The translations under genes were made by a program, and so were the position numbers. A DNA stretch of 64,000 nt. Origin: Limosilactobacillus coleohominis 101-4-CHN. Its GTDB lineage: Bacteria > Bacillota > Bacilli > Lactobacillales > Lactobacillaceae. Below, in pieces: positions 1-64,000 of this stretch. The stretch spans positions 506,594 to 570,593 of the forward strand of contig NZ_GG698802.1 in NCBI RefSeq assembly GCF_000161935.1, given 5' to 3'. Position 1 is the first letter of the stretch. Every line of letters begins with the position of its first letter. The notes beneath the pieces are model-generated. The model had not been told where the DNA came from and searched no databases. It saw only the letters and a program-made list of their open reading frames with translations.

Positions 1-357
1 GAAATTATTATTTTGCGCTCGGTCTAATAAAATTGTAAAAATGTCAGAATTCTTTTCAATATAGTCGAAAGCCTTATTCAGTGACATTAATTGAACTGTC
101 TTACCATTGACTAAGGTATCTGAATCAACCATTACTGAATCAAAAAATTCGGTAATAATTTCATCCATTGCCTTTTTAACAAAGTCTTTCTTATCCTTAT
201 AGTGTAAATAAAATGTTCCTCGTGTAATGTGGGCAGTTTCAGTAATCTTCTGAACACTGATACTGTCAATTTTTTCGTTTTGCATTAGATAAACCAATGC
301 CTTACGTAAGTTCGTCCGCGTTTTTACTACCCGAGGGTCTAATTTCTTATCTACCAT
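1..357 (-). CDS. TetR/AcrR family transcriptional regulator (partial)
   Basis: The gene runs off the left edge, so only the N-terminal ~119 residues are seen. The start is the ATG at 355-357, with a GGAGG motif upstream on the minus strand. The N-terminus holds a TetR-like helix-turn-helix in which the segment ITRGTFYLHYKDKKDF is the typical recognition helix and its extension. Such proteins are dimeric repressors that release DNA when a small ligand binds the C-terminal domain; that domain is mostly outside the window, so neither ligand nor target can be named. It could regulate a gene to the left of the window. Confidence 0.85.
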   Translation of the reverse strand, partial: MVDKKLDPRVVKTRTNLRKALVYLMQNEKIDSISVQKITETAHITRGTFYLHYKDKKDFVKKAMDEIITEFFDSVMVDSDTLVNGKTVQLMSLNKAFDYIEKNSDIFTILLDRAQNNNF

Positions 358-851
358 AAAAATCAGCCTCCATCTTATGATAATTAAATCCTTAATTATT
401 CCTTTTACCAGCAGTGTAAAAGCTTAGCCGCACTTTGTCAAAGAAAAATCATTACAGTTAATCCCTATTCATCTATTTAGCGATAGTAATTTGGTTTATA
501 GAACGTGATTGTTTAATTATTTTTGAATAATTTTAACTTTTTAGTTAATTATGTTGAACTTATCACATGAAAATTGTTTATCCATTAAATTCTATAATCT
601 ACATTACTAATTAGCCACGATGATAAAAAAATAGAAAGTCTAATTACGAAGGCTTCCTATTATTCATTTCCAAATTATATGATCCATTAACACATAAATC
701 AAGGTACCGTCTTTTAAGATTGAACATTTAAAAGTTAACAATCATATTGTTAATAAACCAGAAATAATTTCACTCATCGGTAGCTTGGGGTACAACGGGG
801 GTACAAATAAAAAAGAAGCCTATCCAATCAAGGCTTCTAAGGCGATTTCAA
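358..851. other. AT-rich intergenic region, no gene seen
   Basis: About 490 bases separate the TetR gene from tRNA-Arg. I see no convincing coding frame. The region near 628-660 can form a minus-strand hairpin (ATAGGAAG paired with CTTTCTAT) followed by seven T, which resembles a second terminator. Near 788-805 the hexamer GTACAA occurs twice in close succession just before the tRNA terminator; its meaning is unknown. Confidence 0.5.
806..840 (-). terminator. Intrinsic terminator of tRNA-Arg(TCT)
   Basis: On the minus strand GAAGCC and GGCTTC form a stem around an 11-nt loop, followed by six T. It lies just past the 3' end of the tRNA at 852, so it most likely ends that transcript. Confidence 0.75.
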
Positions 852-925
852 TGAGAAGAGTGGGAATCGAACCCACAACCTTCGGTTTAGAAGACCGATG
901 CTCTATCCAGTTGAGCTATCCTCCC
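852..925 (-). tRNA. tRNA-Arg (anticodon TCT)
   Basis: Read on the minus strand the sequence folds into a full cloverleaf. The acceptor GGGAGGA pairs with TCTTCTC with two G-U pairs. The D loop contains GG, the anticodon stem TCGGT/ACCGA holds the loop CTTCTAA with anticodon TCT, and the T arm GTGGG-TTCGATT-CCCAC is regular. The discriminator base is A and CCA is not encoded. It decodes AGA and probably AGG arginine codons. Confidence 0.95.
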
Positions 926-1104
926 AAGCCAATAAACAATATACTGACTTTTTTAAAATTTGTCAATTTTATCCCTGCTTTTTAGCAACCTGCCTAATTT
1001 GTTTAAGAAATATTAAAAATAGATGTTAAATGTTACAAAAAGATTGCATTTTTAATCGTTTTGATAATAATAAGAGTTAGACAATGTTTTGTGGGGGTGT
1101 TGAA

Positions 1105-1236
1105 ATGTTACCATTAATCGTCATCGTATTAATTATTTCATTATCAGCGGTCGCTCAGGCCAAAGTATCAGGTTTCCAGCCGGTGAAGCACTCCCAGGGA
1201 CGTCATGCTGCAAGCGTGGATTCCCATAAAGCATAG
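1105..1236 (+). CDS. Small membrane peptide, 43 aa
   Basis: The ATG at 1105 follows a G-rich site (GGGGGTG) at about 8-nt spacing. The product starts with a hydrophobic stretch (MLPLIVIVLIISLSAVA) that could be a membrane anchor or signal sequence. A polar tail with several His, Lys and Gln residues follows. It is followed by a strong hairpin at 1272-1306. I do not recognise a family. The good ribosome site, clean hydrophobic-polar layout and terminator support a real microprotein, but it could also be a remnant. Confidence 0.5.
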   Translation: MLPLIVIVLIISLSAVAQAKVSGFQPVKHSQGRHAASVDSHKA

Positions 1237-1271
1237 CCGATCTTTTTCTTTTATCTTATCAACAGGAAAAT

Positions 1272-1306
1272 GGCGTTACTGTTTAAATGCAGTAACGCCA
1301 TTTTTC
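1272..1306. terminator. Bidirectional terminator
   Basis: A perfect 10-bp stem GGCGTTACTG/CAGTAACGCC encloses an 8-nt loop, with a T-run on the plus side and A-rich sequence on the other. It sits between the 43-aa peptide gene (plus) and the convergent gene ending at 1306 (minus), and can serve both. Confidence 0.85.
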
Positions 1307-1824
1307 TATCTTATATTTTCCTTTATTAAACGTTCATGTTCTTGCATAATTGCGTCCGTTGATAGCTTGAGGTCGACCAGGCCATATTTAATCAAAAGCC
1401 GCCAGGCATGCCGAAAATCCGCTTGCCGATGGGTATAATAACTCGTAAATAGAAAATGCTTAATCGTTAAGTATTGCTGATCCTGATCCGCTAACTTTGA
1501 AACTGGCTTTGCCTGGATTAACTTATGATAGCTATCCTCATCCATGACAACTAAGTGCGTCCACTGTTTTTGCGCACTAAATAGTAAAAACCAGTGCAAA
1601 ACAGCAACATACCGTTCTAAAATCTGGTGGTCAGATAACGGTACTGCTGGAGTCTTACTTAAATCATAGCTAATCGCAGGTTGGTACAAGTTTGCCAACG
1701 AACGGTCACAATGGACTAAAATTTCTTTTAGATGGCTCTCCGGTCCTAATAATAAGTCCCGCTGTTCAATGATTTGATTATCAAAATAGATTGTATCCTG
1801 CAGTAATTGAGTAATGTCTAACAC
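1306..1824 (-). CDS. dUTPase_2-like protein with degenerate active site, 172 aa
   Basis: The start is a GTG at 1822-1824 with GGGGTG just upstream. The N-terminus (TQLLQDTIYFDNQIIEQ) and the block ILERYVAVLHWFLLFS around residues 88-103 resemble dimeric all-alpha dUTPases (PF08761), where the helices read roughly LFxMQxxLDxxI and ILEEYVDGLHFLLSL. The family binds metal through ExxE and ExxD pairs. Here the first helix reads HCDRSLAN instead of ELGELANE, and the D of EEYVDG is A. It is the last gene of a three-gene operon, 12 bases after the previous stop. By inference the fold is kept but the pyrophosphatase activity is probably lost. The family call is by eye only. Confidence 0.5.
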   Translation of the reverse strand: MLDITQLLQDTIYFDNQIIEQRDLLLGPESHLKEILVHCDRSLANLYQPAISYDLSKTPAVPLSDHQILERYVAVLHWFLLFSAQKQWTHLVVMDEDSYHKLIQAKPVSKLADQDQQYLTIKHFLFTSYYTHRQADFRHAWRLLIKYGLVDLKLSTDAIMQEHERLIKENIR

Positions 1825-1836
1825 GTGTTCACCCCA

Positions 1837-2766
1837 CTAGTCAGCAAATACAACCGGATCCGAACGTACTGCTAACGCCTCCCGGTTATTCAGGTACCAA
1901 TCACGAATCATATCGTAATGCAGCAAGATATCAAACAATGAATATTGTTCATCAGGATCACTAACGTGGAAGTACCATTGCTTACTGTAATCATCAGGAT
2001 CATATGAGAGAGTTAACTTAATTTCTCGGTCCAAGTCTAACAATGCTCCATTATTCTTTGGTAGACTTAACAACATGAATTCTGTGTCAGTAGTTTTGAC
2101 AAACAACCGATCAATTACTGTTAAATCTAATTCAGGTGCTTGCAGTGGGAACGCAACTTCATTGGATACATCCAAAATGCCGAGATCCACGGTAAAGCCT
2201 AACTCGTTAACCAGAATTTTAGAGAAATCAATTAGTGACTGTAAAGTTGCTTGAATATCCAAGTCACTATAGCGATTAATCTCCCTAATCACAAAGAAGT
2301 TAACTAGTGATCGATTGCTAAACCGCAAAACTTTCCGTTCCAAATTCAGATAAAACAACGGCTCATGTTTTTCTTGTTCCGTAAAAAATGCTCCGCCATT
2401 TTGCTGGTCTAGCTCAAAACGAAATTCAATATTTTCAAAATGAGTTGATATCATTGACAAACGATGTTCTGTTTCATCTTCATTGATACTTAACCCCGAA
2501 ATATTAGCTAAGTCCAATAAGCGACCCATAAATAAAAGATAGTAGTCCGCTGTTTGATAATGTTGAGGAAACTTTACAAATGGTGATGATAAATCAATCT
2601 TAGCTAATTTAACGGTTGCCGTTAATAAATCTTTTGGATCTGTCTTCCCACATAATTCATTTAACAAGGCAACATATTGTTCACCAATTCGCAGTCCATT
2701 CGTTAAGGAATCACTTAACGCTTGGACTTTTTCAGTGGCTGTTTCTGGCATTTTTTCACTACTCAT
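1837..2766 (-). CDS. Unknown protein, 309 aa (middle gene of 3-gene operon)
   Basis: I do not recognise this protein. The ATG at 2764-2766 is preferred over a codon 24 bases upstream because it overlaps the stop of the previous gene by 8 bases (ATGAGTAG), a typical translational coupling. The product is soluble and acidic, with no signal peptide and no membrane segment. Helical leucine-rich parts alternate with short beta-like stretches, and it ends in a Trp-containing helix near the C-terminus. No catalytic motif is evident. Its function is probably tied to the coiled-coil partner encoded just upstream. Confidence 0.75.
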   Translation of the reverse strand: MSSEKMPETATEKVQALSDSLTNGLRIGEQYVALLNELCGKTDPKDLLTATVKLAKIDLSSPFVKFPQHYQTADYYLLFMGRLLDLANISGLSINEDETEHRLSMISTHFENIEFRFELDQQNGGAFFTEQEKHEPLFYLNLERKVLRFSNRSLVNFFVIREINRYSDLDIQATLQSLIDFSKILVNELGFTVDLGILDVSNEVAFPLQAPELDLTVIDRLFVKTTDTEFMLLSLPKNNGALLDLDREIKLTLSYDPDDYSKQWYFHVSDPDEQYSLFDILLHYDMIRDWYLNNREALAVRSDPVVFAD

Positions 2767-3646
2767 GATCAGCCACCTGCTTTCCGTCATCTTGTTGTGC
2801 TAAGTGTTTTAAATAATGGGCATATAGGTTGCGGTTGGCTAATTCAAAATCTTCAAAGCTGCCAAACGTGTCGACAATACTCTTTTGTTCGTAACTCAAA
2901 ATCGTATTCTCCTTGGACAATTCCAAAACCGTTTGATTATTCTGCTTAATATGTGCCTGAGCACCCCGCGCTTCTTCAGTTTGATCCTCTAATTCGCTAA
3001 TCCGATCAATAATATCTTGCCGAGCTTCCTTATTCTTACTTGATTCAAATAAGCCGGATCGCGAATTAGCTTCCTTAAGTTCATTCTGTAATGTTGCCTT
3101 TTCTTGTTCTCGTTCCGTTCCGGAATCAATTAAGCTTTGTAAATGATCATTTTCTTCTGATAATTTTTGAATACGAGCACTGTTGTACTTTTTACCCTCT
3201 TCACTTAACTTAAATGACTGGGCAAGCTTATTGTATTCATCCTGATTAAAGGCAAAGCGAATATTCAAAACATCCAACTCACCAAATTGTCGCCGATCCC
3301 ACCAATTACCAAAATAAATTCGGTAATGACCAGTTTGGTACTCTTCATAATAGAAAAATGGGTAAGCTTTGCCTAAATAGTCGATCAAACTCTTACTTAA
3401 ATAATCACTTAATTGGTCAGCCAAATTATCAACTAGATTCATTACCCCAGCATCATTAGCCTGTTGTTCACGATGTTCAATTTCTGCCGCATAACGTTGA
3501 TTATCAAGTAAACGGTAAATTTCAGCATCTTGATGGCGAGTCACTGCTGCCTTGAGTTTAGTTAAATAATCAATTTTTTGCGTAATGGCCTGGTTAATCA
3601 TGCCACCCACATCAAGTTTTTCATTGTCATACTTTTCGTTTGCCAT
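2759..3646 (-). CDS. Coiled-coil protein of unknown function, 295 aa
   Basis: This is the first gene of the operon. The ATG at 3644-3646 has AAGGAG about 8 bases upstream. Residues ~1-70 are helical and charged. Residues ~80-140 form a mixed region rich in aromatic residues (YPFFYYEEY, YRIYFGNWWDRR). Residues ~145-255 are a long heptad-like coiled coil rich in E, K, Q and N, broken by a Ser/Arg segment. Coiled-coil similarity alone could draw SMC or SbcC names in automatic annotation, but there is no Walker A or ABC signature. No family is recognised. A TATAAT box sits near 3687-3692 on the minus strand. Confidence 0.8.
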   Translation of the reverse strand: MANEKYDNEKLDVGGMINQAITQKIDYLTKLKAAVTRHQDAEIYRLLDNQRYAAEIEHREQQANDAGVMNLVDNLADQLSDYLSKSLIDYLGKAYPFFYYEEYQTGHYRIYFGNWWDRRQFGELDVLNIRFAFNQDEYNKLAQSFKLSEEGKKYNSARIQKLSEENDHLQSLIDSGTEREQEKATLQNELKEANSRSGLFESSKNKEARQDIIDRISELEDQTEEARGAQAHIKQNNQTVLELSKENTILSYEQKSIVDTFGSFEDFELANRNLYAHYLKHLAQQDDGKQVADHE

Positions 3647-3772
3647 GGATGATATCTCCTTAACTGTTACACATAATCTGTGTAATTATATACTATTAAT
3701 TTTAACCATTCTGATCGATAAATTAAAGTTAATCATTGATCTTGTAATATTTCTTAAGATTTTATGACGAAT

Positions 3773-3800
3773 TTGCATTTTAGATTTGGCGACCTATAAT
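3773..3800 (+). promoter_or_regulatory. Sigma-70 promoter of the 41-aa peptide gene
   Basis: A -35 box TTGCAT (3773-3778) and a perfect -10 box TATAAT (3795-3800) are 16 bases apart. The predicted start near 3807 leaves a leader of about 60 nt before the ATG at 3869. Confidence 0.7.
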
Positions 3801-3868
3801 AGAGATAGTTAGTTATTTTACATATGTGAAGTAGTTAACTGTTTGGATTCGGAAAGAGGCGAATGTTG

Positions 3869-3994
3869 ATGACTTTAAGTAAGCAAGAACGCAAAGAAAT
3901 GGCTCGTAAGGCTATGGAAAAGCGTGGTACTAAGAAGCCTGATGGCTCTGGTTTTGCAAAGATCGACGCTGACGCCGCCAAGCTTAGTGATTAA
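3869..3994 (+). CDS. Small basic peptide, 41 aa
   Basis: The frame has two ATGs. The second (3869) lies about 9 bases after AAAGAGG, so it is the better start; the first (3863) is too close. The product is rich in Lys, Arg and Glu (SKQERKEMARKAMEKRG) with a polar tail and no membrane segment. It has its own promoter and terminator, which argues that it is a real monocistronic gene. I do not recognise a family. A charged helix of this kind could bind RNA or a protein partner; that is only a guess. Confidence 0.6.
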   Translation: MTLSKQERKEMARKAMEKRGTKKPDGSGFAKIDADAAKLSD

Positions 3995-4018
3995 TTTAAA
4001 AATTAAACATTAAACTAA

Positions 4019-4052
4019 TAAAGAGGTTGGGAGTTATCCCAACCTCTTTTCT
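4019..4052. terminator. Bidirectional terminator
   Basis: A perfect 12-bp stem AAGAGGTTGGGA/TCCCAACCTCTT with a GTTA loop is followed by TTTTCTATTT. It ends the 41-aa peptide gene and can also end the convergent adhesin gene. Confidence 0.85.
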
Positions 4053-4064
4053 ATTTGATTTCGA

Positions 4065-6512
4065 TTAATCTTGTTGACGTTTTTTTAAACCAACTAATAC
4101 TAACAAACTCGTTAACATCCCTAATCCAACGTAGGCAACTAATTTTTGGTCGTCATGACCAGTTTGTGGCAATTGACTAGCAATGTCTTTAGTCTGACCT
4201 GAGTTACATTTATTCGAGCTACCTACTGAGGTCCGTACAATAATGGTGTTTGTCGTTGGCTTTTCTGGAATAGTAGGTTGTTTTGGAGCTAGTGTAACAG
4301 GTGTTGCCGGCGTCGTTGGTTGTTCTGGAGCTGGGGTATCTGGCGTTTCCGGCGTCGTTGGTGTTGGGCCAGCTGGAATACCAGGTTCATCATTTTCCGG
4401 ATCGATGTTTCCTGGTTTTGTCTTATAAGAAACATTAACTAGTTGGTGGTTAGATGGATCATTTGGATTAATCCGAACAGCTTCCACTTCCGTGATATCT
4501 GGAGTAAGGTAACCATCGACCTCAGGAGATTTAACAGCTTCCCATCCATTATAATCTTTCTGCCAACCATCACCATCAATGAGTTGACCATCTTCGCCAA
4601 CATAGCCAAGGAGATTACCGTTAACCCTATCAACGAGAGCAGTCCGCTTTGCGTTCACCGTTTGTTTCTTTGAATCGGCTACCGATTGTTTTGTACTGTC
4701 ATCAATATAATTAATGGTTCGTACATAACTGTGGTTTAAATGTTCATTATAAGTTCCTTCAGGAAACTTAGGTCCAGTTGGGTTATCCGGATTAACTGGA
4801 GTATCAGGATCAACCGGCTTATCCGGGGTAACGGTTACTGTATCATGTTCAACATAGATAGTGACCGTTTGGGTCCCCTTAGCAATCCTCCCTGGAACAG
4901 AAACATCTGGATTAGTAACTTTGTAGCCAACTTTCTGGAGTTCAGCAATGGTTTTAGCAATTTGATAATTAACCGGCGTATCAACATCTTGAAGACCAGT
5001 TTCATACATATAATCATCTAAATCTTTATTATCAGTTAGATCATGGACTTTAACAATTACATTTCCTTGATCTTTTGCATAAATAAAGGTTGTTACGTAT
5101 TGATAAGCAGTAAATTGACCAGTAGTTGCTCCGGCAGTCTTAACTAGGTGGTAGCCATCAATTGACTTAGCTTCAGCTTGCCATTCGCCAGCTGGATACC
5201 AGTGTTCCCTTTCATTCAGCCCATCATTGGTTTGATCAGGGTTTGCTTGGTTAAAGGCAATCGTTTCGTCAGCCGCTAATTGTTTTCCTTGTTCATCAAC
5301 ATACCGAACCACCACTGGCTTATTAGGTAGTAAGTACAGGTTCGTTCCCTTAGCATAGTAATTGTAGTAATCACTATTGTAATACTTACCAGTAGTACCA
5401 ACATAGGAATAACCTTGCTTTTCGTAATGGTTAATCAGATCACTAGTCCGCTTTTCAACATCACCGTTACCGTCCTCATCAATCCGGGTACCGTAAACCC
5501 CTTGAATGGTGAACATTCCAGGTAAACTGGTCCATTGGCGTACGATAACTGCACCATCGCTTCCCTTACCCGACGTAGTGGTAACCGCATCATCATTGGT
5601 CATCACTTTTTTATATTTAAATGTTAGGTAAACATAATTAGGATCTTGTAAGGAATTTTGCGTTTGTCCCGTGATTTTACCGCCAAGAACTGGTTCTGAA
5701 ACTAATTCATAACCTGGAATATTAATTGCTGCACCTTCATAACGTGATGCATCAGGAGCTTTAATATCACCAGCTTGGTGGGCAGGTGATTCAGTAGTAA
5801 TCCAGTACGTTGGCAAAACCATTGAAGCGAGCACATTCCCATTATCAACATCCACATACTCCACCTTAATTGGTGAAAGCATTGCATAGTCCAACGTAAT
5901 GTTAATATCTTGGTCAGTCAGTCCCGACTTCAAAGTTGCATAACCAGAGGTATCAAATGTGAAGTATTGGTCTAATACTTCTGGATTCATCAGCTTGTAA
6001 CCAGCATATGGGGCTTTAAAGATTTGATAAACCTTATTACCAGCCCGGACTGCTGCTTGCTTAAAAGGTTGCTTATATTCCCACTTATTATTGGTTAACG
6101 TTTGGATTGGTTGATTATTACGAGTTACGTCCCGGTAGTTCACTGTGATGTTGTAGTAACTCGGTACAGGTGTTGATTGATCTTGACTTTCATTAGTCGT
6201 AGTTGTAGCTTCTCCTTGCTTTGTTCCGCTATTGTTTGCAATGGTATTGGTGCTCTGGCCTGTACTATTATTAATCTCCTGATCATTATTTTGACTGTCC
6301 GTCAATTTCTGATCATTACTCTGTTTCTTAGCAGTGATAGCAGTTTCACTAGCATCGTTAGTATTTGCACTAGCGGTGTTTGTGCCACCCCACATAAACA
6401 TGAAACCAATTAATACTGAAGCTACTCCCACCGTTAACTTTTTAATGGTAAATTTTTGCCGTTGAGAAATTTGCTTCTTCAAAAATTCATTTTTGTTATT
6501 AGGTGATAACAT
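4065..6512 (-). CDS. YSIRK signal, MucBP-repeat, LPXTG-anchored adhesin
   Basis: The 815-aa protein begins with a YSIRK-type signal (FTIKKLTVGVASVLIG, residues 21-36) cleaved near ASAN (47-50). A low-complexity Asn/Thr/Ser region reaches ~115. MucBP-like modules then follow: ~120-210 (ITVNYRDVT), ~213-302 (IKVEYVDVDNG), ~398-480 (VVVRYVDEQGKQL) and ~485-557 (VIVKVHDLTDNK). A Mub-type unit at ~598-700 (RTINYIDDSTKQ) comes next, then a Pro/Thr stalk at ~700-755. The C-terminus has the sortase site LPQTG at 781-785, a membrane helix and the tail KKRQQD. Such proteins attach lactobacilli to mucus glycans. A strong promoter and an overlapping inverted repeat lie upstream. A cysteine at 769 is unusual for a surface protein. 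Confidence 0.92.
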   Translation of the reverse strand: MLSPNNKNEFLKKQISQRQKFTIKKLTVGVASVLIGFMFMWGGTNTASANTNDASETAITAKKQSNDQKLTDSQNNDQEINNSTGQSTNTIANNSGTKQGEATTTTNESQDQSTPVPSYYNITVNYRDVTRNNQPIQTLTNNKWEYKQPFKQAAVRAGNKVYQIFKAPYAGYKLMNPEVLDQYFTFDTSGYATLKSGLTDQDINITLDYAMLSPIKVEYVDVDNGNVLASMVLPTYWITTESPAHQAGDIKAPDASRYEGAAINIPGYELVSEPVLGGKITGQTQNSLQDPNYVYLTFKYKKVMTNDDAVTTTSGKGSDGAVIVRQWTSLPGMFTIQGVYGTRIDEDGNGDVEKRTSDLINHYEKQGYSYVGTTGKYYNSDYYNYYAKGTNLYLLPNKPVVVRYVDEQGKQLAADETIAFNQANPDQTNDGLNEREHWYPAGEWQAEAKSIDGYHLVKTAGATTGQFTAYQYVTTFIYAKDQGNVIVKVHDLTDNKDLDDYMYETGLQDVDTPVNYQIAKTIAELQKVGYKVTNPDVSVPGRIAKGTQTVTIYVEHDTVTVTPDKPVDPDTPVNPDNPTGPKFPEGTYNEHLNHSYVRTINYIDDSTKQSVADSKKQTVNAKRTALVDRVNGNLLGYVGEDGQLIDGDGWQKDYNGWEAVKSPEVDGYLTPDITEVEAVRINPNDPSNHQLVNVSYKTKPGNIDPENDEPGIPAGPTPTTPETPDTPAPEQPTTPATPVTLAPKQPTIPEKPTTNTIIVRTSVGSSNKCNSGQTKDIASQLPQTGHDDQKLVAYVGLGMLTSLLVLVGLKKRQQD
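4276..4359. repeat. Tandem 42-bp repeat in the adhesin stalk
   Basis: Two adjacent 42-bp copies (4276-4317 and 4318-4359) differ at several positions and encode the Pro/Thr/Ala-rich stalk near residues 718-747. A partial third unit follows. Such stalk repeats expand and contract in LPXTG proteins. Confidence 0.7.
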
Positions 6513-6547
6513 TATTTACTCACTCCTCTGGAATTTTAACAATAAAA

Positions 6548-6577
6548 TTTATACGATAATTGATAAACGCTTGTCAA
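6548..6577 (-). promoter_or_regulatory. Adhesin promoter with overlapping inverted repeat
   Basis: On the minus strand TTGACA (6572-6577) and TATAAA (6548-6553) are 18 bases apart. An 18-bp inverted repeat, TTGATAAACGCTTGTCAA on the plus strand at 6560-6577 (14 of 18 positions symmetric), covers the -35 box and most of the spacer. Its AAACGCTT core resembles LacI/CcpA family operators, although it is longer than a standard cre site. Repression by such a regulator is an inference. Confidence 0.6.
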
Positions 6578-6734
6578 TGGTTTCAAAGTGAATAAATAAG
6601 GTTATATTAATAAATGATTTATCAAGGGCTTGTTAAATCATAATAATTAAAATTATATCTATTTATTTATTCTCGAAATGTTACCTTAGGGAATATAAAG
6701 CGGGGCAAGGTGGGCAATCTCGAATTATCAATCA

Positions 6735-6782
6735 TTAAAAAATCCTGAGCTTGGTTAAAATCACCAAACTCAGGATTTTTGA
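6735..6782 (-). terminator. Terminator of miaA
   Basis: On the minus strand AATCCTGAG and CTCAGGATT, with extra pairing inside, form a stem followed by six T. It lies just after the miaA stop. Confidence 0.8.
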
Positions 6783-6792
6783 TTTAGGTTAA

Positions 6793-7716
6793 TTAATGGG
6801 CAAGCCACTCGGCAACCTGCTGCTTAATTTCTGTAATCGTATTCTGCCCACCTACCAAATCAAACCAGTGAACAGTCATTTTATTTCTAAACCAGGTTAA
6901 CTGACGCTTTGCATAGTGACGAGAATCTAACTTAATTTTATCAATTGCCTGCGCAAGTGAAATCTCACCATCAAAATATGGGAACAATTCACGATAACCA
7001 ATTCCCTTTCCCGACTGATAATTTTTGCCACCGGCCTGATATAGGGAACGAGCCTCGGCAACCAGGCCTTGAGTAACCATTTCATCAACCCGCTGGTTAA
7101 TTCGTTGATATAACTTCTGACGATCAGTGTTTAAACCAATTAAGTAAAAATCATTTAATGCTGGTCGCTGTTCCTGTTGTGAAAATGGATGGCCAGTTTT
7201 TTGGATGACTTCCAAAGCCCGAATTACCCGACGTACATTTGCCACAGGAATTTGACCGGCAGCAACTGGATCAAGCTTATTCAAATGGTTCCAAACGAAT
7301 TGTCCCCCTTGTTGTTCAGCAATTTGCTGCCACTTTTGACGAATCTTTGCTGATTGTTCATCAAAGTGATCAGCCCCTAATGTCAGATTTTGGGTTAGAG
7401 ACTGAAGATAAAACCCCGTTCCACCAACCACCATTGGCAGATGATGACGGCAACTAATCTCTTGAATTTCTTGATTGGCTAATTGCTGAAAATCTGCTAC
7501 AGAAAACCGTTCATCAACATTTCGTACATTAATCAGGTGATGAGATACCCCCGCCATTTCAGAGGGAGTAATTTTAGCAGTCCCAATATCTAAGCCACGA
7601 TACACCTGCATAGAATCACCAGAAATAATTTCACCGTTTAATTGTTTGGCTAATTGAATCGACAGTGCGGTCTTGCCTACCGCTGTCGGTCCAACAATTC
7701 CCACAACTTTGACCAT
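6793..7716 (-). CDS. miaA: tRNA dimethylallyltransferase
   Basis: MiaA transfers a dimethylallyl group from DMAPP to N6 of A37 in tRNAs that read codons starting with U, which stabilises codon pairing. The 307-aa length is normal. The P-loop GPTAVGKT is at residues 9-16, followed by the GEIISGDSMQVYRGLDIGTAK block that carries catalytic and substrate-contacting residues and by GGTGFYLQSL. Near 240-250 the sequence GIGYRELFPYFDG is typical of the family. The ATG at 7714-7716 has AAAGGGG at 7-nt spacing. It is monocistronic here, with a terminator downstream. Confidence 0.97.
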   Translation of the reverse strand: MVKVVGIVGPTAVGKTALSIQLAKQLNGEIISGDSMQVYRGLDIGTAKITPSEMAGVSHHLINVRNVDERFSVADFQQLANQEIQEISCRHHLPMVVGGTGFYLQSLTQNLTLGADHFDEQSAKIRQKWQQIAEQQGGQFVWNHLNKLDPVAAGQIPVANVRRVIRALEVIQKTGHPFSQQEQRPALNDFYLIGLNTDRQKLYQRINQRVDEMVTQGLVAEARSLYQAGGKNYQSGKGIGYRELFPYFDGEISLAQAIDKIKLDSRHYAKRQLTWFRNKMTVHWFDLVGGQNTITEIKQQVAEWLAH

Positions 7717-7801
7717 CTGCCTACCCCTTTCTATAGATGACTGGAAATCTCTTTAAAAATCTTGCATAATGGAACCAGTAAGAACGAAAGGAGTTTCCAT
7801 T

Positions 7802-7978
7802 ATGAAACAATTCACTAAAGGTTTTGCTCTAGGGACTTTAGCAACCCTGGGAGCCGTTGCTACTGGCATTATCACATTCCATAAAACTGTAATCGAACCA
7901 ATCGAAGAAACGGAAGAAAAGTTCGATACTAACCGTCGAGCAGCAAACCGTAAGGGACGTTCTGCTCACCAAATGTAA
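7802..7978 (+). CDS. DUF3042 family small protein, 58 aa
   Basis: The ATG at 7802 is preferred because AAAGGAG lies 8 bases upstream; a codon 33 bases further up has no such site. The product has the layout of DUF3042, a small family of lactobacilli and relatives. It has a Lys-rich start (MKQFTKGFALGTLATLGAVA) leading into one hydrophobic segment, the block HKTVIEPIEETEEK and a basic end (RRAANRKGRSAHQM). It is probably a single-pass membrane or membrane-associated protein of unknown role, transcribed alone and ended by the hairpin at 8001-8034. Confidence 0.85.
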   Translation: MKQFTKGFALGTLATLGAVATGIITFHKTVIEPIEETEEKFDTNRRAANRKGRSAHQM

Positions 7979-8000
7979 TAACCCATCATGATGATAAAAA

Positions 8001-8034
8001 GGACAGCGTTCAGCTATGAGCGCTGTCCTTTTTT
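8001..8034. terminator. Bidirectional terminator
   Basis: GGACAGCG and CGCTGTCC pair around a 12-nt loop, with A5 before and T6 after. It is shared by the convergent DUF3042 and rhodanese-like genes. Confidence 0.85.
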
Positions 8035-8035
8035 A

Positions 8036-8458
8036 TTAATCCGCATACTTAGCCTTCTTAGTCTTTCCAGACCATTTGGCATAACCATCCTTCAGGATAT
8101 AGACCTTATTAAAACCACGCTTACCCAAATATGCTGCGGCTTGCGTACTTAAAGTCATTCCTTCATCATACAAATATACTGGCAAGTCTGGACGAAGTTC
8201 ACCCATTTGTTGACGTAAGAAAGTCAGCGGCATTGATCGTGCTCCCAAAATGTGGCCCCGGTCAAACTGATTTTTTGGACGTACATCCAAGACTTGAGCC
8301 TTGTGCATTCCTTTTTGAAAATCCTCTTCATCAATTACCGTGGCATATTTATTACGACGCCAGCGACCGAATAAATAACTACCTAACCATACCAAGATAA
8401 TCGCAATAAAAATAATGTCCAAAATCAAGGCACTGGTACTAATTGCTCCAATTACCAA
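8036..8458 (-). CDS. Membrane-anchored rhodanese-like protein without catalytic Cys, 140 aa
   Basis: The start is a TTG at 8456-8458 with AGGGA upstream. Residues ~5-32 form a membrane helix and the rest is a rhodanese fold, including LDVRPKNQFDRGHILGARSMPL, typical of the domain. Active rhodaneses carry Cys at the start of the CxxGxxS loop. Here the loop reads DEGMTLS, so Asp replaces Cys and sulfur transfer is not expected. It follows the glucokinase gene in the same direction, as the YqhL-like protein does in related genomes. It may act as a binding module or remain only as a fold. Confidence 0.85.
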   Translation of the reverse strand: MVIGAISTSALILDIIFIAIILVWLGSYLFGRWRRNKYATVIDEEDFQKGMHKAQVLDVRPKNQFDRGHILGARSMPLTFLRQQMGELRPDLPVYLYDEGMTLSTQAAAYLGKRGFNKVYILKDGYAKWSGKTKKAKYAD

Positions 8459-8483
8459 TTCTTTTCCCTACTTTCTCTGCATT

Positions 8484-9467
8484 CTAGTTGGCATTTTCTT
8501 CAAATTGGGTTGCTAATGAAGCAGCGCCAATGACACCAGCATCATTTCCCAATTCTGCTAACTTCAGTTTAGTCGATGTCCGGACAGTTGGGAAGGCAAA
8601 CTTTTCAAAATTCTTTTGAACCCGGTCAAGAAGGAAGTCACCCGCTGCAGAAACACCTCCACCGATAACCATGTATTCTGGGTTGAGGGTGTTACTTATG
8701 TTGGCAGCTGCCAGCCCTAAGTAATAGGTAACTTTGTCAACCACTCGATTAGCTAAGTAATCATGCGCCTTGGCTAAATCGAAGACAATTTTGGAAGTAA
8801 TTTCATCCCCATTGTCAATCATGGCCTTCAGCTTGGAATCACCTTCGTATTCTTCTGCCAAGTCTTGAGCTAAATGGACAACCCCCGTTGCGGATGCATA
8901 TTGTTCCAAACAACCATGATTACCACAAGTACATTGGTAACCATTTGGTTCAACGATAATATGACCAACTTCACCACCAGCACCGTTAACTCCATGAATC
9001 AATTTCCGGTTGGCGATTAATCCACCACCAACTCCAGTGCCCAGTGTAATAAAGGCCACATCGTCACCATCATTACCAGCACCCTTCCAGCGTTCGCCAA
9101 GGCCAGCGCAGTTAGCATCATTATCAAGGGCAAACTTCAAACCTGTCCCCTTCTCAATCTGCTCTTTAACTGGCTGCAGAGTCTTCCAGTTTAAATTATA
9201 AGCCCCAATTACCGTTCCTTTTTCACGGTTAACAGTCCCGGGAGTTCCCATCCCGATACCAATAAATTGATCCCGACTCATCTTATAAAGGTCAATATGG
9301 TGGTTAATTGAGTCAACAATATCAGGAACAATATGGGATCCTTCATCTAAAATATTAGTACGAATTGACCACTTTTGTTGAATTTCCCCCGCAGCGGTTA
9401 AAATTGCAAACTTGATTGTGGTTCCACCAAGATCTACCCCAATGAGCTTTTTATTCTTTGTTTCCAT
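8484..9467 (-). CDS. glcK: ROK family glucokinase
   Basis: The enzyme phosphorylates glucose with ATP to glucose-6-phosphate in the cytoplasm. The ATG at 9465-9467 has AGGAAG upstream and follows the yqgQ stop by 13 bases; a frame extension inside yqgQ is not needed. The 327-aa protein has the phosphate-binding LIGVDLGGTTIKFAIL at residues ~7-22, the central GLGERWKGAGN, GTGVGGG and HIIVEPNGYQ, and the ROK zinc motif CTCGNHGCLEQYAS. The order gluP-yqgQ-glcK is the same as in Bacillus subtilis, which supports glcK over other ROK kinases. Confidence 0.93.
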   Translation of the reverse strand: METKNKKLIGVDLGGTTIKFAILTAAGEIQQKWSIRTNILDEGSHIVPDIVDSINHHIDLYKMSRDQFIGIGMGTPGTVNREKGTVIGAYNLNWKTLQPVKEQIEKGTGLKFALDNDANCAGLGERWKGAGNDGDDVAFITLGTGVGGGLIANRKLIHGVNGAGGEVGHIIVEPNGYQCTCGNHGCLEQYASATGVVHLAQDLAEEYEGDSKLKAMIDNGDEITSKIVFDLAKAHDYLANRVVDKVTYYLGLAAANISNTLNPEYMVIGGGVSAAGDFLLDRVQKNFEKFAFPTVRTSTKLKLAELGNDAGVIGAASLATQFEENAN

Positions 9468-9480
9468 ATAATTTCTTCCT

Positions 9481-9702
9481 TTATTTTGCCATTCTTTGTT
9501 CATTCCGGTGTTCACGCTTTAACACTAATTTTGCTTGTAAAAAGAGATCTCGATCAATTACCCCGGCCTGATAGAGGTTATCAATTTCCAGCGCCATTAG
9601 TTCAATATCCCATAAGCGTTTCCCAACATAAACAAAAACGTCAAAGCGCTTTAGAAGTTGCTGAACGTCATATAACGTTCGCAGGTGTACAATCGGTTTC
9701 AT
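9481..9702 (-). CDS. yqgQ: YqgQ-like protein (DUF910), 73 aa
   Basis: This is a small helical protein of the YqgQ family, for which no biochemical role is established. Family hallmarks are RTLYDVQQLLKRFDVFVYVGKRLWDIELMALE followed by a second helix ending in Lys/Arg. The ATG at 9702 is chosen because it starts 2 bases after the rhomboid stop and has GGAAGG about 11 bases upstream; an in-frame TTG at 9723 would overlap the rhomboid gene. It is translated between gluP and glcK in a tight operon. Confidence 0.88.
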   Translation of the reverse strand: MKPIVHLRTLYDVQQLLKRFDVFVYVGKRLWDIELMALEIDNLYQAGVIDRDLFLQAKLVLKREHRNEQRMAK

Positions 9703-9704
9703 CC

Positions 9705-10367
9705 CTATGACACCGCCTTCCAAAACATTAAGATAATAAATACAATTAATATAGTGCCACTAAGAAAACGCTTTAGCAAGTCTATTTTGCCAATTTTTGT
9801 TGAACCCAACATCCCAGCACTTAAAAGGCCACCTAGAAAGCCGCCCAAGTGCCCTGCTAAATCAACTCCGGGCATTAACAAGTCCGCTCCAAAATTAAAA
9901 ATCACCAGGATGAAAAATTGACGGGCAATTTGGCGAACTAAAAGATTGTCTCGAAAAACAATTCCTAACATAATAAAAGCCCCAAAGAGGCCAAATAACC
10001 CTGTACTAGCTCCGGCACTCACTGAATTAACCGGCTGCATCACCATACTAAACAAATTACCACTAACAACGCTGACTAAGTAAATCACTAGCATTCGCCA
10101 ATGACCAAAGAGTGTTTCCACATACATCCCTAAAAAGTACAAAGTTAGCATATTAATTACTAAATGCTGAATACCAATATGAAGGAAACCAGCAGTTAAC
10201 AATCGCCACCATTGGCCTTGTAAAATCAGCGGAGTATCCTTAGCTCCTGAATGAATTAAAACTGCCAGGTTCGTTGATCCACCTTGGACCATCGTCCATA
10301 TATAACAGCCAACACAAATTGCAATTAGCGTAATTGTAACCGGCATTTGTCGTAAAGAATTTTTCAT
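9705..10367 (-). CDS. gluP: Rhomboid family intramembrane serine protease
   Basis: The 220-aa protein has about six membrane helices. The catalytic serine lies in SAGASTGLFGLFGA, which aligns with the rhomboid GxSG loop, though Thr replaces Gly just after Ser. The second catalytic residue is the His in DLAGHLGGFLGG. The segment WWRLLTAGFLHIGIQHLVINMLTLYFLG is the typical first rhomboid block. It cleaves membrane proteins within their helices; the substrate cannot be told. It is shorter than Bacillus GluP, which carries extra N- and C-terminal domains. Confidence 0.92.
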   Translation of the reverse strand: MKNSLRQMPVTITLIAICVGCYIWTMVQGGSTNLAVLIHSGAKDTPLILQGQWWRLLTAGFLHIGIQHLVINMLTLYFLGMYVETLFGHWRMLVIYLVSVVSGNLFSMVMQPVNSVSAGASTGLFGLFGAFIMLGIVFRDNLLVRQIARQFFILVIFNFGADLLMPGVDLAGHLGGFLGGLLSAGMLGSTKIGKIDLLKRFLSGTILIVFIILMFWKAVS

Positions 10368-10376
10368 GCCATGCCT

Positions 10377-10934
10377 CTATCCTTCATCACCAGCAAGATT
10401 GACCACCCGATCCATTGGAATATCAAACTCTTCTGTGGTCCATTCATCATCATCTGCCAATTGGGTATTCAAAGCTAACGCTAACTTAGGACCGTGATAT
10501 TTAGTTAAATAACGGTCATAGTAACCACCGCCAAATCCTAACCGTTTTCCGGATAGCGTAAAGGCGACTCCCGGAACTATCATGAGGTCAATTTGATCAG
10601 GAGTAACTACCTGGCCATTGACCGGCTCTAATACCCCAAAGTGGCTCTCGGCAAACTGTGTTTCCTCGGTAAGTGTTACAAATTCCATTTGACGATGAGG
10701 AAGCGTACGTGGGACCACAACTTGTTGTCCCTTATGCCGTGCATGAAGAATAATTGGTGCAGTATTGATTTCGAAAGATTGACTTAACGTAATTGAAATC
10801 GTTTGAGCACTTAACCATTCTGGCTGATCGTATAATTTGGAAGCAAGTTGTTTTTCTTCTTCCAAACGAGTATTAAGATCCAATTGTTGCAGTCGAGCAA
10901 TATAGGCCTGACGCATTTCCTTTTTGCTATACAT
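10377..10934 (-). CDS. yqgN: 5-formyltetrahydrofolate cyclo-ligase
   Basis: The enzyme uses ATP to convert 5-formyl-THF into 5,10-methenyl-THF, returning stored folate to one-carbon metabolism. The 185-aa length is normal. The diagnostic nucleotide and folate site GFGGGYYDRYL is near residues 134-144, preceded by LMIVPGVAFTLSGKRL. The N-terminus KKEMRQAYIARLQQL is the usual first helix. A strong GAAGGAGG lies before the ATG. It heads the yqgN-gluP-yqgQ-glcK run. Confidence 0.95.
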   Translation of the reverse strand: MYSKKEMRQAYIARLQQLDLNTRLEEEKQLASKLYDQPEWLSAQTISITLSQSFEINTAPIILHARHKGQQVVVPRTLPHRQMEFVTLTEETQFAESHFGVLEPVNGQVVTPDQIDLMIVPGVAFTLSGKRLGFGGGYYDRYLTKYHGPKLALALNTQLADDDEWTTEEFDIPMDRVVNLAGDEG

Positions 10935-11009
10935 GGTTATCCTCCTTCAAATAGTTAACGGGCACTATTATACCGATGATCAAATTGAATGAAAAGGCCA
11001 ATAGTAGCA

Positions 11010-11043
11010 AAAAACGTCATGGAATGAATTCCATGACGTCTCA
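11010..11043 (-). terminator. Terminator of rpmG
   Basis: A perfect 11-bp stem ACGTCATGGAA/TTCCATGACGT with a 4-nt loop is followed by six T on the minus strand, just after rpmG. Confidence 0.85.
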
Positions 11044-11053
11044 TGCATCTACC

Positions 11054-11203
11054 TTACTTAGTTTCACGATGTAAGGTAACCTTACGTTCCCGTGGGCAGT
11101 ACTTCTTTAATTCGAGCCGATCGGGATTGTTACGACGGTTCTTACTAGTTAAGTAAGTCCGTTCGTGGCATTCAGTGCATTCAAGTGTGATATTTACACG
11201 CAT
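11054..11203 (-). CDS. rpmG: 50S ribosomal protein L33
   Basis: The 49-aa protein begins [19 protein letters not shown] and ends [18 protein letters not shown], which is plainly L33. The first zinc half-site CxxC is present at residues 9 and 12, but the second keeps only one Cys (YCPRER), so a complete four-Cys zinc ribbon is not formed. Many Firmicutes carry zinc-independent L33 copies that are induced when zinc is scarce; this one looks intermediate. It stands alone between yqgN and the PBP gene, with its own terminator. Confidence 0.95.
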
Positions 11204-11344
11204 TGTTTTTGCCTCCAAACTTAATTTTATTTTTAACGAGAATACGTTATTTAATACGTAACCCTAACTCGTACAACTATATCATTAATTCGTAAGTTTG
11301 ACCAGTTTTTTACCAAAGTTTGTTAAGGTTTTTTCCTTGACACT

Positions 11345-13396
11345 TTATTGACTCGTCTTATCGCTTTGAACATCTTTCCAATAAGCTTGGAAAATCTGTT
11401 TAGCCATCGTCAAGTTATTTTCTCCACCTGAAGCGTTAGCAATCGCTAATGCAACTACCACTTGTGGTTTATCTGATGGCGCATAACCAGCAAAACTCAG
11501 TGTTTCAGTACTTTGTTTTTTGTAGAAGGTTTCCGCCGTCCCCGTCTTCGCCGAAATAGATGGCTTAACACTACTTAACGACTTAGCAGTCGTGTAAGAA
11601 TTTGTCCCGTGAGTAACTAAATACAATCCCCGCCGAACCAATTCAAAGTACGACTTCGGTGCTGGAATCACCTGTTGAACCTGAGGTTGTGCAGTATAGG
11701 TAATGTTTCCTAACTCACCATTGGACTTGGTTCCCCGAATTTCCTTGACAATGTATGGTTTCATCCGATAACCACCGTTTGCAATGGTCGACATGTACTG
11801 CGCTAACTGGATAGTAGTGTAACCATCATAGTTTCCATACGACAAGTCTAGTGCAGAACCAATATTTTTCTTTTTCGATGGTCCTTTATAACCAGATACT
11901 TCCCCAGGGAGGTCAATTCCAGTCTTTTGACCTAACCCAAACATGTTGTAGTAGTACCGCATCTTAGTGAAAATACTTGGTTTCAAAGTCAACTGAGCAC
12001 CACTATGGTAGTTCATGCCGCCTTCCTTCATCGCAATTTGCATCATATAGGAGTTGGATGACACTTCTAGTGCTTCCGGCGCGGTTAATGCCATACTTGC
12101 TGATCCTGATTTGTTAAACCAAGAACTCTTCACTGAGGTCCCAGCAACCTTAATTGGCGTATCCGTTAACGTATTATTCTCTGGTGTGATTACCTTTTCC
12201 ATCAATCCACCCATAATTGTGGCTGGCTTAACAACTGATCCCATTGTAATGGGGTGATTGATTGCCCCAATTTGATCATCGGTCATTTTACCGGTTGATG
12301 GATTACGATCAATTCCACCCATCGCATAAATGGCCCCAGTATATGGATTCATAACCACGGCATAAACCCCCGTCGAGTTACCACCTGCCGGGAAGTTACT
12401 CTTGAGAATCTTTTGCACATCATTTTGGAATTTTGCATTAACAGTCAGGACCAGATTATCACCCTTTTTACCTGGATAAGTAACTTTCGTCTTCGTGACA
12501 TTATTGCCACTAGTTGTGACCTGGGTTTGTGACTTCGAACCAGCAAGGGTGGCCTGATATTGCTTCTCAAGGTAGCTTTGCCCGACATTATCATTCCGTG
12601 AATACCCTTGTGACAATAAACTATTAACTTCATCACTTGGTAATCCGGTCGTCGAAACCGTCCCGGCCAAGCTCTTAACGTCTTTACCAGATGGGTAATT
12701 TCGCGACCAAGCAGTTCCAATCTTGACACCAGGCATTTCACTCAAGTGTTCACTAACTTCCGCCAGTTCCTTAGCTGATACATTCTTAGATTTAATATAG
12801 GTAGTTGAAAGTGAGTAGGCACCACTCATGGAGCCATAAATCATCGCCTTATTCTTTTCACTCTTTGTAAGCTTAAAGTAGTGGGGGTGGCGATTTAAGT
12901 AATCAATTGCATCATCATACTGACTAGAACTATCGGTACTCTTCGCTAATTTGATTACGGTTTTTAAATGTTGTTTATCAGCTAAGTAGTAATCTTGCTG
13001 ATTCCGCGTTGTTAAACGACTAGTAGGCACCGTTAAATAGTTACCAAGCCGGTTGGCAATTTTGTACAAGTCATCACTATCAACATTTTGACCCTTGGTA
13101 TATGTGATAGCCTGGGTTGCCTGATTACCAACCATCACTTTACCAGTGGCATCATAGATCATTCCCCGTTGAACATTATTTGTTTGTGTCGTGGTGTCAG
13201 AACGCTTGACCTCTGCCTTGTAAGAAGCTCCGTTCAACACCTGCAAATAGAACAGTCGGATCGCAAGCGCAAGCAGTAGCAAGCCGACAATCCACAACAG
13301 AAAGTTTAACCGAAATGGGATTGCGGACTGGGCTGTCTTATTTCGTGAGCGAGAACGAAATTTAAAAAGTCCTTTAAAGCGATTCAAAAAATTCAC
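11345..13396 (-). CDS. Class B penicillin-binding protein (PBP2b-like transpeptidase)
   Basis: The 683-aa protein starts with GTG at 13394-13396. It has a short Arg/Lys-rich cytoplasmic tail, one membrane helix (~29-50), a dimerisation domain, and a DD-transpeptidase domain from about residue 330. Active-site motifs are S387-V-V-K390, SSN, and K617-T-G. Such enzymes cross-link peptidoglycan during elongation or division. The size and the long insertion region fit the PBP2b/PbpB subgroup of Lactobacillales. It lies upstream of rpmG and divergently from the YfhO gene. Confidence 0.92.
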   Translation of the reverse strand: MNFLNRFKGLFKFRSRSRNKTAQSAIPFRLNFLLWIVGLLLLALAIRLFYLQVLNGASYKAEVKRSDTTTQTNNVQRGMIYDATGKVMVGNQATQAITYTKGQNVDSDDLYKIANRLGNYLTVPTSRLTTRNQQDYYLADKQHLKTVIKLAKSTDSSSQYDDAIDYLNRHPHYFKLTKSEKNKAMIYGSMSGAYSLSTTYIKSKNVSAKELAEVSEHLSEMPGVKIGTAWSRNYPSGKDVKSLAGTVSTTGLPSDEVNSLLSQGYSRNDNVGQSYLEKQYQATLAGSKSQTQVTTSGNNVTKTKVTYPGKKGDNLVLTVNAKFQNDVQKILKSNFPAGGNSTGVYAVVMNPYTGAIYAMGGIDRNPSTGKMTDDQIGAINHPITMGSVVKPATIMGGLMEKVITPENNTLTDTPIKVAGTSVKSSWFNKSGSASMALTAPEALEVSSNSYMMQIAMKEGGMNYHSGAQLTLKPSIFTKMRYYYNMFGLGQKTGIDLPGEVSGYKGPSKKKNIGSALDLSYGNYDGYTTIQLAQYMSTIANGGYRMKPYIVKEIRGTKSNGELGNITYTAQPQVQQVIPAPKSYFELVRRGLYLVTHGTNSYTTAKSLSSVKPSISAKTGTAETFYKKQSTETLSFAGYAPSDKPQVVVALAIANASGGENNLTMAKQIFQAYWKDVQSDKTSQ

Positions 13397-13602
13397 TTGA
13401 CATTCTCCTTCATTAGTTAGAAAACTCTAACTTTTCATTTTAAAGATTATCGATGGTCATTCAAGCTAATAACCAAAATTATTCCATATTAAAGTAACGG
13501 TGTTAATAATACTCCCTTTTTAATCAAAAGTGAGCACTTTAACAGTGATTTAATTAAATTTAAAACCTTCATGATAACCAATGTTGAAAAAAGCATCCTG
13601 TT

Positions 13603-13608
13603 ATATAA
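13603..13608 (+). promoter_or_regulatory. -10 box of the YfhO family gene
   Basis: TATAAT lies 29 bases before the proposed TTG start, with a TTGAAA motif 14 bases upstream (shorter than ideal). Because this promoter falls inside the longest open frame, the upstream ATG at 13581 is unlikely to be the true start. Confidence 0.4.
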
Positions 13609-13637
13609 TACATGCTAGTTTATTTGAGGTGATTTTA

Positions 13638-16250
13638 TTGTTTAAAAAACACAGTCACATGCAATCATCATTGTTAGTTGCATTCTTTATTCCGGTGATC
13701 ATCATGGGAAGCTATTTCGCTTACCGCCAAATGGCCCCCTTCGGTCAAAATTCGATTTTAACTGTTGACCTTGGACAACAGTACGTCGACTTCTTGGCCG
13801 CCTTTCGAAATTTAGTTCTTCACCACCCAACCAGTTTATTTTACTCCTTCTCTAAGGGGCTTGGCGGTGAAATGCTCGGTACCAATGCTTACTATCTATT
13901 TAGCCCCCTCAATCTGCTTCTCTTGTTTTTTCCTGGACAGTCACTTTCATCTGGGATCCTAATCCTTGTACTACTCAAATATGGATTCGCTAGTCTGAGC
14001 TTTTGTTGGTTAATTCAACGTTGGCACCTCCAAACACCACCCCGTAGTTGGGCCTTTGCAACGGCCTATGCCCTCATGGGGTGGATGATTGCCAATCAGT
14101 TAAATATTATTTGGCTAGATGTTCTTTTCTTACTGCCCCTTGTAATTGACGGCCTGCTCCGTTTAATTAACAATCAGAGTCCATGGCGTTATGTTGTTTG
14201 GTTAACTCTTACCATCTTGGATAACTACTATATGGCCTGGATGGTCGCTCTTTTTACTGTCCTCTTTTTTATTTGGCAAACTACTCGTCAATTTAGTAAC
14301 TGGTCCCATTTGGGAAAAGTTACCGGACGCTTCTGCACCTTTTCACTCGTCAGCGGCCTACTTAGTTCTATCGTAACGCTCCCGACCATTTATGCACTAA
14401 CTCAAAGCAAGGGAACTTATACGGAACAAAAAATTAAATGGGCCTTTGAGTATCAGCCACTCAAGATTCTAGCTAAATTAGTACCCGGCTCATTTAACTT
14501 TGGCCAAATGCCCTCTGGACAACCTAATATTTATGTGGGAATGCTATTTATCATTGGAGCCTGTCTCTATTTCATTTACAGTCATGACCATTGGCCGGCC
14601 AAATTAACAGCATTGTTGATCTCTGCCTTGCTAGTTTTCTCCTTCTGTTTTCAACCATTAGACTTAATTTGGCACCTTGGACAATTTCCTGTCTGGTACC
14701 CATCTCGTTTTTCGTTTGTTTTCTGTTTCTGGGTTCTTTACCTAACCGCAATGACTCTAAAACCCGCCCTTAAAATCAACTGGTATGTTGCGGGTGGTTT
14801 ATTGATCCTCATTTGTGCAATTACAACCTATTTGTGGTTAAACAAAACTCATTTTTCATACATCAATTCATCCCAACTAGCAATTGGTCTCAGTTTTGCT
14901 CTAATCAGCATCTGTCTGCTCCTGATCGATTATCACCACGCACCTAAAATGACAAACCTCCTATTTGTCCTATTAGTTATTGTTGATGTCACAAGTAATG
15001 CGGCAATCTCACTCAACCATATCTCGTACGTATCTCAACCCGAGTTTGGCAACTACACAACTGCAATGAACCAAGCTGTTCGTAAAACCAAACAGGGGGA
15101 CCATTCTTGGTACAGAATTGCTAAAAACTTCATGCGCACTAAGGATGATCCATTTCAAAGTGACTATTACGGCGCTGAACACTTTGGTTCCACAATGGAA
15201 CCTGCCGTTTCAACTTTCATGGGAACAATTGGTCAGCCAGCCGGCGATGGTTTCATTACCTACTCTAATGGAACCCAGGTTACCGATTCTTTATTGGGCT
15301 TCAAATACTTTCTAACCGCCCGTCACCATGGTCAAGTTAATGACAATCAAGTTCTGCCCATTACCAGTACTAGAATGGATTGGCATCGTATCCGCGATTA
15401 TCACCATACTAAGTTAGTAAATATTAAGGAAAATGCGAACGCCCTTCCCATTGCTTTTGGTGCTAGCAAAAAAATTCTTAATTTTCATGACGTGACATTA
15501 GACCCACTCAGCTACCAATCACAAATTTATCAATTATTAGCTGGGCAGTCAGTCAATAACCGCCTCTTCAACGTTCAAAACTTTGACCATGTGACCTTCA
15601 AAAACGTTCAAAGTGCCAAACAAATTACTGGCACCACCTTTACGCGCAGAGAACCGTTGCAATCTGCCAGCGTCACCCTCCACTTTACACCGCAGACCAA
15701 TGACTCTTACTACCTGACCCTTGGGCCGAGCGTCAAAAGCGTTGCTTCAATTAAGCTTAATGGGCGATCGCTGGATCAATATCCGACCTATCACAATACC
15801 ATCGTGATTAATGTGGCTCACCAACAAAAGGGCAAACCCATTAGCATTCAATTCAAACTTAAGAAGCAGGCTTTATGGATGCAAAACGTCAGTCTGTACC
15901 GACTTAATGGTCAAGCATTCCATAAATCCCGCAAAACTTTGCAAAGTGCCGGCTTAAAAGTGACCAATTGCCGTGCTAATCAAATTAAGGGAACGGTAAC
16001 CTTGCGAAAACAACATCAATTTTTGATGACCACCATCCCTTATGCAAAGGGCTGGCATGTTAAAGTGGATAATCATGCCGTCACGCCATTTAAGGTCCTT
16101 GGTACTTTCATGGGAATTCCAATGAATGCTGGAACCCATCATGTCATCATGACTTACATTCCACCATTTCTCGTTTCTGGAACGTTGATTAGTCTAATTA
16201 CCCTCGTCATATGCTGCTGGTACCAAAAACGGCGATCTAAACGACAATAA
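13638..16250 (+). CDS. YfhO family membrane protein
   Basis: The 870-aa protein has about 13 membrane helices spread over residues ~10-480, plus one at the C-terminus, with a large extracytoplasmic part between ~490 and 835. The first loop carries the family motif ILTVDLGQQYVDF, a GT-C-type acidic site, and SKGLGGEMLG follows. YfhO proteins are GT-C-fold glycosyltransferases or helpers that glycosylate lipoteichoic acid from a lipid-linked sugar. I chose TTG at 13638 because GAGGTG precedes it by 8 bases and a -10 box overlaps the earlier ATG. Several paralogues are common in lactobacilli, so the substrate is unknown. Confidence 0.88.
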   Translation: MFKKHSHMQSSLLVAFFIPVIIMGSYFAYRQMAPFGQNSILTVDLGQQYVDFLAAFRNLVLHHPTSLFYSFSKGLGGEMLGTNAYYLFSPLNLLLLFFPGQSLSSGILILVLLKYGFASLSFCWLIQRWHLQTPPRSWAFATAYALMGWMIANQLNIIWLDVLFLLPLVIDGLLRLINNQSPWRYVVWLTLTILDNYYMAWMVALFTVLFFIWQTTRQFSNWSHLGKVTGRFCTFSLVSGLLSSIVTLPTIYALTQSKGTYTEQKIKWAFEYQPLKILAKLVPGSFNFGQMPSGQPNIYVGMLFIIGACLYFIYSHDHWPAKLTALLISALLVFSFCFQPLDLIWHLGQFPVWYPSRFSFVFCFWVLYLTAMTLKPALKINWYVAGGLLILICAITTYLWLNKTHFSYINSSQLAIGLSFALISICLLLIDYHHAPKMTNLLFVLLVIVDVTSNAAISLNHISYVSQPEFGNYTTAMNQAVRKTKQGDHSWYRIAKNFMRTKDDPFQSDYYGAEHFGSTMEPAVSTFMGTIGQPAGDGFITYSNGTQVTDSLLGFKYFLTARHHGQVNDNQVLPITSTRMDWHRIRDYHHTKLVNIKENANALPIAFGASKKILNFHDVTLDPLSYQSQIYQLLAGQSVNNRLFNVQNFDHVTFKNVQSAKQITGTTFTRREPLQSASVTLHFTPQTNDSYYLTLGPSVKSVASIKLNGRSLDQYPTYHNTIVINVAHQQKGKPISIQFKLKKQALWMQNVSLYRLNGQAFHKSRKTLQSAGLKVTNCRANQIKGTVTLRKQHQFLMTTIPYAKGWHVKVDNHAVTPFKVLGTFMGIPMNAGTHHVIMTYIPPFLVSGTLISLITLVICCWYQKRRSKRQ

Positions 16251-16282
16251 TCTATATTCCAAGAAAAACTGCATAATACAAT

Positions 16283-16329
16283 AACGGCCGCGCCAGTTCT
16301 GAATCAATTGAACTGACACGGCCATTTTT
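16283..16329. terminator. Bidirectional terminator
   Basis: A stem built from CGGCC/GGCCG and CAGTTC/GAACTG with a small internal loop is followed by ATTTTT on the plus strand. It separates the YfhO gene from the convergent DUF421 gene. Confidence 0.7.
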
Positions 16330-16350
16330 AAATCCGCTAATTGATTTAAC

Positions 16351-16992
16351 TCAACGTTTGGGATACCCGACCAACCGCAATTCACCATGCAAATATTCGC
16401 CAAGGTAAATATCATCTAATCCATGATAACCAGCAGCCGTGATCTGTTGTTCTACCCACTGAGCATCACGATGAATTAATTCTAAAATATCTGTATTCAA
16501 CTGGCCATCACTGATTAATGGAAATTTCACATCATGCTCGTTATTTTCAATTACCACTAACTGGCCATTTTGCTCCAAAATACCACTTTTGACGCGGGCC
16601 ACTTCATAGATGCCTTGACTCCGCAAACGAAACATCAGATCATTCGCACTCATTCCTGAACGAATGCAATTGTCGACTAACACGTGACCATTTTTAATCA
16701 GTAACTGTGGCTGCCCATCAATCGCAATCCGGACCCATCGATTATGTTCCTTGACGTACCGGAGAATTAAAACAATCACCGTCCAAATAAGGAGGACTAG
16801 AATAAATTCAACAATGCTAATGTCATTATCGTAAATAATGCCCCCAATAATAGCCCCTAAAATATAATTTTGTACTTGGTCGAGGGCCGAGGTGGGTGCT
16901 AAGTTTCCCTTACCAAGCAAATTGATTTGTAAAATCAGGCAGAGCATTCCTAAAGCAAATTTAAGAGTAATTAACAAATAAGTATTATCCAT
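16351..16992 (-). CDS. DUF421 (YetF family) membrane protein, 213 aa
   Basis: Three membrane helices occupy the N-terminal ~85 residues, followed by a cytoplasmic DUF421 domain. Hallmarks are the block GQPQLLIKNGHVLVDNCIRSGMSANDLMFRLRSQG and a later IENNEHDVKFPL. The role of the family is not settled; Bacillus members are linked to the spore or membrane. It follows the DUF3290 gene by 11 bases. The DUF3290-DUF421 pair is a standing arrangement in lactobacilli, so the two probably form a complex. Confidence 0.9.
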   Translation of the reverse strand: MDNTYLLITLKFALGMLCLILQINLLGKGNLAPTSALDQVQNYILGAIIGGIIYDNDISIVEFILVLLIWTVIVLILRYVKEHNRWVRIAIDGQPQLLIKNGHVLVDNCIRSGMSANDLMFRLRSQGIYEVARVKSGILEQNGQLVVIENNEHDVKFPLISDGQLNTDILELIHRDAQWVEQQITAAGYHGLDDIYLGEYLHGELRLVGYPKR

Positions 16993-17003
16993 CTTGCACC
17001 TCC

Positions 17004-17450
17004 CTACTTCTTCTTAATAATTACGCGATGATCAATCACGTGGGCTCTTGTCAAAGTATAATTATTACTATCTGCACTTAAATTCACCCGATAATCCTTA
17101 TCCTTAATCCGCACAATGATGCCATCCGTCAAAGTAGTTGAGTTAACCACAACCTCCCCAGTCTTCACGTGGCGATCTTTGGCTACTGCCTTAACAAAAG
17201 GAACCATCTGTGAAGATTGCGATTTCTGTGTATTTAGCGATTCCAGTTTGGTATATTGCAACCCAATGATGATTAACAGCAACAAGGAGAAAATAATTCC
17301 CAAATCACGATACTTTGTTTCCAAACGATGCCGAGTATACTGAACCAGCATTAACAGCATCAACCCACCCAAAATAATGATCAACGCATAGCTAAAAATA
17401 GTATTAGCTTGCTGGTGATTTTCTAAATATGTCAAATTGTAAAACGTCAT
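17004..17450 (-). CDS. DUF3290 family membrane protein, 148 aa
   Basis: The protein starts with MTFYNLTYLENHQ and has two membrane helices (~18-38 and ~50-66). An extracytoplasmic or cytoplasmic domain with short beta strands follows and ends in IDHRVIIKKK. This fits DUF3290, which in Lactobacillales is nearly always encoded beside DUF421. No enzymatic motif is visible. It is the first gene of the pair. Confidence 0.88.
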   Translation of the reverse strand: MTFYNLTYLENHQQANTIFSYALIIILGGLMLLMLVQYTRHRLETKYRDLGIIFSLLLLIIIGLQYTKLESLNTQKSQSSQMVPFVKAVAKDRHVKTGEVVVNSTTLTDGIIVRIKDKDYRVNLSADSNNYTLTRAHVIDHRVIIKKK

Positions 17451-17465
17451 TTTTTATCCTTTATA

Positions 17466-17508
17466 AAAAAATAGTGAGTAATAACACTGCCGTTATCCCC
17501 ACTAAATT
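17466..17508 (-). terminator. Terminator of greA
   Basis: On the minus strand TAGTG/CACTA and ATAAC/GTTAT stems with an internal loop are followed by seven T, just past the greA stop. Confidence 0.65.
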
Positions 17509-17516
17509 ATCTTCTA

Positions 17517-17993
17517 CTACTTTACTTCAATAATTTCCACATGCATGATCCCACTTGGAATATCAATATCTACTTTTTCACCAACTTTGTGACCTAACAG
17601 TCCTTTTGCCATTGGTGATTCGTTAGAAATCTTACCAGAGAGCGGATCAGATTCTGATTCGCCGACAATTGTATATGTTTCTGGTTCTTCATCCGGTAAC
17701 TCTTTGAAGGTTACACTCCGCCCCATTGATACTTCATCCGCCGCTACATCATCATTATCGATGATGACCGCATATTGCAGCATATTTTCGATTTGACTGA
17801 TTCGGCCTTCAACGAATGCCTGCTCGTCCTTAGCGGATTCGTATTCAGAGTTTTCAGAAAGGTCACCATAACTCCGCGCAATCTTAATGCGTTTAATAAC
17901 CTCTGGACGACGCTTCAAACGTAAATCTTCGAGTTCTTGTTCTAACTTTTCTTTACCTTCCGCAGTCATCGGAAATGTTTTTTCATCAGCCAT
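17517..17993 (-). CDS. greA: Transcription elongation factor GreA
   Basis: GreA binds RNA polymerase and stimulates cleavage of backtracked transcripts. The 158-aa protein has the N-terminal coiled coil with the tip acids in [20 protein letters not shown], and the C-terminal FKBP-like domain ([22 protein letters not shown]). The length is typical. It is the last gene of an mltG-like / udk / greA cluster, an order common in Lactobacillales. Confidence 0.97.
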
Positions 17994-18079
17994 AAATTTT
18001 TAATTCCCCTTTATTAAAAAATACCAAGTGCAACATTACCATTTCGGCACCAATTTTTCAACTATTGGATTACGATTAC

Positions 18080-18721
18080 TTAAACCTGATGACCCCGTTT
18101 AACTAGAATATCGCGAACCTTAGTTGCTAACAAATCAATTGCCACTTGGTTTTGACCACCCTCAGGAACAATGATATCAGCGTAACGTTTCGTAGGTTCA
18201 ATAAATTGATGATACATTGGTTTGACAGTTGCCAAATACTGGTTAATCACTGAATCAAGTGACCGGCCACGCTCTTGCATATCACGTTTAATCCGACGAA
18301 TAATGCGTAAATCACTATCCGTATCCACAAAAACTTTAATATCCATTAAATCACGTAACCGCTCGTCATCAAGAATCAAAATTCCCTCCAAAATAATGAC
18401 ATCTTGTGGCTCTACGTGGACTGTTTCCGCTGACCGAGTATATTGTTCATAATCATAGACCGGCATTTCAATTGCTTGATTATGCCGCAATTGATCCAGC
18501 TGTTGAACCAGCAGCGCCGTATCAAATGCTAACGGATGGTCATAATTAACGGCCTTCCGTTCAGCCATTGTCATCTCACTCTGATCATTATAGTAGGTGT
18601 CTTGCGTAATAATTTGAATTGAATTGCCATGTAATTGGTCAAAGATTGCGTGGGCAACAGTCGTCTTACCACTGCCGGAACCACCTGTGACCCCAATGAT
18701 AATTGGTCGTTTTTTTTCCAT
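18080..18721 (-). CDS. udk: Uridine kinase
   Basis: The enzyme phosphorylates uridine and cytidine to UMP and CMP in pyrimidine salvage. The ATG at 18719-18721 follows GGAGG at 5-nt spacing; a codon 12 bases earlier has no better site. The 213-aa protein has the P-loop [12 protein letters not shown] near the N-terminus, [19 protein letters not shown] and [27 protein letters not shown], all typical of Udk. It lies between the short MltG-like gene and greA. Confidence 0.96.
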
Positions 18722-18736
18722 TTTTGCCTCCAATTG

Positions 18737-19096
18737 TTAGTGCTTCTTTGCGTGACGGTTTTCTTGCAGCCGAACCGTAATTTCGGGAACCGACTGAGAT
18801 TGTTTCAATGTAAAAGTACCGGCCTTAACTCCATTCGTCTTATGTGTCTGTAAATAATAGTAAAAGACATAGCGACTGCGTACTAGGTCTTGTCGCTTCA
18901 AGATTGTACTAACCTGCTGATCAGTACTGTTTCGTGGAATAATCACTTTTTTCGTCTTTTGACTATTTTTATTCACGGGGGTTAACGAATAATTAAAGTA
19001 ACCATGGACGCATACCCCCACCACCAAAAACAAAGCTACAATTGCTAAGGCCAGCAAATTCTGTTGCCGAATTTGTTTTTTTGAAAATCGGTGCAT
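18737..19096 (-). CDS. Truncated MltG-like protein, 119 aa, catalytic domain absent
   Basis: MltG is normally a 350-400-aa membrane endotransglycosylase upstream of udk and greA. Here the product has a short basic N-terminus, one membrane helix (~15-33) and the LysM-like domain (KVIIPRNSTDQQVSTILKRQ to KAGTFTLKQSQSVPEITVRL). It then stops after a few His/Lys residues. The YceG catalytic domain with its Glu is missing. The stop is only 15 bases before udk, whose GGAGG lies in the gap, so no broken remainder exists downstream. It may be a reduced but expressed protein or a relic. Confidence 0.75.
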   Translation of the reverse strand: MHRFSKKQIRQQNLLALAIVALFLVVGVCVHGYFNYSLTPVNKNSQKTKKVIIPRNSTDQQVSTILKRQDLVRSRYVFYYYLQTHKTNGVKAGTFTLKQSQSVPEITVRLQENRHAKKH

Positions 19097-19183
19097 GAAT
19101 TAGGCCCTTTCTTTCACTTACAACAACACGAAAAGCAAGAGACCGGAAATTCTCTTTCAGCCCCTTGCCAATTTAATTATTCA

Positions 19184-21613
19184 TTAACGAATTTCTGCAC
19201 CTAATTCTTCAGTGAGGTGTTTTTCGATCTTTGCGAATGCTTGATTAACCGTTTCTTCCTTTAATGTTCCCTGATCATCTTGATAAGTCAGCGTGTATGC
19301 CAATGACTTCTTACCCTTCGGTAAATGAACACCAGTGTAAACATCAAAGAGGTGGATGTGCTTCAAGAAAGCACCCCCACGCCGCTTAATAATTGCGACG
19401 ACTTCATCATTCGTAACGGTATCATCGACTAATAAAGCAATATCACGGGTAATTTCTGGATACTTACTAATGTGTTGATAGTGCTTATCACGAACATCCG
19501 CTGCCAAAACTGCTTCCAAATTGATTTCAAACACGTAGGTTTCACTAATCTTGTATTCTTTAGCAACATTTGGATGAACTTCACCAATAAAGCCGATTAC
19601 TTCACCATCTAGTAAAATATTAGCGGTCCGACCTGGATGCATTTCTGGACGACTTTGATCGGCAACAAAAGTAATCGTCCCTGCCACTGCTAAATTATCA
19701 AGATATTGTTCCACAATCCCTTTAATTTGATAAAAATCAACCGGACGCGCCTTTTGATTCCAGCTATCTGCAACTAAACTCCCAGTGATTGCACCAGCAA
19801 CATGTTCTTGTTCCTCAGGGCGTTCGCCACCCTTCGGAATGAAGACTCGACCTTGTTCATACAGTGCCACATTGGATACTTTCCGGGCTTCGTTATAGGC
19901 AATATCATTTAACAGACCAGAAATAATGCTCATCCGCGTTGCCACGTGATCAGAGCTCATCGGATAATCCAGCTTCATCGGCTCCGTCGTACTTGGGGTA
20001 ACCCCAAACTGCTTAGCTTTATCCACCGTGGTTAACGAATAACTAATCGCCTGATTCAAGCCCATTCCTTCCAGAACATGGCGACTAGCCCGCAACTTCT
20101 TTTGCCGGGTAGTTAAACCACCCCAGTTCCGAGTCATCACTGGCAGTGTCGATGGAATATTGTCATAACCATACAAACGGGCAATTTCCTCGTATAAGTC
20201 TGCTGGCAGGCTAATATCCCACCGCCGGGCTGGAACATTAACTACTAACGTATCCTCATCTTTTTGGGTTGTCTCAAAGGCTAATCGATCAAAAATCGCC
20301 TTTACTTGTTCCATATCGATATCGATCCCTAGAACATGCTTAACTTTTTGTAAAGACAAGGTAATTTCATGTGCTGGATATTGCTGGTCATGACCAACCA
20401 CAATCCCCTTAGTCACTTGTCCATTAGCTAATTTTTGCAGCCAGTATGCCGCTTCATCCAATGCTCGTTCAACAGTTTCCGGATTGATTCCCCGTTCAAA
20501 ACGCATTGAAGATTCACTGTGCAAGTCAAGTCGTCGTGCTTGCTTACGAACCATCACTGGATCAAAAATCGCAGATTCTAATACGACGTTCGTTGTTTGA
20601 TCATCGACCTTGGTACTTTCGCCACCCATGGTTCCAGCAAGTGCAACTGGTTGATCACCTGCAGTTACGACAATATCTTGGGCCTTGAGCGTCTGCTCCT
20701 CACCATCAAGGGTCGTCATGGTTTCATCTTCATTGGCATGCCGAACAAGGATCTTGTGACTAGGTAGCTTATCATAATCGAAACTGTGTAATGGTTGTCC
20801 GTACTTCAGTAAAATATAATTAGTAATATCAACAACGTTGTTAATTGGACGAATGCCAGAATTCCACAGACGAATTTGGAGCCACATTGGGCTATCCGCA
20901 ATCTGAACGTTTTTAATGACCCGCAGTTTATAAACTGGTGCCATTTGATCATCAGCAACCTCTGCGGAAATTAAATCGGCAGCCTTGGCATCGTCGTTTT
21001 CTTTGACCGCGTGACTTTCAAAACCATTTGGCAAATCATAGATTGCTGCAAGATCATTCACATTCCCATAAATACTCAACATATCACCACGGTTTGGCGT
21101 GACATCAGTATCCACGATCGTATCGTCCATTCCAAGGTATGGAAAGACTGATTCACCAATTTTAGCATCATCAGGCAAGAACCAGATGCCGTCTTCATAG
21201 TCTTTTGGTGCTACCTTTTCACTAAAGCCGATTTCCTGTAGTGCACAAAGCATTCCGTCAGACTCTTCACCACGGATCTTGCCCCGCTTAATTTTAACGT
21301 TGTCCGCAATCCGTGCTCCGTGGAGGGCCACGATCACTTTTTTACCTGCTTGCACATTTGGCGCTCCGCAGACAATCTGAATGGTTTCATCATCACTAAT
21401 CTTAACTTGGCAAACTGACATATGGTCAGAATCAGGATGCGGAACACATTCTTCTACATAACCAACAATAATTTTCTTTAAACCGTCACTTGGGGAATAG
21501 ACCGCATTAATGTCTACTGACGTTCGGGCCAATTTCTCTGCCAGTGCAGCTGGCTTAATTTTGTTTTGCGCTAGCGGCAGGTATTTATTTAGCCATTGAT
21601 ATGATACTTTCAT
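19184..21613 (-). CDS. pheT: Phenylalanine--tRNA ligase beta subunit
   Basis: The 809-aa length is standard. An EMAP-like tRNA-binding domain is at ~40-150 (GYVEECVPHPDSDHMSVCQV), followed by the B3/B4 editing region (TPNRGDMLSIYGN and following), the B5 domain, and the catalytic-like core (PARRWDISLPADLYEEIARLYGYDNIP). The C-terminal FDX-ACB anticodon-binding domain includes SKYPEITRDIALLVDD and YTLTYQDDQGTLKEETVN. It forms the alpha2-beta2 enzyme with PheS, encoded 6 bases upstream, and is controlled by the shared T-box leader. Confidence 0.98.
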   Translation of the reverse strand: MKVSYQWLNKYLPLAQNKIKPAALAEKLARTSVDINAVYSPSDGLKKIIVGYVEECVPHPDSDHMSVCQVKISDDETIQIVCGAPNVQAGKKVIVALHGARIADNVKIKRGKIRGEESDGMLCALQEIGFSEKVAPKDYEDGIWFLPDDAKIGESVFPYLGMDDTIVDTDVTPNRGDMLSIYGNVNDLAAIYDLPNGFESHAVKENDDAKAADLISAEVADDQMAPVYKLRVIKNVQIADSPMWLQIRLWNSGIRPINNVVDITNYILLKYGQPLHSFDYDKLPSHKILVRHANEDETMTTLDGEEQTLKAQDIVVTAGDQPVALAGTMGGESTKVDDQTTNVVLESAIFDPVMVRKQARRLDLHSESSMRFERGINPETVERALDEAAYWLQKLANGQVTKGIVVGHDQQYPAHEITLSLQKVKHVLGIDIDMEQVKAIFDRLAFETTQKDEDTLVVNVPARRWDISLPADLYEEIARLYGYDNIPSTLPVMTRNWGGLTTRQKKLRASRHVLEGMGLNQAISYSLTTVDKAKQFGVTPSTTEPMKLDYPMSSDHVATRMSIISGLLNDIAYNEARKVSNVALYEQGRVFIPKGGERPEEQEHVAGAITGSLVADSWNQKARPVDFYQIKGIVEQYLDNLAVAGTITFVADQSRPEMHPGRTANILLDGEVIGFIGEVHPNVAKEYKISETYVFEINLEAVLAADVRDKHYQHISKYPEITRDIALLVDDTVTNDEVVAIIKRRGGAFLKHIHLFDVYTGVHLPKGKKSLAYTLTYQDDQGTLKEETVNQAFAKIEKHLTEELGAEIR

Positions 21614-21619
21614 AGTCCA

Positions 21620-22666
21620 CTATCCTTTCTGATCAAATTGGGTTAAGAACCGTACATCATTTTGGTAAAAGTCACGAATATCTTCGACCCCATACTTCAA
21701 CATCGCAAAGCGATCCGGACCTAATCCAAAGGCAAAGCCGCCATATTCTTCAGGATCTACGCCAGACATCTTTAAAACGTTTGGGTGAACCATTCCAGCA
21801 CCTAATACTTCAATCCAACCGGTATTCTTACAAATGGCACAGCCCTTACCTAAACAATTGAAACAAGTAATATCCGCTTCAACTGATGGTTCAGTAAATG
21901 GGAAATAACTTGGCCGCAGACGAACCTTTAATTGATCACCAAATAGGTGTTGAGCCACTACTTCTAATGTTCCCTTCAAATCAGCCATTGTGACGTGCTT
22001 ACCAACAACCATTCCTTCAACTTGGTGGAATTGGTGACTGTGGGTGGCATCGTCCGTATCCCGCCGGTAAACTTTACCTGGTGAAATCATCTTCAACGGG
22101 CCCTGACTAAAATCGTGTTTTTCAAGCATCCGTGCTTGCATCGGCGAGGTTTGGGTCCGCATCAGGATTGAATGGGTGACATAGAAAGTATCTTGCATGT
22201 CCCGAGCAGGGTGATCCTTTGGTAGGTTTAATTTTTCAAAGTTGTAAACTTCCTCTTCTACTTCATCACCAACCGCAACTTCATATCCCATATCAGTAAA
22301 CAGATCTACTAATTGATCAATCACTTGCTGAATCACGTGTGGTTGTCCCTGGGCAACTGGTGTCCCTGGCAATGTCACATCGAGACTTTCCTTTGCAAGC
22401 CGGGCATTCATTAATTGCTTTTCTAAAGTTGCGCGCCGTTCTTCTAACATCTTTTGTAAATCATCACGAACTTGGTTAGCATACTTCCCAACCTTTGGCC
22501 GTTCGTCGGCACTTAAGTCCTTCATCCCACGTAAGACATTAGTAATTGGTCCCTTTTTCCCTAGGAACTTGACCCGAATTTGATTAATTGCATCTAAATT
22601 CGCACTGTTCTGAATTTCATCAGCACCTTGCTGACGTAATTCCTCTAGTTTTTCCTTTAATCCCAT
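21620..22666 (-). CDS. pheS: Phenylalanine--tRNA ligase alpha subunit
   Basis: The 348-aa catalytic subunit charges tRNA-Phe with phenylalanine. An N-terminal coiled coil (~1-90) binds tRNA. The class II core carries motif 2 (MISPGKVYRRDTDDATHSHQFHQVEG) and motif 3 (GFAFGLGPDRFAMLKYG). A Cys cluster (CFNCLGKGCAICKNTGW) lies between them. It is the first gene of pheST, behind the T-box at 22690-22915, with GGAGG before the ATG. Confidence 0.98.
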   Translation of the reverse strand: MGLKEKLEELRQQGADEIQNSANLDAINQIRVKFLGKKGPITNVLRGMKDLSADERPKVGKYANQVRDDLQKMLEERRATLEKQLMNARLAKESLDVTLPGTPVAQGQPHVIQQVIDQLVDLFTDMGYEVAVGDEVEEEVYNFEKLNLPKDHPARDMQDTFYVTHSILMRTQTSPMQARMLEKHDFSQGPLKMISPGKVYRRDTDDATHSHQFHQVEGMVVGKHVTMADLKGTLEVVAQHLFGDQLKVRLRPSYFPFTEPSVEADITCFNCLGKGCAICKNTGWIEVLGAGMVHPNVLKMSGVDPEEYGGFAFGLGPDRFAMLKYGVEDIRDFYQNDVRFLTQFDQKG

Positions 22667-22689
22667 ATGATCCTCCTTAAAAAATAAAA

Positions 22690-22915
22690 AGCCTCATCCC
22701 ATCAAGGGACGAGGCTATCGCGGTACCACCCTAGTTTATGACAATCGTCATACACTTATAACGATTCAGTAACGGTCATCAACCGGGTACATCAATACCA
22801 GCTCTGGAAGTGAAATTCATCTTTAAAGTCTAAAAACGACTTGCAGTTTATGAATCGTTTCTCCCTGCTAGACTTACCAGACTACTAATTTCCATCATTG
22901 CTTTTCTAAAAAGTT
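22690..22915 (-). ncRNA. T-box leader (Phe) of pheST
   Basis: The conserved T-box AGGGTGGTACCGCG is at 22719-22732 on the minus strand. It is followed by a terminator hairpin (AGCCTCGTCCC paired with GGGATGAGGCT) and T-run ending near 22686. A UUC codon at 22812-22814, near the base of stem I (GGAA/UUCC), is a fitting Phe specifier. Uncharged tRNA-Phe would stabilise the antiterminator and allow pheST expression. Confidence 0.93.
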
Positions 22916-22921
22916 GGTCTT

Positions 22922-22951
22922 ATTGTAAACTAATTCCGCAACCAACGTCAA
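22922..22951 (-). promoter_or_regulatory. Promoter of the pheST T-box leader
   Basis: TTGACG (22946-22951) and TACAAT (22922-22927) are 18 bases apart on the minus strand, placing the start near 22915. Confidence 0.7.
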
Positions 22952-22954
22952 GAA

Positions 22955-23287
22955 CTAATCACACCATTTGTCACTCCAAGTGTGAACCGCACTCATTACT
23001 GGGGCTAATTCTTGGCCCCGCTTAGTTAGTGAGTATTCAATCCGGCTTTCACCAGGAAAAGTATTGCGTTGAACGATTTCTTCGTCTTCTAACTCTTTCA
23101 GTCTTTCAACTAAGACCCGATCACTACATTTATCAACGTGTGCAGCAAGATCCTTAAAACGCTGTGTGTGCTCATTGAAAAGCACTTCGATAATTAGCCC
23201 GTTCCATTTCTTCCCTAAAATTGTAAAGGTATGTTCGAAACGAGGACAGAGACAGAAATCATCCTGTTGACGATTAGAATGCTCCAT
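22955..23287 (-). CDS. HxlR family transcriptional regulator, 110 aa
   Basis: This is a winged-helix regulator. The family signature is seen in CPRFEHTFTILGKKWNGLIIEVLF, then RFKDLAAHVDKCSDRVLVERLKELEDEEIVQR and the wing RIEYSLTKRGQEL. Cysteines at the N-terminus (FCLCP) match the redox or electrophile-sensing position in HxlR/YodB-type members. No target is evident; neighbours are an HD protein upstream and pheST downstream, probably unrelated. Confidence 0.92.
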   Translation of the reverse strand: MEHSNRQQDDFCLCPRFEHTFTILGKKWNGLIIEVLFNEHTQRFKDLAAHVDKCSDRVLVERLKELEDEEIVQRNTFPGESRIEYSLTKRGQELAPVMSAVHTWSDKWCD

Positions 23288-23313
23288 AACTTGACCTCCT
23301 TTTTCTAGATATT

Positions 23314-23820
23314 TTACGAAAGCTTTTTATATGAACGCTTACGAAGCCGTGACTCAACCCGAACCCGAAGTGGACTAAAGAACTCATGCTCCGCTTCATA
23401 ATCATCAACTAATGAGACGATTAAACTTTCTAAGTACTTTGGCACTGCTAGTGTTGCACCAAACATGTGCTTTAAAATAATGTCGCGTTCCTTATCATTC
23501 AGGTTGGTAATCTTTTCGGCGTTTCGTAAAGCCACCCGTGGGTGAATAAAAGCATGGGAACCCAAATCAAACTTCGTTGTCCGCCAGTCATAATAGAACA
23601 AATCGTGTAATAATCCTGCCCGTGCAGTGCTCCGGTAATCCAGGTGCATTCGCTTGGCGATTCGGTAGCTATCATAAGAAACAGCAATCGAATGACGGAG
23701 ACGATTTGAATGGTGGTGCTGAGTATAATTGGCTAATTTTTGAACGGCAGGTTGAGCTAACAAATCCTGAACAATGGCAACATACTGGGCGTCATTTTTC
23801 CACTCATCCGGTGTTCTCAT
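23314..23820 (-). CDS. HD domain protein, 168 aa
   Basis: The metal-binding HD motif is in GLLHDLFYYDW near the middle, preceded by the HSIAVSYDSYRIAKRM helix and followed by HPRVALRNAEKI and HMFGATL, which supply further His ligands. It belongs to the small HD hydrolases found throughout Lactobacillales (HDIG-like). The natural substrate is unknown. Two ATGs are near the GGGG site; 23820 has better spacing (about 11) than 23829 (about 2). Confidence 0.88.
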   Translation of the reverse strand: MRTPDEWKNDAQYVAIVQDLLAQPAVQKLANYTQHHHSNRLRHSIAVSYDSYRIAKRMHLDYRSTARAGLLHDLFYYDWRTTKFDLGSHAFIHPRVALRNAEKITNLNDKERDIILKHMFGATLAVPKYLESLIVSLVDDYEAEHEFFSPLRVRVESRLRKRSYKKLS

Positions 23821-23905
23821 TGAGATCATTACCCCTTTTTTATTTTTAGTTATATTTTACACGATTTTAAAACAAAAAGGAACATCAAACTTACTTTTCA
23901 TAAGT

Positions 23906-24679
23906 TTAGCTCCCCTGATTTAACTGAAACATTAAAATACCAGCCGAAACGGCAACATTCAGTGATTCAGCATTACCCCGCATTGGGATATACAAATTGG
24001 TAGTCGTTTGGTTTAATAATTCCTCAGCCATTCCTTGGCCTTCATTTCCCATTACTAATGCAAAATCTTTGCCTGGCTGAACATGGCGAAAGTTTTTGGC
24101 CAGTGGATTTAACTGGGTCCCGTATACTGGATGCTGATCATCTTGGAAATCGTTAATCCACCGTTTTAAATCGGCTACCACTAACTGAAGATGAAATTGG
24201 CTTCCTTGCATGGAACGAACCACCTTGGGATTGAAAAAATCAGCAGTCCGCTTGCTGGCAACAACCCCAGCAAAGCCTGCAGCATCAGCTGTTCTGACCA
24301 TGGTTCCGACATTTCCTGGATCCTGTACCCGGTCTAATAGCAACCATGCCCCTGTCTTAGGATTAGTAACCTGATTTACATCCGGCATTTCTACCACAGC
24401 AACAATTCCTTGCGGGGTATTGGTTTCTGTGATGTGCTTAATAATCTCCGGTGTCACTTCATACACATTTTCAAATCGTGCTACAATGTCTTCGTGTTGG
24501 GATAACTCTTCTGCACTCCCAATCAATGCAATCAACCGTTGATTACTGTGACTAGCCTCTTGAACAAGATGCCAACCATCTAATAAGTATTGGCCGAATT
24601 TTTTGCGTCCCTTTCTGGTTTGCAACTTGCGCCAATCTTTAACGTGTTGATTATGAACAGACGTTATTTGTTCTCTCAT
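23906..24679 (-). CDS. TrmH/SpoU family RNA 2'-O-methyltransferase
   Basis: The 257-aa protein has an N-terminal RNA-binding part (VKDWRKLQTRKGRKKFGQYLLDGWHLV) and the C-terminal knotted SPOUT domain. That domain carries motif 1 (LLLDRVQDPGNVGTMVRTADAAGF), motif 2 (LVMGNEGQGM) and motif 3 (IPMRGNAESLNVAVSAGILMF). It methylates ribose in rRNA or tRNA with S-adenosylmethionine. The arrangement next to acylphosphatase and yidC is common in lactobacilli, where it is often called YsgA. The exact target nucleotide cannot be told. Confidence 0.93.
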   Translation of the reverse strand: MREQITSVHNQHVKDWRKLQTRKGRKKFGQYLLDGWHLVQEASHSNQRLIALIGSAEELSQHEDIVARFENVYEVTPEIIKHITETNTPQGIVAVVEMPDVNQVTNPKTGAWLLLDRVQDPGNVGTMVRTADAAGFAGVVASKRTADFFNPKVVRSMQGSQFHLQLVVADLKRWINDFQDDQHPVYGTQLNPLAKNFRHVQPGKDFALVMGNEGQGMAEELLNQTTTNLYIPMRGNAESLNVAVSAGILMFQLNQGS

Positions 24680-24739
24680 TTAGTTTCACCTCATTTTAGT
24701 AACGCAATTATAACATTAATCAAGCGGAGGCGTTTTACA

Positions 24740-25018
24740 ATGATTAATTATCATTTAATAGTTAGCGGTCAGGTGCAAGGCGTTGGTTTCCGCTGGAGTA
24801 CCTATCAATTGGCAAAGGAACTTGGACTCGTCGGTTTTGTCAAAAATCAAATTGACGGCACGGTCTATATCATCGTTCAGGGGCCACATGAGATAGTGCG
24901 TAAATTTATCAAACAAGTTCAAACCGGGGTGAATCAATACGCCCACGTGACAAACGTCCAAATTAAGCCAGGAAACTTAATCGATACCCAAACGTTTTCG
25001 ATTAAGGAATCATGGTAA
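24740..25018 (+). CDS. acyP: Acylphosphatase, 92 aa
   Basis: The enzyme hydrolyses acyl phosphates such as carbamoyl phosphate. The catalytic Arg is in GQVQGVGFRW and the catalytic Asn in GFVKNQIDGTV, both in the usual order. The ATG at 24740 follows GCGGAGG; the longer open frame upstream overlaps the methylase gene and has no ribosome site. It is transcribed away from the methylase gene, with yidC following on the same strand. Confidence 0.95.
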   Translation: MINYHLIVSGQVQGVGFRWSTYQLAKELGLVGFVKNQIDGTVYIIVQGPHEIVRKFIKQVQTGVNQYAHVTNVQIKPGNLIDTQTFSIKESW

Positions 25019-25090
25019 ACTGACTGGAATTCCCCCCGTTTTTACGGTAAGATACCTTCTGTATAATTTTAAAATAAAGGATTGAGTTTA

Positions 25091-26029
25091 TTGAAAAAAC
25101 AACGACGCTGGTTATTAGCGGGAAGCCTGCTTAGTGCATTGCTCGTACTTTCCGGTTGTGTACGAACGACCAAAAGTGGTAAACCATACGGGATGGTCTA
25201 TGAATACCTTGCTAAACCAATGCAGCACTTAATGGAATGGTTAGCAAGTTTGATGGGAAATAATTATGGCTGGGCAATTATCGTCATCGTAATTGTCGTT
25301 CGTCTAATCCTGCTGCCAGTAATGATGAGTCAAATGAAGAAGTCGACATTGATGCAGGAAAAAATGTCAATGATTCAACCACAATTACGAGAAATTCAAC
25401 GGCAACAAAAAGCGGCCAAGACACCTGAAGAGCAAGCTGCTGCTACTCAAGCCATGATGGCGCTGTACCGTGACAACAATATTAGTATGACTGGTGGAAT
25501 TGGCTGCCTCCCCTTACTTATTCAACTACCGGTTTTTGCAGCATTATACGCCGCCATTCGTTACTCTCCTGATCTTTATCATGCGACCTTCCTTGGTATT
25601 CCTCTGGGGAAGCCAAGTATTATGTTGGCGATCTTATCTTTTGTGGCTTACCTTTTCCAAGGGTGGCTTTCAATGATTGGAATGCCTAAAAATCAGCAGG
25701 CCCAAATGCGGATGATGATGTTAATGAGTCCAGTAATGATTTTCTTCATTTCAATGACTTCATCAGCTGGTTTAGGATTGTATTTCTTTATTGGTGGTTT
25801 ATTTGCCATCCTGCAAACTTGGTTAATCAATGCCTACCGACCGCACTTGAAGAAACAAATTGCTCAAGAGGTTAAAAATCGGCCAGCGCCAAAGCCGGTT
25901 GTGCATCCCCAACCAATGACCAATACCAAAGCTGATCATCAAGACACCATTCAACAATTACAAAATAAAACAGTGACTAAGCCTAAACGACGGAACGCTG
26001 GTAAACAACAGCACCATCATAATTCATAA
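25091..26029 (+). CDS. yidC: Membrane protein insertase YidC/Oxa1 family
   Basis: The 312-aa protein starts with TTG at 25091, 10 bases after AAAGGA; a TTG 9 bases earlier is too close. It has a lipoprotein signal (LVLSGC) and five membrane helices. The core starts YGWAIIVIVIVVRLILLPVMMSQMKKS, in which the membrane-embedded Arg of YidC is kept. It ends in a basic Lys/Arg/His/Gln-rich tail that can contact ribosomes. YidC inserts and folds membrane proteins alone or with SecYEG. The coupling with acyP is typical of lactobacilli. Confidence 0.95.
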   Translation: MKKQRRWLLAGSLLSALLVLSGCVRTTKSGKPYGMVYEYLAKPMQHLMEWLASLMGNNYGWAIIVIVIVVRLILLPVMMSQMKKSTLMQEKMSMIQPQLREIQRQQKAAKTPEEQAAATQAMMALYRDNNISMTGGIGCLPLLIQLPVFAALYAAIRYSPDLYHATFLGIPLGKPSIMLAILSFVAYLFQGWLSMIGMPKNQQAQMRMMMLMSPVMIFFISMTSSAGLGLYFFIGGLFAILQTWLINAYRPHLKKQIAQEVKNRPAPKPVVHPQPMTNTKADHQDTIQQLQNKTVTKPKRRNAGKQQHHHNS

Positions 26030-26110
26030 TTCACGGTACTGTGTCTTACAATCCAATATGTAAATTGACTCCAGTGTCCACTAACATGCCGCTTGAGAGT
26101 CACTTATCTC

Positions 26111-26157
26111 AGGACGTGACGCCGAAGTTATCAATAGCTTCTATCACGTCTTTTTTA
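26111..26157 (+). terminator. Terminator after yidC
   Basis: GACGTGA and TCACGTC form the outer stem, with GAAG/CTTC inside, followed by six T. It ends only 16 bases before the deformylase-like gene, so that gene's promoter must overlap it or lie just upstream. Confidence 0.75.
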
Positions 26158-26172
26158 TAAAGGAGTTTCCAC

Positions 26173-26583
26173 ATGATTAAACCAATCATTCATGATCAAA
26201 ACATTTTAACCAAGGTCAGTACCCCAGCCCAGCTTAGTGATGTCAAGATCGCTCAAGATTTGCTAGATACCCTGCAAGCTCATCAGGAAAGTTGTGTTGG
26301 GCTCGCTGCCAATATGATTGGCATTCACAAACGAATCATAGCAATCACGATTGGCCCAGCCCGAGTTGCAATGTTGAATCCAGAAATCATTAATCATCAA
26401 CAACCATATCAAACTGAAGAAGGTTGCTTAAGCCTAAATGGGCAACGAGCGACAACTCGTTATCAAACCATTACAGTTCAATTTATGGATATCCAAGGAC
26501 ATCGTCAGCAAATAACGTTAAACGGTTTTCCCGCACAAATTGCTCAACATGAAATTGACCACTGCAATGGCATTTTAATTTAA
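26173..26583 (+). CDS. Peptide deformylase-like protein, 136 aa
   Basis: The fold and metal ligands of peptide deformylase are kept: EEGCLS (Cys ligand) near residues 76-81 and QHEIDH (two His and the catalytic Glu) near 122-127. Motif 1, normally GLAAPQIG, reads GLAANMIG, so the catalytic Gln is replaced by Met. The length of 136 aa is shorter than the housekeeping enzyme (~185). This matches the short PDF-like subgroup known from streptococci and lactobacilli. It may act on other N-formyl peptides or have weak activity. Confidence 0.88.
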   Translation: MIKPIIHDQNILTKVSTPAQLSDVKIAQDLLDTLQAHQESCVGLAANMIGIHKRIIAITIGPARVAMLNPEIINHQQPYQTEEGCLSLNGQRATTRYQTITVQFMDIQGHRQQITLNGFPAQIAQHEIDHCNGILI

Positions 26584-26595
26584 CTTTCACTAACA

Positions 26596-26635
26596 AGCAT
26601 AAAGGGGGGCGTCAATAGACGCTCCCTTTATGCTT
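26596..26635. terminator. Bidirectional terminator
   Basis: AGCATAAAGGG and CCCTTTATGCT with GGCGTC/GACGC inside form a long hairpin between the convergent deformylase-like and histidine kinase genes. Confidence 0.8.
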
Positions 26636-28121
26636 AATTATTGTCATCATGCTTCACAATTGGTAGTGTAATCCGAAAAATGGAACCAGCACCCAACTGG
26701 CTTTCCAAAGTAATTGTCCCATGGTAACCCTTGATTAGCCGCTGGGCAATGGACAATCCTAAACCATTACCACCTTTCTTACGACTGCGAGCTTTATCCA
26801 CTCGATAAAAGCGATCAAATACCTTATCGACCTCTTCTGGCGCGATTCCTTCACCAAAATCTTGAACAGCAATTTCGACCGAACTATAATTACGCGACAA
26901 CGATAAATGAATTTCCTTCCGCTCTGCAGAATACTTCACAGCATTGTCACACAAGATAATTAAAATCTGTTCCAGATGATCCCGATAAATATTCACTTCC
27001 ACATCTTGGCGTAAGTCATCATCGAGAGTAAATTGAAAATCTGGATGAATCATCTTGAAATTATTATAAACTTGTTCAACAACCTCTTCGACCTTGGTCG
27101 TGGCATCACGAAACTTAATCTCAACTTGCTCTGCTCTAGATAGATCTAGCATTTCTTGAACGAGATTATTCATCCGGCTTGTTTCTGCCAGTGCTGCCTT
27201 AATTGAATCTGCCAAAACCTTAGGATCATCCTTGCCCCACCGTTCTAGCATTTCCATATGTCCTTGAATGATTGCTACTGGGGTCCGTAATTCATGAGAA
27301 ACGTCGCCGACAAATTGGGACTGCTGGTCAATATAACGCTGCGTCCGATCAAGCATTTCGTTCAATAAGTGGCTTAATTCCCCCAGTTCATCGTTCCGCT
27401 TGGTTTCGGGAGTCCGAACATCTTTGGTCAGATCTTTCGTCACCACTGCAAGAGTTTTCCCAATATCCGTTAAGGGACGTAATAGGATATATGAAAGTCC
27501 ATAACCTAGTAAGCCACTAAAAATCACCACTAAACATAATGCCAAAACGACAATTAATAACATCCGATGATAGTGCTGATAATAATTAACTAACGGATTT
27601 TCAATTTGTAAATACCCAATAATTTGATGAGTCTGTTTATCATAAATTGGCGAACGACCAACAATCATTTTATGACCATGCCATTTTTTTAGCGTGACTC
27701 GTTGATGCGCAGCACGTTGGAATTTTTGTATAACATCACCAGTTTGAAATAATGGCTTGCCGTTTAAATTAAAAACTGTCACATTTTGGTGAGCATCACT
27801 CAATCCTTGAAGCACAGGCCGGTGATAGATTTTATCTTCACTAGTCTCCTGTTGCGAATCAAGTACCTTTTTCTGTAAAGTATCACTTACTATCTGACGA
27901 GTTAATTCTCGTTGATTAGCATTTTCGCCTAATTGCTGACTAATTGTCGTTAAACTTTGTCTAAGCGCTGTCCGCTCCTGATTCAATAGATCACTCGTAA
28001 ACGCACTAAAGATAGTTAGAACGACGATTAAACTAATCACCAGCGAGCCAATGGCCGTCCCAAACGCCCACTTTAGTTTTAAAGAAAAAAACTTGCGCGG
28101 CTTTTGTTCATGATCATCCAT
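26634..28121 (-). CDS. arlS: Sensor histidine kinase, ArlS-like
   Basis: The 495-aa membrane kinase has two helices (~15-40 and ~187-210) around an extracytoplasmic sensor region of about 150 residues. A HAMP linker follows, then HisKA with the phospho-acceptor in DVSHELRTPVAIIQGH, and the HATPase domain with the N box (LCDNAVKYS), G1 (DFGEGIAPEE) and G2 (GGNGLGLSIAQRL). It phosphorylates the regulator encoded 15 bases upstream. Similarity of the partner to ArlR suggests the name. ArlRS controls adhesion, autolysis and metal responses in staphylococci; the role here is not shown. Confidence 0.9.
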   Translation of the reverse strand: MDDHEQKPRKFFSLKLKWAFGTAIGSLVISLIVVLTIFSAFTSDLLNQERTALRQSLTTISQQLGENANQRELTRQIVSDTLQKKVLDSQQETSEDKIYHRPVLQGLSDAHQNVTVFNLNGKPLFQTGDVIQKFQRAAHQRVTLKKWHGHKMIVGRSPIYDKQTHQIIGYLQIENPLVNYYQHYHRMLLIVVLALCLVVIFSGLLGYGLSYILLRPLTDIGKTLAVVTKDLTKDVRTPETKRNDELGELSHLLNEMLDRTQRYIDQQSQFVGDVSHELRTPVAIIQGHMEMLERWGKDDPKVLADSIKAALAETSRMNNLVQEMLDLSRAEQVEIKFRDATTKVEEVVEQVYNNFKMIHPDFQFTLDDDLRQDVEVNIYRDHLEQILIILCDNAVKYSAERKEIHLSLSRNYSSVEIAVQDFGEGIAPEEVDKVFDRFYRVDKARSRKKGGNGLGLSIAQRLIKGYHGTITLESQLGAGSIFRITLPIVKHDDNN

Positions 28122-28136
28122 AAGCTGCCTCCCGTT

Positions 28137-28823
28137 TTACGAACGGATTACATAGCCAGTCCCCCGAACGGTCTGAATGTAACTCTTCTCTCCCGGGCGA
28201 TCGATTTTATTCCGCAAATACCGAATATAGACATCAACAACATTGGTTTCCACCTTGGCATCATATCCCCATACTTTACTGAGTAACTCCTGGCGCGACA
28301 TGACCACATTGATGTTTTCCATTAGAATGAGTAATAATTCATATTCACGTTTAGTTAAGTTAATCACTTCATCACCGCGACGGACCACCCGATTTTCTTT
28401 TTCAATGGTTAAATCTTGATACTTAACCGTCGTTTGATGGTTATTATTATTTCCATCTTCAATACTAATCCGCCGTAGTAATGCACGGACCCGTGCTAAC
28501 AACTCTTCAATCGCAAATGGTTTCACGATATAGTCATCAGCACCATGGTCTAACCCCGATACTCGATCAATAACCGAATCACGTGCTGTCATGATAATAA
28601 TCGGCGTATTCTTTTCTTCGCGAACCCGGCGGGCTACTTCAATACCGTTAAGCTCTGGCAACATCAGATCCAATAAAATTACATCAAAATCTTCATTTAA
28701 AGCCGCTTCCAACCCAGCTCGACCATCAAGTTCAACATCTGTTTCATAACCTTCATGTTTCAGTTCCAAATTAACAAAGTTGGCAAGGTTTTCTTCATCT
28801 TCAATGATTAAAATCCGACTCAT
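28137..28823 (-). CDS. arlR: OmpR family response regulator, ArlR-like
   Basis: The 228-aa protein has a receiver domain with the acidic pair in IIEDEEN, the phospho-acceptor Asp in VILLDLMLPELNG, the Thr in IIMTARD and the Lys in VKPFAIEELLARVRALLRR. A winged-helix DNA-binding domain follows from ~130 (VINLTKREYELLLILMEN to YIQTVRGTGYVIR). The sequence is close to ArlR/YkoG-type regulators. It is the first gene of the pair and probably activates its own operon. Confidence 0.93.
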   Translation of the reverse strand: MSRILIIEDEENLANFVNLELKHEGYETDVELDGRAGLEAALNEDFDVILLDLMLPELNGIEVARRVREEKNTPIIIMTARDSVIDRVSGLDHGADDYIVKPFAIEELLARVRALLRRISIEDGNNNNHQTTVKYQDLTIEKENRVVRRGDEVINLTKREYELLLILMENINVVMSRQELLSKVWGYDAKVETNVVDVYIRYLRNKIDRPGEKSYIQTVRGTGYVIRS

Positions 28824-28903
28824 TTTTTCACCTTCACAATTTTTTCTAAATCAATATTAAGTTTATCATAGTTCTCTAATTAACGGTCCCAAAATTACAA
28901 AAT

Positions 28904-28948
28904 AAAAAAGGCTTTCCCAGGTCCGGCGCCTAGAGGAAAGCCTTTAAT
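28904..28948. terminator. Terminator of rpmF
   Basis: An 11-bp stem AAAGGCTTTCC/GGAAAGCCTTT encloses a GC-rich loop, with a T/A-run on both sides. On the minus strand it follows rpmF, the last gene of the yqeG-rpmF run. Confidence 0.85.
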
Positions 28949-28961
28949 TAAAGTTGGTCGC

Positions 28962-29150
28962 TTAGTTGTTCTTAGCAACAACTTCCTTACCATTGTAGTA
29001 ACCACAGTTTGGGCAAACCATGTGTGACTTACGAAGTTCACCACAGTTTGGACAAGGTGCTAAACCAGGAACAGTCAACTTAATGTGTCCCCGACGGTTA
29101 CGCTTACGAGTCTTTGATGTCTTTCGTGTTGGTACAGCCATGTTTGACAC
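28962..29150 (-). CDS. rpmF: 50S ribosomal protein L32
   Basis: The 62-aa protein starts [20 protein letters not shown], the usual L32 N-terminus. It carries an intact zinc ribbon with [18 protein letters not shown] (two CxxC pairs) and ends in [11 protein letters not shown]. This zinc-binding form contrasts with the L33 at 11054. The yceD-rpmF order is conserved through bacteria. Confidence 0.98.
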
Positions 29151-29191
29151 CTCCTTATAAAAATTTTATCCACTTGGTTTTTAACCGTCCG

Positions 29192-29743
29192 CTAATCATC
29201 TGTGTCCTGATCAGGAAATAAATTTTTTAACTTAGCGAAACGTGGATCAACATGGTTAGTTTCCTGATGATCATCAGTAACCTCTTCAGTTACTGACCAG
29301 CCCTTTCCTGAAGGTAACTGATCCTTGGATTGTTCATCAGGGGTTAACACCCGCGTCGGAATCTGCTCAAAGATATTTTCTAATAACGACTCGTCAAAAT
29401 CAATTGTCTGATGATCATGTGGTAACAAGAAAACGACCTCTTGATCATCATACCGTGACAAATGACTTTCCTCTGCCGTGTATGTCTCTGAATAGTCAAA
29501 ATCTAACGGCAACTTGACAGGTGTTAATGAACGGGTGGAAGGCACGGTAATCTGTCCTTGAACGTGAGCAGTGACTGTGGCATCGCCATCGTCATAGCTA
29601 ACGTAACCTTCAACATCCATTGCTTGCGCATCCAAAACTTCATTCGGGAAACGCTTCATTAATGATGCTTTCAGATCAAAAGTACTTTTGAAATGAAGTG
29701 GTTCTTCTGAATAGCGATGTAATTCGTTTAGTGACCATTTCAT
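29192..29743 (-). CDS. yceD: YceD family protein (DUF177)
   Basis: The 183-aa protein belongs to the YceD/DUF177 family. Members are encoded just before rpmF and take part in large-subunit rRNA processing or assembly. The characteristic part is VTAHVQGQITVPSTRSLTPVKLPLDFDYSETY, where the family often has CxxC pairs. Here those cysteines are absent, replaced by Gly/Ser/Thr. The acidic C-terminus ends DPRFAKLKNLFPDQDTDD. It is translated from an ATG with GGAGG upstream. Confidence 0.9.
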   Translation of the reverse strand: MKWSLNELHRYSEEPLHFKSTFDLKASLMKRFPNEVLDAQAMDVEGYVSYDDGDATVTAHVQGQITVPSTRSLTPVKLPLDFDYSETYTAEESHLSRYDDQEVVFLLPHDHQTIDFDESLLENIFEQIPTRVLTPDEQSKDQLPSGKGWSVTEEVTDDHQETNHVDPRFAKLKNLFPDQDTDD

Positions 29744-29797
29744 AGTACTAACCTCCTAATGCAACGTGCCCAATTATACGCTGACCACTAATGAATG

Positions 29798-30955
29798 TCA
29801 ACGACTTTTACTTGACACTTCTAACCGCAATGGTGAGTGTTTCAAGTCCTGCTCAACTGACGTAAAGTTTTGATACAATTTTCCCGCCCGGTAATCTAAA
29901 TCAAGCCGGCCGCCATTTAGAGTTTGGTCAACTTTCACAATTAATGGATATTCTAATTGTTTTTTGACGTCGTGTAAATATTGGCGTCCGCGCGACGTAA
30001 ACCCCAACACGTGATGATATGGATTCTGAATGGCAGTATTGACTTGACCGTCAGTAGCTTGTAGAACAACGTATAGTAACAGACGGCTTAAATGGGCGTA
30101 TGTATAGCGTTTTGTCTTGGCTTCCTTAATAAACTCTGTAAAAGTGAGGTGGTGTTGAGCAGCTCGTTTTAAACGATTTTCCAGTCCTTCTGACATCTGA
30201 TAAATATTCGCTAATCGTGAGCTAGGTGCCTGGATTAATTCGTTTCTCAATATCGGATATAGGGATTCCCACGAAGGGACCCTTGACTGAGTTTGCAGCT
30301 GCTGAAAGGTTTTGTTTGGAACCGTCTTTTTCAATCGATCCCATTGTCGTTCCTGAACTGCATGCCGAATGGCACTAGCACTGGCAATCTTTCCAGTGAT
30401 GGTTCGATCATGATACTGACTGTTTCGACGGGCGAGCGGAATCAAATTAATGTCCAGATCATTTTTGAGTTTAGCTTTGGTATAACTAAACGCCAAAATA
30501 TCATTCGGCTCAATTAATGAAATTCCTAACTGTTCATGTAACTGACTGTTAAATTGCGTTGCGTAGGTTTGGTCAAACTGTTTAAATTGTTCAGTAGAAA
30601 AGCGGTCCTCCATCGCTACCATCCGTTCAAAATCCCATTGCGGATGTTCGGCACCAAACACAACTGAGTCAACTTGGAGATCAGCCAAAAGGCGGAGCGC
30701 TCCTGCCGCAAAACGATCGGCAGGTTCAGCTGCAGTGACTAGTGGCAATTCAACCACTAAATCGACCCCATTGACCAATGCTGCTTCAGCACGTTGCCAT
30801 TTATCAACAATGGTCGGTTCGCCTCGCTGGGTAAAATTACCACTCATTACCGCAATTACAACATCCGCTCCGGTCAATTTACGCGCTTGTTGCAGGTGAT
30901 AACAATGACCATTGTGAAAAGGATTGTATTCAACAACTAACCCAACTGCTTTCAT
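29798..30955 (-). CDS. tmcAL: tRNA(Met) cytidine acetate ligase TmcAL
   Basis: The enzyme (YlbM in Bacillus) activates acetate with ATP and acetylates C34 of elongator tRNA-Met. The ATG at 30953-30955 begins MKAVGLVVEYNPFHNGHCYHLQQARK, the family's nucleotidyltransferase HxGH-type site. It starts 1 base after the methyltransferase stop, so the 70-residue upstream frame extension is rejected. Further family blocks are AVMSGNFTQRGEP and NDILAFSYTKA. The length of 385 aa is normal. It lies in the same operon as rsfS and yqeK. Confidence 0.95.
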   Translation of the reverse strand: MKAVGLVVEYNPFHNGHCYHLQQARKLTGADVVIAVMSGNFTQRGEPTIVDKWQRAEAALVNGVDLVVELPLVTAAEPADRFAAGALRLLADLQVDSVVFGAEHPQWDFERMVAMEDRFSTEQFKQFDQTYATQFNSQLHEQLGISLIEPNDILAFSYTKAKLKNDLDINLIPLARRNSQYHDRTITGKIASASAIRHAVQERQWDRLKKTVPNKTFQQLQTQSRVPSWESLYPILRNELIQAPSSRLANIYQMSEGLENRLKRAAQHHLTFTEFIKEAKTKRYTYAHLSRLLLYVVLQATDGQVNTAIQNPYHHVLGFTSRGRQYLHDVKKQLEYPLIVKVDQTLNGGRLDLDYRAGKLYQNFTSVEQDLKHSPLRLEVSSKSR

Positions 30956-30956
30956 C

Positions 30957-31700
30957 TTATTCACCCTTCTGACACTTGAAAAACCAACGAGTTGTTTGTG
31001 CATTGAGCTTTCCATGACCAAAGTCACTGGATACTTCAACCTTTTTAAAGCCCGTCTGCTGAAGTGCCTTGACAATTTGCTGACGCGGGTATGAACGTTC
31101 AAAATGGGTTTCAGCAAGTCGCTGGTAATTACCATTACGTAGTCGATTGAAAAATGATAATTCATGAATCACACCGTGTTCAACATCATCATTTTGATAA
31201 CTTGACCACAAAAAATAGCGGTGCTGGTCTTCAGATTGATAGTTATACATAAATCCCGGATACACGACATCCGTTTGGTATGGTGTAATCATATCAAACA
31301 AAAAGATCCCACCATCAACTAAATGTTGCTGAACCTGTTGAAAAACTTGCTCTACTTCTGTTAAATCACGCAGATAGCATAACGAGTCAGCAAAACAAGT
31401 AATGGTGTTAAACGAGCCTAGTGCCGTTAAATCCAGCATATTAGCCTGCACTAATTGCAGTTTAATATTCGCTGCCAATGCATGGTTGGAAGCAAGAGCA
31501 AGCATTTCATCGGATAAATCAGCATCTGTAACTTGATAACCTGCTTGAGCTAACAAAACACCCAACCGACCAGCGCCACCGGCTAAATCAAGTAGCTGCC
31601 CTCCCGTTGAAGTATTCTCTTGAACGTATTGAGCCCATTTTGAATATAATTGTTCATCAAACAACTCGTCATAGTATTGGGCAAAAGATCCGTAAATCAT
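30957..31700 (-). CDS. SAM-dependent methyltransferase (YqeM-like)
   Basis: The 247-aa class I methyltransferase has the nucleotide-binding motif LLDLAGGAGRLGVLLAQAGY, followed by the acidic strand TDADLSDEMLALA and NTITCFADSLCYL. The start MIYGSFAQYYDELFDE is typical of YqeM. It begins directly after the rsfS stop. In Bacillus the order yqeK-rsfS-yqeM is the same. The substrate is not established for the family. Confidence 0.9.
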   Translation of the reverse strand: MIYGSFAQYYDELFDEQLYSKWAQYVQENTSTGGQLLDLAGGAGRLGVLLAQAGYQVTDADLSDEMLALASNHALAANIKLQLVQANMLDLTALGSFNTITCFADSLCYLRDLTEVEQVFQQVQQHLVDGGIFLFDMITPYQTDVVYPGFMYNYQSEDQHRYFLWSSYQNDDVEHGVIHELSFFNRLRNGNYQRLAETHFERSYPRQQIVKALQQTGFKKVEVSSDFGHGKLNAQTTRWFFKCQKGE

Positions 31701-32057
31701 TTAGTCATTAACCCATTCACTAACGTTCACCAATGGTGCGTCAGACCAAAGTTTTTCTAGATTATAAAAATGCCGCGTTTCTTCTCGGAAAACGTGAACA
31801 ACAACATCTCCTAAATCAACTAGAACCCATTGAGCAGCATTTTTTCCTTCTACACTGCCAATCTCCAATTTGTTACTATGTGCCATCTCAACAATTGCAT
31901 TAACAATGGCTTGGACCTGACGATCAGAGCCACCAGTCATAATAACAAAGTAATCGGCCATTGGGCTAATCTGGTCCACTTGTAGTGCCACAATATCTTC
32001 AGCACGCCGACCGTCAGCGGCCTTCACAACTTTTTCCAATAATTCCTTACTATTCAT
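31701..32057 (-). CDS. rsfS: Ribosomal silencing factor RsfS
   Basis: RsfS binds L14 on the 50S subunit and blocks joining with 30S, slowing translation under starvation. The 118-aa protein shows the iojap/YbeB core: DIVALQVDQISPMADYFVIMTGGSDRQVQAI and VEGKNAAQWVLVDLGDVVVHVFREETRHFYNLEKLWSDAP. Its start codon overlaps the yqeK stop (TAATG), which couples their translation. Confidence 0.97.
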   Translation of the reverse strand: MNSKELLEKVVKAADGRRAEDIVALQVDQISPMADYFVIMTGGSDRQVQAIVNAIVEMAHSNKLEIGSVEGKNAAQWVLVDLGDVVVHVFREETRHFYNLEKLWSDAPLVNVSEWVND

Positions 32058-32671
32058 TAATTAATTTCCTTTCTATATTTTGGTACCCATGCATTATAAG
32101 TATCAATCGTTTTGGGGTAAACGGGCTGTCCAGCGGCAATCAAGTAGTTTAACGTATGTTTAGTTTGATAGGCAACTCCAGCCCCCAAATCTGTTTTCGT
32201 TATTCGTCGTGCTTCTTCGACCCCCGGAAAATCACGGCCCGGTTCAATATAATCGGCCATATAAATAATCTGGGCTAACTTGGTCATATACTGACCCCCA
32301 GTGGTGTGTTGACGGATTGCGTTAAGGATATCTTCATCATGAACGCCAAGCTCATCCTTAACCAATTCAGCACCAACGACTCCATGCCAAATCGCGTTAC
32401 CATACTGGAGTAATTCCGGGGACATTTTGCGTTGATGGATTAACTTGATAAAGTCCTCATCTGGGCGTTGTTTTGCATAGTCATGACAGAGCCCAGCAAT
32501 ACTGGCCTTTTCGACATCAACATTATATAACTGGGCCAGCTCGATCGCTGTTTGTTCGACCCTGCAAACATGTTCAAAGCGCCCCTTTGAAAGTGCCTGT
32601 TGTAACCGTTCAACCAATTCTTTCCTAGATAATGGTAATAAATTTTCCTGATATGTAATTTGCCTAGTCAA
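32057..32671 (-). CDS. yqeK: HD-domain bis(5'-nucleosyl)-tetraphosphatase YqeK
   Basis: YqeK hydrolyses diadenosine tetraphosphate to ADP. The HD signature is GLCHDYAKQRPDEDF, with earlier FEHVCRVEQTAIELAQLY and later IWHGVVGAELVKDELGV and IYMADYIEPGRDFPG supplying His and Asp ligands. The start is uncertain: a TTG at 32671 overlapping the nadD end gives 204 aa, near the usual length. A longer frame reaching 32764 would lie inside nadD and is rejected. Confidence 0.92.
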   Translation of the reverse strand: MTRQITYQENLLPLSRKELVERLQQALSKGRFEHVCRVEQTAIELAQLYNVDVEKASIAGLCHDYAKQRPDEDFIKLIHQRKMSPELLQYGNAIWHGVVGAELVKDELGVHDEDILNAIRQHTTGGQYMTKLAQIIYMADYIEPGRDFPGVEEARRITKTDLGAGVAYQTKHTLNYLIAAGQPVYPKTIDTYNAWVPKYRKEIN

Positions 32672-33293
32672 TGTATAACTGATGCTCCTTAATATACTGC
32701 TCAACCTTTTCTGGAACCATATATTTAATCGAACGACCATCATGAATTCGTTGTCGAATATCACTTGACGAAAAATCTATTTCAGGTACATCCACCCAAA
32801 TTACTGGATAGTCGCTCTTGTTAGTTGCTCCTGGCCGACGAACGCCGACAAAATTCACAATTTTTAATAGATCCCGAATTCGGTACCACTTTGGTAAATA
32901 GTCAACCATATCACCGCCAATAATAAAGTAGTAATCCACTTCTGGATGCTGTTGCTTTAATTCACAAATGGTATCGTAAGTGTAGCTCACACCGCCACGT
33001 TGAATTTCAGCTAATTCAATCCCCAAAAACGGGTTCCCTTGAATCGCTAATTGAAGCATCTTGACGCGTAACTTTGCCGCAATAGCATCCTTTTTATCAA
33101 CATGTGGTGGGATCATATCTGGCATCATCAATACTTTATCTAATCCCAAAGCCTTCCCCACCTGGTCCGCAACCAGAAGGTGCGCATTATGCACGGGATT
33201 AAATGTGCCTCCATAGAGGCCAATTCGTTTACGTCGCTTAAAACCCACGCGTTGATACTTAACCTTTGGTACCGTTTGAACCGCCGCTCGCAA
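32664..33293 (-). CDS. nadD: Nicotinate-nucleotide adenylyltransferase
   Basis: NadD makes NaAD from NaMN and ATP in NAD synthesis. The adenylyltransferase site GLYGGTFNPVHNAHLLVADQ is at residues ~25-44, and the C-terminal SSSDIRQRI is the matching ISSTxIR-type motif. The 209-aa frame starts at a TTG (33291-33293) a few bases after yhbY, with GGGGCGG upstream. The N-terminus is extended by about 15 basic residues compared with the typical protein. Confidence 0.95.
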   Translation of the reverse strand: MRAAVQTVPKVKYQRVGFKRRKRIGLYGGTFNPVHNAHLLVADQVGKALGLDKVLMMPDMIPPHVDKKDAIAAKLRVKMLQLAIQGNPFLGIELAEIQRGGVSYTYDTICELKQQHPEVDYYFIIGGDMVDYLPKWYRIRDLLKIVNFVGVRRPGATNKSDYPVIWVDVPEIDFSSSDIRQRIHDGRSIKYMVPEKVEQYIKEHQLYID

Positions 33294-33305
33294 AACTACC
33301 GCCCC

Positions 33306-33617
33306 TTAAATCTTCTTCACTTTTAACGAAACATTGCGAAATTCTGGTTGATCAGATTCCTTAAATAAGACTAGAACGCGGCCAATGACCTGAACAACAT
33401 CAATATCACTGTGACTTTCGATATAATCACGAACTTCATCAGTTGTAACATCAGCATTTTGCAAAATATTAACCTTAATTAACTCACGACGATTCAGTGC
33501 ACCATCCAGCTGTGCTAGCCATTCTGGAGTTAACCCATTTTTACCAACACTAAAGATTGCTTGAAAATGGTTAGCCTGTGCACGAAGGTATCGTTTTTGT
33601 TTTCCTCTTAATTTCAA
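33306..33617 (-). CDS. yhbY: YhbY family ribosome-assembly RNA-binding protein
   Basis: The CRM-domain protein binds pre-50S particles. The TTG at 33615-33617 follows AAGGAG at 7-nt spacing and gives 103 aa, the usual length; a longer frame overlapping yqeH is rejected. Family features are LRGKQKRYLRAQANHFQAIFSVGKNGLTPEWLAQLD and NRRELIKVNIL. It ends with the VIGRVLVLFKESD strand typical of the domain. Confidence 0.95.
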   Translation of the reverse strand: MKLRGKQKRYLRAQANHFQAIFSVGKNGLTPEWLAQLDGALNRRELIKVNILQNADVTTDEVRDYIESHSDIDVVQVIGRVLVLFKESDQPEFRNVSLKVKKI

Positions 33618-33634
33618 TTGTTTACTCCTTATTA

Positions 33635-34762
33635 TTAAATCATCGCTCGCCGAGTCAGAACACGAACCCCTTGAGGAGCCCATCCCGCGACCGCAATTCC
33701 AGCTGGAACCGTAATCCAACCCAGGCCTTCATAAACCAAATCGGTCTTTTCGTCAGTAGAAAATTCAAAACGTTCTAATGATGGAATTTGGCCTTTAGTG
33801 GTCTTGGTCGGTGGAGTTAGTAAATCGCCCAGATGTTTTTCATAGAACGTATCGGCATTACTAAATTTGGTCCGGTGAAGTTGCAAATTATTATCAAAGT
33901 ATGCTACCACACCGACCTTAGGACCCTTTAAATAATCAAAACGTGCAATGCCACCCATAAAAATGGTCTGGCCATCAGATAATTGATAGGTACGAGGCTT
34001 AATTTCTTTCTGTGGTGCCACTAATTTTAAGTCTTGAGCCGGTAAAACATGCGCCATCTGATGTTGATGAATAATCCCCGGTGTATCAATTAGCTCTTGT
34101 CCATCATCAAGTGGAATTTCAATTTTATCTAAAGTGGTTCCTGGAAAACGCGAAGTTGTAATCAAGTCTTTGACGCCCGTTCGTTGTTTAATAATTTGGT
34201 TGATCAGGGTCGATTTACCAACATTGGTGACCCCCACCACATAAACGTCACGATGTTGTCGATATTTCTCAATCGTATTTAATAGTTCCTCAATCTGGTG
34301 GTTCTTTTTAGCCGATACCAAAAGAGTATCGATGGGCCGAATACCTGCAACATTGGCTTGCTGCCTGATCCAATCGCGCAACTTTGTTCGGCGTAAAGAA
34401 TGCGGTAGTAAATCCTCCTTATTACCGACTAAGAGCACCGGATTGTTACCTACAAAGCGATGGAGACCTGGAATGAGACTCCCATTAAAATCAAAAATGT
34501 CCACAACATACACAATCAGTGCATTAGCTTCACGAATATGGTTCAGTAATTGTAGAAAATCATCATCCGTTAATGAAACTGGGGCGATTTCATTATAATG
34601 ACGAAGACGAAAGCACCGCTGACAATATAATTCATTGTTTACTAATCCCTTTTTTACGGCCGCCGCAGGAGTATACCCGGGCTCATTTGGGTCCTCAGAC
34701 TGAATAATCGCTCCACAGCCGATACACCGTAATTCTTCATTAGTTTTACTTTGTTCAGTCAT
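33635..34762 (-). CDS. yqeH: Ribosome biogenesis GTPase YqeH
   Basis: The 375-aa protein is a circularly permuted GTPase required for 30S assembly. An N-terminal zinc finger uses CIGCGA and CQRCFRLRHYNE. The permuted G motifs follow: G4 (VGNKEDLLP), G5 (LLVSAKK), G1 (VVGVTNVGKSTLINQI) and G3 (LIDTPGI). A C-terminal domain of about 150 residues completes the family layout. It overlaps the yqeG end by 8 bases, so the two are co-translated. Confidence 0.97.
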   Translation of the reverse strand: MTEQSKTNEELRCIGCGAIIQSEDPNEPGYTPAAAVKKGLVNNELYCQRCFRLRHYNEIAPVSLTDDDFLQLLNHIREANALIVYVVDIFDFNGSLIPGLHRFVGNNPVLLVGNKEDLLPHSLRRTKLRDWIRQQANVAGIRPIDTLLVSAKKNHQIEELLNTIEKYRQHRDVYVVGVTNVGKSTLINQIIKQRTGVKDLITTSRFPGTTLDKIEIPLDDGQELIDTPGIIHQHQMAHVLPAQDLKLVAPQKEIKPRTYQLSDGQTIFMGGIARFDYLKGPKVGVVAYFDNNLQLHRTKFSNADTFYEKHLGDLLTPPTKTTKGQIPSLERFEFSTDEKTDLVYEGLGWITVPAGIAVAGWAPQGVRVLTRRAMI

Positions 34763-35285
34763 CCAAATCCTCCTGCCATCTTAATTCTGGATATCTTTTA
34801 AGCAGATCTTTCATCACAAATTTTTCAAAGAAACGGTTAATCTGGGTGTCCCATTTATCAGTGTTAATTAACGGTTGTACCAAAATTGACCGTACTCCAG
34901 CAATATTTGCGGACAGCATGTCTGTCATCAATTGATCGCCAACCATGACCACCTCATTTTGGGAAAGCCCAAGGCGTTTCCGTGCTGTTGTGATCCCAAA
35001 GCTCAGCGGTTTTAAAGAACGCGAAACAAACGGTAAATCAAGTTGTTTAACCGCCTTCGCAACACGGTGTGCACTATTGTTAGAAACAACGATTAACGGA
35101 ATCCCCGCCTGTCGTAATTCACTCATCCATTTCCGTAGCTCGGGAGTACCGTTTGGATTATTCCAAGCAATCAGCGTATTATCAAGGTCCGATAACACCG
35201 CCTTAATCCCGTGTTGTTTTAATTGATCAGGTGAAATATTATAAACTGTTTTTACCATCCACGTTGGTTTGAATTTTGCTATCAA
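34755..35285 (-). CDS. yqeG: YqeG family HAD-type phosphatase
   Basis: The 176-aa protein heads the yqeG-rpmF run. HAD motif I is AVLSDLDNTLIAWNN, motif II is LIVVSNNS, the Lys is in SLKPLSFGI, and motif IV is VVMVGDQLMTDMLSANIAG. These match the type IIIA HAD family seen in YqeG and related phosphatidylglycerophosphate phosphatases. The bacterial YqeG substrate is uncertain. Confidence 0.95.
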   Translation of the reverse strand: MIAKFKPTWMVKTVYNISPDQLKQHGIKAVLSDLDNTLIAWNNPNGTPELRKWMSELRQAGIPLIVVSNNSAHRVAKAVKQLDLPFVSRSLKPLSFGITTARKRLGLSQNEVVMVGDQLMTDMLSANIAGVRSILVQPLINTDKWDTQINRFFEKFVMKDLLKRYPELRWQEDLDD

Positions 35286-35349
35286 TGTCTTACCTCATGT
35301 TTCATTAATCAATCTAATTATAACGATTGAACAGGGGTGGTTCAATTAA

Positions 35350-35394
35350 TAAAAAAAGATTAGGGTCACTTCGCTGGGTTCCCCTAATCTCAAT
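35350..35394 (-). terminator. Terminator of infC-rpmI-rplT
   Basis: On the minus strand AGATTAGGG and CCCTAATCT pair around a 16-nt loop, followed by seven T, just after rplT. Confidence 0.85.
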
Positions 35395-35405
35395 AAATTG
35401 ATGAA

Positions 35406-35759
35406 CTAGTTCAAAGCCTTCTTAGCTTCGTCAACAACCGCCTTAAAACCTTCTGGGTCGTTAACGGCTAAGTCAGCTAACATCTTACGGTTGATGTCAA
35501 TGTTAGCAAGCTTCAAGCCGTGCATTAACTTGCTGTAACTAATGTCGTTCATTCGAGCACCAGCATTGATCCGTGCAATCCATAATTCACGGAACTTACG
35601 CTTGTTCACCTTCCGGTCACGGAAAGCGTAAGTGTAACTCTTCATCACTTGATCCTTAGCAGTCTTAAAGAGACGATGCTTTGAACCAGTATAACCCTTA
35701 GCTAACTTCATGATGCGCTTACGACGAGCGCGTGTAACTGTTCCACCTTTAACTCGCAT
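35406..35759 (-). CDS. rplT: 50S ribosomal protein L20
   Basis: The 117-aa protein begins [28 protein letters not shown] and continues [38 protein letters not shown], which is unmistakable L20. It binds 23S rRNA early in assembly. In Firmicutes it also represses its own operon by binding the leader RNA; a candidate leader is seen upstream of infC. Confidence 0.98.
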
Positions 35760-35811
35760 AGTGGTAACCTCCTAGTTTGATTTGTATTGTTAAATTAATT
35801 AGCAGTATGCA

Positions 35812-36009
35812 TTACTTCGAAGGAAGCATCTTCTTGAAACGCTTTACGTTAGTCTTGTCTAACATGCTCAGACCACGTAATTGACGACGTTGCTTCTTGG
35901 TCTTACCGTGGAAACGGTGACTAGTAAATGAGTTACCACTCTTGAAACCGCCTTTAGCAGTCCGCTTAAAACGCTTTGCAGCAGCGCGATTAGTCTTCAT
36001 CTTTGGCAT
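35812..36009 (-). CDS. rpmI: 50S ribosomal protein L35
   Basis: The 65-aa protein begins [25 protein letters not shown] and ends [17 protein letters not shown], the standard L35 pattern. It lies between infC and rplT in the conserved order. Confidence 0.98.
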
Positions 36010-36018
36010 AACTATTTC

Positions 36019-36561
36019 CTACCTTCTCTTTATTTTTTTTGCCTTATCAGTAATTGGGGCAAGTGTTAAAAACATGCTCCGTCCTTCCATCTTTGGTCGT
36101 TGAACAACGGTGGCAATGTCCTTAGTCTCATCTGCCATCTTTTCAATCATGTCACGACCGATATCCTTATGCGTGATCGCCCGACCACGGAAACGTAATG
36201 AAACTCGTACTTTATCACCCTTGGCAATAAACTTACGAACCCGGTTTAACTTAACGTTAAAATCGTTGGTATCAATCGTTGGGCTCAAACGAATTTCTTT
36301 TACCGCCTGAGTCTTTTGATTCTTACGGGCTTCACGTTCCTTCTTTTGCATCTCAAAACGATACTTACCGTAATCCATAATTCGTGCAACCGCTGGACGA
36401 GCCTTTGGTGCAACAAGAACCAAATCTAAATCAGCGTCTTCTGCTAATTGTAAAGCTTCACGCTTGGATTTGATTCCTAATTGATTTCCATCTTGATCAA
36501 TCAAGCGAACTTCTCTGGCACGGATACCGTTATTGACATTCATTCCTTGAGCTATGGCAAT
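36019..36561 (-). CDS. infC: Translation initiation factor IF-3
   Basis: IF-3 binds the 30S subunit and checks start codon and initiator tRNA. The core NNGIRAREVRLIDQDGNQLGIKSKREAL and the C-terminal domain ending KMEGRSMFLTLAPI are typical. The first in-frame ATG (36543) is 21 bases from GGAGG (36565-36569), too far. ATT at 36561 aligns with the start of other lactobacillar IF-3 proteins, and ATA at 36555 has a 9-base spacing, so initiation is at a rare codon. In other bacteria infC uses AUU for self-regulation. Confidence 0.95.
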   Translation of the reverse strand: MAIAQGMNVNNGIRAREVRLIDQDGNQLGIKSKREALQLAEDADLDLVLVAPKARPAVARIMDYGKYRFEMQKKEREARKNQKTQAVKEIRLSPTIDTNDFNVKLNRVRKFIAKGDKVRVSLRFRGRAITHKDIGRDMIEKMADETKDIATVVQRPKMEGRSMFLTLAPITDKAKKIKRR

Positions 36562-36591
36562 ACACCTCCAATTTTGATAACGAAAGAACAA

Positions 36592-36726
36592 GCAAAAAAA
36601 GCGAGGTGCAAACCACCCCGCTTGAAAATACTAAATCACATCCGTAATCTAGATTCATTCAACTCGTCAGCCCGGCGACTCTAGTCACCAAGGCGAGAAG
36701 CGGGCGCTTCTGCTTTTCTTTCAACA
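36592..36726 (-). promoter_or_regulatory. L20-type leader with attenuator before infC
   Basis: A leader of about 130 nt precedes infC. Near its end AAGCGGGGTG and CACCTCGCTT form a stem at 36599-36624 followed by seven T, a terminator placed just ahead of the gene. Firmicute infC-rpmI-rplT operons have an L20-binding leader that works by such termination. The position and terminator fit; the L20-binding fold itself was not verified. Confidence 0.7.
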
Positions 36727-36732
36727 AATAAT

Positions 36733-36761
36733 AGATTAATCAATTTGCTTGACTTTGTCAA
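36733..36761 (-). promoter_or_regulatory. Promoter of the infC operon
   Basis: A perfect TTGACA (36756-36761) and TAATCT (36733-36738) are 17 bases apart on the minus strand, placing the start near 36726. Confidence 0.7.
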
Positions 36762-36775
36762 GACTAAATCTCATT

Positions 36776-37687
36776 TTAGCCCTTTGTCCGAAGATTTGGT
36801 CCCACCATCCGAACCTCACGGGACAAAAAGCGGATTCGTTCCATGATCCGTTGCGCCTTCAACGGTTCACTATTTCCATTATTATCTTGTGCAAGATGGT
36901 CGGTTAACTCATCCATGGAAAAGTTCGAACTAAAGAAGGTGGGCAATTCTTCTTGCATCCGATATTCCAGAATCACACCTAAAACTTCATCCCGTAACCA
37001 CGGTGACAATGCATCTGCCCCAATATCATCAAGCATTAAAATAGGTGCCTGTTTCACTTCATCACGCTCTTGCTCAGTGGTGTGACGAGCAATCGAGCCC
37101 TTCATATTCACCGCAAAGGTTGGAAAATGAATTAACATACTATTAACTCCCTGATCTGCCAGTTCATTTGCAATGGCCCCAAGTAAATAGGTCTTCCCCA
37201 CCCCAAAGCTACCAGAAAGGTAGATCCCTGGAACAAAGTTACCCTTCGAGTAACCGTTAACGAATTTTACAGCTGCATTCAGCGCCGCAGCTCGGCCTTC
37301 ATTATTAGTGTAATAATCATCGAGGGTCGCATGTTCAATAAATTTTGGCATATACCGCTTGCTGACTCGTCGCTGCTTTGCCTGAAGCGCTTGTTGCTTT
37401 AATAGTTGTGCAGTTGGAACATAAGTTACGTCAATTTGCCCAGCTGACATCACAAGCCGTGGAGTATATCCGGGAGCAACACTCGGTGCGCCATTTTGAG
37501 CGAGATGTTTTTCATGAACATATTCATATAGTTTTGATCGTCCCCGTTGGATATCTTCATCAGTTAGCCGATCTCGATTCGTATTTAAAAATGCTTTAAC
37601 ATCTTGATCAGCAAACACTTCAGAAAAAATCTGCTCAGTGGTTTTTTCACTATTTTGATTCTTTAATAGCTTACGTAGTGGTTCCAT
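36776..37687 (-). CDS. dnaI: Primosomal protein DnaI (helicase loader)
   Basis: DnaI is the AAA+ loader that places the replicative helicase DnaC on DNA. The 303-aa protein has the N-terminal helicase-binding domain (~1-100). The ATPase follows with Walker A in GSFGVGKTYLLGA, Walker B in APILMLDDIGAD, sensor I in TFFSSNF and an Arg-rich end (RIMERIRFLSREVRM). The start overlaps the dnaB stop (TAATG), as in most Lactobacillales. Confidence 0.96.
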   Translation of the reverse strand: MEPLRKLLKNQNSEKTTEQIFSEVFADQDVKAFLNTNRDRLTDEDIQRGRSKLYEYVHEKHLAQNGAPSVAPGYTPRLVMSAGQIDVTYVPTAQLLKQQALQAKQRRVSKRYMPKFIEHATLDDYYTNNEGRAAALNAAVKFVNGYSKGNFVPGIYLSGSFGVGKTYLLGAIANELADQGVNSMLIHFPTFAVNMKGSIARHTTEQERDEVKQAPILMLDDIGADALSPWLRDEVLGVILEYRMQEELPTFFSSNFSMDELTDHLAQDNNGNSEPLKAQRIMERIRFLSREVRMVGPNLRTKG

Positions 37688-39084
37688 TAATGGTCACCCC
37701 CATTTCCTTGATGACGCTTTTGACGGTTCTTTCTTAACTCAGCCAGTAATCGTTTTGACTCGGCCAATTGTTCAGGAGACGCTGACCTGGTTTTCGGTTG
37801 GTAGCCCTTCTTTGCCCACTCAGGTAATTTTTCTTTAACTGATCCTTTTCGTCCATTACTATGGAACGAACGTCCAGCCCTTTGCCGTTGTAGTCGAGCG
37901 GCTTGATGCCGTTTAATTTCATTAAAAGCATCCACCGAATTTTGCACTCCAGCACGTCCCCAGTTATTTGCAATCGCATCTGCTAGATTAGCTTTAACCG
38001 TTGCCAAACCTTGTTCACCAATAATATACCATAGCAATAAATTGATCGCACCATCGGATAACCCACTTTGTTGGACGAGCCGTTCCACTGTGTACCGTTC
38101 TGCCGAACTGACGTAACCATTTGTCTGGTGTTTCAGTTGTGCTAAAAACTCCATTGGCGCTTGGCTTTCACATTGCCGAATTAGTTCCTGCACATTCTCT
38201 GGTAAACTGGTCATTGCTAGTTCATTGACTGGTTTGTCACTCGGGCGACTTTCTTGTTGAGCCGAAGTAGAAACATGACTAGCATTGCGCGCCCGTTTCT
38301 TAAATTCCTCAACACTGAACTGATTATCAACCACATCAATCGATTGCTCAATCAGACGAGCAATAGCTAACTCATCATATCCATATGTCCGGTGTTCAAC
38401 TAAAATTAGTTTTTGGTATTGATTAACTATTTCGGGATCAGCCCCAGCTCCCGATAACTGTTGTGCAACAAAATGTAAATCGAACCCGTCTGTAGGAACC
38501 TGATTAGTGGCCACCCGATGACTAGTGGCGTCTTTAATTTGTTTTTGTGTGCGTTTAAGTGCGACATCATCTGCCAGATAGTCCCGATCTGGATGAAACA
38601 CTGTAAAGAAGGAATGGCTGACATTTGTTAATCCATCGACATCTAAATAATAACTCAATGCCGCAGTCCCTAACTGCTCAAAACGCTCCGGGCCCACCAT
38701 TTCTAATAACTGAACACTTAGTAATTCATCTTTCATGAACGCAGCTGGGGTTAACGTGGGATGCAATTCAAAGACGGCTACCGCCCCTAATTCGTCATTT
38801 CTGGTAAACGTCTTGATTAACCCAACGGCTTCCAATTGTGAAAGTGCTTCTGTAATCGCCCGAATACCCACGTTTAATTGGGATAATAATTTGGTAATTG
38901 GTTGGCGATCAGAAATCATTGGGCGTTCCTTCAGTTGATACTGCAATGCTGAAAAAAGCCCCAAAGCATTGGGACTCATTAACGGTAAATAATAATCAAC
39001 AAAAGTTTGTTCATTATTATTAGCAAAATCGGGGGCGGCACTAACAACATAGCCGGTTTTAGGGGTTAACTGAAAGTTAGTCAT
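37687..39084 (-). CDS. dnaB: Replication initiation and membrane attachment protein DnaB
   Basis: DnaB of Firmicutes works with DnaD and DnaI in loading the helicase at oriC and at stalled forks. The 465-aa protein has the N-terminal winged-helix region and a C-terminal DnaB/DnaD_2 domain (VERLVQQSGLSDGAINLLLWYII to NNWGRAGVQNSVDAFNEIKRHQ), ending in a basic tail. The ATG at 39082-39084 overlaps the nrdR stop by 8 bases, preferred over the longer frame inside nrdR. Confidence 0.94.
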   Translation of the reverse strand: MTNFQLTPKTGYVVSAAPDFANNNEQTFVDYYLPLMSPNALGLFSALQYQLKERPMISDRQPITKLLSQLNVGIRAITEALSQLEAVGLIKTFTRNDELGAVAVFELHPTLTPAAFMKDELLSVQLLEMVGPERFEQLGTAALSYYLDVDGLTNVSHSFFTVFHPDRDYLADDVALKRTQKQIKDATSHRVATNQVPTDGFDLHFVAQQLSGAGADPEIVNQYQKLILVEHRTYGYDELAIARLIEQSIDVVDNQFSVEEFKKRARNASHVSTSAQQESRPSDKPVNELAMTSLPENVQELIRQCESQAPMEFLAQLKHQTNGYVSSAERYTVERLVQQSGLSDGAINLLLWYIIGEQGLATVKANLADAIANNWGRAGVQNSVDAFNEIKRHQAARLQRQRAGRSFHSNGRKGSVKEKLPEWAKKGYQPKTRSASPEQLAESKRLLAELRKNRQKRHQGNGGDH

Positions 39085-39553
39085 TATGATCACTTCGTTT
39101 GTTGTTACCAATCATGGTTTGTAATTCACTCATAAAGGCATCCACATCCTTAAATTGCCGATAAACACTTGCAAAACGAATATATGAAACTTCATCTACC
39201 GCTTTTAATTCGGTCATTACATACTTACCAATCAGCTGACTTGAAACCTCGGTCTCACCCAAACGACGGACTTGACTTTCAACTTTGTCCGCAATCTTTG
39301 TAAGTTGTTCCATGCTGACTGGCCGCTTTTCGGCTGAACGCACCAAACCATTTAAAATTTTTTGACGATTAAATTCCTGTCTGGTCCCGTCCTTTTTAAC
39401 AACTAACAGTGGGGTTTCTTCATATCGTTCAAAAGTAGTGAACCGAAAACCACAATTAGCACATTCACGCCGCCGGCGAATACAAGTACCATCTTCGCTC
39501 GGGCGACTATCAATTACTCTGGAGCCATTTTTATGGCAGTGTGGACATATCAA
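39077..39553 (-). CDS. nrdR: Transcriptional repressor NrdR
   Basis: NrdR represses ribonucleotide reductase genes when dATP is high. The 158-aa protein has the N-terminal zinc ribbon (CPHCHKNGSRVIDSR and CANCGFRFTTFERYE) and an ATP-cone domain (LLVVKKDGTRQEFNRQKILNGLVRS to SYIRFASVYRQF). It stands before dnaB and dnaI in the common Firmicutes order. Confidence 0.97.
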   Translation of the reverse strand: MICPHCHKNGSRVIDSRPSEDGTCIRRRRECANCGFRFTTFERYEETPLLVVKKDGTRQEFNRQKILNGLVRSAEKRPVSMEQLTKIADKVESQVRRLGETEVSSQLIGKYVMTELKAVDEVSYIRFASVYRQFKDVDAFMSELQTMIGNNKRSDHND

Positions 39554-39609
39554 ACTACTGCCCTCCTTATACTAGCTTACTAAACAAGCATCATTATACC
39601 ACATTCAAA

Positions 39610-40200
39610 TTACTGAACATTATCCAACCATTGCTGGACTTGTTGTTCGGTTCTAGCAATGGTCGAATCATTATCAATGACTAGATCAGCTAATGTTTTT
39701 TTAGTCCCTAATGGCAGCTGACTTTTGATTCTTGCCTCAGCCTGTTCAACAGTAAGCTGGTTACGTTTCATTAAACGTTTTAATTGAATCGCTGGCGAAA
39801 CCACCACAACCATTACTAAATCACACAGTGTATCATAATGTTGCTCAAATAGTAACGGTGCATCTAAAAAGATTAATTGGTGATCTGTCCTTTGCAATGC
39901 TGTCAATTGTCGGATAATTTCCTGTCGAATCAGTGGTTGCAAAATCTCGTTTAATCTTTGTAATTGATTTGGTGAATTAAAAACCACCTGGCCTAATTTC
40001 TGCCTATCTAAACGTCCATCATCAGTTAAAATTTGGGGGCCAAATGTCTGCACAATTTTTTTCAAACCACGCGTTCCTGGTGCAACCACCTGTCTAGCAA
40101 CGTGATCAGCATCCACTACTGAATAACCGCAGCGGATTAAATAATTACTGACCGTTGACTTTCCAGAGGCAATACCACCAGTAATACCAATAATCCTCAT
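39610..40200 (-). CDS. coaE: Dephospho-CoA kinase
   Basis: CoaE catalyses the last step of coenzyme A synthesis. The P-loop GITGGIASGKSTVSNYL opens the protein, followed by VVDADHVARQVV and LIFLDAPLLFEQ. The length of 196 aa is normal. It overlaps mutM by 4 bases (ATGA), so the two are translated in series. Confidence 0.96.
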   Translation of the reverse strand: MRIIGITGGIASGKSTVSNYLIRCGYSVVDADHVARQVVAPGTRGLKKIVQTFGPQILTDDGRLDRQKLGQVVFNSPNQLQRLNEILQPLIRQEIIRQLTALQRTDHQLIFLDAPLLFEQHYDTLCDLVMVVVVSPAIQLKRLMKRNQLTVEQAEARIKSQLPLGTKKTLADLVIDNDSTIARTEQQVQQWLDNVQ

Positions 40201-41030
40201 TTTTCAATCAATTCTTGGCAATGCGGACAATAAGTTGTACCGCGTTGAGCAACCTTAATCTTAACCATCTTGGTTCCACAACGGGGACACTTCTCGCCAC
40301 CATGATCATAAGCTTTTAAGTAGTCTTGAAAACCACCGGCATCCCCAAATGCGTTTTTATAAGTATGCACAGTCGTCCCCTTATGTTCTGTGGCCGTTGC
40401 AATTTCTTTAATAATATTTTCTCGTAACGTCTTAGCTTGTTCATGGGTAAGAGTGTTGGCAGCCTGTTCCGGATTAATCTTGCTCATCCACAATACTTCA
40501 TCACAGTAAATATTACCGAGACCAGCAACATGACTTTGATTTAATAAAAATGGCTTAATTTTGCCGCGACTCTTGTGTAAGATCCGTTCAAAATAATCGA
40601 GCTTAAAGTCTTGTTCAGTGGGTTCAGGGCCAATTGTCCGTAGACCACCGTAATTCATCTCTTCACCAGTCGTTACTAGTCGCATCCGGCCAAATTTACG
40701 AGTATCACGGTAACATAAATCTGTACCATTCTTAAAATGGAAAATCACGTGAGTATGCTTATCAACCGGCATTCCCGTCTTTTGTTTAAAATAACTCCCT
40801 TCCATCCGTAAATGTGAAATCATCGTTAGGTGGTTAGAAAATCTAAACAATAAGTATTTGCCACGTCGATCAACGTGTTCGATCGTTTGACCAACTAAAG
40901 CTTCACGGAATCCTTCCACATCATTTTCAATCGTTTTCCCATAATTAACATCAATTCCAATGATTTGCTGGCCGTCTGCAATTTCGTTTAACCCACGACG
41001 AACCGTTTCCACTTCCGGCATTTCAGGCAT
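40197..41030 (-). CDS. mutM: Formamidopyrimidine-DNA glycosylase
   Basis: MutM removes 8-oxoguanine and other oxidised purines and nicks the abasic site. The ATG at 41028-41030 gives the required N-terminus MPEMPEVETVRRGL: after Met removal Pro is the nucleophile and Glu the acid. Other hallmarks are VDRRGKYLLF, HLRMEGSY, HVAGLGNIYCDEVLW, and the zinc finger CPRCGTKM...CPHCQ at the end. The 278-aa length is typical. The operon mutM-coaE lies downstream of polA. Confidence 0.97.
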   Translation of the reverse strand: MPEMPEVETVRRGLNEIADGQQIIGIDVNYGKTIENDVEGFREALVGQTIEHVDRRGKYLLFRFSNHLTMISHLRMEGSYFKQKTGMPVDKHTHVIFHFKNGTDLCYRDTRKFGRMRLVTTGEEMNYGGLRTIGPEPTEQDFKLDYFERILHKSRGKIKPFLLNQSHVAGLGNIYCDEVLWMSKINPEQAANTLTHEQAKTLRENIIKEIATATEHKGTTVHTYKNAFGDAGGFQDYLKAYDHGGEKCPRCGTKMVKIKVAQRGTTYCPHCQELIEK

Positions 41031-41218
41031 AATTCCGCCTCCCAAGTTTTTTAGAACCATTATAAACTGTTACAAATAATTTGCAAATTTTCCAATCTGC
41101 TACTGTATAAAAACGGGATCATAACAGCAAGGACATGGCTGTCCGTCTTCTGTCACAATCCCATCTTTACACTAACATTCGCATTTCAATCAATGCTAAG
41201 CCACTAGTCACCGCTGCA

Positions 41219-43882
41219 TTATTTTAAATCGTACCAGGTGTCGCCAACTTTACTTTCAACTTTCAGTGGCACATCCAATTTAACTGCAGAATCCATCACT
41301 TTTGGCACCAATTCTCGTAATTGATCAATTTCCTCTTCAGGGGCCTCAAAGATTAATTCGTCATGGATTTGCAACAACATTTTAGCTTTTAACCCCGCTT
41401 TTTGAAGTTGCTCATTCATATTAATCATCGCAATTTTGATAATATCGGCAGCACTCCCTTGAATTGGAGTGTTCATTGCCGTCCGTTCAGCAAATGAACG
41501 CCGACTAAAATTCTTGGAGTTGATCTCTGGTAAATACCGCCGTCGATGGGTCAAGGTTTCAACATAACCTTGTTTTTTTGCGAGCTTAACAATGTTTTCA
41601 ATATATTCCTGAACCCCTGGAAATTCTTTGAAGTAACTTTGAATAAATTCGTGAGCTTGTTTACGGGTGACATGGATATTTTGCGACAACCCATAGTCAC
41701 TAATCCCATAGACAATCCCAAAGTTAACCGCCTTAGCCTGCCGTCGCATATTTGGAGTTACTTTTTCCCCAGGTAACAAGTGGAAAATTCGTCGAGCAGT
41801 ACTTTCATGAATATCCTTACCATCAATAAAGTCTTGTTGAAGGTTACGGTCCCCCGTTACGTGAGCAAGTACTCGCAGTTCAACTTGAGAGTAATCACTA
41901 GAGAAAATCTTCCATCCAGGTTGACTCGGCTTAAACGCGCGACGAATTTTACGTCCTTCTTCTAAACGAACAGGAATATTTTGCAGGTTTGGATCAACTG
42001 ATGACAACCGCCCCGTTTGGGTTAAGGTCTGTAAATAACGAGTATGGATCTTTTGGTCTGATGAATGAATGACCTTGAGCAAGCCAGTGATATACGTTGA
42101 CTGAATTTTGGAAATTTGGCGATAAACCAAAATATTGTCAATGATCGGCGCCCGGCCCTGTAACTTTTCTAAAACTTCAACTGATGTCGAATAACCGGTT
42201 TTAGTTTTTTTGATGACTGGTAACTTCATCTTCTCAAAAAGAATCGTCCCCAGCTGTTTGGTCGAATTAATATTAAATTCTTCCCCAGCTTCGTTATAAA
42301 TGGCTTGTTCTAACTCTGCCAGCCGTTCCTTTAACTTACTCCCCATCTCTTTCAAAGTAGTGGCATCAACATGTACTCCTGCAATTTCCATTTTAGCCAA
42401 CACGTGGGAAAGTGGCCGTTCAATATCGGTATACAACGGCCACTGTTCATTTTCATGAAGCTGATCAGTTAAGGGGTGTTTTAACTGTTCAATTGCCATT
42501 CCCTTTTGAACTAAGTGGGTGAAGAAAACACTCCGGTCATCGGGAAGGTGGCGGCTTTTACCTTTTCCATAAACCTCTTCATCAGATTGAACCTGGTAAT
42601 AATTATGTTCATGGGCTAATTGGCCAAGATCGTTACTATTATCATTTGTATTTAATAAGTAAGAGACAAGTAAGAAGTCAAAGCCATTCCCATGAAGTTC
42701 AATTCCCTGGCGATGAAGAGCAACATAGTGCGCCTTCGCATTAAATGTATCCTTTTTAATTTTCGGATTTTCTAGTAACTCTTTGATCTCGGGAGCCGAT
42801 AAAAGTTCTGGATCCTGACTAACCCACCAGTGACCCTGCGAGCCAATTACAAACCCTGCCACTGCTGAGACATGATAATTAGGATCAGGTAATTCCAAAA
42901 GGAAGACCATCTGATCTTTGATTTGCTTGAGTTCCGCCAGATTATCAGTAGTGAGTTCAGTAAACTGGACCTGTTCACTGACTACCGGTTGATGAGTATC
43001 TGGAGCTACCTGCATTTTAGCCAAAAATGATTTAAAATTCAGCTTTTCAAATAAATCGATTAATTTTTCCTGTTGAGGGCCTTCGTAAGCTAGGTCTGCT
43101 AAACCAATTTTAACCGGCGCATCACGTCGAATCCGTGCTAAGTCTTGGCACTGCCGAGCGATAGCTTCTTCATTGATTAAATTTTCCTTCCGCTTGCTCT
43201 TCTTCATCTGGTCAATATTTTCATAAAGTCCATCCAAAGAACCATACTCACGAATCAAATTCAGCGCAGTTTTTTCACCAATTTTGGTTACCCCAGGGTA
43301 ATTATCTGAACTATCACCCATCAACGCTTTAACATCAATGAATTGAGTTGGTGTTACCCCCAATTTCTCCTTCATATACTCCGGCGTAAAGTGCTCGGTT
43401 TGGGTAACTCCCTTCTTGGTCACCGCAACGGTAGTATGATCAGTTGCCAATTGGGTTAAGTCACGGTCCCCAGAAACAATTAAAGTTCGAAAGCCTGCCT
43501 GATCTGCCTGTTTTGCTAATGTCCCGATAATATCATCGGCTTCATAATCTGGCAGCTCATAGCTATGCAGTCCTGAAGCTTCTACCAATTGCCGCACATA
43601 TGGGAACTGCTCGGTTAGTTCTTCGGGGGTTTTTGCCCGACCAGCTTTGTAGTCATGATATTTAGCAGTTCGAAAAGTCGTTTTCCCTGCATCAAAGGCA
43701 ACTAATGCAGCATCCGGTTTAAAATTATCTAAGACATGGTCCAACATTAGTTTGAATCCATAAATGGCTGCTGTATGTAAACCGTCCTGATTCGTAAAAC
43801 GATCAATTTGCGTGTGCATTGCGTAAAATGCCCGGAAAACAATGCTGTTTCCGTCAATTAATAAAAGTTGCTTTTCTGCCAT
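41219..43882 (-). CDS. polA: DNA polymerase I
   Basis: The 887-aa enzyme fills gaps and removes RNA primers. The N-terminal 5'-3' nuclease (~1-290) has LLIDGNSIVFRAFYA and LIVSGDRDLTQL. The middle 3'-5' exonuclease-like domain (~310-480) has lost its acids: the usual DTE motif reads ELPDPN, so proofreading is not expected, as in Bacillus PolA. The polymerase domain has motif A (SSDYSQVELRVLAH), motif B (RRQAKAVNFGIVYG) and motif C (QIHDELIFE). It ends with the DTWYDLK tail. Confidence 0.97.
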   Translation of the reverse strand: MAEKQLLLIDGNSIVFRAFYAMHTQIDRFTNQDGLHTAAIYGFKLMLDHVLDNFKPDAALVAFDAGKTTFRTAKYHDYKAGRAKTPEELTEQFPYVRQLVEASGLHSYELPDYEADDIIGTLAKQADQAGFRTLIVSGDRDLTQLATDHTTVAVTKKGVTQTEHFTPEYMKEKLGVTPTQFIDVKALMGDSSDNYPGVTKIGEKTALNLIREYGSLDGLYENIDQMKKSKRKENLINEEAIARQCQDLARIRRDAPVKIGLADLAYEGPQQEKLIDLFEKLNFKSFLAKMQVAPDTHQPVVSEQVQFTELTTDNLAELKQIKDQMVFLLELPDPNYHVSAVAGFVIGSQGHWWVSQDPELLSAPEIKELLENPKIKKDTFNAKAHYVALHRQGIELHGNGFDFLLVSYLLNTNDNSNDLGQLAHEHNYYQVQSDEEVYGKGKSRHLPDDRSVFFTHLVQKGMAIEQLKHPLTDQLHENEQWPLYTDIERPLSHVLAKMEIAGVHVDATTLKEMGSKLKERLAELEQAIYNEAGEEFNINSTKQLGTILFEKMKLPVIKKTKTGYSTSVEVLEKLQGRAPIIDNILVYRQISKIQSTYITGLLKVIHSSDQKIHTRYLQTLTQTGRLSSVDPNLQNIPVRLEEGRKIRRAFKPSQPGWKIFSSDYSQVELRVLAHVTGDRNLQQDFIDGKDIHESTARRIFHLLPGEKVTPNMRRQAKAVNFGIVYGISDYGLSQNIHVTRKQAHEFIQSYFKEFPGVQEYIENIVKLAKKQGYVETLTHRRRYLPEINSKNFSRRSFAERTAMNTPIQGSAADIIKIAMINMNEQLQKAGLKAKMLLQIHDELIFEAPEEEIDQLRELVPKVMDSAVKLDVPLKVESKVGDTWYDLK

Positions 43883-43931
43883 AATTCAACCTCGCTCTCT
43901 TTCTTGTACCATTGTAACAATCTTTAACCAA

Positions 43932-43986
43932 AAATAAAAAGAGACCAGACCTGAACTAAACTAGTTCATTGTCCGCTCTCTAAATA
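43932..43986 (-). terminator. Terminator of the Bax-inhibitor family gene
   Basis: On the minus strand GAGA/TCTC and ATGAACTA/TTAGTTC segments form an imperfect hairpin followed by TTTTTATTTTT, downstream of the gene ending at 43990 and upstream of polA. Confidence 0.6.
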
Positions 43987-43989
43987 GCG

Positions 43990-44697
43990 TTAGTTACGAT
44001 CACTCATCCCAAATATTTGTAATAAGGATAAGAAGAGGTTAATGAAATCTAAGTATAGTTGCAAAGCACCTAGAACTACTAACCCACCGATTGATACTTG
44101 TGATCCATAATTAAGATAAATATTCTTCATCTTTTGCGCGTCCCAACCAGTTAAGACTACGAAGATGATTACCGCAATGTACGAAAAAACGTAAGTAATT
44201 GCAGCGCTTCGCAAGAACATGTTAATCAGACTAGCGATAATTAAGGCCACCAGAGCAGCTAAAGCATGACTTCCTGCACGGCTAAGATCACGTTTCGTTA
44301 CTGTTCCATAAATTGTCATCGTAATGAAAACGGCAGATGATGATAGGAAAGCAGCAGCAATATTAGCAGTGGTATACGCCATCGAGATGAGTGAGAACTC
44401 AAATCCATAAATCACCGCAATTACCATTAACATTATCAGACTTCCCGCCGGGTTTCGTGTTGCGCTAAAACTAATTCCCATTGAAAGTGCGATTGGCAAA
44501 AGCAGAATTAACCAAACCATTCCGCTATGTTGGGTTGCAAATGCTAATGACGATGCCCGAAATGGAACCATGGTTAAGTATGCCACAAATGCAGAAACGA
44601 TAACCGCAACGGACATTAACCCATACATCCGGGTTAAAAAGCTGTTTAATCCTGCAACGTTCACTTCACGACGCGGTTCTTGTGAAAAATTATCCAC
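43990..44697 (-). CDS. Bax inhibitor-1/YccA family membrane protein
   Basis: The 235-aa protein has about seven membrane helices across nearly the whole length and the family pattern FLTRMYGLMSVAVIVSAFVAYLTM at the start. VLTGWDAQKMKNIY holds the conserved Asp pair region, and it ends ALQLYLDFINLFLSLLQIFG. Bacterial members such as YetJ act as pH-sensitive calcium leak channels. The function here is assumed from the family. Confidence 0.93.
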   Translation of the reverse strand: MDNFSQEPRREVNVAGLNSFLTRMYGLMSVAVIVSAFVAYLTMVPFRASSLAFATQHSGMVWLILLLPIALSMGISFSATRNPAGSLIMLMVIAVIYGFEFSLISMAYTTANIAAAFLSSSAVFITMTIYGTVTKRDLSRAGSHALAALVALIIASLINMFLRSAAITYVFSYIAVIIFVVLTGWDAQKMKNIYLNYGSQVSIGGLVVLGALQLYLDFINLFLSLLQIFGMSDRN

Positions 44698-44782
44698 GAT
44701 AACTCCTCCTTTAATCAGTTAATTTATAAAGAAATGGTAGCAAACGCCACCATTTCAATCAAGAATTTTACTCATTTATAAA

Positions 44783-46093
44783 CTAGTTTTTCAACAAACG
44801 AGCATATTCATCTTCATACTTTTCAATATCACCAGCACCCATAAAGACAACTACTGCATGATGGTAATTTAAAAGCTTATTCATTGTCTTCATGTCAATA
44901 TCTTCACTACCAGGAATTAGCTGCTCAAGGTCCGCACTAGAAACATGCCCCGCATTTTCCCGGATTGAACCAAAAATCGGGGTAACGAATGTCTGATCCG
45001 CCTTACTTAAGGCTTGCCCAAACTCCTTTAAGTATGCCTGAAGCCGTGAATAAGTATGAGGCTGGAAAACAACCACTAATTCCTTATCTGGATACTTCTG
45101 TCGCGCAGCATCGATCGTAGCATTAATTTCCGATGGATGGTGAGCATAATCATCAATGATCGTCATGTCACCCAGCTTGCTTTCACTGAAACGCCGCTTA
45201 ACCCCATTAAAATCTGCTAACTCTTTTTGAATTGCAGATAAATCAACATGTTCCATGTAGGCCACCGCAACAACCGCTAAACTATTCAGGACACTGTGTT
45301 CTCCGTAAAGATGAATTGTAAACGTCCCTAATTTTTGATCATGGTAGTAAGCATCGTAGGTCGATCCTGCTGGAGTACGCACGATATTTTCCGCCCGAAA
45401 ATCATCCTGCGGATTGGTTCCATAATAATAAACTGGAACATCAACTTTAAGTTGACGCAGGTTCGGATCGTCACCCCATGCAAAAATCCCTTTTTTAACC
45501 TGTTGACCATATTGCTCAAATGAAGCACGAACATCATCAATATCCTTAAAATAATCAGGGTGATCAAAATCAATATTAGTCATAATCGCGTAGTCAGGAT
45601 GATACGCTAAAAAGTGGTCACGATATTCATCAGCTTCAAAGACAAAGAACCGTGAATCTGGGTTTCCATGACCCACTCCGTCACCAATTAAGTAACTTGT
45701 TGGTTCAACATTTGAGAGTACATGTGATAGTAAGCCGGTGGTACTAGTCTTACCATGTGCTCCGGCAATTCCAACAGACGTGTTACTCTCAATGACTTGT
45801 TCAACCGTTTGGGGGTACGTTTGAATCGTTAGCCCCAGTTCCTTAGCGCGAACAATTTCTGGATGATCATCACCAAAGGCATTTCCTTGAACAACGACCA
45901 TCCCCTTCTTCAAATTAGCCGGATCAAATTCATGAATCTGAATTCCAGCCTTTTCTAGAGGAGCCTGCGTAAAAGTCTCTTTAGTAATATCTGAGCCTTC
46001 AACATGGTTGCCAAGATCATTTAACACCCGTGCTAGAGCGGCCATTCCGGTCCCTTTAATCCCAACAAAATAGTAACTTTTCTGATTATTCAT
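44783..46093 (-). CDS. murC: UDP-N-acetylmuramate--L-alanine ligase
   Basis: MurC adds L-alanine to UDP-MurNAc, the first peptide step of wall synthesis. The 436-aa protein has the N-terminal [20 protein letters not shown], the ATP site [41 protein letters not shown] and the C-terminal [12 protein letters not shown] with [10 protein letters not shown]. All are standard Mur ligase features. It precedes a BI-1 family gene and follows ytpR. Confidence 0.98.
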
Positions 46094-46110
46094 ATTAGTG
46101 TTCCTTTCTG

Positions 46111-46749
46111 TTAGGCGAATAGTTGATTACCACGATTAAAATCAAACGGTGCACCGTTTGCGGCAAAATCATCATCGAGGATTAAACATCCCGGCTTATC
46201 AGGAGCATTTTTCAATCCCAATTCACGTGGGGTACAAATCATCCCATCACTTTCAACTCCCAGCAATTTACCGGGCCAAATCAATTTACCATTGGGCATC
46301 ATCGTACCAACCGTTGCAGCAACGACTTTGATATTTTCTCGCAAATTAACTGATCCACAAACAATTTGGCGCTTTTCACTCCCAAAGTCGACTGTTGCAA
46401 TGTGCAAGTGATCGGACTTCGGATGATCAATCATTTTTTCTACGTAACCAACTTGAAAATGCGGCTGCGTAGCTGGTTCAATCAACTGCTTGAAACCAGC
46501 GGCCGTCAAATGAGCATTAATCTTGTCAATCTGATCAGCATCCAAGTCAACATTACCATTCACTGACTTTAGTTCTGGTAATAATTCACTAGCATGTAAA
46601 ATATTGTAACCTAATAATTTACCATCCTCGTGATTAGTAATTTCAACAACACCATTTTGGGTTTGTTCGCTTTGGTCACCATTACCAGGCGCAACCATTA
46701 ACACTAAAATATCGCCCATTTCATGGGAATTATAACTTGCGATTAGCAT
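46111..46749 (-). CDS. ytpR: YtpR family tRNA-binding protein
   Basis: The 212-aa protein has an N-terminal DUF4479 domain and a C-terminal EMAP-type OB fold (~100-205): [39 protein letters not shown] and [11 protein letters not shown]. This is the same module as in the N-terminus of PheT. The family is linked to tRNA binding; its physiological role is not settled. A TACAAT -10 box near 46811-46816 on the minus strand, with an upstream TG, is a likely promoter. Confidence 0.92.
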
Positions 46750-46847
46750 CTCTCTTAATCATCCCTCTAAGTTTCATTCTTCTTTAAATATTCACAGATT
46801 AGATTGTACCATAACTGCCGTAATCAGTAAGCACTAATTACAAAATA

Positions 46848-46882
46848 AGGGACCCGGCATCATCACGATTGCCTAGTCCCCG
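46848..46882 (-). terminator. Terminator of the thioredoxin-like gene
   Basis: GGGAC and GTCCC with internal pairing form a hairpin followed by TTATTTT on the minus strand, just past the gene ending at 46888. Confidence 0.55.
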
Positions 46883-46887
46883 CATTT

Positions 46888-47208
46888 CTATGCTAAACCT
46901 TTTAAAAAGTCTTCAACCTGTTCCTTCGTTTTACGATCCTTATTAACAAATCTGCCAACCTCTTGACCGGACTTATAAACCACAAAACTTGGAATTCCCA
47001 TAATCCCTAAGTCAGCCGCCAAGTCAATATTTTCGTCACGATCTACCAGCAGGAAAGTATAGTCATTAAAATCTTTTTCAATTTCTGGCATTGCCGGTTT
47101 AATGAAATTACAGTCAGGGCACCAATCAGCTGTAAAAAATAGAACATAGTTGCCATCAGCAACCCGCTGATTTAATTCATCTTGCGTCATCTTAGGTAAA
47201 CGTTCCAT
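46888..47208 (-). CDS. ytpP: Thioredoxin-like protein YtpP
   Basis: The 106-aa protein has a thioredoxin fold with the redox pair in FFTADWCPDCNFIKP and the cis-proline loop GIMGIPSFVVYKSG. The CPDC pair replaces the usual CGPC. In Bacillus, ytpP and ytpR are neighbours, which fits this position. It is likely a thiol-disulfide oxidoreductase; its partner is unknown. Confidence 0.93.
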   Translation of the reverse strand: MERLPKMTQDELNQRVADGNYVLFFTADWCPDCNFIKPAMPEIEKDFNDYTFLLVDRDENIDLAADLGIMGIPSFVVYKSGQEVGRFVNKDRKTKEQVEDFLKGLA

Positions 47209-47365
47209 GCTTACATCTCCATTTCTCTTATTTTATGTAAGTAAATTTTACCACACCTATCAATGTTTCGGCAACTTCACTTAACCAGCAGTCGATTTTC
47301 TTGCTGAGAACCTCTAAAATTGTTAAAATACATTTTAATTTAACGACATAAAGAAAGTGATTAGA

Positions 47366-47698
47366 ATGAATAATAGCAATAGCACGTATCGGCCATTGGT
47401 CCTTTCCGCAACGTTAGGGATTTCCAGTGTTGCTGGATTTTTATTAGGTAAACTATTAGGCAAAGGACAAATCTCCCCTGCAACAATATTGCATGAGACC
47501 ATTGATGCCTTTAAAAAAGAAGGGACCGTCGAGGGAAGTTGGATTGACCACCAACCGCACCCTTACCAACGGTTTGCAACCAAAGCTACTGTTTATCGTG
47601 GTGGTATCCAGCGGCGCGAAGATGACCAATTAGTAGATTATCGATTCATTGCCGATGCTGAAACTGGTTCAATTTTAAAAATAACACGTGCAAATTAA
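47366..47698 (+). CDS. Hypothetical PepSY-like protein with N-terminal membrane segment, 110 aa
   Basis: The ATG at 47366 is chosen; an in-frame GTG 9 bases upstream overlaps the likely ribosome site. A hydrophobic glycine-rich segment at ~8-28 (LSATLGISSVAGFLLGKLLG) can anchor it. The rest has the alternating layout of PepSY-type domains: an ATILHETIDAFKKEG helix, then strands GSWIDHQ, ATVYRGGIQRRED, LVDYRFIADAETGSIL. The function is unknown. It is transcribed alone, with a terminator at 47710-47755. Confidence 0.7.
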   Translation: MNNSNSTYRPLVLSATLGISSVAGFLLGKLLGKGQISPATILHETIDAFKKEGTVEGSWIDHQPHPYQRFATKATVYRGGIQRREDDQLVDYRFIADAETGSILKITRAN

Positions 47699-47709
47699 TG
47701 TTTTATGTT

Positions 47710-47755
47710 TAAACGGGTTCTAGGACTGAAAAAATCAAGTCTTAGAACCCGTTTG
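47710..47755 (+). terminator. Terminator
   Basis: A long stem AAACGGGTTCTA/TAGAACCCGTTT with further pairing inside ends the PepSY-like gene. It may also serve the convergent transaldolase-like gene. Confidence 0.8.
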
Positions 47756-47790
47756 CGTTACTTCACTATTAAGGAATGCTAATAACTAAT

Positions 47791-48525
47791 TTAGACCAGC
47801 ACGGCATCATCTAAGATACTAAAGCCAAGTGTTTTAATGTCTTTGTCAAAACCATGCACGGTATCTAATGCCACATCATCAGGCGTAAATGACCGGCGTT
47901 CATTATACTTTTGCAAGATTACTGGTGGCACTGTAATAATGTCCACACCAAGTTGTTCGGCCTGCGTAATATTATACACTTCTCGAGTCGAGGCCCAAAG
48001 CGTTTGAACATTGTCAAAATCATCCGCCATCTCAACAGAATTCTTCACAAAATCAATTGGATCTGCTCCCGTATCGGCAACCCGGCCAACAAATAACGAT
48101 ACAAATGCTGGTGAACTAGGACATAATGCCGCCAACGCTGCTTGAACCTGCAATTCAGTCGTAATTGCCGTTACGTTAACTTTAATCCCATTAGCTGATA
48201 ACGTATGAATAAGTTCAGTATTGTAATTTCCCTTTAAATTAATAATTGGGATTTTCACATATACATTTTCACTAAGTCCAGATAAAATTTCCGCTTCACG
48301 TTTCATTTCATCAGCAGTTTGACCAAACACCTCAAATGAAACACAGTAGTCCGGAAATTCAGTCACCACTTGTTTGGCAAAGGATAGATAATTTGTCACC
48401 CCAGCTCTTTTCATCAACGACGGGTTGGTTGTAAACCCACTCAAATAATCGTTCTTAACCATTTGGCGCATGGCTTTAATGTCTGCACCATCTGAATAAA
48501 TTTTAATTGCATATTGATTTTGCAT
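47791..48525 (-). CDS. Transaldolase-like / fructose-6-phosphate aldolase family protein
   Basis: The 244-aa protein belongs to the transaldolase family. It starts with IKIYSDGADIKAMRQM and FTTNPSLMKRAGV, the usual substrate loop. The Schiff-base Lys is in VYVKIPIINLKG, and VNVTAITTELQVQAALA, ASTREVYNITQAEQLGVDIITVPP follow. It is longer than TalC/FSA (about 220 aa) and shorter than full transaldolase. It probably works on sugar phosphates; the exact reaction is not shown. No carbohydrate operon surrounds it. Confidence 0.85.
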   Translation of the reverse strand: MQNQYAIKIYSDGADIKAMRQMVKNDYLSGFTTNPSLMKRAGVTNYLSFAKQVVTEFPDYCVSFEVFGQTADEMKREAEILSGLSENVYVKIPIINLKGNYNTELIHTLSANGIKVNVTAITTELQVQAALAALCPSSPAFVSLFVGRVADTGADPIDFVKNSVEMADDFDNVQTLWASTREVYNITQAEQLGVDIITVPPVILQKYNERRSFTPDDVALDTVHGFDKDIKTLGFSILDDAVLV

Positions 48526-48820
48526 TTTTATTTCCTTTCACAAATCAAAACTATACCAATTAATTTTTTCAATCCACGATGCCTATGTTGCCATTAAGTG
48601 CTACCCTCGTCAAGTGAAAAGCAGACCATTTTAAGCAAAATCAAATCGTAAGCCTTTATCAGCTACACCAGTGTGCAACCGTGTGTCACGCGATAACCAC
48701 AAGCTTGCTATTTCATGATAATCGTTTATCAGTTCTTTAAACATTTTTTTAAAAAATTTTTTAAAGAATTTATAAATATAAAGTATACCAATTTTTGCAT
48801 TTCTCATTCTTTCACAAGTA
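48526..48820. other. Intergenic region with AT-rich palindrome
   Basis: About 300 bases lie between the transaldolase-like gene and the trmB terminator. A 36-base AT palindrome at 48733-48768 has arms TTCTTTAAA/TTTAAAGAA and 16 of 18 symmetric positions. A minus-strand frame starting at ATG 48807 could encode a 58-aa peptide with a repeated KFFKK motif, but its ribosome site is weak. A TATAGT box near 48551-48556 may serve the transaldolase-like gene. Confidence 0.4.
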
Positions 48821-48870
48821 AAAAACCGTGTTCTAGTGTTCGGCAATTCCGAACAGGAACACGGTTTTAC
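48820..48870 (-). terminator. Terminator of trmB
   Basis: AAAACCGTGTTC and GAACACGGTTTT with GTTCGG/CCGAAC inside form a long hairpin, followed by six T on the minus strand. Confidence 0.85.
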
Positions 48871-48898
48871 TTTACAAAAGAATCCTTCTATTTATTAA

Positions 48899-49543
48899 TT
48901 AACTATCAAAATGGGCAGCTAATTTATAGATTGGTTGCCCCAACTCACTAAATTTATGTTCATATTCAGTCTCAACATTCGTAGCATTCTCATCACTGTG
49001 GTGCAGGTCTAACCAAACTCCATCGAACTTCATGCCATAATTATTCAGGCTCTGCAAGGAGAATTCGAAAAAGCCCATATTATCAGTCTTTAACTCTATG
49101 CTCCCCCCTTGCTTAACAACCTGCTCATAGCCTGCCAGAAAGGTATGATAGGTAAGCCGTCGCTTAGCGTGCCGCTTTTTCGGCCATGGATCCGAAAAGT
49201 TGAGAAAAAGCTTATCAATTTGATGGTCAGCAAAAAAGTCCGTTAGTTCCGCCCCATCAGCACAAATAAATTGTAGATTCGGCAGGTTTTCCGGCAAGGC
49301 CTTTTTTAAAGCAATTGCTGCAATGGTCTTTTCAATTTCTAAGCCAATAAAGTTAATATTCGGATATTTTTTTGCCATTCCGATAATAAACTGACCTTTG
49401 CCCATCCCAACTTCTAGTTGAATCGGTTGATCTTTCGGGAAGCGATCTGACCACTGCCCCTTCACTTCACTCGGGTTTAAAACCATTTTTTCTGGGTGGG
49501 CAACCAGGAGTGGCTCTGCCCACTTTTTATGTTTTACGCGCAT
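48899..49543 (-). CDS. trmB: tRNA (guanine-N7-)-methyltransferase
   Basis: TrmB methylates G46 in tRNA. The 214-aa protein has the SAM site in PIQLEVGMGKGQFIIGMAKKYP, FIGLEIEKTI, and the catalytic region NFSDPWPKKRHAKRRLTY, then IELKTDNMGFFEFSLQ. The length is standard. It follows ecsB by 10 bases in the same direction. Confidence 0.97.
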   Translation of the reverse strand: MRVKHKKWAEPLLVAHPEKMVLNPSEVKGQWSDRFPKDQPIQLEVGMGKGQFIIGMAKKYPNINFIGLEIEKTIAAIALKKALPENLPNLQFICADGAELTDFFADHQIDKLFLNFSDPWPKKRHAKRRLTYHTFLAGYEQVVKQGGSIELKTDNMGFFEFSLQSLNNYGMKFDGVWLDLHHSDENATNVETEYEHKFSELGQPIYKLAAHFDS

Positions 49544-49553
49544 TAAAAATTCC

Positions 49554-50753
49554 TCACTTCTTCATTTTTTCCGTTCGCGACTGAACATATCGAGTTGATA
49601 AAATCGGTACTTCAATTAAGGCAATAATCGCATTAATGATTAATTGTTCGAAACTCCGTTGAGTACCAAACGAAGCCAGGACCATTATCACCGCAACAAT
49701 AATCATTACTTTGCGAATAACATCTTTAAAATCTCTGGTTTGTAATTCGGCACTCACCGGATAAACGTAAGTAAAAGCATTATTAGCATACTGATCATAT
49801 AGCGGCATTAGCTGGACCGCAATCAAGTAAAGAGCAAGTACCATAATGGCACTATTTAACCATATTATCGGCACAAATGCCAAAATTATCGCCATCACCA
49901 ATGTTAGGCGTAGGACAAGATCACTGATCTCAGTATTACGCACCAAACCACGACCATATAAAAAATGCCACACAGAATCTTCACGTAACCACCGCATCAG
50001 TGGATTTAAATAAGGACGTTTTTTTATGTGTCCTTGTAAATTAGGAACATCCGTAAAAAGGTTGAAAAAACGGTACACCGTTGCCATCCGATTGCGCTCC
50101 ACTAAAACTGCCCAGCGCCAGTCAATTTCTGACCAAAGCATGGCTAACCAAGCTGTAATTAGGCTACATATAATACTGAGTGCGAGGCCGAAAAGTGGAT
50201 GAATGATCCAGGTACAAGTCCAAATCAAAAACGGTCCACCCCACTGAATGGAACGTAACCAATCAGCATTTCTAAACCGCAACGTAATTTGCAAAGTGGC
50301 CAGCTTCAGCCAGCTCCATTTAGTTAGTATTGCTGTAATGATCACTTCACTAATTAACATAGTGGTCATTCGATCAGTCACCATGGCCAATGGTAAAACG
50401 GCCACCACCCCTGCCAGCGTAATCAACTCGGCAGGGATACAGCTATACCAAAAGGCTTGACGAAAATACTTTTTCATCTGAGATGACTGCGGTAATAAGA
50501 ATACAGGATCGGCATTTTTAACTAGCGTCGCCAACCGTCCTAATTGTGTCACAATCACCATAATTAACACTAGTAGGAATCTAATCCATAAATTATGTGG
50601 CGGAATACTTGGCAGTAGTTGAGCATAACCATACGCCAGAGCACCAAACAAGAAAAACAGTGCAATCACAAAATGATCATTAAATACTAATCGCCAGTAT
50701 TTCAAAAGTAACAGGAAATGTTTTTGCCGGCGTTCATGAAATAGTCTATCCAT
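49554..50753 (-). CDS. ecsB: ABC transporter permease EcsB
   Basis: The 399-aa membrane protein has about 8-10 helices and the EcsB N-terminus DRLFHERRQKHFLLLLKYWRLVFNDHFVI. It pairs with EcsA. The ATG at 50751-50753 lies 8 bases after AAAGGG and overlaps the ecsA end, better than GTG at 50762. Ecs transporters are linked to regulated intramembrane proteolysis and peptide export in Bacillus and relatives; the substrate is not defined. Confidence 0.93.
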   Translation of the reverse strand: MDRLFHERRQKHFLLLLKYWRLVFNDHFVIALFFLFGALAYGYAQLLPSIPPHNLWIRFLLVLIMVIVTQLGRLATLVKNADPVFLLPQSSQMKKYFRQAFWYSCIPAELITLAGVVAVLPLAMVTDRMTTMLISEVIITAILTKWSWLKLATLQITLRFRNADWLRSIQWGGPFLIWTCTWIIHPLFGLALSIICSLITAWLAMLWSEIDWRWAVLVERNRMATVYRFFNLFTDVPNLQGHIKKRPYLNPLMRWLREDSVWHFLYGRGLVRNTEISDLVLRLTLVMAIILAFVPIIWLNSAIMVLALYLIAVQLMPLYDQYANNAFTYVYPVSAELQTRDFKDVIRKVMIIVAVIMVLASFGTQRSFEQLIINAIIALIEVPILSTRYVQSRTEKMKK

Positions 50754-51483
50754 CCTGCTCACCCTTTGCCATATTTAAATAAATGTCATTCAGTGATGCC
50801 TGAGGGTCGTCAGTTGCCTGGCGCATTTCTGCCAGCGTTCCCCGGAATTTCACCCGACCATTGCTTAGTAGAACAAACCGGTCGCAGTATTTTTCGGCTG
50901 TGTCCAGTACATGGGTGGACATTAAGACCGCCGCTCCGGCTTGTTTACGATCTTCAATTATATCGAGCAAATCCCGAACTGCTAGCGGATCTAACCCATA
51001 AAATGGCTCATCGACAATGAATAATTGGGCATTGGTAATGAAAGCACACACGATCATTACCTTTTGCTTCATTCCCTTAGAAAAATCAGCAGGAAACCAA
51101 TCAAGTTTATTTTCAAGCCGAAACTTCTTTAATAAGCTAGTTGCTCGTTGCCAAGCTTCATCATGGTCTAACTGATAGGCTTTGATGGTTAGTGCAATGT
51201 GTTCGCGCAACGTTAACTCATCATATAGAATCGGGGTTTCTGGAACATAGGCAATTTGCTGCTTGTAGCCAATCGGATCCGTTGCAATATCGTGTTGGTT
51301 GAGCACAATCGAACCAGAAAAAGGATGCAATAAACCGATTAAGTGGTTAATGGTGGTTGATTTTCCAGCACCGTTTAAACCAATCAATCCAACCAGTTCT
51401 CCTGGATGAACCTCAAAACTAACTTGATGCAAAACCGGAATTTGAGAATAACCACCTACCAAATTATGGACTTGTAATGTCAT
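50746..51483 (-). CDS. ecsA: ABC transporter ATP-binding protein EcsA
   Basis: The 245-aa ATPase has Walker A (GLIGLNGAGKSTTINHL), the Q loop (IAYVPETPILYDELTL), an atypical signature (DFSKGMKQKVMIVCAF), Walker B (QLFIVDEPFYGLDPLA) and the H loop (LMSTHVLDTAEKYCDRF). It energises EcsB. The divergent HIT gene next to it is the classic ecs-hit-prsA neighbourhood. Confidence 0.95.
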   Translation of the reverse strand: MTLQVHNLVGGYSQIPVLHQVSFEVHPGELVGLIGLNGAGKSTTINHLIGLLHPFSGSIVLNQHDIATDPIGYKQQIAYVPETPILYDELTLREHIALTIKAYQLDHDEAWQRATSLLKKFRLENKLDWFPADFSKGMKQKVMIVCAFITNAQLFIVDEPFYGLDPLAVRDLLDIIEDRKQAGAAVLMSTHVLDTAEKYCDRFVLLSNGRVKFRGTLAEMRQATDDPQASLNDIYLNMAKGEQDG

Positions 51484-51606
51484 GCGGTATTCCTTCTTTT
51501 TTCATTATTTATTCTTGATTATAGCATACCGCAATTCACGACTTTTCCCAATTAAAAAGGAATGCGGTATACTAATACATATCAACTAAGAAATGAGGAA
51601 CGTAAT

Positions 51607-52035
51607 ATGACTGACTGCATTTTTTGTAAAATTATCAATGGTGAAATTCCAAGCTACACGGTTTATGAAGATGACGTTGTCAAAGCCTTCTTGGATATTT
51701 CACAAGGTACTCCTGGTCACACCCTCGTGGTGCCTAAAAAGCATGTCCAAGATATTTTCGCTTATGATGAGAAGTTAGCTGGCGAAGTTTTTGCGCGGTT
51801 ACCTAAAATTGCACGCGCAATTAAGCAGTCTAACCCTGACATTGTCGGAATGAATATTTTAAATAACAATGGTGCGGTTGCTTACCAATCAGTCTTCCAC
51901 TCTCATATTCATTTAATTCCCCGTTATTCTACTCAAGATACGTTTAGCATTAACTTCACTGATAACTCTGATCAATATACCGATGCTAAATATCAAGCAA
52001 TTCAAAAAGCAATTGTTGATCAAATGGAGAAATAA
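51607..52035 (+). CDS. hit: HIT family nucleotide-binding protein
   Basis: The 142-aa protein starts MTDCIFCKIINGEIPSY, with a Cys pair used for zinc, and ends with the histidine triad HSHIHLIPR. It hydrolyses nucleoside phosphoramidates or related adenylated compounds. The ATG at 51607 follows GAGGAACG; the longer frame upstream is not supported. It is divergent from ecsA and followed by the 68-aa protein gene 1 base after its stop. Confidence 0.95.
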   Translation: MTDCIFCKIINGEIPSYTVYEDDVVKAFLDISQGTPGHTLVVPKKHVQDIFAYDEKLAGEVFARLPKIARAIKQSNPDIVGMNILNNNGAVAYQSVFHSHIHLIPRYSTQDTFSINFTDNSDQYTDAKYQAIQKAIVDQMEK

Positions 52036-52036
52036 T

Positions 52037-52243
52037 ATGAAAAAATTGTCGATGGAATGGCAAGCCCTCAAAAAGGTCGTCCGTAATTATCATCAACTCC
52101 AACGAAATGTGGCTAAGTTACCATCGCGTTTTGCTAAAGCAACTAAAACCATTCATGAATTACAGCGAGCTACACAACGATACCAATTTAAAATTCAACC
52201 ATCAATTAAGAAGATAGAGCAGATTTTAGCCAAAAGTGAGTAA
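52037..52243 (+). CDS. Small helical protein downstream of HIT, 68 aa
   Basis: The ATG at 52037 starts one base after the HIT stop and uses GGAG inside the end of that gene; the longer frame overlaps HIT and is rejected. The product is basic and almost wholly helical (WQALKKVVRNYHQLQRNVAKL, FAKATKTIHELQRATQRYQ), suggesting a short coiled coil or a nucleic-acid or membrane-surface binder. I do not recognise a family beyond similar small proteins at this position in lactobacilli. Confidence 0.75.
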   Translation: MKKLSMEWQALKKVVRNYHQLQRNVAKLPSRFAKATKTIHELQRATQRYQFKIQPSIKKIEQILAKSE

Positions 52244-52300
52244 TAAAAAGGCGTGATTATCATGTTACTGCATCAGCAGCCTGATAATCACGCCTTTAAT
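52244..52300. terminator. Bidirectional terminator
   Basis: A 16-bp stem AAAGGCGTGATTATCA/TGATAATCACGCCTTT with a 19-nt loop separates the convergent 68-aa gene and prsA. Confidence 0.9.
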
Positions 52301-52309
52301 TTTTATGAA

Positions 52310-53278
52310 TTAATTGGAACTGCTGCTTGAACTTGTTGAACTAGAGTTGGCAGTTGAAGAGCTACTTCCAGAAGCAGCACCAGTATTAGCACTTGGGTTT
52401 AAGTATTGTGAAAGGATGTTTTGCAGATCCTTATCCTTAATTGAAACGTTCCCCTTCTTTAGGACCTTCGAAATAACCTTTTCCATAAATGATTGGTTAT
52501 TCATATTTTGTTGAACAATTTTGGTCTTCAAATCGGCAATGTGGGCACTCTTAGCACCCTTAGCTGGATGCTTAACCATGTAAATAACTTGGTAACCATT
52601 GTCGGTCTTCACAGGTTCCTTCGTATATTCACCAGTCTTTAATGCAAAGGCAGCCTTCTTATATGCAGAATCAACGGAAGTGCTTGTATTATCAAACGCT
52701 GGGACAATTCCACCCGTACTCTTATTGGAAGTATCAGTTGACTTGGACTTTGCCAACTTCTTAAACTTCTTGTACTTGTTACCACTCGTACTATCTAACT
52801 GACTAATAATATCCTTAGCATCATCCTCTGAACCAACCAGAATTTCAGCGGTTTCAACCTTTGGTTCATACTTCTTCCATTGCTTATTAATCGCCTTGTT
52901 AGAGAAAGTGGAGTAGTGACGAACCGCTGCTTCAAGAAGCAAACGGGACTTAATTTGGTCTTTAAAAGTCTTTTCAGTTAGGTTTTGTTGTTGCAAAACT
53001 GCACTAAATGATGACCCATATTGTGACTTATAAGAATTATATTCCTTATTAACGTCAGCCTTGGAAACTTCCTTACCGTATTGTTTTTGTAAGACCTTAT
53101 CCAAAATCATTTGCTGCAAGACAGCCTTCCCTTGGGAAGTATTTTTCATACTACTATAGTATTCGTCTTGGGTGATCTTACCACCACTGGTCGTTGCAAC
53201 TGCTTTATTACCACAAGCAGCTAATGGCATCATTACAGCGACACCAGCCAAAATTGCTAATAATTTTTTTGATTTCAA
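52310..53278 (-). CDS. prsA: Foldase PrsA, lipoprotein
   Basis: The 322-aa protein has a lipoprotein signal with the lipobox LAAC near residue 22 and folds secreted proteins outside the membrane. The N- and C-terminal helical chaperone parts flank a parvulin-type PPIase domain (~140-240; VETAEILVGSEDDAKDII to NGYQVIYMVKHP). The tail after ~300 is almost pure Ser/Thr/Ala/Asn. It starts with TTG. The position next to hit and ecs is conserved. Confidence 0.95.
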   Translation of the reverse strand: MKSKKLLAILAGVAVMMPLAACGNKAVATTSGGKITQDEYYSSMKNTSQGKAVLQQMILDKVLQKQYGKEVSKADVNKEYNSYKSQYGSSFSAVLQQQNLTEKTFKDQIKSRLLLEAAVRHYSTFSNKAINKQWKKYEPKVETAEILVGSEDDAKDIISQLDSTSGNKYKKFKKLAKSKSTDTSNKSTGGIVPAFDNTSTSVDSAYKKAAFALKTGEYTKEPVKTDNGYQVIYMVKHPAKGAKSAHIADLKTKIVQQNMNNQSFMEKVISKVLKKGNVSIKDKDLQNILSQYLNPSANTGAASGSSSSTANSSSTSSSSSSN

Positions 53279-53374
53279 ATCAATTTCACATCCCTTAAAT
53301 AGTTAATCACCAATCTAATATAACATAATCTGGAATAGTTTTACGTCTGAAGACAATTGTTTATGAAAATTTCA

Positions 53375-54331
53375 TTATTTTTTCTTATTTTCATCAGGTT
53401 GGTAAAAAGATCGATTATCAAGCGCAAAAAGGCGGTCAGTAAATTCGCCAGGGGAAACCTTGGATAAAGCTGATTGCATCATCATAATGGAGGCATCCAA
53501 TTCATCTAAATGATGAAGAACTTCTGCTTCTAATAATTCTGGCCGGACTGGGGAACCGTATTCCAGCAATCCATGGTGAGATAAGACCATGTGACGCAAT
53601 AACACCACCGTTTCACTTTCATAATCAATTCCCAATTCTTGACAAGCGGCACAGATTTCACCGTCAATCAACGAAATATGCCCCAGTAGTTTCCCCGGAA
53701 TGGTGTACTGGGTACCAACCGCTCCCGAAAGTTCCACTGTTTTCCCCAAGTCATGAAGTAACGCTCCGGCGTACAATAGCGATTCATTAATCCCCGGATA
53801 TTGTTGAATGACACTCTGGGATAAACGCAAAATCGACAGGGTATGGTATGAAAGGCCCCCGACAAAAGCATGGTGGTTGGTTTTGGCTGCCGGCGATTGA
53901 AAAAAGGTTTCGCCATGCTTAGCTAATAAGTGGTTGACGATTTGTCGCCAAGTTGGCTCTTTAATTGCCATTACAAATGGTCGTAAGGCGCCTTTTATTT
54001 GGTCTTCCGTCTCTGGTGCTCGTTCAACATATAATTCTGGTTGATGCGGTTCATCTACAGTTGCTAACCGCACTGCTGTAATACTGACTTGAGGACGTCC
54101 TTGATAGCTAGTACGTTGCCCCTCAACCTGTACAACTACCCCAGATTGAAAATCTTGAATTTGCTGATCCGTTACGTCCCATAAATTACCGGCAATTTCT
54201 CCAGATTGATCACCAAAAGTAAGTGCCAGATAATTAGCTCCTTTTTGGGTTGTGCGCACTTGAGCATCCTTCACGAGTGCAAAGATCTTGAAATGATCAC
54301 CGTCTTGAAAATCGTTAATTTGTTTTGCCAC
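53375..54331 (-). CDS. yhaM: 3'-5' exoribonuclease YhaM
   Basis: The 318-aa nuclease has an N-terminal OB fold (~10-95; LALTFGDQSGEIAGNLWDV) and an HD domain with HHAFVGGLSYHTLSILRLS, LLHDLGKTVEL and HMVLSHHGLLEYGSP giving the metal ligands. It degrades RNA 3'-5' and trims transcript ends. The length and arrangement match Bacillus and streptococcal YhaM. Confidence 0.96.
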   Translation of the reverse strand: MAKQINDFQDGDHFKIFALVKDAQVRTTQKGANYLALTFGDQSGEIAGNLWDVTDQQIQDFQSGVVVQVEGQRTSYQGRPQVSITAVRLATVDEPHQPELYVERAPETEDQIKGALRPFVMAIKEPTWRQIVNHLLAKHGETFFQSPAAKTNHHAFVGGLSYHTLSILRLSQSVIQQYPGINESLLYAGALLHDLGKTVELSGAVGTQYTIPGKLLGHISLIDGEICAACQELGIDYESETVVLLRHMVLSHHGLLEYGSPVRPELLEAEVLHHLDELDASIMMMQSALSKVSPGEFTDRLFALDNRSFYQPDENKKK

Positions 54332-54349
54332 ACCGATTACCCCTCTGAT

Positions 54350-54388
54350 AGTAAAAGACGGCCACCTAAAGAGTGCCCGTCCGCTTAG
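54350..54388 (-). terminator. Terminator of the YlbF-family gene
   Basis: GGACGGGCAC and GTGGCCGTC form a stem with a short loop, followed by TTTTAC on the minus strand, between the YlbF-family gene and yhaM. Confidence 0.6.
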
Positions 54389-54391
54389 AAT

Positions 54392-54742
54392 TTAGTCCAT
54401 TGCCTTTTTGTATAATTCTTGAATTGGTGCGGTAATGGTTTGGTTCAATTGTTGCATCATCGCATCCATTTGTCGTTCCTTTTCCATTAACTTCTTCACA
54501 ACATCCTTCTTGCTAACTTCGCTAGCCAAATTTTGGACATTCTTAATTTCATCTTCGGTTAGCTTTTGTCCTTGCATTTGCTTTTGTTGGGCAGCTGCTT
54601 GCGCCTTTTGGAAGTTCTTAAAAAGCTCAAAGGCATCCTTATCTGCCATCATTTCATTAAAAGCAGCTTCAAGCGCCGTGTATTCCTGCGTTTCACGCAT
54701 TTGTTTTGCTAAATCATTGGCGGTGTCATAAATATTTACCAT
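54392..54742 (-). CDS. YlbF/YmcA (YheA) family protein, 116 aa
   Basis: The 116-aa all-helical protein has the family layout: ANDLAKQMRETQEYTALEAAFNEMMADKDAFELFKNFQ, then the KMQGQKLTEDEI turn and a long C-terminal helix rich in Met and Gln. In Bacillus, relatives YlbF and YmcA steer RNA cleavage by RNase Y, while YheA is uncharacterised. Its position beside yhaM fits YheA. Confidence 0.9.
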   Translation of the reverse strand: MVNIYDTANDLAKQMRETQEYTALEAAFNEMMADKDAFELFKNFQKAQAAAQQKQMQGQKLTEDEIKNVQNLASEVSKKDVVKKLMEKERQMDAMMQQLNQTITAPIQELYKKAMD

Positions 54743-54798
54743 GATAGAGTCCTCCTAAAATTTCATCTTTTTTATTGTATCATGCTTTCAGTAATTGT

Positions 54799-56892
54799 CT
54801 AAAACATCGAACGAATTCCATTCCAAAATTGACTCGCCCGATCACCAAGCTCACTTGCTCCCCGCTTAAATTCATCAGCAAGTTGACCAGTCCAGTTACT
54901 TTCTGATTTAGTCCCTGCTTGAGCGCGTTCTTGAGCATCTTTAACCGTAAACTGGGTGCCCTTCGTATTTGGCAACAAGCTGCCCATTTCAGTCTTAAAT
55001 AGCGAATTAATATCTGTGCTTTCAACGCTAGAAAGGTACTGATTCTTCTTAGCGTTATCATATCCTTCCCAAGTGGCCACCACGACGTCAGGAGTATAAC
55101 CAATTATCCACTGGTCACGATCGTTATTATCGTCCTTACCAGTGTCGGTGGTGCCGGTTTTCCCTGCTAAGGTATAGCCACTTGGGCGCGCTGTTTTCCC
55201 AGTACCGTGCTTGTAAACACCAATTAACATGCTCGTCATTTGGTTAGCAATTTTTTGTGATATAATCCGTTTTGTTTTCAATCGGCGGTCACGCTTAATG
55301 ACCTTTCCTGATGAATCTTCAATCTTCGTAATAAAATGGGTAGTCGGTAATTGACCGCCTGAAGCAAAGACTGCATATGCCCGTGCCATTTGAGCTGGTG
55401 AAACCCCTTTAGTCATCCCACCAAGGGCCAGTGCTAAGTTACGATCACCTTTTGTAACCGGAATGCCAAATTGTTGGGCCATTCGATAACCGGTATTAAC
55501 CCCGATTTTATTTAGTAGCCAAACTGCTGGTGCATTCAAGCTTTCGTAAACCGCTTTGTACATTGGGACACTCCCGCTGTATTGGTGATTATAATTCTGT
55601 GGTGTGTAATGATTACTGCCATACGATTGTTTTTTGTCTGCCAAGCTGGAATCATAAAAATAACCATGTTCCAGCGCTGGGGTGTAAACTGCAATGGGCT
55701 TCATCGTTGATCCAGGTTGGCGAGTCATCTGGGTTGCCCGATTATAGCCCCGGAAAACATGCTTGCCCCGACCACCAACGATGGCCATGACACCACCGGT
55801 TTTCGGATTCATCGCAATTGAAGCAGATTGTACGGTTGCACCATTGCTGGCTGGAAAGTTATCGTCATCATCATAGACATTCTGCATTGCTCGCTGCTGA
55901 CCTTGATCTAAGGTCGTGTAAATTTTATAACCATTATTCATAACCTCTTTTTCGGACAGGTGGTAACGACTAATGGCTTCACTGATAACAGCATCAAAAT
56001 AGTATGGATACTTATACGTATCCTCGTAATGGTAACCGTTACTAATCGTTAATGGTGTCTGCTTATATGAATTAGCAGCTGACTGGCTCAATTTTTTATT
56101 TTCAACCATCAATTGTAAGACAACATTGCGTCGTTGCTTAGCTGCTTGTGGATGATCCACTGGATCATAAATTCCTGGAGAGGTTAGCATTCCTGCCAAA
56201 GTGGCAGCTTGTGGCACCGTTAGTTCACTCGCGTTGCGATTAAAATAACGCTTTGCTGCATCTTGAACTCCCCACACTCCATGACCAAAGTAGGCATTGT
56301 TTAAATACATGGTCAAAATTTCTTTTTTTGAATATTTATTTTCCACTTCAATGGCAATAAATATTTCCTTAGCTTTCCGCGAAAAAGTTTGCTGCTGAGT
56401 TAAAAATGCATTCTTGACTAACTGCTGGGTTAACGTACTCCCCCCACCAGAAATGTAATCACGATGAAGCAGCTTGTTTTTTAAAAGCAAGAATCCGGCA
56501 CGACCAAGTCCACGGAACGAAAACCCATGCTCATGATAAAATCCCCGATCTTCGGTTGAAAGGACCGCATCGGGTACATTTTGGGAAATTCGATCTAATT
56601 TAACATACGTCCCCTTTTGGGAATAAAGGCTACCAGCTTGTTGATTATGGCGATCATAAATAATCGTATTCCGCTCAAGACGTGAAGCGAGTTTACCAAC
56701 ACCAGCCGTTTTAGCGACAATCGTGAGATAAATACTCATAAATAAAAAAAGGGTCAGACAAATGACAATTAGCCATCTCGTTAATTGATAACGATGCCAA
56801 AACCTTTTTAGCCACGCGAGAAACTTCTGCCAATGTTCTTTAACCCATCCTTGGATTCGCTGACGTAAATTGTCTAGTTTGAACGACTTCAT
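54799..56892 (-). CDS. Class A penicillin-binding protein (PBP1A-like)
   Basis: The 697-aa bifunctional enzyme has a basic cytoplasmic tail, one membrane helix (~38-60), a GT51 domain with the catalytic Glu114 in STEDRGFYHEHGFS and GGGSTLTQQLVKNAF, and a transpeptidase domain with S395-T-M-K398, S451-L-N and K578-T-G. It polymerises and cross-links peptidoglycan. The C-terminus is a short soluble tail. Confidence 0.95.
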   Translation of the reverse strand: MKSFKLDNLRQRIQGWVKEHWQKFLAWLKRFWHRYQLTRWLIVICLTLFLFMSIYLTIVAKTAGVGKLASRLERNTIIYDRHNQQAGSLYSQKGTYVKLDRISQNVPDAVLSTEDRGFYHEHGFSFRGLGRAGFLLLKNKLLHRDYISGGGSTLTQQLVKNAFLTQQQTFSRKAKEIFIAIEVENKYSKKEILTMYLNNAYFGHGVWGVQDAAKRYFNRNASELTVPQAATLAGMLTSPGIYDPVDHPQAAKQRRNVVLQLMVENKKLSQSAANSYKQTPLTISNGYHYEDTYKYPYYFDAVISEAISRYHLSEKEVMNNGYKIYTTLDQGQQRAMQNVYDDDDNFPASNGATVQSASIAMNPKTGGVMAIVGGRGKHVFRGYNRATQMTRQPGSTMKPIAVYTPALEHGYFYDSSLADKKQSYGSNHYTPQNYNHQYSGSVPMYKAVYESLNAPAVWLLNKIGVNTGYRMAQQFGIPVTKGDRNLALALGGMTKGVSPAQMARAYAVFASGGQLPTTHFITKIEDSSGKVIKRDRRLKTKRIISQKIANQMTSMLIGVYKHGTGKTARPSGYTLAGKTGTTDTGKDDNNDRDQWIIGYTPDVVVATWEGYDNAKKNQYLSSVESTDINSLFKTEMGSLLPNTKGTQFTVKDAQERAQAGTKSESNWTGQLADEFKRGASELGDRASQFWNGIRSMF

Positions 56893-56989
56893 TTAATCCT
56901 CCATTATTTACCAATCCAAATAATTCTATCACAAAGCAACATTTTCCAGCATTTTTTCGCAGACCTTTAGTAAAACTTATTCAAAAGAA

Positions 56990-57030
56990 AGCGGGACAAA
57001 GCTTTGATGGCTTCGTCCCGTTTTTTGGCA
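56990..57030. terminator. Bidirectional terminator after argS
   Basis: CGGGAC/GTCCCG with AGC/GCT inside forms a hairpin with T6 on the plus side and CTTTCTTTT on the minus side, just past the argS stop. Confidence 0.7.
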
Positions 57031-57057
57031 GACCCGTGTTAATTTTAACTAAACTTA

Positions 57058-58749
57058 TTACATTTCATCTGGTGCCTTAACCCCAAGTAAAGCTAAGGAT
57101 GACTTCAGAACTTCACTAACTGCCTTGACCAAAGCAAGACGAGCCATCTTTTCATCATCGTCAACCAAGATTCGGGTGTGAGCGTAATATTGGTTAAAGT
57201 CCTTTGCTAATGCGAGAGCATACTTTCCAACTAATGATGGATCATATTCGTTAGCTGCACGTTCAATAACCTCACCATACTGACCTAGCCGGGTCAAAAT
57301 TCCCCAAGCTTCATCACCAGATAACGCTAAAGATTCAGCTTGAGCAAAGTCAGGTGTCCCCGCCTTGCGTAAAATACTTTCTGCCCGTGCATGAGCATAT
57401 TGAACATACGGACCCGTTTCCCCTTCGAACTTAACAACATCTGCTAATTTGAAGTCAATGGAGTTTGTCCGTTCATTCTTTAAATCATGGAAAATAACGG
57501 CGCCTACCCCAACTTGACGGGCCACTTCATCCGCATTTTGTAGTTCAGGATTCTTTTCCGCGATTTGCTGACGAGCCAATTTAATGGAATCATTCAAAAC
57601 ATCTTCTAGTTGAACAATATTCCCTTTCCGCGTGGACATTTTTTTACCATTCAGGCTCATCAATCCAAATGGAATATAGTGAATTTGTTTGGACCAGGTA
57701 AAGCCCATTTCACTAAATACCGCTTTTAATTGATCAAAGTGGTTACGTTGCTCTGCACCTACAACATACAGAGCTTGTGCAAAGCCATACATTCGTTTTC
57801 TAAATAAGGCGGCAGATAAGTCACGAGTAATGTAAAGTGATGAACCATCTGATTTCTTAATTAGGGCCGGATTTAGATTGTATTTTTCTAGATCAACAAT
57901 CTGAGCCCCCTTACTTTCTTGAAGTAAATGCTTATCCTGCAATAGTTGATCAATTTCTGCCATTTTATCATTGTAGAACGCCTCACCATTATAGGAGTCA
58001 AAATCAATGTCTAGTAACCGGTAAATCTTCATAAATCGTTTTAAAGATTCCGCCCGGAACCATTTCCAAAGACGGTAGGCTTCTGGATCACCGTTTTCAA
58101 GATTTTTAAACCACTCCCGACCTAAATCATTATATTCAGGATGCGTATCTGCTTCGGTATTAATTTTAACGTAATATTTTTGCAGAGTATTGATTGGATC
58201 TTGTTGGACCTCTTCTTCATTTCCCCACATCTCATAAGCAGCCATTAATTTACCAAACTGGGTTCCCCAATCTCCAAGGTGGTTAATCCGAATTGGATTA
58301 TAGCCCACTTTAGCTAAAATATTAGCAATCGCATTACCAATTACCGTCGAGCGCAGGTGCCCCATCCCCATTGGCTTAGCAATATTAGGAGAAGACAGGT
58401 CAATCGCAACGTTAGCCAAGTGACCAAGGTCTTGTGAACCATAATTTTCTGGATCAGCCAAAATGGTTTTGAGAATGTTTTCACCAACCACCTGCTTGTC
58501 TAAAAAGAAATTAATGTACGGTCCCGCAACCACAACTTTTTCAAATCCAGTCTGATCAATTTTAGCCAAGAGCTCTTGGGCAATTATCTGTGGTGCTTTA
58601 TGAAGTGTTTTGGCTAAAAAGAAAGTTGGAAAGGCGTAATCACCATTGTTAGAATCCTTAGGCCGTTCAATCTTATCGGCAATTTCGTTCATTGATAAGT
58701 CAGTTAATGCTGGTTGTAATGCTTTAATTACTTGCTCTCGTTCGTTCAT
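57058..58749 (-). CDS. argS: Arginine--tRNA ligase
   Basis: The ATG at 58747-58749 follows AAAGGAG and gives 563 aa, the usual length; the longer frame reads into the T-box and is rejected. The class I enzyme has an N-terminal Arg-tRNA recognition domain, the HIGH-like site [28 protein letters not shown], the KMSTRKGN loop and the DALR anticodon-binding domain ([15 protein letters not shown] onward). Expression should depend on uncharged tRNA-Arg through the upstream leader. Confidence 0.97.
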
Positions 58750-58767
58750 CTGTATTCTCCTTTCAAT

Positions 58768-58975
58768 AAAAAAAGTCTCTAATAAGCTTACAAAGCTTAC
58801 TAGAGACGAGATTACCCGCGGTACCACTCTAATTGAAATGTAATTCCACTCATTCAAATTATTATAATGCTGACTTTTGCACGCTTCAAAGGGATCGCTG
58901 CCCAGCTTTCACCATCCTGAACTCGCTTGCTATTGACTGCCCTTTTACTTCTCAAAAGTCATTACCACGGTAATT
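58768..58975 (-). ncRNA. T-box leader (Arg) of argS
   Basis: The T-box AGAGTGGTACCGCGGG is at 58815-58830 on the minus strand, followed by the terminator GTCTCTAGTAAGC/GCTTATTAGAGAC with seven T. Stem I is closed by ATGACTTTT with AAAAGTCAGCAT. A CGU triplet just before its 3' strand is a fitting Arg specifier. The 5' end is placed near the A/T-rich sequence after the tRNA-Gly terminator and is approximate. Confidence 0.9.
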
Positions 58976-59002
58976 AAAAAAGCATCATCTTGACGACGGT
59001 GC
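58976..59002 (-). terminator. Terminator of tRNA-Gly
   Basis: GCACCGTC and GATGATGC pair in 7 of 8 positions around a 5-nt loop and are followed by six T on the minus strand. Confidence 0.6.
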
Positions 59003-59011
59003 CCTGTGGTA

Positions 59012-59082
59012 AGCGGGTAACGAGAATCGAACTCGCGACTCAACCTTGGGAAGGTTGTGTTTTACCACTGAACTATACCCGC
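59012..59082 (-). tRNA. tRNA-Gly (anticodon CCC)
   Basis: On the minus strand the acceptor GCGGGTA pairs with TACCCGC, the anticodon stem CAACC/GGTTG holds the loop TTCCCAA with anticodon CCC, and the T arm is GCGAG-TTCGATT-CTCGT. The discriminator is T, as usual for bacterial tRNA-Gly. The length is 71 nt and CCA is not encoded. It reads GGG codons. Confidence 0.93.
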
Positions 59083-59130
59083 ATAATCAAATCGGTAAAA
59101 AAGTACCTATTTGATAATAACACATTTTTA

Positions 59131-59469
59131 CTACTTGTCAGTATCTTTTTTGGCTTTTTTTGTTGTTTTCCGTTTCCGGGTTGTCTTATTGGCCTTTGCT
59201 GCTTTTTCAGCAGCTTCTTTTTCTTCTTTAGCTGCTTCTTCACGGTCTTCATCAGTCCGCGGAACAGCTTTCAGAATTGTAGCAGACGTCTTACGAACAA
59301 CGGCCCGCTTATTTAATTCATTAATGCTTGTCTTATCCTCGGGGTCAAAATCCTCGATGGACATCATAATTGAATTATCATAAACTTTCTCAACGGTTCC
59401 AGTAAAGTCATGTTCCAACTGGCCAAACTTCTCAGCCTTAACAACATCGCCAACCTTAAAGTATGTCAT
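59131..59469 (-). CDS. DUF2187 family protein with Lys/Ala-rich tail, 112 aa
   Basis: The N-terminal ~65 residues (FKVGDVVKAEKFGQLEHDFTGTVEKVYDNSIMMSIEDF and ELNKRAVVRKTSATIL) fit the small KOW-like beta-barrel family DUF2187. From ~70 to the end the chain is almost only Glu, Ala, Lys, Arg and Thr, first acidic and then strongly basic, suggesting a nucleic-acid-binding or disordered tail. The function is unknown. It lies alone between tRNA-Gly and the YisL-like gene. Confidence 0.8.
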   Translation of the reverse strand: MTYFKVGDVVKAEKFGQLEHDFTGTVEKVYDNSIMMSIEDFDPEDKTSINELNKRAVVRKTSATILKAVPRTDEDREEAAKEEKEAAEKAAKANKTTRKRKTTKKAKKDTDK

Positions 59470-59602
59470 TCAATCCACCCCATCAGTTATAAAATCAGTA
59501 ATGATGACTATTTTACTCATTTTCAGGCCATTTTTCAAGTCGTCTGCTTTCTCAGTAAAATAATGATAAAATGTTGCTAAACAATTATAAAGGAAATTAC
59601 CT

Positions 59603-59935
59603 ATGAAAAACATTTATCTGTTTATTTGTTGCGGAATTTTATTATTTATCAGTGTTACTTGTGGGATGCATTCTACGATTGATAAACGTACTAGTAGCTG
59701 GCTTGTAATAACCAGAATCATTATTCTAGCAATGCTCGTGGGGAAAATTGTTTTCTTCTTATTGACTTTACCGATTATTAGTTGGCGTTTGCTCATTCAG
59801 ATTGTTGCTTTAATCGTCTTATTCGTAATGGTTGAAATGATTTTTCGACGAAAATTATTAACTTTCGGAGTTCCATGGCTTGCTTTTATTTTAGAAGCTA
59901 CAACTTTTGTAGTCAGTCTTGTTTGTATTTTTTAA
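59603..59935 (+). CDS. Four-helix membrane protein, YisL-like (DUF1516), 110 aa
   Basis: The ATG at 59603 follows AAAGGAAA. The 110-aa chain has four hydrophobic helices (~4-20, ~33-52, ~60-80, ~88-108) with few charged residues, mostly in HSTIDKRTSSW and RRKLL. Length, helix count and the VMVEMIFRRK segment resemble the YisL/DUF1516 family of Firmicutes. The role is unknown. The tRNA-Arg gene follows on the same strand. Confidence 0.6.
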   Translation: MKNIYLFICCGILLFISVTCGMHSTIDKRTSSWLVITRIIILAMLVGKIVFFLLTLPIISWRLLIQIVALIVLFVMVEMIFRRKLLTFGVPWLAFILEATTFVVSLVCIF

Positions 59936-59943
59936 AGACCAGT

Positions 59944-59949
59944 TTATAA
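59944..59949 (+). promoter_or_regulatory. -10 box of tRNA-Arg(TCG)
   Basis: A perfect TATAAT lies 13 bases before the mature 5' end of the tRNA; TTG-rich sequence at the end of the preceding gene could serve as -35. Confidence 0.5.
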
Positions 59950-59962
59950 TAGAAGTTAATCG

Positions 59963-60035
59963 GCGCTCTTAGTGTAACTGGATAGCACATGAGATTTCGG
60001 TCCTCATTATCAGGGTTCGAGTCCCTGGGAGCGCA
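59963..60035 (+). tRNA. tRNA-Arg (anticodon TCG), with a mismatched anticodon stem
   Basis: The cloverleaf is 73 nt: acceptor GCGCTCT with GGAGCGC, D stem GTGT/GCAC, anticodon stem TGAGA/CCTCA with loop TTTCGGT (anticodon TCG), a 4-nt variable loop, and T arm CAGGG-TTCGAGT-CCCTG. The anticodon stem has an A-C mismatch next to the loop. The discriminator is A and CCA is not encoded. It should read CGA and possibly other CGN codons. Confidence 0.88.
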
Positions 60036-60048
60036 TTGAATATTTGTT

Positions 60049-60082
60049 AAAAGCGTTGATATATCAACGCTTTTATTTTTTA
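60049..60082 (+). terminator. Terminator of tRNA-Arg(TCG)
   Basis: A perfect stem AAAAGCGTTGAT/ATCAACGCTTTT is followed by ATTTTTT. Confidence 0.85.
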
Positions 60083-60114
60083 CTGTGTACCCATCATGTG
60101 CCATTAGTAATTAC

Positions 60115-60155
60115 ACAAAAAGACCCAGCGCTTAATCAAAGTTAGCACTGGGTTC
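60115..60155 (-). terminator. Terminator of the orphan RNA
   Basis: ACCCAG and CTGGGT with GC/GC inside pair around a 14-nt loop and are followed by CTTTTTG on the minus strand. Confidence 0.8.
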
Positions 60156-60434
60156 TTTTATACTGGGAAGTGGTTCAAAGTTGTTAAAAACTTTTGTCAC
60201 ACCCATCTTTGGGAAGGAATCATTTTCAGCCCTTTGCGAGAAAGCTATTATCTAAACTTAACTCATCAATTTTAATTCATCTTCCGCAAAGTAACTATTT
60301 ATTACCTAGTGCACGCCGGTAACCACACACTTCAAATAATATTACAGGTTACTCTTATGCTGCTTCTGACCTACTAAATCTTCAGCCGCTAGGCACGCGT
60401 AGATTTCTTGTTGTATCTACCTATTTCCTTCCAC
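60117..60434 (-). ncRNA. Orphan structured RNA, about 318 nt, family not recognised
   Basis: No open frame is present, yet the region has its own promoter (60441-60469) and terminator (60117-60153). Read on the minus strand, GGAAGGAA (60432-60425) pairs with UUCCUUCC (60219-60212) and encloses about 205 nt. Inside are GUAGAU/AUCUAC (60420-60399), UGCCUAG (60395-60389) with CUAGGUA (60309-60303), GUAACC/GGUUAC (60352-60319) and CUUUGCGG/UCGCAAAG (60291-60232). After the closing helix a hairpin is built from UGGG/CCCA, GUG/CAC and AAAGUU/AACUUU. The many nested complementary segments suggest a structured non-coding RNA. It does not show the conserved parts of RNase P RNA, tmRNA, SRP RNA or the single long hairpin of 6S RNA. 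Confidence 0.65.
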
Positions 60435-60440
60435 GTCTTT

Positions 60441-60469
60441 AATATAACATTAAATGTAAGCGATTTCAA
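60441..60469 (-). promoter_or_regulatory. Promoter of the orphan RNA
   Basis: TTGAAA (60464-60469) and TATATT (60441-60446) are exactly 17 bases apart on the minus strand, each differing from consensus at one position. The predicted start is near 60434. It lies just after the stop of the CPBP gene. Confidence 0.8.
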
Positions 60470-60483
60470 TAGTTGTTTTTACA

Positions 60484-61170
60484 TTAGCCAATCGTTCCTA
60501 ACAACGCAAGCAAAGCAACTAAGTTATTAATTGCGTGCAACCAAATTGTATTCGTGATATTACCAGTTTTACGATAAATGAAAGCAAAGACTGCCCCTAA
60601 ATAAAAATAAATTAAATAGCTAATAATGGTCGTACTAGAATGTTCCAATGTAAACAAAAGCCCTGATAATAAAATCGGTAACCAGAACGCTTCCCGCTTA
60701 AAGAAGAAATTCATTAATACACCACGAAAAATTAGTTCTTCAGCAATCGGATTCAGCACAACTGCCGCAAATGACATAATTATAAAGACCACCTGATTAC
60801 TGCTTAATAAACGACCAATTAATTGATTATTCGCCGTTTCCGTTTGATGATAAATCAGGTAATTCAGTAAATTTAATACTTGTTCACCAAGAATGACCGC
60901 GAGACATCCGCCAATAATCCATTTAAGATGCTGTCCTAGCCCCTGAGTGCTTGGTTGCCAATGGCGATACTTTAGGAAAAGGTGGCGTGCCCATAAGATT
61001 ATTCCACCAAACACAATTACGTAGATCACAATCAAGAGTGCTAACATAGCTGGCACCGTTGAATACTTACGAATAAAAAGTAAAATAACTGGTGGTACCT
61101 GAATCAATAATGCCAATAGTCCGACAATTAAAACCCGCAATATCCAAAGCGGTCGTTTTGTTGCATTCAT
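60484..61170 (-). CDS. CPBP family intramembrane metalloprotease
   Basis: The ATG at 61168-61170 has GAGGGAAGTG upstream and gives 228 aa; a start 30 bases earlier is less likely. The protein has about 6-7 membrane helices. The Abi/CPBP motifs are present: NPIAEELIFRG (two Glu and Arg), LLFTLEHS (Phe and His) and IWLHAINN (His and Asn). Members process prenylated or bacteriocin-related proteins, and some give bacteriocin self-immunity. No bacteriocin gene is seen nearby. Confidence 0.92.
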   Translation of the reverse strand: MNATKRPLWILRVLIVGLLALLIQVPPVILLFIRKYSTVPAMLALLIVIYVIVFGGIILWARHLFLKYRHWQPSTQGLGQHLKWIIGGCLAVILGEQVLNLLNYLIYHQTETANNQLIGRLLSSNQVVFIIMSFAAVVLNPIAEELIFRGVLMNFFFKREAFWLPILLSGLLFTLEHSSTTIISYLIYFYLGAVFAFIYRKTGNITNTIWLHAINNLVALLALLGTIG

Positions 61171-61206
61171 AAATTCACTTCCCTCAAAAGTTTTATTCAT
61201 AATATC

Positions 61207-61243
61207 ACAAAACCTCTGTCACGCTGACAGAGGTTTTCTTTTT
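61207..61243. terminator. Terminator of the LacI-family gene
   Basis: A perfect 13-bp stem AAAACCTCTGTCA/TGACAGAGGTTTT with a 3-nt loop lies right after the regulator's stop; the T-run is on the plus side. Confidence 0.8.
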
Positions 61244-62259
61244 TATTCAACAGGACGCCCTGTACTGGAACGTTCAGTTAACTTTACTGGGACATCCACT
61301 AATTGTCTAGACATCTGAAGATCGTTAATCCGATTTAGTATTAGGCGAGCACTTGTTTCTCCTAATTCTAAAATTGGTTGTTCAATGGTTGTTAACTTTG
61401 GCGTAACATACTCGGCTAAGTCAATATTGTCATAGCCCATCACCGAAAGATCTTCTGGAATCTGAATTTCCCGTTCATGAAGGCCACGATAAAGACCAAT
61501 CGCCAATTCATCATTTCCACAAAAAACTGCCGTGGGCCGACGTTTTAATACTGCATCCGTCTGTTCATAACCGCCTAATTTAGTTAAAGGGGCAGCAACC
61601 AAATCCTGCTCTTCATTAAAGTGAATTCCCCGCTGCAGCAGTCCATTAATAAACCCGTCTAACCGTTTACGCAAATTTCTCGTTAACTGCTTTGGCATCA
61701 TCACCACAATCCGTTTGTGACCTAATTTTGCCAAATGTTCAGCAGCAATTGAACCACCTTGATAATCATCAACCTGCAGGCGGTCACCATCATCATTAAT
61801 TTGATTCCGATCAAAAAGTAAGTACGGAATCCGGTTAGGCTTTAAAATATTATCAATCGTATCTGCCGTGACACTAGAACTAGCAATAATCAAGCCATCA
61901 ACAGACCGCTCAACCAAATTTCCTAGGTAATATTTTTCGGTGGTTTCATCATTACTGGCACTGAAAACCAATGGTAAATAGTGTGCGTTGCGACAAACAG
62001 TTTGGATACCACGAAAGAAAGTACTAAAAAACGGATTACCAATATTCGGTACCAACACCCCAATTGTTTTGGATGAATGAAGAATCAAATTGCGGGCATT
62101 AAAATCCGGAACATAATGCATTTCGTCCTTCAGCTTTAAAACTCGCTCTTGTGTTTTTTTACTAAAACGGGCTCCCTTACCATTCAAGATTTGTGAAACT
62201 GTCGTTACCGAAACCCCGGCTTTCTCCGCTACATCCTTGATTGTTATTTTATTCGTCAT
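61243..62259 (-). CDS. LacI family transcriptional regulator (RbsR-like)
   Basis: The 338-aa protein has the N-terminal LacI helix-turn-helix (TIKDVAEKAGVSVTTVSQILNG) and the hinge. A periplasmic-binding-protein-like sensor domain follows (IGVLVPNIGNPFFSTFFRGIQ, DGLIIASSS, PTAVFCGNDELAIGLYRGLHE, LSVMGYDNIDLAEYVTPKLTTIEQP). The last block is close to ribose-repressor types. No sugar genes adjoin it, so its ligand is open. Two inverted repeats just upstream may be self-operators. The ATG at 62259 is preferred over TTG at 62262. Confidence 0.93.
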   Translation of the reverse strand: MTNKITIKDVAEKAGVSVTTVSQILNGKGARFSKKTQERVLKLKDEMHYVPDFNARNLILHSSKTIGVLVPNIGNPFFSTFFRGIQTVCRNAHYLPLVFSASNDETTEKYYLGNLVERSVDGLIIASSSVTADTIDNILKPNRIPYLLFDRNQINDDGDRLQVDDYQGGSIAAEHLAKLGHKRIVVMMPKQLTRNLRKRLDGFINGLLQRGIHFNEEQDLVAAPLTKLGGYEQTDAVLKRRPTAVFCGNDELAIGLYRGLHEREIQIPEDLSVMGYDNIDLAEYVTPKLTTIEQPILELGETSARLILNRINDLQMSRQLVDVPVKLTERSSTGRPVE

Positions 62260-62277
62260 CAATTTCCCTCATTCTGC

Positions 62278-62303
62278 GTTAAACGATTTACTAAAACAGT
62301 TTA
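62278..62303 (-). promoter_or_regulatory. Candidate operators upstream of the LacI-family gene
   Basis: Two adjacent AT-rich partial palindromes, GTTAAACGATTTAC (62278-62291) and AAACAGTTT (62294-62302), lie 20-45 bases before the start codon. Their AAACG/GTTT content is like LacI-family operators and suggests autoregulation. Confidence 0.4.
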
Positions 62304-62322
62304 CTACGGATTGAAAGGGATT

Positions 62323-62931
62323 TCAATTATTTTCAAAATGGACTCCAAAGACATTCTGCATAATTTCCTTTGCTTGCGCACATTGGGTTCCCCGAACCCT
62401 CAGATAATCAATCTTAGCCAACAAAATTTCATATTCCCATAGAGAAGAAAGGTCATGTTCGTTTAAATAATGTAAATTCAGTTTGATGGCTGACAAACTA
62501 TGAATCAAGCCCGTAAAATCATCTTCACCCTTATAACGATCTGTCCCGATTACTACCGGTAGCTGATGCTGATAAGAATCCTCCAGCAGTGTCCTTAAGA
62601 TATTGGTATTTTGATAATCATGATGCCGCAAAAATTCTTGCAATTTCCAAATATCGAAATAATGATGGTCTTCGGCTACTTTGCATTTTAAAGAGACCGT
62701 CGTTAAATAGTCAGTATGCGCTTGAACCTTATGAATACTTTCGAGCCGGATGGCGGTTAATCCGTTAATTTTACCATCCCAATCAATTCCTAATAACAGA
62801 ACAAATAATGGATCGATTGCAATCACAAAGCCAACATTAAAAATATCATCATCGACAAAGTTATAAACTTCGACCAAATACCCTTGCTGGTTTGCCATTA
62901 CTAATTGTTCTTTAATTTCGTTTGGTGACAT
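62323..62931 (-). CDS. Unknown protein, 202 aa
   Basis: The ATG at 62931 is 7 bases after GGAGG and is better placed than the ATG at 62937, only 1-2 bases after it. The product is soluble and acidic. The N-terminal ~70 residues look like a small beta-barrel (LVEVYNFVDDDIFNVGFVIAIDPLFVLLLGIDWDGKINGLTAIRLESI). The rest is mixed, with HYFDIWKLQEFLRHH and a helical C-terminus. No catalytic motif and no family is recognised. It lies 63 bases upstream of the LacI-family gene on the same strand and may share its transcript. Confidence 0.8.
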   Translation of the reverse strand: MSPNEIKEQLVMANQQGYLVEVYNFVDDDIFNVGFVIAIDPLFVLLLGIDWDGKINGLTAIRLESIHKVQAHTDYLTTVSLKCKVAEDHHYFDIWKLQEFLRHHDYQNTNILRTLLEDSYQHQLPVVIGTDRYKGEDDFTGLIHSLSAIKLNLHYLNEHDLSSLWEYEILLAKIDYLRVRGTQCAQAKEIMQNVFGVHFENN

Positions 62932-63078
62932 TTGCATTCCTCCACAAAAAGATAAAATAATTTAATTTATATCATTATTTCGATAACACTGTACTCGCCT
63001 ATTCATTGGCACTGTCGTTTTAACGCTTGATAATATCTGGATCATAATAGGCAACACCACTTTTTTGTAGTAAGATAG

Positions 63079-63091
63079 TTTACATTGTAAA
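63079..63091 (+). promoter_or_regulatory. Palindrome upstream of the broken nucleoside kinase
   Basis: TTTACATTGTAAA is a perfect odd palindrome 22 bases before the start codon, in the place where a repressor or RNA polymerase would bind. Its owner is unknown. Confidence 0.3.
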
Positions 63092-63113
63092 ACTATTTAA
63101 AAGAGGAGCCACT

Positions 63114-63745
63114 ATGGTGATTATTACAGCAGGCATGATTGGTGTTGGTAAAACGACCCTTACAGGTAAGATTGCTGACCATTTACACACACAAGCGTTT
63201 TTTGAACCCGTTGGTGAAAATCCAGTATTACCACTATACTACAAGAACCCTAAGCAATATGGTTTTTTGTTGCAAATTTACTTTTTAAACAAGCGGTTCT
63301 CGATGATCAAAAAGGCTTTGAATGATGATAACAATGTTTTAGACCGTTCCATCTATGAAGATGCCCTATTTACGCGAGAGAACAATGCTGAAGGTAATAT
63401 CTCTGATACTGAATTAGATGTCTATCTCAAGTTACTAGACAATATGATGGCAGATCTCAAACAACTGCCAAAACGGGCCCCGATCTAATGGTCTACTCAG
63501 AAACGGACTTCGAAACCATCCTCTATCGGATTAAAAAACGGGGCCGTGATTATGAGCAAATTGATAATAAACCATAATTAAAGGACTACTATTATAAAAT
63601 GTGGAATGCTTATAAAAAGTGGTACCGTGATTACGATGCTAGTCCTAAAATGAAAATTGATTTGGAAAAATATAATTTGGAAGATCCACGTAACGTGGAT
63701 ATCGTTTTACAAATGATTGATGATAAACTAGCATCGCTTCGTTAA
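63114..63745 (+). pseudogene. Deoxynucleoside kinase, broken by frameshift and nonsense codon
   Basis: The first 124 codons encode the start of a deoxyadenosine/deoxyguanosine kinase: P-loop GMIGVGKTT, FFEPVGENPVLPLYY, and the DRSIYED motif. The frame then stops at 63486-63488. Removing one base near 63477-63485 restores the family sequence DLMVYSETDFETILYRIKKRGRDYEQ in the next frame. That frame meets a TAA at 63575-63577 where relatives have Glu or Asp (NKP-stop-LKDYYYKMW). It continues to a normal end at 63745. Two independent lesions indicate a pseudogene rather than a programmed shift. A good ribosome site (GAGGAG) is still present. Confidence 0.9.
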
Positions 63746-63770
63746 GTCACCAACGCAACATTACTTACAA

Positions 63771-63805
63771 CTCAGAGGATGGTTCTTACCTCCTCTGGGT
63801 TTTAT
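63771..63805 (+). terminator. Terminator of the broken nucleoside kinase
   Basis: CAGAGGA and TCCTCTG with ggt/acc pairing form a hairpin followed by GGTTTTATTTT on the plus strand. Confidence 0.65.
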
Positions 63806-64000
63806 TTTACCCAACGCTTGAACAACTCCACCACCCCAACCGAGCTAATTCCACCAATTAGTGGAATTATAATTCCCTTACGTTTTGTAGTTTTCTGCCG
63901 CCGGACTGGTTGTTTTGCGGTCATCTTATGCTTCTCATCAATTGGCTGAGAATTCTTGAACTGCTCCTTTTTCTCTGGAATTTGGTCATACTTAGTCAAA
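63802..64000 (-). CDS. Unknown basic protein, probably partial at the window edge
   Basis: At least 65 residues are seen. The chain is rich in Lys, Gln and Glu (IPEKKEQFKNSQPIDEKHKMTAKQPVRRQKTTKRK) and ends with a hydrophobic glycine-rich stretch (GIIIPLIGGISSVGVVELF) and KRWVK, which could be a C-terminal membrane anchor. A TTG at 63997-63999 could be the start, but the true start may lie outside the window. No family is recognised. Confidence 0.55.
   Translation of the reverse strand, partial: LTKYDQIPEKKEQFKNSQPIDEKHKMTAKQPVRRQKTTKRKGIIIPLIGGISSVGVVELFKRWVK

What the first reader, a model, noticed from the sequence alone, without database searches (positions are those of the whole stretch)
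60115..60470. Orphan structured non-coding RNA with its own promoter and terminator
A 318-nt minus-strand transcript is predicted between a TTGAAA-17-TATATT promoter and an intrinsic terminator, with no reading frame. An 8-bp closing helix joins its 5' end to position 60212, and at least four internal helices and one 3' hairpin can form. RNase P, tmRNA and SRP signatures are absent, and the multibranched layout does not look like 6S RNA. It may be a new regulatory or scaffold RNA, or a diverged member of a known family.
Basis: partly seen in the sequence, partly recalled or inferred. Interest (0 to 1): 0.75.

Follow-up and report, generated by a model that had tools for sequence, protein, structure and literature searches.

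The report
Catabolite-controlled structured RNA in Limosilactobacillus
A lactic acid bacterium carries a gene for an RNA of about 320 bases that seems to make no protein, folds into a conserved branched shape, matches no catalogued RNA family, and sits behind a sugar-sensing DNA switch, so it is probably a new regulatory RNA linked to sugar supply.

Summary
Homologues occur in 40 of 50 Limosilactobacillus and 7 of 7 Paucilactobacillus genomes. In samples of 396 Lactobacillaceae and 395 Lactobacillales genomes, no other genus scored above 27 bits. Forty-two distinct full copies support P1, P3, P4 and P5 by paired base changes. All 42 have a terminator-like hairpin within 140 nt; none of their reading frames is conserved family-wide. 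No Rfam family reaches its cut-off. The same genome has its 6S RNA at rarA-uspA and its RNase P RNA elsewhere.

A CcpA site (cre) overlaps the -35 box in 42 of 42 copies, matching at 12-14 of 14 positions. In this window it is the only exact cre site in 64 kb. Neighbouring genes vary between clades, which argues for action in trans.

Best reading: a carbon-catabolite-controlled, independently transcribed structured RNA that presents an invariant unpaired core to a protein or RNA partner. Expression, partner and effect are not shown.

The parts
60455..60468 (-). cre box TGAAATCGCTTACA (CcpA operator), overlapping the -35 box
   Evidence: Exact match to TGWAANCGNTNWCA and the only exact site in the window; 12-14 of 14 positions in 42 of 42 homologues, starting 34-35 nt before the GNGGAA of the closing helix; consensus as quoted in PMC5986886 (passage)
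60464..60469 (-). -35 box TTGAAA
   Evidence: TTG in 42 of 42 homologues
60441..60446 (-). -10 box TATATT, preceded by TG
   Evidence: region conserved in homologues
60117..60436 (-). predicted transcript (start inferred from the -10 box, end from the terminator)
   Evidence: inferred, no RNA data
60425..60432 (-). closing helix P1, 5' strand GGAAGGAA
   Evidence: pairs with 60219-60212; 320 of 336 cells paired and 16 changed on both sides in 42 sequences; the innermost eighth pair forms in 27 of 42
60212..60219 (-). closing helix P1, 3' strand TTCCTTCC
60399..60420 (-). hairpin P2 (GTAGAT/ATCTAC), variable in sequence and length
   Evidence: the P2 segment folds below -3 kcal/mol in 38 of 42 homologues; no shuffle control was run for it
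60389..60393 (-). helix P3, 5' strand CCTAG
   Evidence: pairs with 60309-60305; all 6 P3 pairs counted have changes on both sides across the family; the sixth, outermost one is unpaired in 14 of 41
60305..60309 (-). helix P3, 3' strand CTAGG
60368..60387 (-). stem-loop P4: GGCT 60387-60384 / GGTC 60371-60368, loop GAAG...AGTA
   Evidence: 3 of 4 pairs changed on both sides; the outermost unpaired in 10 of 29; GUC/GAC in place of GCC/GGC in L013, L072, L088 and, separately, L052
60354..60367 (-). highly conserved unpaired core J4/5, AGAAGCAGCATAAG
   Evidence: alignments
60347..60352 (-). helix P5, 5' strand GTAACC
   Evidence: pairs with 60324-60319; 4 of 6 pairs with changes on both sides
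60319..60324 (-). helix P5, 3' strand GGTTAC
60309..60318 (-). conserved CGGCGTGCAC after P5, its last base being the first of P3
60232..60291 (-). helix P6: CTTTGC 60291-60286 / GCAAAG 60237-60232, extended by GGAAG/CTTTC
   Evidence: nearly invariant in 40 of 42, so hardly any covariation; the other two (L048, L050) have unrelated sequence here that can form another helix by eye
60177..60194 (-). 3' hairpin AAAGTT/AACTTT, seen in this form only here and in L002
60117..60153 (-). intrinsic terminator
   Evidence: a terminator-like hairpin within 140 nt after the closing helix in 42 of 42 homologues against 4 of 126 base-shuffled stretches

Best explanation
This is an independently transcribed, trans-acting structured RNA whose gene is controlled by carbon catabolite repression. 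While a preferred sugar is plentiful, CcpA bound to the cre box blocks the -35 element. When the sugar runs out, the promoter opens and the RNA is made. It folds into a closed multi-branched body (P1 closing; P2; P3 carrying P4 and P5; P6) that holds the conserved unpaired segment AGAAGCARCRUAAG, with the P4 loop and the GUGCRC segment next to it. The body most likely presents that core to a protein or ribonucleoprotein partner, as a decoy or scaffold, to adjust metabolism. Shown by computation: the family, the helices P1, P3, P4 and P5, the promoter with its cre box, the terminator, the lack of a family-wide reading frame. Inferred: expression, the sign of CcpA control, action in trans. Guess: a protein or RNP partner rather than an mRNA.
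For: Family: 40 of 50 Limosilactobacillus and 7 of 7 Paucilactobacillus genomes, genus names through. Structure: P3+P5 pair in 93.4% of cells against 76.3% in shuffles, 98 double-changed cells against 32.1, 0 of 500 shuffles as high for either; slid controls give 23-47% paired. P4+P5+P6: 41 double-changed cells against 12.8, 0 of 500. P1: 16 against 5.5, 0 of 500. Control: cre on the -35 box in 42 of 42, the only exact cre site in 64 kb, and CcpA encoded (471.7 bits, cut-off 442.35). PMC8414754 (parts 1-3 of 7 read) takes cre sites on -35 boxes as likely inhibitory. In trans: terminator-like hairpin in 42 of 42; in the window the next gene downstream is a convergent tRNA; neighbours differ between the genera. 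Coding: median longest ORF 27 codons against 30 in shuffles.
Against: No RNA-seq or northern data were available. CcpA binding is predicted only, and CcpA can also activate. No partner was identified. P6 barely varies: 1 double change, matched or passed by 20 of 500 shuffles. The number of pair types is not above shuffles for P1, P4 and P5 (414, 171 and 163 of 500 shuffles as high). Alignment A3 was fitted to model R1, which contains most of the P3 and P5 pairs, so that count leans towards them. Counts are of related sequences, not of independent events. Ten of 50 Limosilactobacillus genomes gave no match, and one match is a decayed copy (L054), so the RNA is dispensable. An antisense mechanism is not excluded.
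Confidence: 0.6

Rival explanations
1. A CcpA-controlled antisense sRNA that works like RsaI of Staphylococcus aureus: made when glucose is gone, it base-pairs with mRNAs of sugar uptake and fermentation genes. The stable body protects the RNA and exposes a pairing segment.
For: Same inferred control as RsaI, which PMC8334554 (passages) describes as repressed by CcpA in glucose. One conserved unpaired segment exists.
Against: By eye no C- or U-rich unpaired segment is conserved: CCUCCC or UCUCCC after P2 occurs only in part of Limosilactobacillus. The conserved unpaired segment is purine-rich and nearly fixed across two genera, which seems unusual for an mRNA seed. No target search over the genome was made.
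Confidence: 0.27
2. A cis-acting leader (riboswitch-like) whose terminator controls the gene downstream.
For: In 20 of the 36 Limosilactobacillus copies among the 42, a small protein gene (cluster 1) follows on the same strand.
Against: In the window the next gene downstream is a tRNA on the opposite strand. In the Paucilactobacillus copies and the other Limosilactobacillus copies the downstream gene is another one, often on the other strand. The hairpin follows the completed closing helix and varies in sequence.
Confidence: 0.04
3. A diverged 6S RNA, or a second 6S RNA.
For: LAB 6S genes carry a cre box on the -35 element in about a third of species (PMC8414754); both have a closing stem. The first whole-genome 6S search found nothing.
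Against: The genome has a 6S RNA above the Rfam cut-off at rarA-uspA (48.4 against 46.4 bits). This RNA and 16 homologous loci give no 6S match; it is multi-branched and lies elsewhere. PMC8414754 reports one 6S copy per LAB species.
Confidence: 0.03
4. A dual-function RNA that also encodes a small peptide.
For: Of the six sequences with the P2 hairpin GTAGAT/ATCTAC (L001-L005, L077), five have a 16-24 codon ATG frame starting at P2 behind a GGAAGG stretch.
Against: The sixth, the window's own copy, has ATA in place of ATG; the frame is not seen in other clades; ORF lengths do not exceed shuffles.
Confidence: 0.04

Closest known systems
RsaI (Staphylococcaceae sRNA repressed by CcpA)
   Same: Stand-alone RNA with (here predicted) CcpA control that links an RNA to sugar supply.
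   Different: RsaI is 144 nt, conserved in Staphylococcaceae, with known mRNA targets (PMC8334554, passages). Here the RNA is about twice as long, has a closed multi-branched body, and no target is known. No Rfam match.
6S RNA of lactic acid bacteria
   Same: A cre box over the -35 element occurs at about a third of LAB 6S genes (PMC8414754, parts 1-3 read); closing stem.
   Different: The 6S gene of this genome is separate, at rarA-uspA. This RNA is branched, with no central bubble in a rod, and matches no 6S model.
Large ornate RNAs (GOLLD, ROOL, OLE)
   Same: Orphan structured RNAs; [quoted passage not shown]
   Different: No match to any Rfam family here, and this RNA is much shorter (their sizes are recalled).
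RNase P RNA, type B
   Same: Similar length.
   Different: The genome's RNase P RNA is elsewhere: C12:377986-378359, 309.3 bits.

Membership tests
6S RNA (RF00013) | Match to the covariance model above the family cut-off | tested here: not met
   No 6S match at this locus, nor in 16 homologous loci; the genome's 6S is at L028 2064-2250
6S RNA (RF00013) | Location between rarA and uspA in LAB (PMC8414754) | tested here: not met
   Flanked by a CPBP-like gene and a tRNA here; neighbours of other copies; the rarA locus holds the real 6S
6S RNA (RF00013) | Rod with a central open bubble | tested here: not met
   P3 encloses P4 and P5, and P1 encloses P2, P3 and P6, with covariation for P1, P3, P4, P5
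6S RNA (RF00013) | Binds RNA polymerase and templates product RNAs | not testable with these tools
   needs biochemistry
RsaI-like CcpA-controlled antisense sRNAs | cre site in the promoter, with CcpA encoded | tested here: met
   cre in 42 of 42; ccpA in the genome
RsaI-like CcpA-controlled antisense sRNAs | Sequence or structure match to an RsaI family | tested here: not met
   All 4227 Rfam families scanned without a match at a cut-off at the RNA; that RsaI is among them is recalled
RsaI-like CcpA-controlled antisense sRNAs | Base-pairs with mRNAs | not testable with these tools
   needs an RNA-RNA interaction experiment
RNase P RNA type B (RF00011) | Match to the model | tested here: not met
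   single match in the genome, at another locus
tmRNA and SRP RNA | Match to the Rfam models at this locus | tested here: not met
   their own loci in this genome were not sought
Cis-regulatory leader or riboswitch | Conserved downstream gene in the same direction | tested here: not met
   convergent tRNA in the window, cluster-1 gene in 20 of 36 Limosilactobacillus copies, other genes elsewhere

The most novel reading that the evidence does not exclude
A new class of ribonucleoprotein-forming RNA, so far seen only in Limosilactobacillus and Paucilactobacillus, that is released from CcpA repression when sugar runs out and works by presenting a fixed tertiary core to a protein or to the translation or transcription machinery. 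That would be a carbon-controlled counterpart of 6S RNA with an unrelated fold.
Probability: 0.3. Interest if true: 0.82.

Novelty: new variant of a known kind. Interest (0 to 1): 0.62.

Why it matters
Little is known of regulatory RNAs in lactobacilli, many of which are used in food and as probiotics (recalled). Here is a well-bounded RNA family of two genera with covariation-supported structure and a conserved promoter that points to its likely signal (sugar supply through CcpA). The question 'what does it do' becomes directly testable: the condition, the regulator and the fold are predicted, ten of 50 genomes of the genus gave no match, and one carries a decayed copy. It also adds to the report that 6S RNA of many lactic acid bacteria is under CcpA (PMC8414754), and suggests that CcpA may control more than one structured RNA.

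Tried and rejected
6S RNA: the genome-wide search missed the real 6S, so the rarA locus was fetched and scanned; the 6S is there, and the 6S reading of this RNA was dropped.

Similarity or complementarity to 23S rRNA (a lead from the motif AGAAGCARC, recalled): local alignments of 6 of the 42 sequences to the 3-kb 23S stretch of this genome were not better than first-order random copies; 14 to 95 of 100 random copies scored as high. Rejected.

Small peptide: rejected as a family trait.

Hits that are not homologues: L022, L023, L024 and L025 match only the promoter. L022, L023 and L025 look by eye like sugar-kinase promoters with a cre box; L024 is another gene. Three of these four genomes (G011, G016, G026) have the RNA elsewhere. 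L055 (26.3 bits) reads by eye as the end of an rpoD-like gene. Twelve Lactobacillales matches of 20.4-22.8 bits were taken as noise from their score and not inspected; so was a second match of 25.8 bits in G023. Two viral-contig matches lack both strands of P1.

Plasmids: no match. An automatic MAFFT alignment of the whole RNA misaligned P1, so P1 was counted from anchored strands in a script; a full-length covariance model was not attempted. RNAalifold on whole alignments gave only part of the helices.

Weak Rfam matches below cut-off: ncr1015 at 29.6-34.7 bits (cut-off 60) near the 3' end and terminator in L010, L019 and L086; not taken as membership.

Literature: looked for such an RNA in Lactobacillus, Limosilactobacillus or L. 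reuteri, or for candidate structured RNAs. Their listings (4, 0, 1, 7 and 4 papers; titles and starts of abstracts) name no such RNA; of these papers only PMC8414754 was opened. A list of 224 candidate RNAs that I wanted to check is not held. So 'not in print' is only as wide as these searches and Rfam 15.

Full report
WHAT IS THERE. On the minus strand a promoter (TTGAAA 60469-60464, 17 nt, TATATT 60446-60441) begins about 15 nt beyond the stop codon of a membrane protein gene that looks like a CPBP protease (60484-61200, name by eye). About 318 nt later an intrinsic terminator (stem 60153-60144 / 60132-60123, T tract to 60117) ends the unit. The unit folds better than 99 of 100 dinucleotide shuffles (z -2.58). 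No Rfam family reaches its cut-off; six weak matches are listed in the observation check.

A FAMILY. A DNA search of 56 relatives gave matches in 25; in four of those 25 only the promoter matched (L022-L025). Covariance models of the P3-P4-P5 domain (R1; R2) were then run. Family level: 27 of 396 genomes, one of them judged false, leaving 26 genomes in two genera. Order level: 17 of 395 genomes at E <= 0.05, of which 5 score 82-102 bits and 12 score 20-23 bits and are taken as noise. These two searches used stricter filters and could have lost weak members. Genus level: 40 of 50 in the window's genus and 7 of 7 in the second genus. A pattern scan of named genomes (37 stretches) names the two genera Limosilactobacillus and Paucilactobacillus. 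Apart from one weak second match (G023, 25.8 bits) each genome has one copy. From the loci fetched, which do not cover all 47 of these genomes, 42 distinct full-length copies were cut out, 36 from Limosilactobacillus and 6 from Paucilactobacillus; L009, L053 and L054 were incomplete, unparsed or decayed and were left out.

STRUCTURE. P1 closes the molecule. In 42 sequences 320 of 336 cells pair, with 16 double changes against 5.5 in shuffles (0 of 500); the eighth pair forms in only 27 of 42. GGAAGGA/TCCTTCC becomes GGAAAGA/TCTTTCC in some Limosilactobacillus and GGAAGAAC/GTTCTTCC in two Paucilactobacillus. P3 is the strongest: all six counted pairs change on both sides, though the outermost is unpaired in 14 of 41. 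P3 and P5 together give 93.4% paired cells against 76.3% in shuffles and 23-47% when slid; that alignment was fitted to a model holding most of these pairs, but the slid versions share the same alignment. P4 (GUC/GAC in place of GCC/GGC in two separate clades; a fourth, looser pair of types AU, CG, GC, GU and UA) and P5 are supported in a second alignment, made by MAFFT without a structure, of 35 of the 42. P6 is nearly invariant in 40 of 42; L048 and L050 have a different sequence there that could form a replacement helix. The number of pair types is not above shuffles for P1, P4 or P5. P2 is a variable hairpin whose segment folds below -3 kcal/mol in 38 of 42, without a shuffle control. The mean folding z of the 42 bodies is -2.15; L034 is above zero and the window's copy at -1.8. 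The most conserved unpaired part is AGAAGCARCRUAAG between P4 and P5. Counts are of sequences, many of them related, not of events.

CONTROL. In the 45 nt before each of the 42 copies, the best match to the cre consensus TGWAANCGNTNWCA scores 14, 13 or 12 of 14 positions (15, 24 and 3 sequences). In all 42 it overlaps the TTG of the -35 box, and it starts 34-35 nt before P1. The central CG is kept in 42 and 41 of 42. In the window it is the only exact site in 64 kb, although with one mismatch allowed the number of matches (8) is what chance gives (6.3). The consensus is quoted in PMC5986886 (passage). The genome encodes CcpA. PMC8414754 (outline, parts 1-3 of 7 and passages) reports cre boxes over the -35 element of about a third of LAB 6S genes, takes them as likely inhibitory, and cites a threefold rise of 6S RNA in a Lactococcus ccpA mutant. 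The 6S gene of this genome has no such box at its promoter; its best cre-like stretch (12 of 14) lies inside the gene.

NOT CIS-ACTING, NOT CODING. A terminator-like hairpin lies within 140 nt after P1 in 42 of 42 copies (4 of 126 base-shuffled stretches); in 8 of the 42 the best one starts more than 50 nt after P1. In the window the next gene is a tRNA on the opposite strand. In 33 of 36 Limosilactobacillus copies the upstream gene is of the CPBP-like cluster, and in 20 of 36 a small protein gene lies downstream. In 4 of the 6 Paucilactobacillus copies the upstream gene looks like acetolactate decarboxylase, in one like a LacI-type regulator, in one it is another gene (names by eye). Longest reading frames are no longer than in shuffles (median 27 against 30).

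WHAT IT IS NOT. A 6S RNA above cut-off lies at rarA-uspA (48.4 against 46.4 bits), after a first search had missed it. RNase P RNA is elsewhere. Homologues from both genera, 16 loci in all, also give no Rfam match at a cut-off at the RNA; ncr1015 appears far below its cut-off at the 3' end in three of them.

HOW IT PROBABLY WORKS. The nearest functional model with data is RsaI of S. aureus: repressed by CcpA in glucose, active when glucose is gone, acting on sugar-metabolism mRNAs (PMC8334554, passages). The control is likely alike. The body is not: it is longer, closed and branched, without (by eye) a conserved C-rich seed, and with a nearly invariant purine-rich core. This favours, without proof, a protein or RNP partner over an mRNA target. 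I give about 0.97 to 'real structured RNA gene', 0.85 to CcpA control, and 0.6 to the whole statement.

LIMITS. No expression data; E-values from the home-made models are rough; the sampled genomes are one per species; the ten Limosilactobacillus genomes without a match include incomplete ones (34 of the 41 good-quality genomes match). One of the 40 matches, L054 (G027), is a decayed copy whose promoter no longer reads as such by eye.

Noticed in passing
L028:2064-2250 (own genome, C10): The 6S RNA of this genome scores only 48.4 bits against a cut-off of 46.4 and was missed by the genome-wide search; a cre-like stretch (12 of 14) lies inside the gene, as PMC8414754 reports for some other lactobacilli.
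   Followed up: partly
window 62312-62325: Near-palindromic TGAAATCCCTTTCA, one mismatch from a cre box, between the LacI-type regulator gene and its upstream neighbour; possibly an operator of the LacI-type regulator.
   Followed up: no
window 63114-63488 and 63599-63745: Two frames that look by eye like parts of one deoxynucleoside kinase gene, apparently interrupted.
   Followed up: no
L054:1501-1584: Decayed copy of the RNA in one Limosilactobacillus genome (G027): P5 region shortened, no recognisable promoter or cre box by eye.
   Followed up: partly
L002, L003, L004, L005, L077: A 16-24 codon ATG frame starting at P2 behind GGAAGG (for example MRQEIYTYLAAEDLVGQKQHKSNL in L002); the window's copy has ATA at the start.
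   Followed up: yes
window 22702-22907 and 36587-36721: A T-box leader and a ribosomal protein L20 leader, both above their Rfam cut-offs.
   Followed up: no
L051:1094-1322: T-box leader (105.3 bits) just downstream of the RNA, on the same strand, in the genome that names [Lactobacillus] timonensis.
   Followed up: no
L022, L023, L025: The same cre-on-promoter sequence (30-40 nt, 85-90% identical) in front of genes that read by eye like sugar kinases, in Limosilactobacillus genomes.
   Followed up: partly
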